From Opitutia bacterium (GTDB lineage Bacteria > Verrucomicrobiota > Verrucomicrobiia > Opitutales > Opitutaceae): a DNA stretch of 39,523 bases. A program made the position numbers and the translations under genes. This document shows positions 1 to 39,523 of the stretch, in pieces. A model generated the notes under the pieces. That model was given only the letters and a program-made list of their open reading frames with translations, searched no databases and had not been told where the DNA came from. Every line of letters starts with the position of its first letter. Position 1 is the first letter of the stretch. The stretch spans positions 1 through 39,523 of the forward strand of contig CANJCM010000040.1 of assembly GCA_947472765.1 (NCBI GenBank). Reading direction: 5' to 3'.

Positions 1-291
1 CGGGGCCCCGCTTATTCGCTGGCGGATGGGACCACGTTGATCTCCGGCGGCAGCAATGGAACCAACATCAGCATCGATTCCATGGGGCGGATTGTGACCG
101 CCGATTCGCTCGTCCGCCTGGATGCAAATGGTGATCTCTCGGCGATCCAGCCGACCTTGGATCCCGGATTCAATCAGACGCTCGGCGTCGCAGTCTACCT
201 TTCGCTGGGTGCGATTCCCGAGCCGTCAACGTACGCATTGCTCGCGGGATTGGCCTTCCTCGGGGTGGCAATTTGGAGCCGCCGGAAGTGA
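1..291 (+). CDS. C-terminal part of a PEP-CTERM sorting-signal protein (5' end outside window)
   Basis: The frame is open from the first base to TGA at 289-291, so this is the end of a longer gene. The last ~26 residues read AIPEPSTYALLAGLAFLGV and then a short polar WSRRK tail. That is the three-part PEP-CTERM signal: a Pro-Glu-Pro motif, one hydrophobic helix and a basic end. Proteins of this family are exported and are thought to be cut and anchored by an exosortase during delivery to the envelope or exopolysaccharide. The preceding residues are Gly/Ser/Thr-rich, as in beta-rich secreted proteins, but too little remains to name a function. A TTG at 37 could be taken as a start, but the frame runs upstream of it. 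The EpsI-family gene at 28005 is a functional link within the window. Confidence 0.85.
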   Translation, partial: RGPAYSLADGTTLISGGSNGTNISIDSMGRIVTADSLVRLDANGDLSAIQPTLDPGFNQTLGVAVYLSLGAIPEPSTYALLAGLAFLGVAIWSRRK

Positions 292-304
292 GCCCGGCGG
301 GCTC
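290..304 (+). other. Perfect short stem-loop overlapping the stop codon
   Basis: GAGCCC, GGC loop, GGGCTC form a 6-bp perfect hairpin that begins inside the TGA stop. No T-run follows, so a Rho-independent terminator is only weakly supported. Confidence 0.3.
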
Positions 305-313
305 TCGTTCCCT

Positions 314-339
314 GTAGGGCGGGCGCTCGCCGCCGGGCC
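314..339 (+). repeat. REP-like palindrome with GTAG prefix
   Basis: GTAG at 314-317 is followed by GGCGGGCG, CTCG, CCGCCGGGCC, which folds into a GC-rich hairpin. The same GTAGGGC...CTCG/CTCGC layout recurs at 34554 and 39372 and, reversed, at 31555-31583 and 35352-35376. A GTAG tetranucleotide before an imperfect palindrome is the layout known for REP elements mobilised by RAYT (Y1) transposases. Confidence 0.5.
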
Positions 340-341
340 CC

Positions 342-828
342 TTTTGAGTCACGGGCGCCCCGACCGCTGCTTCTGTCCGTATGGCCCTTCCGCTGCCCTC
401 CTAGCCGTCCTTCGAGATTCGAATCCCTCTCTCTCCGCCAGGCCTATAGCGGAGAGCCGCACGGTCCTGCCACAGTCCTGTCAGTTTGTCGGATTTCGAT
501 CGTGAAGACGCAACAAAGGCCCTGCCGATCCCGCGGGATCTGAAGCTCACGTTTCACCAGGCTGCCGAATTTCCCTCAAGCACCTGCGTCCAGATGCGGG
601 TAATAGGACCAAGTCACGTGCGGGAGCAGTTGGTGGATTCAGGCTCAAACTTAGCTGGAACGGGCTAGGGACCGCCGCGAAGAGGTTACCGCCGTCACCC
701 ACACTCTTGACCGGCTCTGCCCCTCTTTTTCCATTCTACCTCGTCTAAAGGTGGCCAAGTACGCCCTTGCTCCGGGGTAGCGGCCCTCGGTTTCCGGTAA
801 CGCCGCACTTTTGGTGTTGGGTTATGAC
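342..828. other. Gap without a recognisable gene
   Basis: No convincing reading frame, RNA gene or repeat was seen. Short open frames exist on both strands, but none carries a recognisable motif or a ribosome-binding site. The stretch separates the PEP-CTERM gene end from a degenerate PEP-CTERM tail, so it may be decayed coding DNA. Confidence 0.5.
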
Positions 829-948
829 CTAGCGGCAGCCAGTGACCATCTGCCTCCGCTGCCTGATTCGACGTATGCCCGCGGAAAGCAATAAGGACCC
901 AGCCAGGAGCGTAGCATAGGTGGATTGCTCTGGAATGACACTGCGATT
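829..948 (-). pseudogene. Degenerate PEP-CTERM tail
   Basis: Read on the minus strand, this frame gives VIPEQSTYATLLAGSLLLSA, then GIRRIRQRRQ and a stop a few residues later. It keeps the layout of a PEP-CTERM signal (IPE-STYA, about 14 hydrophobic residues, an Arg-rich end), but the second proline of the PEP motif is Gln and extra residues follow the basic tail. The upstream part of the frame does not look like a secreted beta-rich protein, and no credible start precedes it. It is most simply the 3' remnant of a second PEP-CTERM gene on the opposite strand to the one at 1-291. A chance match is possible, but the match spans the whole signal. Confidence 0.55.
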
Positions 949-1087
949 CCCCATCTTTTTTCCAATTGAGCGACGCCCATGAGCGCTTCGCCGCTTTCGT
1001 TTTGAACTCGCACACTGTTCTTGTGGCCGCAATCGGCCTTACGTCAGTAGGTGCGCAGATGCAACTGACGTTACATACGTGGGACGG

Positions 1088-2206
1088 TTAGAAGTATTTC
1101 TTCCAAAACATTTTTCCTAAAACAATGCCAGGTTTCTCCAACAAGCGAAAAGAAGCATACGCTAAACCTATTAAAATAGATCCAATAGTTGGCCAAACAA
1201 TACTCGGGTAAAGAATTTTATCCAATACATATCTCATTAATGGAATGAGAGGCTGATGCCATAAATATAGGGAATAACTAACTAATCCGACGAACTGAAT
1301 CCCCAAATATACCGGCCGTGGTTTCAATGGATTCTCAAGGAGATAATCCAACGCAACTGCAGACAGTAGAGAAAATAAAGAAAATGAAAAGACGGTCATC
1401 GGCTTCCATAATGTACTAAGCAAAAACAATACGGACAAAATACTAACCCATAAACCACGACAACGAAAAGCGTTTCGCTTTGCAAAGAACTGCTCAGCAA
1501 CCATTGCCCCTAAGCACCAATCAAACCAAGTTGTAAACGGCGAACAAAAGCTAGCTGTGATTAAGTGATCAGGTAACTCGAAAAACCATAAAAAAACTAA
1601 TCTAAATATAAATCCTATTGAGAATGCAATTTTTAGCACCCATTCCATTCCTCCTTTCTCTCTTAGCAACAACACAAATGGATATAGCAGATACAATTGG
1701 AATTCAACGGCGATGCTCCAAAACGAAGCATTTATTCCAAAAAAATGATTCTGTTCCAGATTGTGCAGCAGAAAGGCATGACTCAAAAACTGCTTAAGGT
1801 TAAAGTGAGGAGCGAAAATGAATCCATCGAGAAGAGTAAATGCAATAAGTGCCACCAAATAGGCTGGGTAAATACGCCAAAAACGTCTCCAGAAGAACGA
1901 AAAAGTCGTGTGCGTTCGAGCTGTGAGGAAAGAATAGTGGATGCAAAATCCGCTGAGGACAAAGAACAGGGAAACACCCGCCCAGCCAAACGACAATATA
2001 TGCAGTCCAATCACCTTGGGGCCCTCTATTGAATTAGCGGAGCGGAACCATCCTTCCCACGGAATAAAAAATCCATAAATAGGACCCATTGCATGGTAAA
2101 ATACTACGGAAATGATGGCCAGACCCCGCAATAAATCAATTGAAGGAAGCTTGTTATCTGGCCTTATGCCGTCTGACGGCGAAGATGTCGTATGTGTTGC
2201 GGTCAT
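1088..2206 (-). CDS. Acyltransferase 3 family membrane protein (OafA/YrhL-like)
   Basis: Members of this family are multi-pass membrane enzymes that O-acylate sugars of surface polysaccharides. The N-terminal signature is clear: PSIDLLRGLAIISVVFYHA, carrying the family's conserved Arg and His, then GVSLFFVLSGFCI and a basic RRFWRIYPAYL segment. About ten hydrophobic helices follow, including SYSLYLWHQPL near the C terminus. Chosen start is ATG 2206, with the domain beginning about 20 residues later. An in-frame TTG at 2293 would add 29 residues of non-family sequence, and neither start has a clear ribosome-binding site. The gene is visibly AT-rich against GC-rich flanks and lies between decayed genes, so recent acquisition is likely. 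The substrate may be the polymer made downstream; that is inference. Confidence 0.88.
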   Translation of the reverse strand: MTATHTTSSPSDGIRPDNKLPSIDLLRGLAIISVVFYHAMGPIYGFFIPWEGWFRSANSIEGPKVIGLHILSFGWAGVSLFFVLSGFCIHYSFLTARTHTTFSFFWRRFWRIYPAYLVALIAFTLLDGFIFAPHFNLKQFLSHAFLLHNLEQNHFFGINASFWSIAVEFQLYLLYPFVLLLREKGGMEWVLKIAFSIGFIFRLVFLWFFELPDHLITASFCSPFTTWFDWCLGAMVAEQFFAKRNAFRCRGLWVSILSVLFLLSTLWKPMTVFSFSLFSLLSAVALDYLLENPLKPRPVYLGIQFVGLVSYSLYLWHQPLIPLMRYVLDKILYPSIVWPTIGSILIGLAYASFRLLEKPGIVLGKMFWKKYF

Positions 2207-2299
2207 GAACTTGTTGGCATTCACCAGAGAATCTACGATGTAAGTTGGGGGCTGTAAGTAGAAATCGGCACTGTCTTGATTGGAAGTAATCAATCAACA

Positions 2300-2601
2300 T
2301 TAATCTTTATTGTAGGCTACCGCTTTCTGGGATAGCGTTCGTTGATGGGGTTTGCGGTTCTTCTCCAGCTCACGTTTCCTCTGCTGAACGGCACGAGCTC
2401 GTTGGAGCTTCTCTTATTCGATAGCGATGAGCGCTTGCAGGCGGTGGATACGCGACTGGATTTGGAAGATTTGCGTCTGTTCGGCGAACCCCTCTGCGAC
2501 CAAGGCTGATAAAAGTATTCTCACGCGACCTGCCTCCACCTTGGCGACTTATCCATCTTCTTGGACACATTGGAGAGATGACGACGGGTCTCATAGACCA
2601 T
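2300..2601 (-). pseudogene. Broken small alpha-helical protein, family not recognised
   Basis: From ATG 2601 (minus) the reading is MVYETRRHLSNVSKKMDK. A frame change near 2545 then continues as KVEAGRVRILLSALVAEGF, then AEQTQIFQIQSRIHRLQ, to a TAA at 2414-2416. The same frame goes on as EKLQRARAVQQRKRELEKN to a stop at 2300-2302. Joined, the pieces make one Gln/Arg-rich, probably coiled-coil protein of about 100 residues disabled by one frameshift and one nonsense codon. It sits just upstream of the acyltransferase gene and beside a transposase remnant. I do not recognise the family. Continuity of composition across the breaks is the only evidence that this was a gene. Confidence 0.4.
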
Positions 2602-2789
2602 CGCCGCTAGCCGCCCAACCCTCTGACCGACCGAAGATCAACGACACGGATGGGACGGAAAAGAATGGGGGGCTCGGAAACCTACTCCCTTCGGGACGGG
2701 CATGATGGCGGAGTTGTATCCGTCGGAAAGAGACGGCCCACCCTGAGTTTTCCGTTCCCTGTTGGTTGAATGAACCTCCTCTGGAAGCC

Positions 2790-3047
2790 GTGCGCCTCTG
2801 GCAAAGCAGCCGAGAGTCGGTGGAGAAGACGACCCACGAGCTCGGGATTAGCATGTTCAACCTCTACAAGTTGAAGCGGCAGGGCCTGGTGCGCCGGGCC
2901 GCGGGGGCGCTGCCGCCTTGGAAGCCTTCCCGCGCGTAGGCTCGCTACCGCGTCTTCGACTACATCGAGACGTTTTATAACCGTTCCCGTCGCCACTCCG
3001 TTCTCCAATACCAGAGCCCTCTCGACTACGAATCCAACCTCAGCTAG
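2790..3047 (+). mobile_element. Remnant of an IS3-family transposase (orfA start fused to orfB end)
   Basis: The plus-strand frame reads VRLWQSSRESVEKTTHELGI, then SMFNLYKLKRQ, which is the helix-turn-helix start of an IS3-type OrfA. After a TAG at 2937-2939 the same frame reads YRVFDYIETFYNRSRRHSVL and QYQSPLDYESN to a stop at 3045-3047. The second part is the typical end of the OrfB integrase (DYIE-FYN-R-RHS-L-Y-SP). The middle of the element, including the DDE catalytic core, is deleted, so it cannot be active alone. Sequence around 3069-3095 may be the right terminal repeat; no matching left end was found. Confidence 0.75.
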
Positions 3048-3525
3048 CTACATCTCAACACGCCCAACGCGTGTCCGAAATATCCGGGGAAGCACAGCCC
3101 CCGGTCTTGTATAATCCACCAGGATGGCGCTGACCAAGCCGCTGAGTAGAAGCCAGCTGAGGGCTAGGACGGGGCGTAGCATTTGGGCCCAATTTACATG
3201 ATGCCACCGCGGCAGCATTCCCGCCTTAATCGGGGGCAGACGTTGCTCAACCTTTAAGAAGGACGTCCCGCGTTATTGCCACAAAGAATTGCGACTAGGC
3301 TAGTTGATTCTAGGCCACGACCCCAGGCAGCTGCGCGTGCTAGGATGGCTTACAAGTGATTCGATTGCGTTCAGTTCTATTCCAGATCGCCTCAAGCGAT
3401 CATTCAGGCGTTTCTGCTATGGAACTCCCGAGTGCCTCCAGCAGCGGGACTTTGGCAAAATTCGCGGAGAAGATAGGCAGGTACGGTGTGCATCTTTCAC
3501 GCTCTTCGCGGTGAAAACGATTGGG
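3048..3525. other. Gap without a recognisable gene
   Basis: About 480 bases lie between the transposase remnant and the 3' end of the large repeat-protein gene. No supported gene, RNA or clear terminator was seen. The first ~50 bases may belong to the IS3 element's right end. Confidence 0.5.
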
Positions 3526-6500
3526 CTAGAATTTCGTCACCGTCACGCGGTAGCTAATCCCGCCCGGGTCGATGGCCGCCCCCGTGACATTGGTCGCGCG
3601 GACCGTCACCGTGTTCGCGGCGGAGACGATCCCGTGCAGCACGAGTCCGGCCGTCGAAAAGGCCCCACCTGCCTCAGTGATGTTGACGGCATTGCCCAGC
3701 GTCGCGCCGGAGACTGCTACGGCGAGATCCTGCACACCCCCGCTGGCCGCAATTGCCGGGAAGTTGAGCGAAGTTACCACCGACAGAATTCCGGTGACCG
3801 GAGCGGAGGTGCTGCCCGTCCCGACCGCGAGCGAACCCGTGCTGACCCGGCCCGAAACACCGATGCCGCCGACAAACGTCGCGCTTCCGGTGGTCGTGGA
3901 ACTCGACGCAATCCCATTTACGACCTTTAAGGGAACGGTTTCGAGCTTTGCCGAGCTGGGCGTCAGGGTGAAATAGTCGCTATTGCCGAGCCGGAGGGCG
4001 ACCGTGCCGCCTGAGGAGGCATTGAGGATCGTGGTGGCGGCCGTTCCAGAGAGCGCGGCGTTGGCCGCTGTCGGCAGACCGCCATCAGCGAACCAGAGTC
4101 CAGGCACGCCGGAGACCGTGGTGCCGCTCAGTCTCAAGGTCGCAGTCGAGGCCGCCGTCGGCACGAGCATAAAGTCGTCGCCGACAAAAAATTTCTTCTG
4201 GACCGCGGCGCCCCCACTGACGACCAATGCCCCGGAGGCCGTCGACGTACTCGCGGTCGCGGCACTTACCGTCACGGCGCCTGCAGTCGTCAATCCCGAC
4301 GCCACGGCGACGCTGCCGCTTCCGCTCGGTGTCAGGGTGATATTCTGGTTCGTACCGCTTGCCGTAAGAGAGAGGCTGCCGGAGGACCCGGCAATCGCGC
4401 CGCCTCCCGATAGGTTCAGCGCGGCATTGTAGGACTGAGTCCCGCTATAGGTCGCCGGCCCGGCGAGAATGACCCGCCCGTTGCCGCTCGGCGTCAGCGT
4501 GATGTCCTGGTTGATGCCACCGGCCGAGATGGAAATGGGGCCGCCCGCGCCAATTACTCCTGTATTGGTGAAGTTCAGGGCGCCTCCGATAGTCTGGGTT
4601 CCGGCAAGGCCAAATCCCCCGCTGACAACCAGTGCGCCGGTGGCGGTGGATGTACTCGTGGTGGTCGCACTCGTGGAGATTCGACCTCCCGCAGTGATTC
4701 CCGAAGAGGTGGCAACTGTGCCAGCGCCAGTTGGCGTGAGTGTAACGTCCTGGTCTATGCCTCCCGCCGAGACCACTGCAGCGCCTGCGAAGCGAATCGA
4801 TCCGCCGATATATTGATCGCCGGCGAGTCCCATGCCGCCACCGACAACGAGAGCACCCGAGGCAACTGAGGTGCTGGCGGTTGTTGAAGTCAGCCTCACC
4901 GCGCCATCTGAGGAATTGATAACGAGTCGGTCCGTGGCACCTCCTGCTGTAAGCCGGAGACCGGCTTGCGAACGAACCACGAAGTCTTGCGTCAGTGAAT
5001 TCGTTGAAAGTGCTCCATTGGCGCTGGCTATGCCGATCGTGCCATATTGGGTGCTGTTCGCAGAATTATAGAAGCCGATTTCATTGATGTTGCCCGCGTC
5101 ATTTGCGATGCGAAGGCGTCCGCCGAACGTGCCTGTAGAGCCTGTATTAATGGCTCCTCCAATACCCACGCCCCCGGCAACCGTCATCGCGCCGGTGATT
5201 GTAGAAATGGAAGCCCGATTATTGGATGATGTGAAAGGCTGGTTCGTGGTTATGCCGGCGCCCGACGCATTGAATCTCGCCATTTCGCCGACACCACCGA
5301 CGGAAAACACAATGTCCCCATTTGGTGCTGAGCCGTTGGCGCCTGTGGAAACCTGCAACTCACGGCCATTGCCTCCCCCCATTAGCAGCATGCCGTAGGT
5401 CGAATTTGATATGTTTCCTGAATTATATAGTACTATTGAAGAAGCTGTGTTTGTGGTGCCCGATGGGGCTATGTTAAGGGCCACCGGCGTATTGACCGTC
5501 GATGTCGTTATAAGATTGGACGCCGCCTGTAATGTAATGGAGCCTGAAATCGTCGGCGAAGTGATGCTCGGCGAGCTAATGGTAGGGGCGACAAGGGTCT
5601 TGGCTGAAAGCGTTTGAATTGCATTATCAAGCACAACATTGCCTGAGGCGTCCGGCCACGTCATTGTCCGGTTTGTGGTGTGAGCACTAGTGTCCAAAGC
5701 CCGCACAAACCCATCGGTGGTTTTCCATGAAAGCCGATTGTTGGAGTCGAAATACAAGGTGTCATATCCCGCGACAGTGGCGGGCGGATTAGCCTGCTGA
5801 GACATGCTCAAGTACCCCGAAACCTTAGCCCCTGAACTCGAAATTCTAAACCGCTCTGCGCCATCCGCGAAGGCGACGATGTTGCGATCCATATCCGCAA
5901 CCGTCGAAAACCCGGAGATATCGATGTAGGTCTTAGGCAACCAGGTTCCGCCCCCGCCAGCGCTCAGTCGCAGGAACCCGTCGACATTTCCAGGCGTCTG
6001 ACGGGAATGGCCCCAGATTTCGCCCGGAATGGGCGTCACAGACGCCGCCGGTCGCGCCGAGCTGTTGTCGAGATTCCCGTCCAATCGTAGCGGCGAAGAA
6101 TTAAATGTAATGCCCTGACCGTTTGTCCCCATGCTAATCCGATTATTAGAATCAAGTTGGAGCACGGCTACGTCTGCTGTATCTGCGGCATTGCGTACGG
6201 CGTAGTATCCGCCAGAGGTGATATGGTCCGGAGAGATAAGGGAATTTATTCCTGTATTAAGCGATCCGCTGGGAAATACCTGGAATGACCCAGTCCAACC
6301 CGTGCTCGTGGCTCCGCTAGCCGGAAAGTATGAAACCTGAAAAAGCCGGTCGCCCTGTCCATTGTCACGTTCAGCATTCAGATGCCACTCATCCATACGG
6401 CCGCTGCTGTCCCCGACCAACTGATAGTAATCGTGCTCCATCTGGAAGTAAAACTTCCGTGCCCCAGTCACTCCCGATGTATTGACTATTTTATTTCCAC

Positions 6501-7344
6501 CGGCGAAAGCGTTAAAACCCCAAAGGAAAATCGTGTCGTTTTCGACAGCGGGCCCACCGAAGCTCGTAGTGTCGCTGGTGATAACCCATGGCGCGCCCGA
6601 CCGGTGTGCAGTCGGAAAAAGGATGGACAAGGCCTTTGTCCCTCCTCCACCCGGGATTCCGCTTCCTTCGCTCAGATTGTTCGAGGCTGCGAATAGAATA
6701 GAATCAACCGGAGAATACTGAGTTCTGAGTTGCGCCAAGGAACCCCCTCCCGGTGTGAGGGCTAAAACGCCCAAACTTTCCCGTCCGATCGTGACGCTGC
6801 CGCCGCTGGGCGCCTGGAGGGTTAGAGCCGCCGCGTTTTCCGCGGTGATATTGGAAATCAGAGGGGCAACAAGAGTTTTCCCGGTAAGGGTCTGATTCCC
6901 GGAGGTAAGCACGACTGTGGAGGGAAACGAAGCCAGTGATGAACTTAAGTCGATTACGCTACCTGCTTCCGCGACGAGACGGGAGCCACTGGTGAATGTC
7001 AGCGTTCCGGTTCCTAATATCTGGCTATTTGACCCTGCGAAGGAAACATTCGTCAGAGCCAGGTTCGCTGGCAGGGCGAGAGTGGCATTGAATAAATCCA
7101 CAACGCTCCCGACTTCGGCCGAAAAGGTGGAACCAGCTGCCAGCGCGAGCACCGCATCGTTGGTCAAGGCGTTCCCCGTTCCGGCTAGTTGTACGTTTGA
7201 AAAAATAGTTTGGCCTGATGCAGCCCCCGAAATGGCGAGTATCGTGCACAGCAATACGCCTAATAAGGTGAGGCTCTTGGGTGCGGATCCAAACCTTAGG
7301 TCACTTAGTCGCTGCCAGAGGCGCCGATATGTCGGTAAGTTCAT
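3526..7344 (-). CDS. Large secreted beta-repeat protein with phage-fibre-like repeats
   Basis: This is a 1272-residue Ser/Thr/Gly/Ala-rich protein. Residues 1-44 are a signal peptide: Arg-rich start, then a hydrophobic stretch and a likely cut at ASG-Q. Residues 45-200 hold beta-helix-like sequence with QTLTGKTLVAP, and a related QTLSAKTLVAPT recurs near 577. Residues 250-560 form a mixed domain whose phrases recall tail-fibre proteins, such as LYFDSNNRLSWKTTDG. From about 715 on, two motifs alternate: TGALVVSGGxGLAGxQxIGG (near 716, 822, 894, 1031, 1147) and GGINQDITLTPSGNG (near 861, 942, 996, degenerate at 1202). The end (VRATNVTGAAIDPGGI to SYRVTVTKF) resembles a terminal beta domain. There is no PEP-CTERM tail. 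ATG 7344 has no obvious ribosome-binding site. A role as a surface or matrix protein is inferred. Confidence 0.8.
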   Translation of the reverse strand: MNLPTYRRLWQRLSDLRFGSAPKSLTLLGVLLCTILAISGAASGQTIFSNVQLAGTGNALTNDAVLALAAGSTFSAEVGSVVDLFNATLALPANLALTNVSFAGSNSQILGTGTLTFTSGSRLVAEAGSVIDLSSSLASFPSTVVLTSGNQTLTGKTLVAPLISNITAENAAALTLQAPSGGSVTIGRESLGVLALTPGGGSLAQLRTQYSPVDSILFAASNNLSEGSGIPGGGGTKALSILFPTAHRSGAPWVITSDTTSFGGPAVENDTIFLWGFNAFAGGNKIVNTSGVTGARKFYFQMEHDYYQLVGDSSGRMDEWHLNAERDNGQGDRLFQVSYFPASGATSTGWTGSFQVFPSGSLNTGINSLISPDHITSGGYYAVRNAADTADVAVLQLDSNNRISMGTNGQGITFNSSPLRLDGNLDNSSARPAASVTPIPGEIWGHSRQTPGNVDGFLRLSAGGGGTWLPKTYIDISGFSTVADMDRNIVAFADGAERFRISSSGAKVSGYLSMSQQANPPATVAGYDTLYFDSNNRLSWKTTDGFVRALDTSAHTTNRTMTWPDASGNVVLDNAIQTLSAKTLVAPTISSPSITSPTISGSITLQAASNLITTSTVNTPVALNIAPSGTTNTASSIVLYNSGNISNSTYGMLLMGGGNGRELQVSTGANGSAPNGDIVFSVGGVGEMARFNASGAGITTNQPFTSSNNRASISTITGAMTVAGGVGIGGAINTGSTGTFGGRLRIANDAGNINEIGFYNSANSTQYGTIGIASANGALSTNSLTQDFVVRSQAGLRLTAGGATDRLVINSSDGAVRLTSTTASTSVASGALVVGGGMGLAGDQYIGGSIRFAGAAVVSAGGIDQDVTLTPTGAGTVATSSGITAGGRISTSATTTSTSTATGALVVSGGFGLAGTQTIGGALNFTNTGVIGAGGPISISAGGINQDITLTPSGNGRVILAGPATYSGTQSYNAALNLSGGGAIAGSSGSLSLTASGTNQNITLTPSGSGSVAVASGLTTAGAVTVSAATASTSTASGALVVSGGAAVQKKFFVGDDFMLVPTAASTATLRLSGTTVSGVPGLWFADGGLPTAANAALSGTAATTILNASSGGTVALRLGNSDYFTLTPSSAKLETVPLKVVNGIASSSTTTGSATFVGGIGVSGRVSTGSLAVGTGSTSAPVTGILSVVTSLNFPAIAASGGVQDLAVAVSGATLGNAVNITEAGGAFSTAGLVLHGIVSAANTVTVRATNVTGAAIDPGGISYRVTVTKF

Positions 7345-7387
7345 TTTTGCTTGAACTCAGGACTAAAGGCTCGCTCCGTGGAGCCAA

Positions 7388-7921
7388 GTGGATTCTTCAT
7401 ATCAGTTGCACGTAGGTCGGGCGTTAATCACGCCCTCGCCCCTCACTGAATTTGAAAAGGAGTGCGTTGATCTTTTTGTTGAAGTTGTGGCGGTATGCGG
7501 AGTGCAGCGTTCCGTGGGGCAGATTTACGGGCTGCTGTTTGCATCATCGCACCCTCTGGGTTTTACCGATATCATTGATAAGCTTGGGATTAGCAAAGGA
7601 TCTGCCAGTCAGGGTTTGCAATGGCTCAAGTCCTTGGGCGCGGTGCAAAGTGTCGAAGGGGGGAGCGATCGCCGCGAACGATTCACACCCGAGCTCGGAT
7701 TACGAAAGCTGGTGGCCGGTGTGCTCCGGGATCGAGTCGAGCCATTGGTCGGGGCCGGAGGAGGGCGGATGCGCGCTCTCCGGGATTGCGCGCAGGAAGT
7801 GAATGATAGGGAAGTTCGGAGGTTTTCCCTTCGCCGGGTAAAGCAGTTGGAGACTTGGCGTCGCCAGATGGGGATGTTTTTACCCGTACTGAAGACAATA
7901 CTTGGTCCGGAACGGCAATAG
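7388..7921 (+). CDS. GbsR/MarR-type winged-helix transcriptional regulator
   Basis: The 177-residue protein has the GbsR-like layout. A leading helix (LTEFEKECVDLFVEVV) is followed by a winged helix at about residues 38-85, including SVGQIYGLLFAS, FTDIIDKLGISKGSASQGL for the recognition region, and the wing GAVQSVEGGSDRRERF. The C-terminal helices probably serve dimerisation. GTG 7388 is preceded by GGAG about five bases upstream. The gene is divergent from the large secreted-protein gene with only 43 bases between starts, so it could control that gene, itself, or the polysaccharide locus that begins 260 bases downstream. Its effector is unknown. Confidence 0.8.
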   Translation: MDSSYQLHVGRALITPSPLTEFEKECVDLFVEVVAVCGVQRSVGQIYGLLFASSHPLGFTDIIDKLGISKGSASQGLQWLKSLGAVQSVEGGSDRRERFTPELGLRKLVAGVLRDRVEPLVGAGGGRMRALRDCAQEVNDREVRRFSLRRVKQLETWRRQMGMFLPVLKTILGPERQ

Positions 7922-8180
7922 ACTGATACGCGCAATTTGAGAGTGTTCATACGCTTTGCATCCAGAAGCGACGGGGCGAAGCCATGATTGGCCCTGGAAC
8001 GAGTCGATTTCAGCGTGCTTGGCGAACAACCTGCCGGATACCTGCGTCAATTCGACCAGCCGACGACCACTGCCAGTGGTAGGCGGAGCGCGAGGTCCTT
8101 CTTGCTCGGAATCGTGGTTAATATCTTGTTGATTGCATGCTTGGATTCTTAATTTCAAAGTGAACCGTGAATTGCAAAAA

Positions 8181-8948
8181 ATGAAAGTCGTTATATTGGC
8201 CGGTGGGCTAGGTACGAGGATCAGCGAGGAGACACACCTAAAACCAAAGCCGATGGTGGAGGTCGCCGGGCGACCCATTCTTTGGCACGTGATGAAAATC
8301 TATTCGGCCCACGGCGTGAACGACTTCATTATCTGCGCCGGATACAAAGGCTACGTGATCAAGGAATATTTCGCGAACTACTTTCTACATATGTCGGACG
8401 TGACGTTTGACATGTCGCGGAATCAGATGGAGGTCCACCAGCGCCGGTCGGAGCCCTGGCGTGTGACGATTGTGGATACTGGCGACGCCACTCAGACCGG
8501 CGGACGTCTTGGCAGGGTCCGCGATTATCTCGACGGCGAGACTTTTTGTTTCACCTACGGCGACGGAGTAAGCGACGTCAACATCTCCAAACTCATTGCC
8601 TTTCATCGGGTGCATGGACGTGCTGCGACGGTTACGGGTGTGCAGCCGCCGGGGCGATACGGCGCCCTGGATATCGAGCGAGATCAGGTCATCGGTTTCC
8701 AGGAAAAGCCCGCGGGAGACGGGGCGTGGATCAATGGCGGCTTCTTCGTTCTCGAACCGTCGGTAATTGACCTCATCACGGGCGACCAGGTGATTTGGGA
8801 GCAGGCGCCGCTGAAGACGCTGGCTGCTGGCCGACAATTAAACGTTTTCAAGCATATGGGTTTCTGGCAGCCGATGGATACATTGCGGGAGAAGAACCAC
8901 CTCGAAGACCTGTGGGCCTCCGGCCGGGCTCCGTGGAAGGTGTGGTAA
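8181..8948 (+). CDS. rfbF: Glucose-1-phosphate cytidylyltransferase
   Basis: Catalyses CTP + alpha-D-glucose 1-phosphate to CDP-glucose, the entry step to CDP-3,6-dideoxyhexoses. The 255-residue length matches the family. The nucleotidyltransferase signature is at the start (MKVVILAGGLGTRISEET and then KPKPMVEVAGRPILWH). Also visible are CAGYKGYVIKEYFANY, VDTGDATQTGGRL, TYGDGVSDV for the metal-binding Asp, and GFWQPMDTLREKN. ATG 8181 is chosen because the family always begins at MKVVILAGG; an upstream in-frame start at 8133 would add 16 unrelated residues. rfbG and rfbH follow directly, which fixes the pathway. Confidence 0.95.
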   Translation: MKVVILAGGLGTRISEETHLKPKPMVEVAGRPILWHVMKIYSAHGVNDFIICAGYKGYVIKEYFANYFLHMSDVTFDMSRNQMEVHQRRSEPWRVTIVDTGDATQTGGRLGRVRDYLDGETFCFTYGDGVSDVNISKLIAFHRVHGRAATVTGVQPPGRYGALDIERDQVIGFQEKPAGDGAWINGGFFVLEPSVIDLITGDQVIWEQAPLKTLAAGRQLNVFKHMGFWQPMDTLREKNHLEDLWASGRAPWKVW

Positions 8949-8982
8949 GCGAGATTCCATCACCCTTGCCCTTCCTAATCCT

Positions 8983-10119
8983 GTGACTAAATCGCATATC
9001 TGCTTTGGCGGCATTTATCAGGGTAAGCGTGTCCTCGTGACCGGTCACACCGGATTCAAGGGCTCGTGGCTGTGCGAGTGGCTGTTAGCGTTGGGGGCTG
9101 AAGTGACCGGCTACTCACTCCGACCGCCGACGCAGCCGTCATTGTTCGAACAACTCGGGCTGGCCCCGCGGATTCACCACGTCGAGGGCGACGTGCGCGA
9201 CTTGCCGGCGGTGAGGTCCGCGGTGGAGCGTTGTAAGGCCGATTTCGTTTTCCATCTCGCGGCGCAGTCGCTGGTACGGCTTTCGTATGCCGACCCCGTC
9301 GAGACTTTCGCGACCAATGTAATGGGAACGGTGCACGTGCTCGAAGCGGTGCGGCTGGTTGCGCGGCCGTGCGTAGTCGTGGCGATTACCACCGACAAGT
9401 GCTACGAAAACCGGGAGTGGGTGCACAGCTATCGGGAGGAGGATGCGATGGGCGGCTACGATCCATATAGCTCGTCGAAAGGGGCGGCGGAACTCGTGAT
9501 CGCCGCGTATCGCCGGTCCTTTTTTTCCGGCGCCGATTCCAGCGTTCGACTGGCGTCCGCGCGCGCGGGTAATGTGATCGGCGGCGGTGACTGGGCGCGC
9601 GACCGTATCGTGCCCGACTGCGTGCGAGCATTGCAGCAAACGGACGCGATTCCTGTGCGAAACAAAATCGCGACGCGGCCCTGGCAGCACGTTCTCGAGC
9701 CGCTGAGCGGCTACCTCTGGCTGGGCGCGTGCCTCGCGCAATCGTCGCTGACCCGCCTAAACGCGACGCCGTCGGCGCTCTTCACGCAGCTATGCTCGGC
9801 CTTCAATTTCGGTCCCGCGCTCTCTTCCAATCGCACGGTGGCCGAGTTGGTCCAGGAAGTCATTAAGCACTGGCCCGGCCAGTGGGAGGACCGGAGCGAC
9901 CCCCATGCCCTGCACGAGGCGACGCGCTTGAACCTGGCAGTCGACAAAGCGCACCATGTCCTCGGCTGGCAGCCGGTATGGGACTTCGCCGAGACCGTCC
10001 GCCAGACGGTCTCTTGGTATCGGGAATCCGGCTGCGGAAGCGCGGCCCAGCCGACCCGCCGGCAAATCGGTGACTACATCGCTCGGGCCCGCGACGCACG
10101 CCTTCTTTGGACTCAATGA
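8983..10119 (+). CDS. rfbG: CDP-glucose 4,6-dehydratase
   Basis: Converts CDP-glucose to CDP-4-dehydro-6-deoxyglucose with bound NAD+. It is a 378-residue short-chain dehydrogenase of the extended type. The Rossmann motif is TGHTGFKGSW (about 20-29). The active site shows TTDKCYEN (136-143) and Tyr162-x-x-x-Lys166 in YDPYSSSK. Also typical are HLAAQSLVRLSY and RAGNVIGGGDWARDR. The start is GTG 8983, 34 bases after rfbF, without a strong ribosome-binding site. Its TGA overlaps the rfbH ATG (ATGA), indicating translational coupling. Confidence 0.95.
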   Translation: MTKSHICFGGIYQGKRVLVTGHTGFKGSWLCEWLLALGAEVTGYSLRPPTQPSLFEQLGLAPRIHHVEGDVRDLPAVRSAVERCKADFVFHLAAQSLVRLSYADPVETFATNVMGTVHVLEAVRLVARPCVVVAITTDKCYENREWVHSYREEDAMGGYDPYSSSKGAAELVIAAYRRSFFSGADSSVRLASARAGNVIGGGDWARDRIVPDCVRALQQTDAIPVRNKIATRPWQHVLEPLSGYLWLGACLAQSSLTRLNATPSALFTQLCSAFNFGPALSSNRTVAELVQEVIKHWPGQWEDRSDPHALHEATRLNLAVDKAHHVLGWQPVWDFAETVRQTVSWYRESGCGSAAQPTRRQIGDYIARARDARLLWTQ

Positions 10120-11606
10120 GCAACACCGCCCAAGAACTTAAAGCAGAAATATTGCGGCTGACCCGGGACTATAGCGCCTTGGTGCATCGCGCCAATCGCG
10201 CTGGAACGGAGAATTCGGTGCCATTCGAGCCCGGCAAGACCACGGTGCCATATGCCGGCCGCGTTTTCGATCAAGACGAGGTGGAGGCGGCCGTCGGCGC
10301 CACGCTGGACTTCTGGCTGACGCTCGGCCCGGAAGGTGAAGCATTCGAGCGGGAGCTCGCGGGCTTTCTCGGGGTGAAGCACTCCTTGCTAGTAAATTCC
10401 GGCTCGTCCGCGAACCTGATCGCCATTGCCGCGCTGACCACGCACAAACTGCCGGCGAACCGACGGGTTCAGCCGGGGGACGAAGTTATTACCGTGGCGG
10501 CAGGTTTCCCCACAACGGTAGCGCCGATTCTGCAGGTCGGAGCCGTGCCGGTCTTCATCGACAACGATCCGGCCACGGGCAACGCGCGTGTCGAGCAACT
10601 CGAAGCGGCCTTCAGTCCGGGCAAGACAAAGGCGGTGATGATGGCGCACGCGCTAGGTAATCCCTTCGACTTGAGCAGCGTCCTCGAGTTTTGCCGGCGG
10701 CATGACCTCTGGCTGATCGAGGACAACTGCGATGCGCTGGGCTGCACCTATTCGATGCCGATCGCGCGGGCAAACGCGCTCGGGATCATAGAAAATTCGC
10801 CCGGGATTCCGGCGAACGGCACCCATGTCACTCGCTATACCGGAACGTGGGGCGACATTTCCACGCAGTCGTTCTATCCGCCCCATCACTTGACTATGGG
10901 CGAAGGTGGCGCGGTAAATCTCGTATCACGGCCGCCGTTAAAAACTTATGCGGCAAGCTTCCGTGACTGGGGGCGTGATTGCTGGTGCGCATCGGGCAAG
11001 GACGACACCTGCGGCAAGCGTTTCAACTGGAAATTGGGCGAGCTGCCTCGCGGCTACGATCACAAATACATATACAGCCATCTCGGCTATAACCTGAAGC
11101 CGCTCGACCCGCAGGCGGCGATCGGGCGCCAGCAACTCAAGAAGCTTCCGGCGTTCATCGAGGCCCGAAAACGCAATTGGGAAGTTCTGAGGGAAGGGCT
11201 GGCGGAGTTCGCCGACAAATTCGATTTCACGCTGCCGACCCATGCCACCGGTTGGACGCCGGAGGGCTTCACGTGGGATGCGACCGGGTGCCGCACCGAG
11301 TGCTCTTGGTTCGGCTTCATGCTCCGCGTCAAGCCTGGCGCCGGCTTCACGCACACCGATCTCGCCCGGCATCTCGAATCGAAAAAAATTGGCAACCGGA
11401 TGTTCTTCGGCGGAAACCTGCTGCGGCAGCCCGTCTTCGTGCAGCTGAGAAAAGATCGCCCGTCGTCATTCCGCGTGCTGGGGGCGATGCCGGGCGCCGA
11501 TGAAATCATGGAGCGCGCTCTGTTCCTCGGAACGTATCCGGGTCTTACGACGACAATGCTGGAGTATGAACTCCAGGTGATCCGGGATTTTGTGCGACAA
11601 GCCTAA
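10116..11606 (+). CDS. rfbH: CDP-4-dehydro-6-deoxyglucose 3-dehydrase (PMP- and Fe-S-dependent, E1)
   Basis: With a reductase partner it removes the C3 hydroxyl of CDP-4-dehydro-6-deoxyglucose. It belongs to the DegT/DnrJ/EryC1 aminotransferase fold. The usual PLP lysine is replaced by His (SFYPPHHLTMGEGGA, first His ~257), the hallmark of this dehydrase. The Fe-S ligands fit C-x-C-x7-C at Cys289, Cys291 and Cys299 in GRDCWCASGKDDTC. The upstream Cys, in DALGC (~210), lies 78 residues away rather than the 57 I recall for the Yersinia enzyme, because of an insertion around IARANALGIIENSPG. ATG 10116 overlaps the rfbG stop; a TTG at 10107 is less likely. No E3-type ferredoxin reductase (AscD/RfbI) gene lies in the window. 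Confidence 0.95.
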   Translation: MSNTAQELKAEILRLTRDYSALVHRANRAGTENSVPFEPGKTTVPYAGRVFDQDEVEAAVGATLDFWLTLGPEGEAFERELAGFLGVKHSLLVNSGSSANLIAIAALTTHKLPANRRVQPGDEVITVAAGFPTTVAPILQVGAVPVFIDNDPATGNARVEQLEAAFSPGKTKAVMMAHALGNPFDLSSVLEFCRRHDLWLIEDNCDALGCTYSMPIARANALGIIENSPGIPANGTHVTRYTGTWGDISTQSFYPPHHLTMGEGGAVNLVSRPPLKTYAASFRDWGRDCWCASGKDDTCGKRFNWKLGELPRGYDHKYIYSHLGYNLKPLDPQAAIGRQQLKKLPAFIEARKRNWEVLREGLAEFADKFDFTLPTHATGWTPEGFTWDATGCRTECSWFGFMLRVKPGAGFTHTDLARHLESKKIGNRMFFGGNLLRQPVFVQLRKDRPSSFRVLGAMPGADEIMERALFLGTYPGLTTTMLEYELQVIRDFVRQA

Positions 11607-11611
11607 GTTTC

Positions 11612-12148
11612 GTGCAAAGCCTTGAGCAGCCATTTTCGGGCGTCCATCTTCTCCAACCGAAGGTGTTCACCGATGAACGTGGGGAGTTCGTAAAGACGTT
11701 TCACGCGCCGACCTTCGCCGGGCTAGGCATCGCATTCGCGCCACGGGAGGAGTTTTTTTCCACTTCGCGGCGGAATGTGATTCGCGGGATGCATTTCCAA
11801 TTGCCGCCCCATGGGCACGGGAAGCTCGTCTATTGCATCCGCGGCGCGGTGCTCGACGTCGTGATCGATCTACGCAAGCTATCCGCCACCTTTGGGGGCG
11901 TGTATTCGACGCAACTGACCGCGGCAAATCGCCGGATCCTATTCCTCCCGCCCGGCCTCGGGCATGGATTTGTGGCGCAGGAAGATGATACGGTCATGGT
12001 TTACCAGACCGACAAGGTTCATGTACCGGCGGCCGATTCAGGCGTCCGCTGGGACAGCTTCGGGTTTGATTGGGGCTGCGCCAATCCTGTAATCTCGCCG
12101 CGCGACCGGGAATTCCCAGGGCTGCCGGAATTTCACTCGCCGTGGTGA
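11612..12148 (+). CDS. RmlC-type sugar-nucleotide epimerase, possibly AscE-like 5-epimerase
   Basis: A 178-residue cupin of the dTDP-4-dehydrorhamnose 3,5-epimerase family. Visible family marks are VFTDERGEFVKTF, NVIRGMHFQ with the catalytic-type His61, GKLVYCIRGAVLDVVIDLR, LPPGLGHGF and the VYQTDK Tyr131. It starts at GTG 11612, five bases after the rfbH stop. Family members epimerise C3 and/or C5 of 4-keto-6-deoxy sugars. Right after rfbFGH, with no rmlA/rmlB/rmlD nearby, it may instead act on the CDP-3,6-dideoxy-4-keto sugar at C5, as AscE does in ascarylose synthesis. That substrate is inferred from context; an ordinary dTDP-rhamnose enzyme is the alternative. Confidence 0.85.
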   Translation: MQSLEQPFSGVHLLQPKVFTDERGEFVKTFHAPTFAGLGIAFAPREEFFSTSRRNVIRGMHFQLPPHGHGKLVYCIRGAVLDVVIDLRKLSATFGGVYSTQLTAANRRILFLPPGLGHGFVAQEDDTVMVYQTDKVHVPAADSGVRWDSFGFDWGCANPVISPRDREFPGLPEFHSPW

Positions 12149-12194
12149 TGCTTCGGACGCGGCAAAACCACCAAATCCGTTTTTACTCTTAGGC

Positions 12195-13097
12195 ATGACT
12201 GATTCCGACCTAGCGGGCATTTTCGTCAGCGTATGTTTGCTGACATACAATAGAGCCGCCTCGCTAAGACGAAGCATCGATTCGTTGCTAAGCCAGTCGC
12301 ATACAAATCTAGAACTTATCATTAATGATAATTGCTCCTCCGACTACACCGAGAATCTTGGACGGGAGTATGAACGGCGCGATCGCCGGGTGCGCTATTT
12401 CCGGAACTCAAAAAATGTAGGATATACCGGCAATCAGAACCTCGCATTGGAACGAGCGTCCTCCGAATATGTTGCGCTGGTGCATGATGGCGATATTTAC
12501 GACTCCAATTTGCTTTTGAAGTGGCTTCGAGCATTACAACGGCATTCGTCGGCAGCACTGGCGTTCAACGCACTAAACCGTCTCGACGAACATGGCATCG
12601 TCGTAAGAACTTACACTCATCCATATAAGGAGTTGGTTCCTGGTCGGGCACTTTTTGAGGAAATGTTATGCAGACCGGATTCACCTATTTTCGGAATCGT
12701 CATGGTGAGAAAAAGCAAGATCCTTGAGGCTGGCCACTTCGACGTTTCGTTCGTTTGGTTGTCGGATGTGGACATGTGGCTGCGGCTACTGCTCCGCTCC
12801 GATGCCGCGTATGTGTCGGAGGCATTGATAAGCATAGCTCCACGTGAAAAGGCCCATCCGGTGCGCATCGGCAATTGGGATATAATGCTGGAAAGGGAGA
12901 GTATATATAACAAGAACTTCCACCGGCATCTTGATGGGCGTTCTGCCGTCGGCAGCGATTTGGCGCGGAGAATGAAACGGATGCTCGCCCGGGAGCGGCT
13001 CATTTGGATGCTGTGGTGCCTGCGGCGCGGGCGCGTAGGCGCATTCCTTAACGGAGTAAAGTATTGCATTCAACAACCGCTTCTCCGCCGCGAATGA
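12195..13097 (+). CDS. Family 2 glycosyltransferase (GT-A fold)
   Basis: The 300-residue protein begins with the GT2 core: VSVCLLTYNRAASLRRSIDS, then LELIINDNCSSDYTE and the DGD metal/nucleotide motif at about 98-100 (ALVHDGDIYD). The acceptor side includes SFVWLSDVDMWLRLL (an ED-like acidic pair) and an Arg-rich C-terminal helix. It probably transfers one sugar of the repeat unit at the cytoplasmic face of the membrane. It starts at ATG 12195. Its base composition is somewhat more AT-rich than rfbFGH, which hints at a different origin. Donor and acceptor cannot be told from sequence. Confidence 0.85.
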   Translation: MTDSDLAGIFVSVCLLTYNRAASLRRSIDSLLSQSHTNLELIINDNCSSDYTENLGREYERRDRRVRYFRNSKNVGYTGNQNLALERASSEYVALVHDGDIYDSNLLLKWLRALQRHSSAALAFNALNRLDEHGIVVRTYTHPYKELVPGRALFEEMLCRPDSPIFGIVMVRKSKILEAGHFDVSFVWLSDVDMWLRLLLRSDAAYVSEALISIAPREKAHPVRIGNWDIMLERESIYNKNFHRHLDGRSAVGSDLARRMKRMLARERLIWMLWCLRRGRVGAFLNGVKYCIQQPLLRRE

Positions 13098-13235
13098 GTA
13101 GTTTTTTCACGAGATGATCAGCGCGTGCAGTTCCAGCAATTGGAACATTCGAGCATATTTGGCGTGGGAAGAAGTATTGATTCTGGCGTGTGTTCGACGT
13201 CTTATCGGTATAGCGAAGTTTGAAACAGGTTGGTG

Positions 13236-14213
13236 ATGCGAGTCCTTTTTACAGGAGCGAGTTCGTTCACCGGCTACTGGTTCGCCGAGGCCCTCGCGCA
13301 GGTGGGGCACGAGGTGATGTGCATCTACACGAAGCCGGCGGAGGCGTATGAAGGCATCCGGGGGAAGCGGGTCAGAATGCTGGCGGACAAGGTCAGCCAA
13401 GTGTTTGGCCCGCGGTTTGGTGATGCCGCATTCCTCGAACTTCTCGACGGTGAGCCTCCGTTCGACGCCATTTGCCACCACGCGGCGGACGCGAAGAACC
13501 ACAAGGCCGCGAATTTTGATTGCGCGCGAGCGCTCGCGGAAAACGTGCGGGGCATCAACGAGGTGATGCAGCGCGCGCGGGCGCGTGGTGTAAGTGTTTT
13601 CGTTGCCACGGGAACGTATTTCGAGGCCGGTGAGGGCGTCGGCACGCCGCCGTTGGAGGCCTTTTCGCCTTATGCGTTATCGAAGGGCCTGACGTGGCAG
13701 GTTTTTCGCTATTACGCCAGCCAGCATGGCTTGAAACTCGGCAAATTTGTTCTGCCGAATCCAATCGGGCTTTACGACGAACCGAGATTCCTGGAGCACT
13801 TGTTTCGTTCCTGGCGCCGCGGCGAGCCCGCGAGCGTGCGAACGCCGGATTATGTCCGTGACAACGCGCCTGTCGCACTGCTGGCCCGCACTTACTGCGA
13901 TTTTTTGGTCGGGGTGCATGGCGGCGCAGCAGGCCTCGCGCAGAGGAATCCGAGCGGCTGGGTTGAGACCGTGGGAGAGTTCGCGTCCCGTGTTTCGCGG
14001 CATGTCCAGGAGATTTCCGGCCACGAATGTCCGGTGCACTGTCATCAGCAAATAGACCTCCAAGAGCCGCGCGCCCGAGCCAACACAGAAGAGATACTCG
14101 GGGGCTGGTCCTCGGAGGATGAGCGTGAATTTTGGCGTGAATTGTGGCACGAGTCCCGGCCACCGTCGTTCGAGAGTGCGGCTGCTTCGGGCGGCGGGAG
14201 GAAACCGGTATGA
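13236..14213 (+). CDS. NAD(P)-dependent sugar-nucleotide reductase/epimerase, possible dideoxyhexose 4-reductase
   Basis: The 325-residue extended short-chain dehydrogenase begins with the Rossmann loop LFTGASSFTGYW. It has ICHHAADAKNHK, an active-site block VFVATGTYFE and the catalytic Tyr146-x-x-x-Lys150 (PYALSK). ATG 13236 follows AGG by six bases; GTG 13233 and TTG 13230 are in frame just upstream. Close to rfbFGH and an RmlC-type epimerase, it is a candidate for the 4-keto reductase that ends CDP-dideoxyhexose synthesis (RfbJ/RfbS/AscF role). It could equally be another NDP-sugar epimerase. Its TGA overlaps the next ATG (ATGA). Confidence 0.8.
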   Translation: MRVLFTGASSFTGYWFAEALAQVGHEVMCIYTKPAEAYEGIRGKRVRMLADKVSQVFGPRFGDAAFLELLDGEPPFDAICHHAADAKNHKAANFDCARALAENVRGINEVMQRARARGVSVFVATGTYFEAGEGVGTPPLEAFSPYALSKGLTWQVFRYYASQHGLKLGKFVLPNPIGLYDEPRFLEHLFRSWRRGEPASVRTPDYVRDNAPVALLARTYCDFLVGVHGGAAGLAQRNPSGWVETVGEFASRVSRHVQEISGHECPVHCHQQIDLQEPRARANTEEILGGWSSEDEREFWRELWHESRPPSFESAAASGGGRKPV

Positions 14214-15178
14214 ACGCGGGCTTACTTTCGGTCGGCATCCCCGTTTACAATCAAGTGGAGACGATTGCCGAAACGATTGAGTCGTTGCTCGCACAGGACC
14301 GACCTCCGGCGGAAATCGTGGTCTCCGAAAACCATTCCACGGACGGCACGGGGGAAGTCGTGGAGCGTTACCGGGGGCGAGTGAGGATAGTTCGGCCTCC
14401 GGTGCATTGCGGCATGACGGAAAATTGGAACTTCACTGTCAGTCAGTTGCGCAGCCCGTGGTTCGCTCTGCTCAGCGGTGATGATCTTGCGTTACCCGGT
14501 TATGTGCGGATTCTAGAATCGGCTGCGGTAACGCCCGGCGCCGTGATGGTGCGGGCACCTTACGCCGAGGTATCAATGGGCGGGGATTTTTTGGGTCTCC
14601 AAAAGTTGCGGATGGCCCCGCGCGTTGCGGACCATCCCGCCAACTTGGACGAGCAATTGCTCGGCCCCCGCGTAGGATTTGCGGCCTTTGCCGCGTCGAT
14701 GGACGGGTGGCGAAAAGCGGGTGGCTTCCCCGAGAAATTACACTGCTATGCGGATTGGGCCTTCTGGATGCAGTTGGCCCGTTTTGGCAAATTCGTGCTA
14801 TGCTCCGAGACGGCCGCGAAATATCGCATTCACGCTAATGTTTTCCTCTCCAAACGTCGGGCGTTGCTAGAATTGCAGGATGAGGTGGAGATAGCGACCG
14901 GAATAATTCCCGCTGTGACAAAAGGGAGCCTGCCCCGCGGTCGTGTCATGCACGCTCTCCGCTGGCGGCTGCAAAATTACTTAGCGACGCACCCCTATTC
15001 GGAAGAACTCTTCGAAGGGGGTATCGCTTGTCAGGCCGTCGAGACCTGGGCACATGCAATTAATTGCAAGTCATTCCTCCAATCGTGGCGCACGGGCGGC
15101 CTTCGGCGGCCTTCGATCCCCGTGGGGCGCAGAGTACAAGGCGCGTTGCACCTACTGAGCAAGCGAATCCGGGGCTAA
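14210..15178 (+). CDS. Family 2 glycosyltransferase (GT-A fold)
   Basis: The start at ATG 14210 overlaps the previous stop (ATGA) and has a good GGAGG ribosome-binding site, so the upstream in-frame codon at 14144 is rejected. The 322-residue product shows LLSVGIPVYNQVETIAETIE, EIVVSENHSTDGT and the metal-site LLSGDDLALPGY. ADWAFWMQLA provides the acidic pair seen late in the GT-A domain. It likely adds a sugar of the repeat unit on the cytoplasmic side. The C terminus is basic and may contact the membrane. Sugar specificity is unknown. Confidence 0.85.
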   Translation: MNAGLLSVGIPVYNQVETIAETIESLLAQDRPPAEIVVSENHSTDGTGEVVERYRGRVRIVRPPVHCGMTENWNFTVSQLRSPWFALLSGDDLALPGYVRILESAAVTPGAVMVRAPYAEVSMGGDFLGLQKLRMAPRVADHPANLDEQLLGPRVGFAAFAASMDGWRKAGGFPEKLHCYADWAFWMQLARFGKFVLCSETAAKYRIHANVFLSKRRALLELQDEVEIATGIIPAVTKGSLPRGRVMHALRWRLQNYLATHPYSEELFEGGIACQAVETWAHAINCKSFLQSWRTGGLRRPSIPVGRRVQGALHLLSKRIRG

Positions 15179-15231
15179 TGAAGATGGCAAAAATTCCCAC
15201 TCGGAATCGGCATCCCTTCCCGCGCAGCTGA

Positions 15232-16449
15232 ATGAGCAGAGCCAAACCCACCGCTCTCCTCGCGTGCTTTGGATCCGCGTTGCAGGACCCGCCCACGCGA
15301 AATGCCGCGCAATACCTGTTGGAGCAAGGCTGGCACGTGACCATTCTGCAACGTGATCAAAGGCGCGCAACTGGCGCGCCGATTCACGGAGATTGCCGAT
15401 TGGTCGAGGCGCTGCGCACGCTAGGTGGCGGAAGGGCAACTCGGATCGCGGAGATCGCGGCGTTTGCCATAAAGCTCAATTACCTCTGTCGTCGCCTTCA
15501 GCCGGACGCCCTCGTTGGCGTTATGCTTCACGCCTACGGCTTGATCAATGCTCACGTGCAAAGGAAGGCACGAGTAACCGTTTGTTCCATTCTGGATATC
15601 CCAGTGCCAGGAGCCTCTGGGAAGCTGAATGAGCCCATCTTCTCCCGCGGGATGCGCAGGTTGCGCAGCGTCGATGTCATATGGGCCAGCGATAAATACA
15701 AAGGGCGCGACATCCGCAAATTGGCGAGCTTAGATAAAGACCCAATAATTTGCCACAATTGTCCAAAAACCAGCTATATCACAGGTGACTTGTGGCCGAG
15801 AAACCCGTGGCTTCGACTTGAATTGCAGCGTCGCCTTGGGCATAACATGGGGGAAGAGATGTGTATTCTGCTGAGATCGGGGGCGCTCGGGGAGCACGGA
15901 GGGATCGAGGAGACGTTGTCGGCAATCAGAGAGGTGAAAGACGTTGTGTTTGTGCTGGCGGGCCAGATATCCAAGGACTATCAGCAAAGACTCGAATCAT
16001 ATGCCTCCCGACTTGGCGTAGAGCGAAGGTTTACTATATTTAAGGCGCCTAGTGACGAGATATGGAATCTTTGCCTGCGAGGAGCTGACATTGGACATAT
16101 GATTCACTTCCGACCCGGTGACGGGTATCATCAGCAAGCCTATGATTTGAACTCATGTCTTTCCAACAATAGACTCTTTCAGTATATGGCGGCTGGACTG
16201 CCCATTCTGGTCAATGACGATCCACGGTTGCAAGACATCGCACGACAGGTTCCTTGCTTTGAACCCATACGCCAGGAGCGTGCACTTGAGGATTTAAGAG
16301 GCAAAATCAGCGGATTGTCGCGGTTGCCAAACCGCCGAATCGATTTGGGCACGGTCGGCCGCCGGGCGCACGAGATGACATTTCACTGGGAACACCAGTT
16401 TGCCCCGGTATACGACGCCCTGACTGCAAAGTTGGGCCACGTAAAGTAA
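15232..16449 (+). CDS. Glycosyltransferase, GT-B fold
   Basis: The 405-residue protein has two Rossmann-like halves. The N-terminal half opens with TALLACFGSALQDPPTRNA. The C-terminal half holds ILLRSGALGEHGGIEETL, VVFVLAGQISKDYQQRLESY and the donor-binding region NNRLFQYMAAGLPILVNDDP, which resembles GT4-type enzymes. ATG 15232 lies 53 bases after the previous gene with no overlap. The middle (about 15600-16320) is more AT-rich than its neighbours. It probably extends the lipid-linked repeat unit; donor and linkage are unknown. Confidence 0.75.
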   Translation: MSRAKPTALLACFGSALQDPPTRNAAQYLLEQGWHVTILQRDQRRATGAPIHGDCRLVEALRTLGGGRATRIAEIAAFAIKLNYLCRRLQPDALVGVMLHAYGLINAHVQRKARVTVCSILDIPVPGASGKLNEPIFSRGMRRLRSVDVIWASDKYKGRDIRKLASLDKDPIICHNCPKTSYITGDLWPRNPWLRLELQRRLGHNMGEEMCILLRSGALGEHGGIEETLSAIREVKDVVFVLAGQISKDYQQRLESYASRLGVERRFTIFKAPSDEIWNLCLRGADIGHMIHFRPGDGYHQQAYDLNSCLSNNRLFQYMAAGLPILVNDDPRLQDIARQVPCFEPIRQERALEDLRGKISGLSRLPNRRIDLGTVGRRAHEMTFHWEHQFAPVYDALTAKLGHVK

Positions 16450-16562
16450 GCAGGTCCAATTTAACGTGAATGGACAAAAAAGTATCCAGAAGAGTGCGCG
16501 AGGCAGTGGTCTCCATCTTGCACGGAAATAGGTGGTTCGCCCAATGTGAATAACAACATTAC

Positions 16563-17723
16563 ATGAGCAATCGAAAGCGTGTGGCGGTGGTTACCAGCGG
16601 CCGTTTTCACCTGCTGGACCTTGCGCGCGAGCTACATGAGCAGGGGCATGATGTAGCATTCTATTCCTGCGCACCCCGCGCACGCGCCACGTCGTTTGGA
16701 TTGCCCGCAGAAGCATGGCGCGGTCTCGATTCGCTTTGTTACCCCCTTTACTGGGTGAACCAACGGGCGAAGAGTCACATCCTCCAACGGCTCTCGTTTG
16801 CTGCACTCCAACGGGCCATGGCCCGCACTTTAGAGCGACGTCTCGCGCCGTGTGATGGGCTTATCGCGTTATCCGGACTCCTGCCCCAGGCGAATGTTCG
16901 TTTATGCCGGCGATATGGAGCGCGACTCTGGATTGAGCGAGGGAGCCGGCACTACCTGTCACAAATGCGGATTCTCGCAAACATTCCGGGTGCGCGACCG
17001 CCCCGGCAAGCTCCCCCCGACGGGGAGCTTGCTGACTATGCAAATGCTGATCGGATCGTGGTTCCAGCAGCACATGTCGTCCGGAGTTTCCTTGAAGAAG
17101 GGGTTTCCGCTGGGAAACTCTTCTGCAATCCTTACGGCGTCGATCTTCGTATGTTCGCCCCGACCCCGGTGCCGCCTGTCGGCACGCCGCCGACCATCAT
17201 AATGGTGGGGCGATGGTCGTATCGAAAAGGCTGCGACCTGCTCACAAGTGCGTGGCGTGCAATGCCGGGTGTTCGCCTATGCCATGTCGGTCCCGTGGAT
17301 GATTGTCCACTGCCCATGGAGCAAGGGTTCATGCATACCGACAGCGTCGATCAAACTGCGCTGCGGGCTCATTATGGGCAGGGCCACGTTTTCGCGCTGG
17401 CCTCGCGAGAGGAAGGTTTGGCGCTAGTTCAGGCGCAGGCGTTGGCGTGCGGGTTACGGCTCGTGTGCACTGATCGGACGGGAGGCGAGGATCTCCGGCA
17501 GTTCTTGCCCGATCCCAATACCGTAACTGTCGTGCCGAGCGACAATGTTGATGCGTTGCGATCGGCGTTGAAACAGTCGCTCGACCTGGCGCGGGCTGAA
17601 CCGGCTGGCTTGCGCGACCGTTTCGCTGGGGCGTCGGAAGAACTTTCCTGGCGCGGATATGGTCGGCGCTACAGCGACGCCCTGCGGGCCGACTTGAATT
17701 TCTCCACGGGGATGGCGGTATGA
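16563..17723 (+). CDS. Family 4-type glycosyltransferase
   Basis: A 386-residue GT-B protein. The N-terminal acceptor domain has FHLLDLARELHEQGHDV. The linker and C-terminal donor domain show NPYGVDLRMFAP, IIMVGRWSYRKGCDLL and EEGLALVQAQALACG, the GT4 donor motif with Gln in place of the second Glu. It begins at ATG 16563. The stop overlaps the start of the flippase gene (ATGA at 17720), so the two are likely translated together. It belongs to the repeat-unit assembly set; specificity is unknown. Confidence 0.85.
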   Translation: MSNRKRVAVVTSGRFHLLDLARELHEQGHDVAFYSCAPRARATSFGLPAEAWRGLDSLCYPLYWVNQRAKSHILQRLSFAALQRAMARTLERRLAPCDGLIALSGLLPQANVRLCRRYGARLWIERGSRHYLSQMRILANIPGARPPRQAPPDGELADYANADRIVVPAAHVVRSFLEEGVSAGKLFCNPYGVDLRMFAPTPVPPVGTPPTIIMVGRWSYRKGCDLLTSAWRAMPGVRLCHVGPVDDCPLPMEQGFMHTDSVDQTALRAHYGQGHVFALASREEGLALVQAQALACGLRLVCTDRTGGEDLRQFLPDPNTVTVVPSDNVDALRSALKQSLDLARAEPAGLRDRFAGASEELSWRGYGRRYSDALRADLNFSTGMAV

Positions 17724-19222
17724 AACGGCTCTGGCAGAATCGCATTCTGCGGGCGTATGGCAGCAGTATCCTCGGGGTTTTCTCCGGGCTGCTCACTAGT
17801 TTTTGGTTGTTGAGGGAGGTAACAAGGGCCGTTTCGCCGCACGATTTCGGGACTTATGCTTTCGTATTTCAGATCACTTCGTATTTGACGGTGTTACAGT
17901 TGGGCTTGGATTTCGCTGCAAGCCGGGAGATAGCGACGCGGTTGGGCCAAAAAGACTTTCCGGGGGCGAACGCAGTGTTCGCCGAACTGCACCGGTTCAA
18001 CTGGCGCGTAAGTCTAGGCGCGTTGCTGGCAGTGGTGGTGGCGGCAGTTGTAATCTGGTTCGCGGGTTGGCCCGGCCGGCCGGAAGACGAGGTGAATCTT
18101 ATCGCATGGACTATTCTGCTCGTGGGGGGCGCACAGGTGCTGTCGGTTGCGAGCCGGCCCTACGCCGCTGCGCTGATTGGTACCATGCATCAAACGCTCC
18201 CCAACTTCGTACAACTCGGCAGCGGGGTTGTCACGGCGCTGATGGCGTTTGGCTTTCTGCGGGCTGGACTTGGCATCCTCTGTCTTCCGCTGGCAGCGGT
18301 GCTGGTTGGCGCGGGGACTCTGGCTGTTCTTCGTCATCAAGCGTATCGGCATTGCCCGTGGTTGGAAGGGCCAGCGGGGACACGAAGCCGAGAGGTGTTC
18401 CGGGAACTGTTGCGATTTGGCGGACTGTCCACGCTCAACGGCATCGCTTGGACGGTCGAATCGACGTGTGACGTTGTGCTGCTGGCCACATTTGGCAACG
18501 CACAGCTCGTTGCTGTCTATACCTTATGGTGGAGGTTCCCTCAGATGCTATTCGATTTCTGCACGCGCTTGGCCACTAGCGCCTTTCCCGAATTCTCCAA
18601 CCGTAACAGCCGGAATCCCGACGCCGCCGGGGAGCTGCTGCGCAAAGTCGGCATCGTGAGCTTGCTCTTGGCGCCGCTGGCGTGTTTGGGGATTGGCATC
18701 TGGCTGCCCCATTTCGTGGGACTCTGGGTGGGACCACAGTTTGCCTTGGCGGACGGCAAGACGATCGCCGTTCTCATGGGTGCGCTGGTGCTCTTGCGGA
18801 CTTGGGGAAACCTCTTCGGCACGTTTGCGCTGGCGCAAGGCAGAGCCGGCTTCACGGCGAGCCTTTCGTGGACGCAGGCCGGTTTAAAACTGCTGCTGGG
18901 TGTTCTGCTGGTCAGGAGCGACGGTTTGGAAGGCCTGATCGTCGCGTCCGTCGTTTGCGCAGCACTGCAGGTGACCGTGTACTCCTGGTCTTTGCTCAAG
19001 GGGGGGATTCTCGCGGCAGCAGACTTGGTCACGGCCGTGGCGTTTGCCGGCATAGGTGTGACTTTCGGCATAGTTTTTCGGCCAACCCATCAATTCGACA
19101 ACGTCTGGTCCTTCACCTTGGGAAGTTGTGCAACGGCGATCGCGTGGACAGTGATCTGGGCTGCGATGATTGTAATCACCCGCTATCTTTCGGCCAACAA
19201 GCGGGTGGGCTATCGCTCCTAA
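17720..19222 (+). CDS. Wzx-type lipid-linked oligosaccharide flippase
   Basis: The 500-residue protein is hydrophobic over nearly all its length, with about 12-14 predicted membrane helices. Its N terminus is typical of the polysaccharide transporter (MOP/MATE) superfamily: a basic start, GSSILGVFSGLLTSFWLL and HDFGTYAFVFQITSYLTVLQ with the conserved F-G-T-Y. Such proteins move undecaprenyl-diphosphate-linked units across the inner membrane for Wzy polymerisation. ATG 17720 overlaps the previous stop. With the Wzy-like gene at 21584 and the WecA-like gene at 28697 it makes a complete Wzx/Wzy scheme. Confidence 0.9.
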   Translation: MKRLWQNRILRAYGSSILGVFSGLLTSFWLLREVTRAVSPHDFGTYAFVFQITSYLTVLQLGLDFAASREIATRLGQKDFPGANAVFAELHRFNWRVSLGALLAVVVAAVVIWFAGWPGRPEDEVNLIAWTILLVGGAQVLSVASRPYAAALIGTMHQTLPNFVQLGSGVVTALMAFGFLRAGLGILCLPLAAVLVGAGTLAVLRHQAYRHCPWLEGPAGTRSREVFRELLRFGGLSTLNGIAWTVESTCDVVLLATFGNAQLVAVYTLWWRFPQMLFDFCTRLATSAFPEFSNRNSRNPDAAGELLRKVGIVSLLLAPLACLGIGIWLPHFVGLWVGPQFALADGKTIAVLMGALVLLRTWGNLFGTFALAQGRAGFTASLSWTQAGLKLLLGVLLVRSDGLEGLIVASVVCAALQVTVYSWSLLKGGILAAADLVTAVAFAGIGVTFGIVFRPTHQFDNVWSFTLGSCATAIAWTVIWAAMIVITRYLSANKRVGYRS

Positions 19223-19228
19223 AACACA

Positions 19229-19960
19229 ATGATCCGCTCCGACTATACAAGCGACGAGGCGTTTATCGCACCGCGGGCCGGCCTTTATTCCGTCCCGATA
19301 TATATTCACCGCCAGCCTTTGCTCACATCAGCCCGCAAGGCAGCCGCAAAGATTGTGGGCCGCGTGCTTGATGTGGGATGCGGACGCAAGCCGTATCGAA
19401 ATGTCTTCTCTCACGCGGTCGAGTACGTCGGGGTGGATGTGGCATCATCGCCGCACCTCAACCCGGGCATCGATTTCATTTACGACGGCAGAATTCTCCC
19501 GTTTGGCGACGCCTCGTTTGATTCCGTGGTGTGCACGGAAGTCCTCGAGCATTGCCCCGATCCGAAGGGAATTCTGGCGGAAATTGCCCGTGTCCTGCGG
19601 CCCGGCGGACACCTGTTTCTGACGGTCCCGTTCGTCTATCAGCACCACGAGATTCCTTATGACTACTTTCGCTTCACTCGGTTCGGACTTGAGGCGATGG
19701 CGGCGGACGCAAGACTGATGCCGGTATGGATCGAAATGCGTGGTGGAGTGTATGCCGTTTGGGTACAGTCCACATATCTGGCCATTACCTACACCGTCGG
19801 CCGGTTTCCCATTGTCGATCTGCTGTATCTCGCGTTCTGGCCGATAGCCCGGTTGGCGCTAGCGGTGGACGGCTGGAGAAAACGGGATGAGATAACGCTT
19901 GGATGGCAGCTTCTTCTGCAGAAGGCAGTCGAGGCACGCGCCCCGCAAACCACACCTTGA
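19229..19960 (+). CDS. Class I SAM-dependent methyltransferase
   Basis: The 243-residue protein has the SAM-binding motif I VLDVGCGRKPYRN (about 46-58). The acidic motif II is YVGVDVASS. Motif III-like SFDSVVCTEVLEH is followed by RVLRPGGHLFLTVPF. The C-terminal part is hydrophobic (WVQSTYLAITYTVGRFPIVD) and may touch the membrane or a lipid-linked sugar. It starts at ATG 19229, six bases after the flippase gene. It may O-methylate a residue of the glycan; the target is not visible from sequence. Confidence 0.85.
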   Translation: MIRSDYTSDEAFIAPRAGLYSVPIYIHRQPLLTSARKAAAKIVGRVLDVGCGRKPYRNVFSHAVEYVGVDVASSPHLNPGIDFIYDGRILPFGDASFDSVVCTEVLEHCPDPKGILAEIARVLRPGGHLFLTVPFVYQHHEIPYDYFRFTRFGLEAMAADARLMPVWIEMRGGVYAVWVQSTYLAITYTVGRFPIVDLLYLAFWPIARLALAVDGWRKRDEITLGWQLLLQKAVEARAPQTTP

Positions 19961-20017
19961 TATTGTACGCATCCGGGCGACGGCAGAAGAAAAGTGTAGC
20001 GCCGCATATATCGCCAA

Positions 20018-20326
20018 ATGGATTACCGGCTGGCACGTGGCAATTTTCCCGTAATATCCAGGTTCCTTGTAGCGGGCTGGTTTGCCTCTGAACGAAACCG
20101 CACGAAGTTCACCACTCTGCACATTATGTTGCCAAGCGAAACGGATTCTTTCTCCATCCCCCTCGAAGGCCTTCCACTTCGGGGGCTGATGCGCATCAGA
20201 AAACTGGGGGCGGAGACAGTGAAGCGCGCCTCCCGAACCTTCGATATTTATGTCCTAAATGCGTTGGTGATCGTCAAGCCGGTAAACAAAAGCCGCCTAA
20301 TCGTTGGGCATATGGGTGAAATATGA
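20018..20326 (+). CDS. Small hypothetical protein, possible C-terminal remnant
   Basis: An open frame of 102 codons, or 66 codons from ATG 20126, ends in TGA that overlaps the next gene's ATG (ATGA at 20323). The second half (LPLRGLMRIRKLGAETVKRA, then FDIYVLNALVIVK) reads like the last helix and strand of a SAM methyltransferase or other alpha/beta enzyme, but the catalytic part is absent. The stop/start overlap suggests it descends from a real gene of this operon that lost its 5' part. Whether it still makes a useful product is doubtful. Confidence 0.35.
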   Translation: MDYRLARGNFPVISRFLVAGWFASERNRTKFTTLHIMLPSETDSFSIPLEGLPLRGLMRIRKLGAETVKRASRTFDIYVLNALVIVKPVNKSRLIVGHMGEI

Positions 20327-21540
20327 GCGACGTTTGCACGACAACAGCCCAGCAGCCCTGCGACAACAACACGAAAGGCATCTTGGGTCAGGGCATGGGC
20401 CGGGATGTGGTGGCGTGCATGGATAGCCCGGGCTGGGGTGGGTCAGAGCGAAATCTGATCCAGGTGCTACCCTTGATGAGAGGGCGCGTCGTGGCCACCA
20501 TTAATGGCGAAGTCGTTGCACCTGCAGTGCGCGATTTCTTCCAGAGGTATGCCGTGCAAGTGAACCACTGCCGCGTTGGAAACCGGCTTCTGGATGGCGT
20601 GTGGGCGATTCGAGTTGGATTGCGCTGGCAGCGCCAGTATTCGCATGCGCAGTTCCTCGTGTGGGCCCACCACAGCGACAGTCACCGCTGGCTGCAGGTT
20701 GCACTCGCGTGGCGGAAGGCGAAATTCGTAATTGCGGAACAACTGCTGCCCGCGACCCGCGCCGAAGCGTTCAACAGTATTTCGCGGCGGAGCATTAAGC
20801 AATGGGTCGGGAAGCGCGCGCACCGGGTGGTGCTTTGCGGCTACTCGCAAGTCGAAAACTATGCAGAGTGGTTCGGCGTGCCTCGCGCGCGCATTCATGT
20901 GGTGCCGAACACGCGACCAATTGACGCCATCGCCTCGCGTGTCCGTGCGTTGCGGTCCGATTCCGCCGCGTTACGCCGCAGACTCAAACTGCCCGAAGGA
21001 ACTATTATCGCCAACCTTGGCCGGCTCTGCCGCCAAAAAGATCAGCAAACGCTACTAGAAGCGCTGACTCAACTTTCGTACCACGGTCATAGAGTTTCGG
21101 TGCTGTTCATAGGAGCCGGTGATGAGGAGATGCGATTGAGGCAGTCCGCGAGTGTGATGCGAATCTCCGTAATATTTGCGGGTGAGCAAGCGGATCCGCT
21201 GCCGTGGCTCGCCGCGGCTCACATTTTTGCGTTTCCGAGCCGTTCAGAAGGGCTTCCCGGTGCGCTGATTGAGGCAATGGCCGCGGGCTTACCCTGCGTG
21301 GCTACGAACATCCCCGGGAACACCGAACTGGTTCACGACGAGAACACAGGGCTGCTCGTTCCGCCCGAAAACGCCAGCGCGCTGGCAGGCGCCTTGGCGC
21401 GACTTATTCGCGAACCCGCACTCGGCCAGCGACTGGCTACGGCCGCATACGCGCATGTACGTGGGAAATACGACGATGCGATAGGAGTAGCCGGCTGGCG
21501 TGACGTGTTTGCGAGCGGGACGGATAGGGTTCATGGATGA
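20323..21540 (+). CDS. Family 4 glycosyltransferase
   Basis: The 405-residue GT-B enzyme carries the acceptor-side glycine motif SPGWGGSERNLIQ near residue 35-47. Donor-side motifs are IIANLGRLCRQKDQQTLLEA, VLFIGAGDEEMRLR and RSEGLPGALIEAMAAGLP, the E-x7-E GT4 signature, then GLLVPPENASALAGAL. ATG 20323 overlaps the stop of the small frame before it. It is a retaining-type enzyme that adds one sugar of the repeat unit; the sugar cannot be assigned. Confidence 0.9.
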   Translation: MSDVCTTTAQQPCDNNTKGILGQGMGRDVVACMDSPGWGGSERNLIQVLPLMRGRVVATINGEVVAPAVRDFFQRYAVQVNHCRVGNRLLDGVWAIRVGLRWQRQYSHAQFLVWAHHSDSHRWLQVALAWRKAKFVIAEQLLPATRAEAFNSISRRSIKQWVGKRAHRVVLCGYSQVENYAEWFGVPRARIHVVPNTRPIDAIASRVRALRSDSAALRRRLKLPEGTIIANLGRLCRQKDQQTLLEALTQLSYHGHRVSVLFIGAGDEEMRLRQSASVMRISVIFAGEQADPLPWLAAAHIFAFPSRSEGLPGALIEAMAAGLPCVATNIPGNTELVHDENTGLLVPPENASALAGALARLIREPALGQRLATAAYAHVRGKYDDAIGVAGWRDVFASGTDRVHG

Positions 21541-21583
21541 ACTCTTGAAACCACAAGCTTCAGCATAAGGCGAAACGACAAAC

Positions 21584-22897
21584 GTGGATTCGAATCAGCA
21601 ATTCGCCATAACACTGGCACTCAGCGTCATCATCGCAAGCGGAGCGATCATTGTCCGGCGGTTCCGAAACGGGCGTCTCATTTCCCTCGCGGGCGGGCTC
21701 CATGCCAACACCTTCATCTCCATGGGAGTTGGCCCGCTATTCTATGTCCTTTCTCCGCAGTATTTCGATACCGAACGCATTGATCACGCCACAGTGATTC
21801 AGCATGCCCTGCTGTCGAACGGACTCTTTCTTCTAGGATATTTGATCGTCATCGGCCTCGAGTTGATGGACCGCGGGAGTATCTCCGACCAAGCAATCGT
21901 CCGGCGGCTTCGTGGTTTCTCGGAAATTCAAATCTACTTTCTATTCGTACTCGGCTCGATCGGCATCATCGCGGTCAACCTTGGTTTGAACACCTCGGGT
22001 GTGGGAACGCTCTTCAACATCATATACCTGTTCATTTTCCCAATTGTCGCGCTTGTCATCGTGCGACTAGACAACAAACGGCCATCGAGCTGGGCGACGG
22101 CGCTCTTCATGATCGCGGTGGTCGGAGCCTACTGTCTGACGTCGTATTGGCGATCGCTGTCGCTGGTGTTCGGTGTCAGCATCCTGCTGGGCATCGCCAT
22201 GAAAGTCCGGCTGCAACTGCGTTGGACACTTTTCCTGAGCCTCTTCCTCGTGGGGTGGTATATTTGGCTCTTTCCGTTTCTCCAGCTGAAGAAGGCAAAT
22301 GCACCGACCGGCGCAACGGCGCTGTTCAACACCTTTATCGAAAGCCAGCAAATGCCAATCGGGCTGCGGATGCAGGAGTCTCTGGGGTTCTTGGGACTGC
22401 GGACGAACGGCGTGAGGGAAATCGGCTACCTCGAAGCCGGCTTGGCTACCAATGCCGTTCAACTGCGCTGGGGCGAAAGTTACAAGGAGACGCTGCTGCA
22501 GATGATCCCCCGTGTCGTCTGGCCCGGCAAGCCGTCCTATAACACTTCGATGAACTATGAGCTTCCGCGCTCCCTCGGGTTGCTCGGCTGGGACGATACC
22601 GACACGAGTAGTGGAGTAGGGCTATGGGCGGAAGCAGTCTGGAACTTGAAAGGGTACTTTCTGCTCGTTTACGTGCCGCTGCTGTTCGGGCTCATGACGT
22701 GGATTGACCGCCTGATCTGGAGGGCTCGTCTGGATATGTTTTTCAGATGGTGGATGCTGACCTGCCTGTTCTACCTGTCGCTGCAGGTTCTGAACCTGGT
22801 CAACTTCGTCACGTTGGTGATGTGGACGATTCTGTTAATTTATCTCTACGGCAGGTTCTTCTCTCTTGCGTTCCGAGAGCGTCGAGAGAGCCAATAA
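21584..22897 (+). CDS. Oligosaccharide repeat-unit polymerase (Wzy-type membrane protein)
   Basis: The 437-residue protein has about ten or eleven hydrophobic helices, a long periplasmic-type loop around residues 250-330 (AVQLRWGESYKETLLQMIPR) and a WPGKPSYN stretch common in O-antigen polymerases of this type. Wzy enzymes join flipped repeat units on the outer side of the inner membrane. Start is GTG 21584, 43 bases after the preceding gene. Wzy proteins share little sequence, so the call rests on topology, the WPGKP loop and position in the locus. The ligase-family gene at 35937 is a separate membrane protein. Confidence 0.8.
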   Translation: MDSNQQFAITLALSVIIASGAIIVRRFRNGRLISLAGGLHANTFISMGVGPLFYVLSPQYFDTERIDHATVIQHALLSNGLFLLGYLIVIGLELMDRGSISDQAIVRRLRGFSEIQIYFLFVLGSIGIIAVNLGLNTSGVGTLFNIIYLFIFPIVALVIVRLDNKRPSSWATALFMIAVVGAYCLTSYWRSLSLVFGVSILLGIAMKVRLQLRWTLFLSLFLVGWYIWLFPFLQLKKANAPTGATALFNTFIESQQMPIGLRMQESLGFLGLRTNGVREIGYLEAGLATNAVQLRWGESYKETLLQMIPRVVWPGKPSYNTSMNYELPRSLGLLGWDDTDTSSGVGLWAEAVWNLKGYFLLVYVPLLFGLMTWIDRLIWRARLDMFFRWWMLTCLFYLSLQVLNLVNFVTLVMWTILLIYLYGRFFSLAFRERRESQ

Positions 22898-22898
22898 C

Positions 22899-23942
22899 AT
22901 GCGGATTTTACTGTACGGTGAATGTAAGAAAAAGGGGTCAGGCGCTTGGTGCTACGTCGACGCCTTGCGCACGGCGGGGCATGAAGTGGTGGAAGTCGAT
23001 CCTACCGAAAAATTGGCCGGGTGGACGCAGCATCCGTTCTGGCGACTCTGGCGCCGTGTTTCGTCTGAAATGCCGCCGAGCATGCGCCGCCGTCACGGTG
23101 AGTGGTTTCGAGCGCAGGTGACAGCGAGTGCGCCAGAGTTGGTCATTGTCCTGAAGGGGCTGTGGCTCGCCCGCGATGATATTGACACCGCGAAGCAGAC
23201 CGAGGCGCGCGTGGTGCTCGTCAACCACGATGATTTTTTCAGCAGTAACCGCTATAATTGGAGCACAGTGCAGCACGAAGCCCTATCAAGCTATGATTGC
23301 GTCTACGTTACCCGGCGCGTAAACGTCGATGAGCTCGTCGCCCGTGGAATTGAGGCACGTTTTTTCCCGTTTTCGTATCACCCGGCCATCCATCGGCCGG
23401 TGCCATCCGCGGCAGGGGAAACGCATCCGGACGTGGTGTTCGTCGGCTCGTATGAACGCAATCGCGCTGAGGCGCTGGAACACCTTCTGAGCCGGACCTC
23501 GCGTCGCGTGTCCATCTATGGCGAGCAATGGGACAAGCTGCGCGGCCGCTCGCCATTGCGGCCGGCAGTGCAGTCCCGATTCATCGCGGGGGATGAGTTG
23601 TGCCGCGTCATCGGTGGCGCGGGTTGCGCCTTGGGCTTTTTGCGCAAAGAGAATCGAGACGAGTACACGCAACGTTCCGTGGAGATTCCGGCGTGCGGTG
23701 GGGTGCTGCTTGCGGAGCGCACCGCCGAGCATCGCCGGATGTTCAAAGAAGGTCGCGATGCCGAATTTTTCGACGTGAGTGACGCGGACGAGCTGCTGGC
23801 AAAGGTGGAAAAGATTTGTGGCGATTCTAAGCACGCGGCCACCTTACGCGCCAACGGTGCGGCCGTGGTGCGCACGATGGGATTCACCTACATGGATCGC
23901 GTGCAGCAATTGTTGAGCGACACTATTGGTGAGCGGAATTGA
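22899..23942 (+). CDS. CgeB-like glycosyltransferase
   Basis: The 347-residue product begins MRILLYGECKKKGSGAWCYV. It has the CgeB/spore-maturation-type GT pattern: VIVLKGLWL, VVLVNHDDFFSS, DCVYVTRRVNVDEL, ARFFPFSYHPAIH, PDVVFVGSYERNRAEAL and then RSVEIPACGGVLLAERT with EFFDVSDADELL. These are GT-B donor-domain features. ATG 22899 lies two bases after the previous stop; an upstream in-frame ATG at 22866 lies inside the previous gene and is not needed. It probably adds a sugar to the repeat unit. The 3' end overlaps the next gene by 14 bases. Confidence 0.85.
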   Translation: MRILLYGECKKKGSGAWCYVDALRTAGHEVVEVDPTEKLAGWTQHPFWRLWRRVSSEMPPSMRRRHGEWFRAQVTASAPELVIVLKGLWLARDDIDTAKQTEARVVLVNHDDFFSSNRYNWSTVQHEALSSYDCVYVTRRVNVDELVARGIEARFFPFSYHPAIHRPVPSAAGETHPDVVFVGSYERNRAEALEHLLSRTSRRVSIYGEQWDKLRGRSPLRPAVQSRFIAGDELCRVIGGAGCALGFLRKENRDEYTQRSVEIPACGGVLLAERTAEHRRMFKEGRDAEFFDVSDADELLAKVEKICGDSKHAATLRANGAAVVRTMGFTYMDRVQQLLSDTIGERN

Positions 23943-25095
23943 CAGTTCCACCGGTGCCAAGCCTTTGCCGCCGATCCTTCACGTTCTGCCGAGCATCGCG
24001 CGTGAATACGGCGGGCCCGCGGTGAGTGTGAGGCGCCTCGCCGAAGAAATGTCGCGGATGAGCGGAAGTAAGGTCGAAGTGATAGCTCGGCGCACCCGCG
24101 GCGCGGAGGCCGCGCTGGCCGATTGGCAGGTCTGCCGTCCAGTCCTCGTTCCGACGGTGGGGCCGGAGCGCATCGGTTACGCTCCGCAGATGCTCCGGCG
24201 GCTCCGCGAAACGCGGGCCGGTATAATTCACTTGCACGGCCTCTGGCAGTTCCAAGCGTGGGCCGCCTACCGGGTCGCCCGGGCAACGCGCACGCCGCTC
24301 TTCGTTTCGCCGCGCGGAGCGCTTGAACCTTGGGCGCTGCAGCAGGGACGAGTGCAAAAGGCCGTGGCAAATCTGTTTTTCCAGCGGGCAATGTTGAATC
24401 GAGCGGCTTGCGTGGTCACCACCTCCGACCAAGAAGCTGAGAATGTCCGGTCCGCGGGCGTCCGCGCGCCGGTGGCGGTGGTGCCGAACGGACTCGATGT
24501 GCCGTCCCTGGCTGCCCTGAAGGAGGCTCGAGTCCAGCCCGGCAAGGGGAGGACGGCACTTTTTTTGTCCCGAATTGCGCCGAAAAAAGGCCTGCTTGAA
24601 CTTCTGCGCGCATGGCGCGAGGTGAGCCCGAAGGGCTGGACTTTACGAATTGTAGGTCCAAGTGATCGCGGGTATGCCGAGGTTGTCGAGCGCGCGATCC
24701 GCGAACTCGGGCTCAAGGGAAATGTCGTGCTGCTCGGACCGGCGTGGGGTCGGGAAAAGCTGCGCGAGTTTGCCTCGGCCGATTTGTTCGTTCTGCCCTC
24801 GTTTAGCGAAAATTTCGGCATGGCTATTGCCGAGGCACTCGCGTGCGGGCTGCCCGTAATTACGACGCGCGCGACGCCCTGGGCCGACATCGAACGGGAG
24901 AACGCCGGGTGGTGGATCGAAACGGGAGCGGAACCCTTACGCTGGGCACTGGCGGAGGCGACGCTGCTGCCGCCGCCGGAACTTGCGCTCCGTGGGCGTC
25001 GCGGGCGCGCGTTAGTGGAGCGACGTTATGGGTGGCCGCAGGTCGCTGCGGCGATGCTCGATGTTTACAGGAAGGCGTTGCCAAGTCTGGGCTGA
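23929..25095 (+). CDS. Family 4 glycosyltransferase
   Basis: The 388-residue GT-B enzyme shows ILHVLPSIAREYGGPAVSVR (acceptor-domain Gly-Gly), IIHLHGLWQFQAW, VVPNGLDVPSLAAL, LFLSRIAPKKGLLELLRAW and ENFGMAIAEALACG. These are standard for WcaI/WcaK-like GT4 enzymes in exopolysaccharide loci. GTG 23929 is chosen, with TTG 23926 immediately upstream as the alternative; both overlap the end of the preceding gene. It likely adds one sugar; donor unknown. Confidence 0.9.
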   Translation: MSGIDSSTGAKPLPPILHVLPSIAREYGGPAVSVRRLAEEMSRMSGSKVEVIARRTRGAEAALADWQVCRPVLVPTVGPERIGYAPQMLRRLRETRAGIIHLHGLWQFQAWAAYRVARATRTPLFVSPRGALEPWALQQGRVQKAVANLFFQRAMLNRAACVVTTSDQEAENVRSAGVRAPVAVVPNGLDVPSLAALKEARVQPGKGRTALFLSRIAPKKGLLELLRAWREVSPKGWTLRIVGPSDRGYAEVVERAIRELGLKGNVVLLGPAWGREKLREFASADLFVLPSFSENFGMAIAEALACGLPVITTRATPWADIERENAGWWIETGAEPLRWALAEATLLPPPELALRGRRGRALVERRYGWPQVAAAMLDVYRKALPSLG

Positions 25096-25117
25096 ACCTA
25101 GCCTCCCTCATATCTCC

Positions 25118-26845
25118 ATGAACGTAATTATTGGAATCAATGCCTTCCACGGCGATTCATCCGCGGCGGTGCTGATCGACGGCCGACTGGTGGCCGCCGT
25201 CGAAGAGGAGCGCTTCAACCGGGTAAAGCATTGGGCGGGCTTTCCCGCCGAGTCGATTCGCTGGTGCCTGGCTCAAGCGGGCGTCGGGCCCGGCGACATT
25301 GACCATGTTGCCGTGTCATTCGACCCGAAGGCGAATTGGCGGGTGAAAGCGAGCTTCGCTCTTCGAAATATCGTGCAGGCGCGAGAATACATCCTGGCCC
25401 GGGTGAAGCGCCAGCGCAAGCAGCTCACGTTGAAGCAAAGTATGGCGGAGGCGCTGGGATGTCCGGAATCGGCGATTCGTGCCACATTTCATTCGGTGGA
25501 GCATCATCAGGCGCATGTCGCGAGCGGGCTGCCGGTATCGCCTTTCCGCGAGGCGGCCGTGCTTTCAGTCGATGGAATGGGAGATTTTGTCAGCACCATG
25601 ATGGCGGGCGGGGAGGCAACCAAATGGAATGTCTACTCAAAAATATATTATCCGCACTCAGTGGGGCTATTTTATAGCGCGATAACCATGTATCTTGGTT
25701 TTAATAACTACGGCGACGAATATAAAGTCATGGGCCTTGCCCCCTATGGAAAACCGCGCTTTGTCGAACAACTGCGCCGCATGATCCCGCTGACGGACGA
25801 TGGGTTTCGCCTGAACCTTGACTATTTTTTACATCATCGAGCCGGAATCCGCATGCTCTGGAGTGGCGGCGCGCCCAGCGTGAGCCCCTTTCTCTCCGAG
25901 AGGTTGGCGGCGGAAATGGGGCCGGCCAACCTCCCCCGTGCACAGATCACCGGTCGGGAAGAAGATATTGCCGCCTCCTTGCAAGTCGTCACCGAGGACA
26001 CAATTATGCATCTTCTGGGCGTCCTGCACCGACAGTGCCCTTCAGAAAATCTGGTTATGGTGGGCGGCGTGGCCATGAATTCAGTGGCCAACGGAAAGAT
26101 CACCGCTCGCACTCCCTTCAAGAATGTATATATACCACCCGGCGCCGCAGACAATGGCGGGGCCTTTGGATCGGCTTATTATGTTTGGCACCGCGTACTC
26201 GGACGCAGCGAGCGCTTCCACCTGAACCACGCGTTATGGGGACCAGGAGTAGACGATGCTGAATGCGAAGCGGCAATCCGGGCAGCCAATCTTACCGTGC
26301 GCCGGCTTTCACCCGAAGAACTGATTCAGACGGCCGTCGACACCCTCTGCCGCGGTGAAATTTTAGGCTGGTTTCAAGGGCGCATGGAGTTCGGCGCGCG
26401 TGCGCTCGGTAGCCGCTCCCTGCTGGCTGATCCCCGTCGCGCCGATATCCGGGATATCGTAAACCTAAAAATCAAGTTCAGAGAAAAATTCCGACCATTT
26501 GCCCCCAGTATCTTAGAGGAATATACGGCAGAATATTTCGAACGAAACGAGCCGACCCCTTACATGGAGAAGGTATTCAAAATTCGCGAGGAAAAGCGCT
26601 CACAAATCCCCGCGGTAACGCACGTGGACGGTACTGGGCGTTTACAAACAGTGAGCAAGCAGACGAACCCGCTCTATTGGGAACTGATTGAAGGCTTTCG
26701 CCGGAGAACAGGCATACCACTCATTTTAAATACTTCTTTGAATGAAAACGAACCGATTGTTAACACGCCGAAAGAGGCGCTGAGCTGCTTCCTGAGAACG
26801 CGAATGGACGCGCTGGCCCTCGGACCGTATTGGGTCGTCCGTTGA
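25118..26845 (+). CDS. NodU/CmcH-type O-carbamoyltransferase
   Basis: The 575-residue enzyme transfers a carbamoyl group from carbamoyl phosphate to a hydroxyl through a carbamoyl-AMP intermediate. The N-terminal ASKHA/TsaD-like domain has IIGINAFHGDSSAAVLIDG, EEERFNRVKHW, FHSVEHHQAHVASG (metal-binding His residues), SVDGMGDFVSTM and GGVAMNSVANGK. The C-terminal domain has QGRMEFGARALGSRSLLADP and NTSLNENEPIVNTPKEAL. The start is ATG 25118, where the family begins; an earlier in-frame start (25028) lies inside the previous gene. In this locus the acceptor is probably a sugar of the repeat unit or its nucleotide precursor. Confidence 0.93.
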   Translation: MNVIIGINAFHGDSSAAVLIDGRLVAAVEEERFNRVKHWAGFPAESIRWCLAQAGVGPGDIDHVAVSFDPKANWRVKASFALRNIVQAREYILARVKRQRKQLTLKQSMAEALGCPESAIRATFHSVEHHQAHVASGLPVSPFREAAVLSVDGMGDFVSTMMAGGEATKWNVYSKIYYPHSVGLFYSAITMYLGFNNYGDEYKVMGLAPYGKPRFVEQLRRMIPLTDDGFRLNLDYFLHHRAGIRMLWSGGAPSVSPFLSERLAAEMGPANLPRAQITGREEDIAASLQVVTEDTIMHLLGVLHRQCPSENLVMVGGVAMNSVANGKITARTPFKNVYIPPGAADNGGAFGSAYYVWHRVLGRSERFHLNHALWGPGVDDAECEAAIRAANLTVRRLSPEELIQTAVDTLCRGEILGWFQGRMEFGARALGSRSLLADPRRADIRDIVNLKIKFREKFRPFAPSILEEYTAEYFERNEPTPYMEKVFKIREEKRSQIPAVTHVDGTGRLQTVSKQTNPLYWELIEGFRRRTGIPLILNTSLNENEPIVNTPKEALSCFLRTRMDALALGPYWVVR

Positions 26846-28008
26846 TCAACGAACCGGTGAGGGTGAAGACGTGGCGCATTGAATTCTGGTCCTCAGTCGA
26901 GGGACACGGGTGTCAGCAAGCGTTGATTCGCGCCTTAAACGCGGATGGCTGGAGGGCGACCGAAGTCTTCACCGTAAGCCAAGAAGAGTATCGCTCGGCA
27001 AAAGGCTGGCGTCAGCGACTATTGGTGCGTCTACGCACCTACCTCGCATACCCATTGAAGGTGGGGGCCTCGTTTATCGAACGAGACCGAAGACTCATCG
27101 CTGTGGTTTCAAGTAACACGTTTTTCGCACCCTGGCTTGCCTTGACCGCATCGCGGGACCGAAATCCGGTGGTGCACTGGGTCTTGGACATGTATCCGGA
27201 TGTGTTGGTTGCAGCGGGTGTGCTCCGTGGACGCGGGTTGGTCGTCTCACTTCTGAGGCGTCTCATGAGCGATACTTTTGACCGTTCGGCGGCCAATGTT
27301 TTTCTCGGACCGCGGCTGCTCCGCTATGCCAACGAGAAATTTTCCAATATTCCGCGAAGCGCAGTAATTTGCATCGGGGCGGACGAAGCGTCGTTTCCGA
27401 AAATTGCCGTCGAGGACGGAGCGCCCGAGGTCGTTGATATCCTCTATTGTGGAAATCTGGGGCACATGCACGACGTCGACACCATCTCGAACGCGTTTCT
27501 TCGAGGGATCCCGCCAGGAGTTCGGTTTGCAATCCGTGGCAACGGCCCAGGGTTTGAAAAGTTGCGCCGAGCAATGGGTGAAATGAAGGGATCTTCAGGA
27601 GTGTCCTTTGGGCCGAACATGGTCGAAAGTGAATGGGCATTCGAATTGCGTCGCTGTCCGGTCGCGCTGGTGACCTTGAAGGCTGGGGCTGAGCACCTAG
27701 TGATGCCGAGCAAAACGTATAGTGCGCTACTGGCCGGCCAAGCCATCCTCGCGGTCTGCGCTGCCGATTCCGATCTCGCGGATCTGGTTAATACTAACGA
27801 CCTAGGTTGGACAATCGAACCAGGTGATGAAGATGGCTTCCAGAAAGTGCTGTTAAGTATAGCTGAAAATCCAGAAGAAGTGGCGCTAAAACGCCGGAAT
27901 GCCGCAGCAGTAGGACGGAAGGCTTACGAGCAGGGGGTTTTAGTGAAACAGTGGAGCAGCCTTCTGTCGGAAGTCGTGGCATCACGTGAGTCGGAGGTCA
28001 TAATTTGA
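26842..28008 (+). CDS. Glycosyltransferase, GT-B fold (GT4-like)
   Basis: The protein has about 388 residues with RIEFWSSVEGHGCQQALIRA at its start. Downstream are VVHWVLDMYPDVLVAAG and a donor half: DILYCGNLGHMHDVDTI, VRFAIRGNGPGFEKLRRAM, VALVTLKAGAEHLVMPSKTY and LLAGQAILAVCAADSDLADL. The VMPSK-Y-LLAG element matches WbuB-like GT4 enzymes. The start is uncertain. TTG 26842 overlaps the previous TGA (TTGA); TTG 26830 and GTG 26857 or 26863 are also in frame. Its own stop overlaps the TTG of the EpsI-like gene. It probably acts in repeat-unit assembly. Confidence 0.85.
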   Translation: MINEPVRVKTWRIEFWSSVEGHGCQQALIRALNADGWRATEVFTVSQEEYRSAKGWRQRLLVRLRTYLAYPLKVGASFIERDRRLIAVVSSNTFFAPWLALTASRDRNPVVHWVLDMYPDVLVAAGVLRGRGLVVSLLRRLMSDTFDRSAANVFLGPRLLRYANEKFSNIPRSAVICIGADEASFPKIAVEDGAPEVVDILYCGNLGHMHDVDTISNAFLRGIPPGVRFAIRGNGPGFEKLRRAMGEMKGSSGVSFGPNMVESEWAFELRRCPVALVTLKAGAEHLVMPSKTYSALLAGQAILAVCAADSDLADLVNTNDLGWTIEPGDEDGFQKVLLSIAENPEEVALKRRNAAAVGRKAYEQGVLVKQWSSLLSEVVASRESEVII

Positions 28009-28697
28009 GGGCAAGCGCTGCTGATAATATGACGCGCAAAACAGTTCTGAATCTCGGGATGGGAATGCTCTTCGCGGCGGGGATTGCCCTCGTGGTGCGA
28101 AGCGAAGCAGGGCGAGAGAGTAAGTCTCTTTTGCACCTTTTGCCTGTCCCGGACGCGCAAGGTATGGTGGTGGAATTACCGCTGGGCGCATCTAAAGCGG
28201 AAATCGAAAATGTGGAGGAGATACTCCAGTTCGAGGAATGTACATATCGGGAAATATCGATGGGTGCACGGAAACTTTCGGTGTTCGCGACGACATGGAA
28301 GCCAGGCAGCGTCCCCCCAACCCAAGTCGCCGCGCATACGCCGGATCAATGCTGGCCAGCCGTCGGCCAAACGCTCATCGAAACGCGCCCCGGTGAAAGT
28401 TTTGCCTGCGCCGGATTACAATTGTTACCCGCAGAGTCGCGGGTATTTGCTGATAACGAAGGACGAACTACCTACGTGGCATTCTGGCATATTGTCGGCA
28501 AGCGGCTATTCAACCCAAGTCCGGCAAGATTTTCTGGCTTCAGGGAAGCTCTGCGGCAGCTGGCGGAGGGAGACAATCGCCAGTACTTCGTGCGTATCGC
28601 TTCGCGCTATCCGATTGCTGAGCTCTTGGGGGACCGTGAGATGGCTGAAGCCCTGGCGCCATTCCTTCACCAAGTTGTCGGGAGCCGTCCGGAATAG
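28005..28697 (+). CDS. epsI: EpsI-family exosortase-associated protein
   Basis: A 230-residue protein with one N-terminal membrane helix (about 14-31) and an outer domain. That domain has the EpsI/DUF3485 signature: FATTWKPGSVPPTQVAAHTP (about 94-113), then DQCWPAVG with its conserved Cys, and later YVAFWHIVGKRLF. EpsI proteins accompany exosortases in exopolysaccharide loci, sometimes fused to the sortase; their exact activity is not settled. TTG 28005 is chosen over ATG 28029 because GGAGG lies seven bases before it and the TTG overlaps the previous stop (TTGA). No exosortase gene lies in the window. Confidence 0.85.
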   Translation: MRASAADNMTRKTVLNLGMGMLFAAGIALVVRSEAGRESKSLLHLLPVPDAQGMVVELPLGASKAEIENVEEILQFEECTYREISMGARKLSVFATTWKPGSVPPTQVAAHTPDQCWPAVGQTLIETRPGESFACAGLQLLPAESRVFADNEGRTTYVAFWHIVGKRLFNPSPARFSGFREALRQLAEGDNRQYFVRIASRYPIAELLGDREMAEALAPFLHQVVGSRPE

Positions 28698-29725
28698 TGA
28701 GTCACATGATTCCAGTGACCGTCTTAATGCCGATTATTGCTCTCGCGGCTGCTCTGCTGGTGCGCTGGGCGGCAGGGATTGCTCGCCGCGTCGCATTGCT
28801 CGATATCCCGAATGAGCGCAGCTCGCACAAGGTACCGGTGCCGAGGATGGGAGGCGCCGCGTTTGTCCCGGTGATGTTTGGGGGGCTGCTGTGCGGTTGG
28901 TCTCCCGATTTCTTTCAAAGAGGGATACCGGCCTCGTTTTTTTGGGGTGCCGCCACACTATATTGCATCGCACTCGTTGACGACATTTGGTCCGTGAATG
29001 CCCCAATCCGCCTGGCTTGCCAGTTCTTTTCCGCGGCGGTTTTCCTCGCTGGAGTTTCGGCCTACCAACCGTTTGTAACATCGTGGCCAGTGTTCGTTGT
29101 GTGCGCGATCTGGATCGTTGGAGTGGTGAACATCTATAATTTTATGGACGGGATCGACGGGATGGCTGGGGTGCAGGGTGTGGCGGCCGGAGTCGGCTGG
29201 TTAATGATTGGGATTGTTTTGGGGACGCCGGCGACTCTTGTGCTGGGGGGCTGCGCTGCTGCGGCGTCGGCCGGGTTTCTCACTCTGAACTGGTATCCCG
29301 CCCGGATTTTTATGGGTGACGCGGGCAGCACGGTTTTGGGCTACTGCTTTGCCTCCGCACCATTTCTCGCTTGGGCTGAATTGGGCGGGCGCCCGCAGGG
29401 GCTCAAAATAGTGTTTGTTGCGTTACTTCTAATTTGGCCATTTCTCGCCGACGGGATTTTCACGATCCTACGGCGGATGCGGAACGGCGAAAATGTTTTG
29501 TTGGCTCATCGGTCTCACTTATATCAAAGGCTGGTCATCGCCGGGAACAGCCCGCAGCGGGTCACCTTGGTCTATGGCGGAATGGCCGCGATCGGGGCTG
29601 TGCTCGGTTGGTTTGTGGTTATCGGGGAAATGGGTCCGTTGTTTCTGGCGGCGGGTCTGGTGAGTGTGTGCTTTTTTGGGCTATGGTGCTGGACCCAAAC
29701 TTCAGAGCGGAAGAGCTTTCCCTGA
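28697..29725 (+). CDS. Undecaprenyl-phosphate sugar-1-phosphate transferase (WecA/MraY/TagO family)
   Basis: Loads the first sugar phosphate from a UDP-sugar onto undecaprenyl phosphate. The 342-residue protein has about ten membrane helices and all core motifs: DIPNERSSHKVPVPRMGG (36-53), LVDDIWS with Asp95/96, NIYNFMDGIDG (145-155), IFMGDAGS (204-211) and the HRSH histidine motif (271-274) typical of WecA-like rather than MraY enzymes. GTG 28697 shares one base with the previous TAG stop; ATG 28706 is an alternative. It is the probable initiating enzyme of the glycan built by the upstream transferases. Confidence 0.92.
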   Translation: MSHMIPVTVLMPIIALAAALLVRWAAGIARRVALLDIPNERSSHKVPVPRMGGAAFVPVMFGGLLCGWSPDFFQRGIPASFFWGAATLYCIALVDDIWSVNAPIRLACQFFSAAVFLAGVSAYQPFVTSWPVFVVCAIWIVGVVNIYNFMDGIDGMAGVQGVAAGVGWLMIGIVLGTPATLVLGGCAAAASAGFLTLNWYPARIFMGDAGSTVLGYCFASAPFLAWAELGGRPQGLKIVFVALLLIWPFLADGIFTILRRMRNGENVLLAHRSHLYQRLVIAGNSPQRVTLVYGGMAAIGAVLGWFVVIGEMGPLFLAAGLVSVCFFGLWCWTQTSERKSFP

Positions 29726-29736
29726 TATGAAAGCAT

Positions 29737-32244
29737 GTGTCGGGGCGTCGCCTGTGGCGAGTTGAGGACGCCTTGCTGATTTCGAGTAGGGTGAGCAAAG
29801 TAATTCATCCCCTTGCCAGGGCTCTCGTGTGGCTATCCCTGATGGGCTCCTGTTCTGTCGGTATGGTTCTTGTCCTCAAGAATGGCGGTCCGGGGCGTTC
29901 AATTGAGAGGCAATTTGCGCCGGGTGTTTTGGGAAGAGAAGCAAGCGTCTTCTTCATGACGAAGCGGACGTTCGCATCGCCGCCTGGGCGGCACTCAAGT
30001 TCCGGCTTCGTCAGCCGTTTTATGTACGGGGTCCCATCTGAATGGTCGGACGCGAACGGCCTTACACCGGCGTTTAGGTTTGCGCACAATTTGGCGTCAG
30101 TGTTCCCGCCTTCGCTTTATCTAGATCACCCGGACTTCTTTCCGTTGCTCGATGGCAAGAGGCTTCAGCCGCCGAACGGGTCCTGGTTTTGGAATCCGGA
30201 TATCGCGCGTGAAGATGTCGCGCGCTACGCGGCCAAAGCGGCCCGGACGGATTTCGAGACGAATCCGGCATTGGTGAGTTTCGCACTCGGCGTGAACGAT
30301 GCACTCATCTGGGGAGAGTCACCGGAGTTGTTGGCGCTAACCGGGGGGCATCCCCCGCCCTCAGGAATTCCGGCGCGCAGGAGTTTTAAGTGGTTCCGGG
30401 AGCGTCCGGATTATTCGAATCTCGTCTTCACCTTTATGAACCGCGCGGCCGCGGAGCTGGAAGAGACTCATCCGGACAAATATCTCGGTGCGCTGGCGTA
30501 CTATTGGTCCGAGAACGCGCCGGAGTTTCCGCTGCATCCGCAGGTGGTGCCATTTTTGACGGCAGATCGCTCACAGGGATATGATGCGAAGTTTAAGCGG
30601 GAGGAGTTGGAGTTGCAGGCTCGCTGGGGGCGGCTGGCCGGAGGGCGGAGGCCGGAGGACGGAGGAGGGATGGCGGAGGGGCGGAATTCCGGAGATTCGG
30701 AATTCCAGAATTCCGGCGTGCCGTCCTCTGGCCTCCGGCTTCCGGCCTCCGTCCGCCGCCTCGGCCTCTACGACTACCTCTACGGTGGCGGCTTCCTGAT
30801 TCCGCGGATTCACACGCGATTGCTCGCCGAAAATCTCCGGCACGCTCGCCAAGCTGGATTCACCGACTACTTTGCGGAGGTAAATCCGAACTGGGGGCTG
30901 GATGGACCGATGCCCTGGCTCGCGGCGCAGTTGCTGCAGGATACGGGACAATCGGCGACCGTCCTGCTCGATGAGTATTACGCGCGGTATTTCCGCGAGG
31001 CCGCGGTTCCGATGCGGCGGTTCTTCGAGCGCTGCGAGGAACTGTGGATGGCGCAGCCGGGACCGCCGTATTGGTTGAAGCACTATCGTAATCAATCGCA
31101 GGCGGTGGTATTTCCGGAGTCGGCGGTGCGGGAGTTGCGTTCAATGCTCGATGCCGCGCAGCGCGACGCCTGGTTCGGTCGGACTCGGGCGCGGGTGCAG
31201 CAGGTGAGTGCGGCCTTCGGCGTGACGGAGCGGTTTCTGGCTTTTCAGGAGGCGCGGGACCGGCTGAAGCGGCTCGCGCTCGCGCCGAGTCCGGGGGGCG
31301 CCGCAGTCGCGGCAGCCGTGCTCACGGATGCGTTGGACGTTTATCTCGGCGCGCGCCGGGAGTTTATTCGTTACACGACCGAACTTCAAAGTGCTGACCC
31401 TTTGGCGGTGCTGAGCTTCGGCTGGGACGACTACTTGAAGGACGACCCGGTGCCGGTGGCATTGTTCGCAATTCAGCGAACCAAGCCCACGGGCACGGCT
31501 TTAGGGGTGCTGCTCGCCGGCGGGCCGAAAGGCGGATCAGAAATACCTCGCGAACGCGGCCCGGCGGTAAACGCCGGCCCTACAATTTTGGAGGAGCCGA
31601 ATGTGGCGGGGTTATGGAAGGCGCTTTCTGACGGAGGAGCGGAGGCCGGAGGCGCGGAGGCGCGGAAGGACGAAAAGCCTGTTTCTAGCTCGGCGGCCGG
31701 CACTCCGACTCTCCGCCCCTCTGACCCTCCGACCACTCGTCAGCTCCTCCGCAATCCATCCATGACCGGCGACGTTAAGCCGTGGCGGACGATTGCCGGT
31801 TTGACCTATGGCGTCGCCCTGCCGTCCGAATGGCAAAGCCGCGTGGAGCCAGCTGAGTTTCATCAGGCGGAACTGGTGGGCGAGGGGACGGATCGCGCGG
31901 TGAGAATCAGCGGGACCAAAGACACGACCGTCTCCCAATGGGCTCCGATGCCTGCCCGGTTGGCTATGGAACCCGGCGGGCTGCAGCGGGCTGGGGTCAC
32001 GGTGCGTGGGCGGGTGTCGCCGGGAACGGCGGTGCACTTGGTCTTTTCGTGGCTGGATGCAAAGGAGCGGCATCTCGGATTCAAAATGCTGCGGCTACCG
32101 GATGGCGACTGGCCGGAGTGGGTCACGTTGCAACAGGCGGGCTGGTCGCCTCCAGGGGCAGCGTGGGTGGGGCTGGGGATTCGGGTCCAGAATCAGGTTG
32201 CGGGTGATTGGGTCGAGGGGAAGGCGTTCAGCGTGTTCGAGTAA
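29737..32244 (+). CDS. DUF4838-like putative carbohydrate-active protein with in-frame repeat inserts
   Basis: The 835-residue protein has one N-terminal hydrophobic segment (ALVWLSLMGSCSVGMVLVL), so it is probably exported or membrane-anchored. The body (about 60-560) looks like the DUF4838 family, related to alpha-glucuronidase/hexosaminidase-type barrels: HPDFFPLLDGKR, FALGVNDALIW, NLVFTFMNRAAAELEETHP, LGALAYYWSENAP, DYFAEVNPNWGLDGPMPWLA and LLDEYYARYF. A C-terminal beta domain follows (about 670-835). Low-complexity stretches encoded by repeats interrupt it near residues 298-342, 607-616 and 632-672. GTG 29737 is the longest start; TTG 29773 with GAGG before it is plausible. Trimming or modification of the surface glycan is a guess from location. 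Confidence 0.7.
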   Translation: MSGRRLWRVEDALLISSRVSKVIHPLARALVWLSLMGSCSVGMVLVLKNGGPGRSIERQFAPGVLGREASVFFMTKRTFASPPGRHSSSGFVSRFMYGVPSEWSDANGLTPAFRFAHNLASVFPPSLYLDHPDFFPLLDGKRLQPPNGSWFWNPDIAREDVARYAAKAARTDFETNPALVSFALGVNDALIWGESPELLALTGGHPPPSGIPARRSFKWFRERPDYSNLVFTFMNRAAAELEETHPDKYLGALAYYWSENAPEFPLHPQVVPFLTADRSQGYDAKFKREELELQARWGRLAGGRRPEDGGGMAEGRNSGDSEFQNSGVPSSGLRLPASVRRLGLYDYLYGGGFLIPRIHTRLLAENLRHARQAGFTDYFAEVNPNWGLDGPMPWLAAQLLQDTGQSATVLLDEYYARYFREAAVPMRRFFERCEELWMAQPGPPYWLKHYRNQSQAVVFPESAVRELRSMLDAAQRDAWFGRTRARVQQVSAAFGVTERFLAFQEARDRLKRLALAPSPGGAAVAAAVLTDALDVYLGARREFIRYTTELQSADPLAVLSFGWDDYLKDDPVPVALFAIQRTKPTGTALGVLLAGGPKGGSEIPRERGPAVNAGPTILEEPNVAGLWKALSDGGAEAGGAEARKDEKPVSSSAAGTPTLRPSDPPTTRQLLRNPSMTGDVKPWRTIAGLTYGVALPSEWQSRVEPAEFHQAELVGEGTDRAVRISGTKDTTVSQWAPMPARLAMEPGGLQRAGVTVRGRVSPGTAVHLVFSWLDAKERHLGFKMLRLPDGDWPEWVTLQQAGWSPPGAAWVGLGIRVQNQVAGDWVEGKAFSVFE
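30629..30761. repeat. In-frame inverted-repeat element inside the DUF4838-like gene
   Basis: The left arm is rich in GGAGG/CGGAGG units (30629-30668) and the right arm is its imperfect complement, CCTCCG/CCTCTGG units (30721-30761). The core holds three GGAATTCC or GAATTCC sites (30681-30714). The core segments GCGGAATTCCGGAG and CGGAATTCCAGA also occur in the insert at 33793 with the same short gap. The element is read through without a stop, adding about 44 Gly/Arg/Ser-rich residues between two conserved parts of the protein. Confidence 0.75.
31555..31583 (-). repeat. REP-like palindrome inside a coding region
   Basis: On the minus strand this reads GTAGGGCCGGCGTTTACCGC and then CGGGCC. 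The GTAG prefix, GGCCGGCG/CGCCGGGCC-type stem and short loop match the REP-like family at 314, 34554 and 39372. It is translated in frame in the DUF4838-like gene as roughly GPAVNAGPTIL. Confidence 0.6.
31630..31752. repeat. Second GGAGG/CCTCC inverted-repeat insert in the DUF4838-like gene
   Basis: The left arm (31630-31668) is made of GGAGGAGCGGAGGCCGGAGG-type units and the right arm (about 31699-31752) of CTCCG/CCTCCG units. The arms are more diverged than in the insert at 30629 and the GGAATTCC core is missing. It adds a Gly/Ala/Glu-rich then Pro/Ser/Thr-rich linker between the catalytic-type domain and the C-terminal beta domain without breaking the frame. Confidence 0.6.
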
Positions 32245-32466
32245 GTGTCTGCCCCATTTCCAAAGGGTGGGAGGGTTATAAATATTTTTTAATCTGAAGC
32301 TTGTGCGTGACGTATGTTGCAAGGAGTTCTGGAGGTTCTGGCTCGATTTGCGAAGATTGGACCTCATTCTGAAGCTCGTGCTGTTTCGCGAAGGTATCAG
32401 TGCGGCAGGTGACGCCACCATGCCCGAGTTCAAGCCGATCGAACATCGTTCCGGAGGGGGCCGCCT
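32245..32466 (+). promoter_or_regulatory. Leader before the FlaA1-type gene, possible promoter
   Basis: This 222-base gap contains TATAAA at 32277-32282 in an AT-rich patch and a T-run at 32285-32290. A weak stem (CCCAT/GTGGG, 32253-32271) precedes the T-run at a distance too long for a standard terminator. No good -35 box is seen. The reading 'promoter for the downstream gene' is therefore weak. Short open frames here look like chance or decayed coding sequence. Confidence 0.25.
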
Positions 32467-34536
32467 GTGATCAACTTGGCGCGGAATCGCCGGACCTTCG
32501 TCCTGGCCTTGATTTATGCGGCCGTGGTGGGCGCGAGCTGGTATCTGGCTTACGAAATTCGGTTCGACTTCCTTGTGCCGGAATTCCAGCAAGAGCAGCG
32601 GCTGCGGCTGCTCCCCTGGGTCATAGGGGTCAAGTTGGTGGCGCTCGTGGCGATGCGCCAGCTCGGCAGCCTGATGACCTATTTCAGTGTGCCAGATTTG
32701 CTGCGTTTGTTCTGGGCGATGGGCGCTTCGAGCACGCTGTTGTTTGTGCCGCGCGTCCTGCTGCCGTCGACCCCGCTTTCGACTCCCCGTGGTGTGTTGC
32801 TCACCGATTTCATGCTGTGCTTCGGCATCCTTTGTGTGGGGCGGCTGGGTCTCCGGCTCTACCGGGAACGCCTCAGCGGCAGTCGTCGGACCGGCGGCGT
32901 CCAGCCCCAGCTTCAGCGGATCGCGATTATCGGGGCCGGCGATGCCGGCGCCAGTCTCGCGAAGGAATTTCTCGGATCGCCGGCCCGCGGGTTCCGGCCG
33001 GTCATGTTTTTCGATGACGATCCGCAGAAGCACGGGAAGCTCGTTCACGGTCTTCCGGTGGTGGGACGACCGGAGGCGCTCGCGACCGTCAAGGATGCCG
33101 CGACGCTCGCCAAGGCGGTGATCGCGATGCCGTCGGCGACGGCCAAGCGGGTGAAGGAAGTGGTGCTGATTTGCACGGAGCAGGGTCTCAAGGTGGAGAC
33201 CTTGCCTTCGCTCGAGGAGCTGACGTCGGGACGGGTGCGGGTGAATCGGATCCGACCGGTCGAGGTGCAGGACTTGCTCGGACGCGAAGCCGTCAATCTC
33301 GATTCCCAGTCGATCCGGCAGATGCTCGAAGGGCGCATTATCATGGTGACTGGCGCCGGCGGCAGCATCGGCAGCGAACTTTGCCGGCAGATTGCCGCGA
33401 TGAATCCAAAGCGGTTGTTGATGGTCGAGCAGGCGGAAGGGGCCCTTTTTACCATTGAGCAGGAGCTGAACGAGACGGGACTCGGGTCCATCGCGGTTTC
33501 GCTCGTCGGCGACATTCTCGATCGCGAGCGGATGGAGTTCATTTTTTCGCGGTATACTCCTGACGTCGTCTTTCACGCCGCGGCCCACAAACACGTCTAC
33601 ATGATGGAGCGACAGCCGGCCGAGGCCATTCGCAACAACGTGCTCGGAACCCGGCAGCTCGCGCGAATCGCGGCCGCGCACAGTGTGGATGCCTTCGTGC
33701 TCATTTCCACGGACAAGGCGATCAATCCGACGAGCGTGATGGGGGCGACGAAGCGCCTGGCGGAGATTCAATTGATGGCCCTGCATGCGCTGGCGGAATT
33801 CCGGAGCCCCGGAATTCCAGAGGCCGGAGGTCAGGGGACGGAGGTCGGAGGACGGAGGACGGAGGACCGGAGGGGCGGAGGGGCGGAGGTACTTCCGGCC
33901 TTCGAATCCGCCGGAGCAGAGGATCCGAATTCCAACGGCCAAGCGATCCAGCGTTCCGGCGCTCCGCGCCTCCGACCCTCCGTTTCTCCGACCCTCCGGT
34001 TCTCCGGCTCTAAGCCGACCAAGTTCATGGCGGTCCGTTTCGGGAATGTGCTGGGGTCATCGGGCAGCGTGATTCCGATCTTCAAGCGCCAGATCGCGAA
34101 TGGCGGTCCGGTGACCGTCACGCATCCGGAAGTCACGCGCTACTTCATGACGATTCCCGAGGCGGTCGGCCTTGTGCTGCAAACCTCGGTGCTCGGTCAG
34201 GGTGGGGAGATCTTCGTTTTGGATATGGGGCAGCCGGTGAAAATCATCGACCTCGCCCGGCAGATGATCGAGCTGAGCGGGTTCAAGCCCGGTGACGACA
34301 TCGAGATTCGGTTCACGGGCCTCAAGCCCGGGGAGAAGTTATTCGAGGAATTGCAGCACCACACCGAGGATTACGCCCCGACGTCGCACCCGCGGATCAC
34401 GCGGCTGACCAGCAACGCGATGTTCAGCGAGTCCGTTGTGCGGGAGCTGGAACAGCGCTTGTACCAGTTCGACTCGAACCAGTTGAAAGAACTGCTGAAG
34501 CGACTGGTGCCGGAGTACACGCCGTTTTTGGATTAA
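32467..34536 (+). CDS. FlaA1/WbpM/CapD-type NDP-sugar 4,6-dehydratase/epimerase
   Basis: The 689-residue protein has four N-terminal membrane helices and a first Rossmann-like domain (IAIIGAGDAGASLAKEF, about 153-169). The catalytic SDR domain has MVTGAGGSIGSELCRQ near 293, FHAAAHKHVYMMERQPAEAI, LISTDKAINPTSVMGATKR with Met in place of the usual Tyr, and VRFGNVLGSSGSVIPIF. Such enzymes convert UDP-GlcNAc-type sugars to 4-keto-6-deoxy forms. GTG 32467 follows GGAGGGGG. A repeat-derived insert of about 73 residues (443-515) splits the conserved region between the MGATKR helix and the VRFGN strand. Family members are usually nearer 600-650 residues. Confidence 0.9.
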   Translation: MINLARNRRTFVLALIYAAVVGASWYLAYEIRFDFLVPEFQQEQRLRLLPWVIGVKLVALVAMRQLGSLMTYFSVPDLLRLFWAMGASSTLLFVPRVLLPSTPLSTPRGVLLTDFMLCFGILCVGRLGLRLYRERLSGSRRTGGVQPQLQRIAIIGAGDAGASLAKEFLGSPARGFRPVMFFDDDPQKHGKLVHGLPVVGRPEALATVKDAATLAKAVIAMPSATAKRVKEVVLICTEQGLKVETLPSLEELTSGRVRVNRIRPVEVQDLLGREAVNLDSQSIRQMLEGRIIMVTGAGGSIGSELCRQIAAMNPKRLLMVEQAEGALFTIEQELNETGLGSIAVSLVGDILDRERMEFIFSRYTPDVVFHAAAHKHVYMMERQPAEAIRNNVLGTRQLARIAAAHSVDAFVLISTDKAINPTSVMGATKRLAEIQLMALHALAEFRSPGIPEAGGQGTEVGGRRTEDRRGGGAEVLPAFESAGAEDPNSNGQAIQRSGAPRLRPSVSPTLRFSGSKPTKFMAVRFGNVLGSSGSVIPIFKRQIANGGPVTVTHPEVTRYFMTIPEAVGLVLQTSVLGQGGEIFVLDMGQPVKIIDLARQMIELSGFKPGDDIEIRFTGLKPGEKLFEELQHHTEDYAPTSHPRITRLTSNAMFSESVVRELEQRLYQFDSNQLKELLKRLVPEYTPFLD
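33793..34012. repeat. In-frame inverted-repeat element inside the FlaA1-type gene
   Basis: It begins with GCGGAATTCCGGAG (33793-33806) and CGGAATTCCAGA (33810-33821), the same core as at 30681-30709. A left arm of GGAGG(A/T)CGG units (33822-33890) and a complementary right arm of CTCCG/CCTCCG units (about 33955-34012) surround a unique centre. The reading frame stays open for all ~220 bases, adding about 73 Gly/Arg/Glu-rich and then Pro/Ser/Arg-rich residues at a surface-loop position of the SDR domain. Confidence 0.78.
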
Positions 34537-34553
34537 AGGCCCATATCAGTCTT

Positions 34554-34584
34554 GTAGGGCCGTCGCTCGTCGACGCGCCGCTTC
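34554..34584 (+). repeat. REP-like palindrome with GTAG prefix
   Basis: GTAGGGCCGTCGCTCGTCGA then CGCGCCGCTTC. CGTCG/CGACG form the stem, with outer G-C pairs. It starts 18 bases after the FlaA1-type stop. Near-identical copies lie at 39191 and 39372. Confidence 0.6.
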
Positions 34585-34599
34585 TCCTTTTTCTCCAAG

Positions 34600-34782
34600 C
34601 CGTTTTAACCACGAAGGCACGAAGTGCCTGATTCCGAAGCTGGCTTGGTAGCCCGCTGCGTGAGCAGCGGGACGGCAGGCGACGCGACAAGAAATCCCTG
34701 TCCTCACGGACAGGGCCACGCGGATGGTTGGTCTGGGACGATGCCTTTGCTTCGTGACTTCGTGTCTTCGTGGTTAAACGGC
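34600..34782. repeat. MITE-like unit with inverted AACCACGAAG ends
   Basis: The left end (34600-34627) carries TTAACCACGAAGGCACGAAG and the right end (34749-34782) the inverse, CTTCGTGTCTTCGTGGTTAA. The interior carries the REPIN at 34648-34719. The right-end 30-mer at 34749-34778 recurs without change at 35520, 35874 and 38035. Confidence 0.6.
34648..34719 (+). repeat. REPIN-like paired hairpins, copy 1
   Basis: GTAG (34648-34651) precedes hairpin 1, CCCGCTGC-GTGA-GCAGCGGG. Hairpin 2, CCCTGTCC-TCAC-GGACAGGG (34696-34715), is followed by CCAC. Read inverted, the second unit is GTGG plus a hairpin with the same GTGA loop, so the two halves are inverted REPs with different but fully paired stems. 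A second copy is at 37670-37745. Confidence 0.75.
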
Positions 34783-34790
34783 TCGGGATT

Positions 34791-34840
34791 CAATCCCCCA
34801 ATCGGTTTGAACGCAGAGCCAACCCGAGGGGATCCGAGGT
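34791..34840 (-). repeat. Inverted copy of a ~48-bp module
   Basis: On the minus strand this matches, with a handful of mismatches, the module at 35467 and 37972 (CCTCGGATTGCCTCGGGTCG...CCAAACCGATTGGGG). It is a third copy in the opposite orientation. Confidence 0.55.
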
Positions 34841-34865
34841 CGAGCTCTCAGACATCGATCTCAAA

Positions 34866-34974
34866 CCGGTTTAACCACGAAGACACAGAGTTCACAAAGC
34901 TTTGGGCTCTGCCCCGACCAATCCATCCGGACCCAAGGCGTTTTTCACCACCGAGGCACCGAGACACCGAGACG
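34866..34974. repeat. Periodic modules AACCACGAAGACACAGAG and CACCGAGGCACCGAGACACC
   Basis: Two 8-9 nt periodic modules lie at 34866-34895 and 34941-34974. Related modules occur at 35420-35453, 35605-35634, 35734-35762, 35829-35850 and 37927-37958, in both orientations. Confidence 0.55.
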
Positions 34975-34983
34975 AACAATCCA

Positions 34984-35040
34984 GCGCGCACGAGGGCTGC
35001 GGAATGGAAGCCACGTAATGAAGGCAGCCCTCGTGCGCGC
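34984..35040. repeat. Perfect 17-bp inverted repeat
   Basis: GCGCGCACGAGGGCTGC (34984-35000) and its exact complement GCAGCCCTCGTGCGCGC (35024-35040) are separated by 23 bases. A shorter relative is found at 37888-37918. Confidence 0.75.
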
Positions 35041-35044
35041 GGGT

Positions 35045-35072
35045 CGCACCGCTCGGACGTTGTCCTCGCGTC
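35045..35072 (+). repeat. 28-bp segment repeated exactly in inverted orientation
   Basis: This segment (CGCACCGCTCGGACGTTGTC and eight more bases) is matched exactly by its reverse complement at 37858-37885. Each copy sits next to a GCGCG-ACGAGGGC palindrome. Confidence 0.7.
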
Positions 35073-35150
35073 TGTGGGTGAACCCACTTCGGCGTTGTTG
35101 CCGGTGGATTGAAACCCGCTCCCGGTTTGTTGTATGGCCAGTGGCTCGGC

Positions 35151-35245
35151 ATCCTGGCCATCCTGCCCATCCTGTCCAAACTCCAGATGCCGGAGGCCGG
35201 AAATCCCCGGAACTATTTCGACAGGATGAACAGGATGGACAGGAT
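35151..35245. repeat. Inverted repeat built of ATCCTGNCC units
   Basis: Three tandem ATCCTG-type 9-mers (35151-35178) face three inverted ones (35220-35245, AGGATGNAC units) across a 41-base spacer. The layout is like the AACCACGAAG units but the motif is different. Confidence 0.6.
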
Positions 35246-35351
35246 ACCGGGCGGCGGGGGTTGGTCGGATCGGAGAGCGTTCAGAAGCGGCACGTCGACG
35301 AGCCGTTCGACAGGCTCACGGCCTGACGTTCGCTCAAAATAAAGGCCCTGA

Positions 35352-35414
35352 GCTAGGTCGAAGGGTGACGGCCCTACGCCCCGGACCTTGGCGCCTTGGC
35401 GTCTTTGCGCTTCG
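35352..35414 (-). repeat. REP-like palindrome followed by a GCGCAAAGACGCCAAGG-type module
   Basis: On the minus strand 35352-35376 reads GTAGGGCCGTCACCCTTCGA, a member of the GTAGGGC REP-like set. 35386-35414 is the inverse of CGCAAAGACGCCAAGG, also present at 35681-35703 and 39149-39176 on the plus strand. Confidence 0.5.
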
Positions 35415-35466
35415 TCTGGGCTCCGTGTACTCCGTGCGCTCTGTGGTTAAACGGATTGAAGCTCGA

Positions 35467-35557
35467 CCTCGGATTGCCTCGGGTCGACTCCGTGTTCCAA
35501 CCCGATTGGGATTGGATGCGCTTCGTGACTTCGTGTCTTCGTGGTTAAATGGATTGC
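35467..35557 (+). repeat. ~90-bp direct repeat, copy A
   Basis: Starts CCTCGGATTGCCTCGGGTCG and ends with the CTTCGTGACTTCGTGTCTTC module. Copy B at 37972-38073 has the same order of modules with a few substitutions and about 11 extra bases. The two copies flank the ligase-family gene. Confidence 0.7.
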
Positions 35558-35856
35558 GAGGTTCACGCGGAGGCGCGGAGACGCGGAGCAATCCCCAGGC
35601 ATTTTTCACCACCGAGTCACCGAGACACCGAGTCGTGTGAATTTTCGATTTTGGAGTCTCGATTTTCGATTTTCGGACGAAGCGCAAAGACGCCAAGGGG
35701 CGAAGGGCCGGCCAACGCAGGAGCCCGGGCATTTTTAACCACGAAGACACGAAGGGCACAGAGCCAATCAATCCAATGGCCACAGGAGGCGCATGAGGCA
35801 CAGGGGTTCGGGATCCGACTCGGTGTAATCCGTGCACTCGGTGGTTAAAGTGGTGC

Positions 35857-35904
35857 TTGGGCCCGATGCCGGTGCTTCGTGACTTCGTGTCTTCGTGGTT
35901 AAAA
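35857..35904 (+). repeat. Partial copy of the direct repeat abutting the ligase gene
   Basis: TTGGGCCCGAT...GCTTCGTGACTTCGTG matches 38020-38065. The exact 30-mer copy is at 35874-35903, 34 bases from the 3' end of the minus-strand ligase gene, so the gene's transcript would run into it. Confidence 0.6.
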
Positions 35905-35936
35905 GGCTCGGTCAGTGGTTGGAATCCGGCGGCGCG

Positions 35937-37442
35937 TCACGACTTCACGTTCATCTCTTCCATCTGCGTCCACATGAGCACCGCGACCCAGCACGCGCAC
36001 CAAGTGAGGAGAATCGCAGGGTTTTGAAACGGGAAATCCCACCACGAATACCCGAGCAAGAGCAGCAGACCGAGCACCACGGAGACACTCAGCGGGTTTT
36101 GCCAAAAGAAACTTCGAAGGAGCCCGAACGCCAGATACCCGGCGCCAGCGAAGAGGATCAGCATGCCGGGCAGACCGAGTTCGATCGGGAATTCCAGAAT
36201 ATCGTTGTGGGCGTGCTCCCAAAACATCCGCCGGCCGTTATTGTCAAAGATGGCCGGGAAGCGCTGCTGATAAACCGGGAAGAGAAACTTGAAGCTGCCC
36301 GCGCCGGTGCCCATTTGCCAGTGATCGTTCAACATGCCGAGCGAGGCCTGCGTCGCAATCCGGCGCGACTCCAGCGACGTGTCCTTCTCCATCAAACCGT
36401 CGGAAAGCCGGTCCCACGCGATGTGCGACTGCAGCGCTTCCATGCCGGTCTTGAGGAAGTACCCGAAGAGCAGAATCAGGACGACCGCGACGATCGAACG
36501 ACGGTGTTCCGGCGGCACGACAAACTGATGTACGATGAAAGCGCCAATGCTCAGCGTCAGGAAGACCAGCATGACCAACGTCGCGCCGCGGGCATAGCTG
36601 ACCAGCACGGAGACCGCGATGCACGTGGCCATGAAAGCAAAGACGCCCGCGGGATTCGATTTCTCCAAGCGTCGTAGTCCACGCAAATAGTACCAAGCCG
36701 CGAGGCCGCAAGTGACCGCAAGGGAAATATCCAGATAGGCTCCCGCGTGGTTCTTATAAACGAAACTGGAAAAAAAAGAACCCGAAGGGGATTTCCAGAA
36801 CCAGAACATCTTTCCGTTTGAGAGCATCCGCTGCGTGATCCCAAAAGCGGCGATTAACAGGCCATTGAACGCCAGCGTCAGAAAAAGGACTTGGATCGAA
36901 CGACGGCGGGTGAAGCCGATCCACATCGCGCAGAGCACCAGCCAGATCGAGCTATAAACTATGAGCACCCGCCACGCATCCCAGCGGCTAAAAGGTGCGG
37001 CGACCCCCGCCGGCAGCCACTCCGTGTAAGGAATGCCTCTCATCCACCAGCCCTTGCCGTCCGTGGCGTAGGCCCAAGCAGGGTTCAGTGCCTGAACGAC
37101 AATTAGGCCGAGCAGGGCCAGCCCGAGCCAAAAGAGGGGGAAGCGAATCAGCTTCGGCCACATGATGAGCCGGAAGGACGCGGCGCCAGTGTGTTCCTCG
37201 CGGTAATTTCGCGGGAGGAGGGCGACGATAAAGCCCAGGAGCGCGAGCCCGAGGCTGATAAATTGCGCCCAAGATGGCATGCCTCCGATCGCCCAAGGGA
37301 GGAAGACCAGATGGGCGCAGATGACCCAAAGCAGGCTGAGTTCGGTCGGGTGGACCTTCAGCCGTTTGGTTTTGGCGCGGAAGTGGTCCAGCGGCCGCTG
37401 GAGGGCGCTGTAGTTGGGTGGGGGCTCGCGGCCAGGAATCAC
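35937..37442 (-). CDS. O-antigen ligase / Wzy_C-type membrane protein
   Basis: The 501-residue protein has roughly eleven or twelve membrane helices and a large outer loop. Family marks are SSFVYKNHAGAYLDISLAV, the charged loop with SRRIATQASLGMLNDHW, GTGAGSFKFLFPVYQQ and EHAHNDILEFPIELGLPG, the His-Asn motif of O-antigen ligases. These enzymes move polymer from undecaprenyl diphosphate to an acceptor such as lipid A core; some relatives act as polymerases or protein glycosyltransferases. GTG 37442 is the start. It is the only gene after 7.4 kb on the minus strand and is bracketed by repeat mosaics, so it may be transcribed alone. Confidence 0.88.
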   Translation of the reverse strand: MIPGREPPPNYSALQRPLDHFRAKTKRLKVHPTELSLLWVICAHLVFLPWAIGGMPSWAQFISLGLALLGFIVALLPRNYREEHTGAASFRLIMWPKLIRFPLFWLGLALLGLIVVQALNPAWAYATDGKGWWMRGIPYTEWLPAGVAAPFSRWDAWRVLIVYSSIWLVLCAMWIGFTRRRSIQVLFLTLAFNGLLIAAFGITQRMLSNGKMFWFWKSPSGSFFSSFVYKNHAGAYLDISLAVTCGLAAWYYLRGLRRLEKSNPAGVFAFMATCIAVSVLVSYARGATLVMLVFLTLSIGAFIVHQFVVPPEHRRSIVAVVLILLFGYFLKTGMEALQSHIAWDRLSDGLMEKDTSLESRRIATQASLGMLNDHWQMGTGAGSFKFLFPVYQQRFPAIFDNNGRRMFWEHAHNDILEFPIELGLPGMLILFAGAGYLAFGLLRSFFWQNPLSVSVVLGLLLLLGYSWWDFPFQNPAILLTWCACWVAVLMWTQMEEMNVKS

Positions 37443-37506
37443 GCCGTCACGGTGAGGGTGGGATTTTGGATTTTCGATTCCGATTTTCGATTTTTTCGGA
37501 GGGGCA

Positions 37507-37571
37507 CCACTAATTGACGCTAATTGGACACTAATCCTGAGCTAACCACTAACGGACACTAAAGGGACACT
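37507..37571. repeat. Tandem 8-9 nt repeats of the GACACTAAT type
   Basis: CACTAATTGACGCTAATTGG, ACACTAATCC, CCACTAACGG and ACACTAAAGG follow one another with an 8-9 base period just upstream of the ligase gene start. Confidence 0.5.
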
Positions 37572-37636
37572 CATCCGAGCCGGCGCGCACGAGAGCCCCT
37601 CGCGCGAAGATTCCGAACCGCGTCCCGATCCTCTTG

Positions 37637-37784
37637 GTCGTCTAATACGTGGATTCCTAAGTTGGCCGCGTAGCCCGCTGCGTGAGCAGCGGGACGACTT
37701 TAAGCGAAGCGATCGAGAAGTCCCTGTCCTCACGGACAGGGCCACGCCGAGCCCTTTAACTTCGGAATCCAAGTAATAGACGAC
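37637..37784. repeat. MITE-like unit with 27-bp inverted ends around a REPIN
   Basis: The left end, 37637-37663 (GTCGTCTAATACGTGGATTC...), and the right end, 37758-37784 (...GGAATCCAAGTAATAGACGA), are inverted copies with three mismatches. The interior is REPIN copy 2. The inner part of the left end (GATTCC-AAG-TGGC) is also next to REPIN copy 1. Confidence 0.7.
37670..37745 (+). repeat. REPIN-like paired hairpins, copy 2
   Basis: GTAG (37670-37673), CCCGCTGC-GTGA-GCAGCGGG (37674-37693), a spacer differing from copy 1, CCCTGTCC-TCAC-GGACAGGG (37722-37741) and CCAC. Both hairpins are identical to copy 1 while the spacer has diverged, as expected if the hairpins are what is conserved. Confidence 0.75.
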
Positions 37785-37857
37785 TAACACCGCGCCTCCG
37801 CACCGTTCGGAAACCGGCGGAGGCGCGGAGCCGGCCAAAGATGGGCGGCTGCCCACC

Positions 37858-37918
37858 GACGCGAGGACAACGTCCGAGCGGTGCGCCCCGCGCGGACGAG
37901 GGCTGCCCTCGTACGCGC
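37858..37918 (-). repeat. Inverted copy of the 28-bp segment plus palindrome
   Basis: 37858-37885 is the exact reverse complement of 35045-35072. 37888-37918 is the imperfect palindrome GCGCGGACGAGGGC/GCCCTCGTACGCGC, a compact form of the palindrome at 34984-35040 without its spacer. Confidence 0.7.
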
Positions 37919-37971
37919 TGGATTGGTCTCGGTGCCTCGGTGTCTCGGTGGTTACAACCGTTTGCTGCCGG

Positions 37972-38073
37972 CCTCGGATTGCCTCGGGTCGACTCTGTGT
38001 TCCAAACCGATTGGGGATTGGGCCCGATTCCAGCGCTTCGTGACTTCGTGTCTTCGTGGTTAAACCGGATTGG
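37972..38073 (+). repeat. ~95-bp direct repeat, copy B
   Basis: Same module order as 35467-35557, ending with the exact 30-mer CTTCGTG module at 38035-38064. It lies just upstream of the nagA-like gene. Confidence 0.7.
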
Positions 38074-38142
38074 ATGGGTCACCTCCGTCCTCCCGAATTC
38101 CGTCTTGGCCCGCCCGGGCCTTTATTCGTATTCGTAGTCCCC

Positions 38143-39075
38143 ATGCCCTCCGCTGCTCCCGCGTTTAACGATCTCTTCGACTTTCAGGTCAACGGCTTCG
38201 CCGGTGTCGATTACCAGCGCGATGACGTCACGCTCGATCAGATCCGCCGTTCCGTGGACGGGCTCCGCCAGCATGGGACCTCGCGGATTTTTGCGACGCT
38301 CATCACCGATCATGTCGAGGCGCTCTGCCGGCGCTACGAACGGCTGGAGAAATTCCGCGCCGCCGATCCGGCGATCGCGAGCATGTTTGTCGGCTACCAT
38401 CTCGAGGGGCCGTGGCTCTGCCCCGAAGAGGGTTACCGCGGGGCGCATCCCGCCGCGCCGATGGGACCGCCGTCGCTGGCCGCGTTCGAGCGGCTGCAGG
38501 CCGCGGCCGGCGGACGAATCAAACTGGTGACGCTTGCGCCGGAGTGGCCGGGCAGCCCGGAGTTCATCGCCGCGCTCGTGGCGCAGGGGATCAACATTTC
38601 CCTCGGCCATACCAACGCGTCCGCGGCGCACATCGATGCCGCCATCAAGGCCGGGGCCCGCTTCTGCACCCACCTCGGCAACGGCGCGCCGCAGATGATG
38701 CACCGTCACGACAATGTCATTCAACGGCTGCTCGCCCGCGACGAACTTACCGCCTGCCTGATTCCCGACGGCATCCATTTGCCTCCGTTTGTCGTGCAGA
38801 ACTTCGTGCGCGCGAAACCGGCGGGGAAGGTGTTGTTCACGACGGATTGCATGTCGGGCGCCGGCGCGGGCCCGGGTCGCTACACCATCGGCGTGCATCC
38901 GATTGAGGTCGGTGCGGATGGCATCGCGCGCAATCCCCGCTCGGGCGGCGGCTTTGCCGGCTCGACGCTCGCACCCGATGACGGTGTCCGGAATGTGGCG
39001 AAGTTCCTCGGGATCCCGCTGGCGGAGTCGCATCGGTTGTGGTCGAGCGCGGCGGCGGACGCCTTCGGCGTCTGA
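38143..39075 (+). CDS. nagA: Short N-acetylglucosamine-6-phosphate deacetylase (NagA-type)
   Basis: Removes acetate from GlcNAc-6-phosphate during amino-sugar recycling. The amidohydrolase-type barrel shows FDFQVNGFAGVD at its start, GYHLEGPWLCPEEGYRGAHP (metal-ligand Glu), ISLGHTNASAAHIDAAI and FCTHLGNGAPQM (metal-ligand His residues), LIPDGIHLPPFVV and FTTDCMSGAGAGPGRY with the catalytic-type Asp. At 310 residues it is shorter than the usual ~380 because most of the small N-terminal beta domain is missing. ATG 38143 is chosen; the frame's extension to 38056 reads repeat DNA. It is isolated between repeat arrays, so membership in the polysaccharide locus is uncertain. Confidence 0.88.
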   Translation: MPSAAPAFNDLFDFQVNGFAGVDYQRDDVTLDQIRRSVDGLRQHGTSRIFATLITDHVEALCRRYERLEKFRAADPAIASMFVGYHLEGPWLCPEEGYRGAHPAAPMGPPSLAAFERLQAAAGGRIKLVTLAPEWPGSPEFIAALVAQGINISLGHTNASAAHIDAAIKAGARFCTHLGNGAPQMMHRHDNVIQRLLARDELTACLIPDGIHLPPFVVQNFVRAKPAGKVLFTTDCMSGAGAGPGRYTIGVHPIEVGADGIARNPRSGGGFAGSTLAPDDGVRNVAKFLGIPLAESHRLWSSAAADAFGV

Positions 39076-39190
39076 AGGACGGAGGGCGGAGGACGGCGGC
39101 GTTTTTAGCCACGGATTACACCGATTGCACCGATTGGATCCGTCGGACTAAGCGCAAAGACGCTAAGACGCCAAGGTTGAGGGGATCGTT
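39076..39190. repeat. Repeat modules directly after nagA
   Basis: GGACGGAGGGCGGAGGACGG (39076-39097) is a lone left arm of the GGAGG element family. CACGGATTACACCGATTGCA (about 39109-39140) is an 8-9 nt periodic motif. 39149-39176 carries CGCAAAGACGCTAAGACGCC. Confidence 0.55.
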
Positions 39191-39222
39191 GTAGGGGCGA
39201 CGAGTGCCGGCGCGCCGCTTCA
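39191..39222 (+). repeat. REP-like palindrome with GTAG prefix
   Basis: GTAGGGGCGACGAGTGCCGG then CGCGCCGCTTC; a variant of the units at 34554 and 39372 with the same GCGCCGCTTC end. Confidence 0.5.
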
Positions 39223-39229
39223 CGTTGCC

Positions 39230-39319
39230 CCATGGAGGGCGGGTGCCCTCACCCGCCAATAGGCCTTGGAGAATTTAGATACGAAATCCGTGGCCGGTGG
39301 GGGCACCGGCCCTCCATGG
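39230..39319. repeat. Second REPIN-like family, ends CCATGGAGGGC/GCCCTCCATGG
   Basis: Perfect 11-bp inverted ends (39230-39240 and 39309-39319). Each is part of a hairpin: GGCGGGTG-CCCT-CACCCGCC on the left and, read inverted, GGCCGGTG-CCCC-CACCGGCC on the right. The stems differ by paired changes. A further copy starts at 39484. Confidence 0.7.
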
Positions 39320-39371
39320 AACGCGAAATTCGTGATGACGGATCGAAGGAATCCGTTGCGCCGGTTCGATT

Positions 39372-39403
39372 GTAGGGCCGTCGCTCGCCGACGTGCCGCT
39401 TCG
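39372..39403 (+). repeat. REP-like palindrome with GTAG prefix
   Basis: GTAGGGCCGTCGCTCGCCGA then CGTGCCGCTTC; nearly identical to 34554-34584. Confidence 0.6.
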
Positions 39404-39483
39404 CGAAGGAAGGACGTGACGCCGGACTGGGTTGAGCCTGAAGCCAGGAAACCCTGAGCACACCCCGGAGTTCCACTTCTTCA

Positions 39484-39523
39484 ATGGAGGGCGGGTGCCC
39501 TCACCCGCCAATAGGCCGTGGAG
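39484..39523 (+). repeat. Left half of another TGGAGGGC REPIN-like element, cut by window end
   Basis: ATGGAGGGCGGGTGCCCTCA then CCCGCCAATAGGCC repeats 39232-39265 almost exactly; the right half lies outside the window. Confidence 0.65.

Follow-up and report, generated by a model that had tools for sequence, protein, structure and literature searches.

The window, i.e., the whole 39,523-nucleotide stretch of DNA that was analysed, contains a plus-strand open reading frame that starts with GTG, encodes 689 amino acids without an internal stop and accommodates, in frame between its MGATKR and VRFGNVLGSSG motifs, an insert of about 73 residues whose DNA is built of short inverted repeats. The preliminary description had placed this insert at 33793..34012, with the frame open throughout and both flanking motifs intact; all of this is borne out, the coordinates being correct to within a few bases. 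Upstream lies a second gene that harbours further copies of the repeat. The features are as follows:

29737..32244, plus strand: upstream gene with a DUF4838 domain, carrying two further repeat copies (open reading frame, Pfam)
30636..30768, plus strand: second hairpin read in frame, located in the DUF4838 gene and sharing the heptamers and the GGAATTCC core of the insert
31556..31586, minus strand: GTAG-type REP-like hairpin, read in frame within the DUF4838 gene and belonging to another, known kind of repeat (by comparison with the accessible text of PMC3733652)
31627..31737, plus strand: third in-frame copy, with octamer arms, at about residues 631–667 of the DUF4838 protein
32467..34536, plus strand: host gene, a PglF/WbpM-type UDP-sugar 4,6-dehydratase (open reading frame, Pfam, AlphaFold, PglF structures)
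33739..33756, plus strand: MGATKR motif, 5' flank of the insert, with the invariant M425 and K429
33794..34017, plus strand: insert of about 73 residues (about 444–517), its boundaries estimated from the 17-residue loops of relatives
33794..33818, plus strand: inner palindrome CGGAATTCCGGAG-CCC-CGGAATTCC, with one other genome site found, at 30682
33820..33889, plus strand: left arm, CGGAGGN heptamers grading into CGGAGGNN octamers
33955..34008, plus strand: right arm, CTCCGNNN octamers in the opposite orientation to the left arm
34033..34065, plus strand: VRFGNVLGSSG motif, 3' flank of the insert (placed by motif position)

The host protein combines CoA_binding_3 and Polysacc_synt_2 domains with predicted N-terminal helices, and its Pfam match to PF02719 is split into two stretches. 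The nearest solved structures are the PglF entries of Campylobacter jejuni (5bju and related ones), with which the protein has the fold and the catalytic residues in common: the residues that name the PglF variants, T395, D396, K397 and M405, correspond to T415, D416, K417 and M425. With the TDK and M catalytic residues, the Polysacc_synt_2 domain and the PglF fold all present, the FlaA1/WbpM-type assignment made earlier stands. M425 and K429 are invariant across 42 aligned sequences, the host protein counted. PglF has only about six residues where the host protein has about 80, and the match between the two sequences is broken over query residues 439–520, equivalent to 176–183 of the PglF chain. 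In the AlphaFold model, 460 of the 689 residues have a pLDDT of at least 90, while values below 50 are found at residues 453–509 and also at 140–144; the insert is predicted to form a disordered loop on an enzyme core that the model renders as confident and intact.

At the DNA level, the insert forms an imperfect hairpin whose arms consist of CGGAGGN heptamers and of octamers, and a small separate palindrome with two GGAATTCC sites stands at its 5' end. The inverted-repeat build claimed at the outset is indeed present, with a GGAATTCC core, a GGAGG(A/T)CGG left arm and a CCTCCG right arm; the segment folds better than all 200 of 200 dinucleotide shuffles (z of −5.17 as DNA and −4.55 as RNA), and the lag-7 score of the insert is reached by none of 500 codon shuffles. 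The GGAATTCC palindrome had also been put forward as the signature of a repeat family, a role that is not supported: allowing up to three mismatches, it occurs genome-wide only at 30682 and 33794, both within the window. The dispersed unit is instead the CGGAGGN heptamer or octamer, itself one among many unrelated heptamers in these genomes. Neither this unit nor its complement, CCTCCGN, yields a stop codon, regardless of phase and of the base at N (256 four-unit arrangements per strand), so that a CGGAGGN hairpin is readable from end to end; a CTCTCAA unit, by contrast, is free of stops on one strand only. The actual insert has one stop in one of its three forward frames, which is not the frame of the dehydratase. 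The stop-free nature of the unit may account for the tolerance of the insert. A search of positions 29000–39523 of the window against Rfam gave no match.

We compared the dehydratase loop among relatives on a 35-row tree, for which 36 loci had been tried and from which the loop itself was excluded; the rows L033 and L073 are identical. The 15 rows of the genus have loops of 17, 17, 17, 34, 35, 43, 49, 50, 50, 52, 56, 56, 59, 90 and 144 residues, and the 17-residue loops of L017, L018 and L024 served to place the boundaries of the insert. Outside the genus clade, the loop measures 18–19 residues in 18 of 20 rows, the exceptions being L023 (67) and L072 (23). The earlier view that a short loop normally separates the two motifs is correct for these near relatives and for PglF but does not extend across bacteria, where the length ranges from 16 to 71 residues (83 of 84 loci read); because of this variation, the site is permissive in any case. 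Alignment with homologues, which the preliminary description had suggested, shows that the insert is absent from the near relatives at this position, i.e., a palindromic DNA repeat lies in frame in a gene whose relatives are without it. Among the loops read, none from a distant taxon carries the same peptide without the DNA repeat, and the long loops found elsewhere are unrelated in sequence.

Twenty-six of 30 loops of the WbpM-type enzymes could be read, all of them in frame and stop-free (the reading accepted open loops only), and a clear 7-nt period was found in just two of the 26 (L012 and L015; 30 tried), so that the other long loops must have another, or an eroded, origin. For the insert of L015, a search of the genome that carries it gave no further match at E≤0.01 (five candidates). 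L019, L021 and L022 have clearly similar loops, and a short SRAPF stretch is common to them and L026. The latter (G022:C9) has the 144-residue loop, which is rich in GGNGNGH-like segments, shows neither a hairpin nor a clear 7-nt period and is of other origin. A single ancient insertion inherited throughout the genus was rejected as an explanation, since for the most part the loops are not related by sequence, and some of them measure 17 residues.

Within its own genome (G000, assembled in 157 contigs), the element gave at least 11 BLAST matches at nine places, itself counted (40 of 56 candidates scored, hence a lower bound), one of which, elsewhere in the genome, spans 37 nt at 92% identity. 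The CGGAGGN pattern was found 69 times, against 17 for the reversed control. BLAST and pattern matches were grouped by eye into about 28 places, 19 of which were inspected: three lie in genes backed by Pfam and by relatives (the dehydratase, the DUF4838 gene and a PilB/GspE-like ATPase), and the remaining 16 are intergenic, at gene edges or in open reading frames without family support. The genome thus has at least three in-frame copies beyond that of the dehydratase, two in the DUF4838 gene and one in the PilB/GspE gene, which answers the call for such a search and places the repeat in unrelated genes of one genome.

These matches bear on the simplest alternative, namely ordinary drift of a permissive loop, with local slippage producing the array and GC-rich composition its likeness to dispersed repeats. 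Such drift would fit both the variable loop length across bacteria and the 24 of 26 loops that have no clear 7-nt period, and several of the remaining loops may have arisen in this way. For the insert itself, it is disfavoured by the 37-nt and other matches elsewhere in the genome; moreover, the arms are inverted, codon shuffling never reproduces the lag-7 score, and a local process such as slippage leaves the occurrence of one unit at about 28 places unexplained. We therefore regard drift as an improbable origin for this insert, and an origin from a dispersed repeat as the better reading.

Both copies in the DUF4838 gene fall where relatives differ. The hairpin at 30636..30768 is stop-free in all six frames and folds with a z of −7.6 against codon shuffles; the loop that matches it is short in L194–L206 (13 loci) and filled differently in L188, L189, L190 and L192 (L191 and L193 were left unread). 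At 31627..31737, the matches to relatives break, ending near residues 576–596 and resuming at 658–683. The PilB copy interrupts the N domain between IIPI and LHLATAW (MshEN, matched weakly and below the Pfam cut-off).

The surroundings hold other repeats as well. The GTAG REP-like hairpin at 31556–31586 sits about 40 nt ahead of the octamer hairpin in the DUF4838 gene, and further GTAG hairpins occur in intergenic-looking DNA of the window at 34554, 39191 and 39372. The intergenic-looking stretches 34540–35900 and 37450–39523 are dense in other repeats (ACCACGAAGACACGAAG, CACCGAGA octamers, ATTTTCG heptamers and CATCCTGCC nonamers), and a 59-nt inverted pair (35020–35078 and 37852–37910, 93% complementary, 2.8 kb apart) flanks an open reading frame of 501 residues (35937–37442). 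At the locus L153 (G000:C49) of the same genome, a CGGAGG heptamer array at 828 and a GTAG hairpin at 1096 both lie upstream of one Y1_Tnp match. In a relative (L189, G010:C223), the corresponding DUF4838 loop is encoded by DNA with a strong 8-nt period (score of 21).

We then turned to samples chosen independently of the repeats, 400 kb each of the own genome and of G029, a closed genome of 5957605 bases. At an array score of at least 11, these contain 25 and 28 period-7 arrays, respectively, against none in either shuffled sample, and no other single period from 4 to 13 exceeds nine arrays. Raising the score to at least 12 leaves 17 arrays in the own genome, 15 intergenic and two in called genes near doubtful starts; none of the 17 is clearly inside a gene as judged by a simple gene caller, so that in-gene copies are a small minority here. 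The 23 arrays of G029 comprise 15 intergenic, one edge and seven interior ones, and all three arrays of G030 are interior (G029 and G030 are both single-contig assemblies). Protein readings were obtained for nine of the 12 interior arrays. According to Pfam, the array genes of G029 and G030 encode an HrpA-like helicase (three arrays), a MetH-like protein, an exosortase, a WD40 protein, a MarR-like regulator, a P-type ATPase (two arrays) and a DNA-ligase-domain protein. In two of these, the WD40 protein and the P-type ATPase, a domain match encloses the array; in the others, the array is placed between domain matches or next to one, and several arrays are apparently linkers. An exact inverted partner of at least 11 nt within 260 nt accompanies 11 of the 17 arrays of the own genome (two arms of one hairpin may both count), against 27 of 2000 random 30-mers; the corresponding figures for G029 are 4 of 23 and 18 of 2000. 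The heptamer control is uninformative in G029, where the reversed pattern is nearly the same array (388 versus 230 matches).

Other genomes have few arrays or none: one in 200 kb in G017 and none in 100 kb each of G020, G034 and G038. Their WbpM loops measure 17, 17, 19 and 19 residues, respectively; the PilB loops, too, are shortest in G017 and G020, and that of G034 falls narrowly below the threshold (4/500). Arrays and a heptameric PilB loop occur together in G000, G002, G007, G029 and G030, and arrays without a heptamer in the PilB loop in G022, G023 and G031. G015 has a 17-residue WbpM loop yet a heptameric PilB loop (its array load is unsampled). Heptamer-rich (G000, G002) and nearly heptamer-free genomes (G017, G020) thus coexist in one genus.

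Opitutus terrae is known for intragenic GTAG REPs, reportedly described by Di Nocera and colleagues, and the insert could be an element of that kind, moved by Y1 transposases of the host as is thought for REPs. The own genome has seven Y1_Tnp (RAYT-like) matches, the window has GTAG-tagged hairpins, including the one in frame in the DUF4838 gene, and intragenic GTAG REPs are most numerous in O. terrae according to the accessible text of PMC3733652. The insert, however, is an array hairpin of about 220 nt rather than a stem-loop of 20–40 nt with a GTAG tag at one end, and neither GTAG nor CTAC occurs in 33794–34017. Nor do the transposase counts follow the arrays: G017 and G020 have four and seven matches yet the few or no arrays given above, G007 has one match yet 10 arrays in 100 kb, of which three are plain GC repeats, and G029 has four matches. 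Across 11 genomes (G038, sampled for arrays, was outside the Y1_Tnp search), period-7 density does not visibly follow the number of Y1_Tnp matches, although such counts cannot pair an enzyme with a repeat. A REP/RAYT origin thus appears unlikely, and RAYT number does not appear to drive the heptamers, as the counts do not fit. A heptamer array distinct from GTAG REPs remains the preferred reading.

The PilB/GspE gene offers a second site at which to follow the heptamers across genomes (30 best matches, one per genome, own counted), with the caveat that PilB and DUF4838, being chosen for repeat presence in the own genome, are a non-random gene sample. All 30 loops were read in frame and without a stop, the method again accepting only open loops, and the loop DNA has a 7-nt period in 11 of the 30 genomes, own counted (matched by at most 2 of 500 codon shuffles). 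Pooled lag-7 identity is 0.522, against 0.275 in codon shuffles (z of 19; 10 loops of at least 75 nt among 22 read), while, 7, 14 and 21 apart, no lag up to 21 exceeds a z of 3.7. As 7 is not a multiple of 3, selection on the peptide would not produce this period. L183 has its insert in common with the own copy, L157, and the other heptameric loops differ in unit (ACAGAGG types, CTCTCAG, AACTCCG, GAGACAG, GGAGAAG, CCCTCAA and a CATTCC type). Hairpin z values against codon shuffles reach −9.5 for L177 and −9.9 for L183, with only −1.3 for L157.

The open loops also bear on whether the hairpin reaches the protein at all. Mitochondrial bypass elements are hairpins dealt with by ribosome skipping or RNA processing, and the very stable RNA fold of the insert would suit a similar fate. 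Under skipping there would be no need to keep the frame, yet the loops read are in frame and stop-free in both families (PilB 30 of 30, WbpM 26 of 30), with the qualification that broken loops would appear as unread because only open loops were accepted; in addition, R. conorii proteins with an N-terminal RPE-1 are reported as expressed in the accessible text of PMC3733652. An untranslated hairpin is thus highly improbable. An assembly artefact, which the fragmentation of the own genome might suggest, is scarcely credible given analogous inserts in many other genomes, the single-contig G029 and G030 among them.

Altogether, the insert very probably represents one copy of an array of 7- and 8-nt units, dispersed and able to form hairpins, that resides in a permissive dehydratase loop and has survived by retaining the frame, similar events having occurred across the family. 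Such an array would have landed in, or been copied into, the loop and would have been kept because the reading frame was preserved. Its presumed translation product is a Gly/Arg/Glu- and Pro/Ser-rich disordered peptide, and with the core and catalytic residues kept, the enzyme would probably remain active and the insert be close to neutral. Our best guess is that the unit spreads by heptamer slippage plus fold-back copying. These events would recur, with a heptamer mix that varies by genome and heptamers entering loops and linkers of unrelated proteins; the heptamer class seems to be active across a bacterial family, presumably Opitutaceae (L083 adjoins the genus in the tree), and repeat DNA of a junk-like kind apparently supplies functioning proteins with new stretches of peptide. 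More tentatively, and with some doubt, heptamer-armed hairpins could be a class of mobile DNA set by architecture (a 7-nt period and inverted arms) and not by sequence, whose unit mix turns over between species, perhaps via DNA synthesis in 7-nt steps that copies back, and which repeatedly enters the same loops and supplies disordered segments across the Opitutaceae proteome.

If this is correct, protein-coding selfish DNA would extend from Rickettsia RPEs and intragenic REPs to another kind of repeat, and one protein loop would have been filled repeatedly by unrelated repeats. Enzymes with empty and filled loops form a natural series in which the acceptance of junk by proteins can be tested, and the occurrence of heptamer-rich and nearly heptamer-free genomes within one genus makes it possible to test where the long-noted bacterial bias towards 7-nt repeats comes from.

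Cyanobacterial heptanucleotide tandem repeats go by the name of STRR, and the dispersed 7-nt arrays of this genome resemble them, with arms that are here partly octameric. A MITE would have terminal inverted repeats, a target-site duplication and a parent transposon; of these, the analysis covered the arms of the insert, which are inverted. Protein-coding RPEs and intragenic GTAG REPs are already known, and heptamer-armed hairpins as protein-coding insertions in Opitutaceae or Verrucomicrobia genes were not found in the literature searched (titles and abstract openings, few subscription journals). RPEs, compared here by description, are palindromes of about 150 bp that lie in frame in many unrelated Rickettsia genes and are read as peptide, according to the accessible text of PMC10969869. 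A palindromic repeat in frame in unrelated genes is common to both, and the RPE-like, repeat-derived and apparently tolerated character first ascribed to the insert is supported; the arms of the insert differ in being tandem 7- and 8-mers, with a unit mix that varies between genomes. The R. conorii RPE sequences end in CGTC (PMC3733652, accessible text), which is absent from the plus strand of the insert, a weak test as the complement GACG occurs within the heptamer array. The GTAG REPs of O. terrae, probably of the same bacterial family, likewise lie in frame in conserved genes, sometimes two per gene (PMC3733652, accessible text), but are stem-loops of 20–40 bp with a GTAG tag, whereas the insert is a heptamer/octamer array without GTAG; the window carries hairpins of both kinds. 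Finally, in many bacterial genomes heptanucleotide repeats are noted to be the most frequent class, slippage having been proposed as the mechanism, and those of Xanthomonas (GGGAATC) and Beggiatoaceae (TAACTGA) are reported to be mainly intergenic, direct arrays (PMC4679880 and PMC4692102, accessible text). The 7-nt units and the many dispersed copies are features in common; the arrays described here, in contrast, often have an inverted partner and lie repeatedly inside genes.
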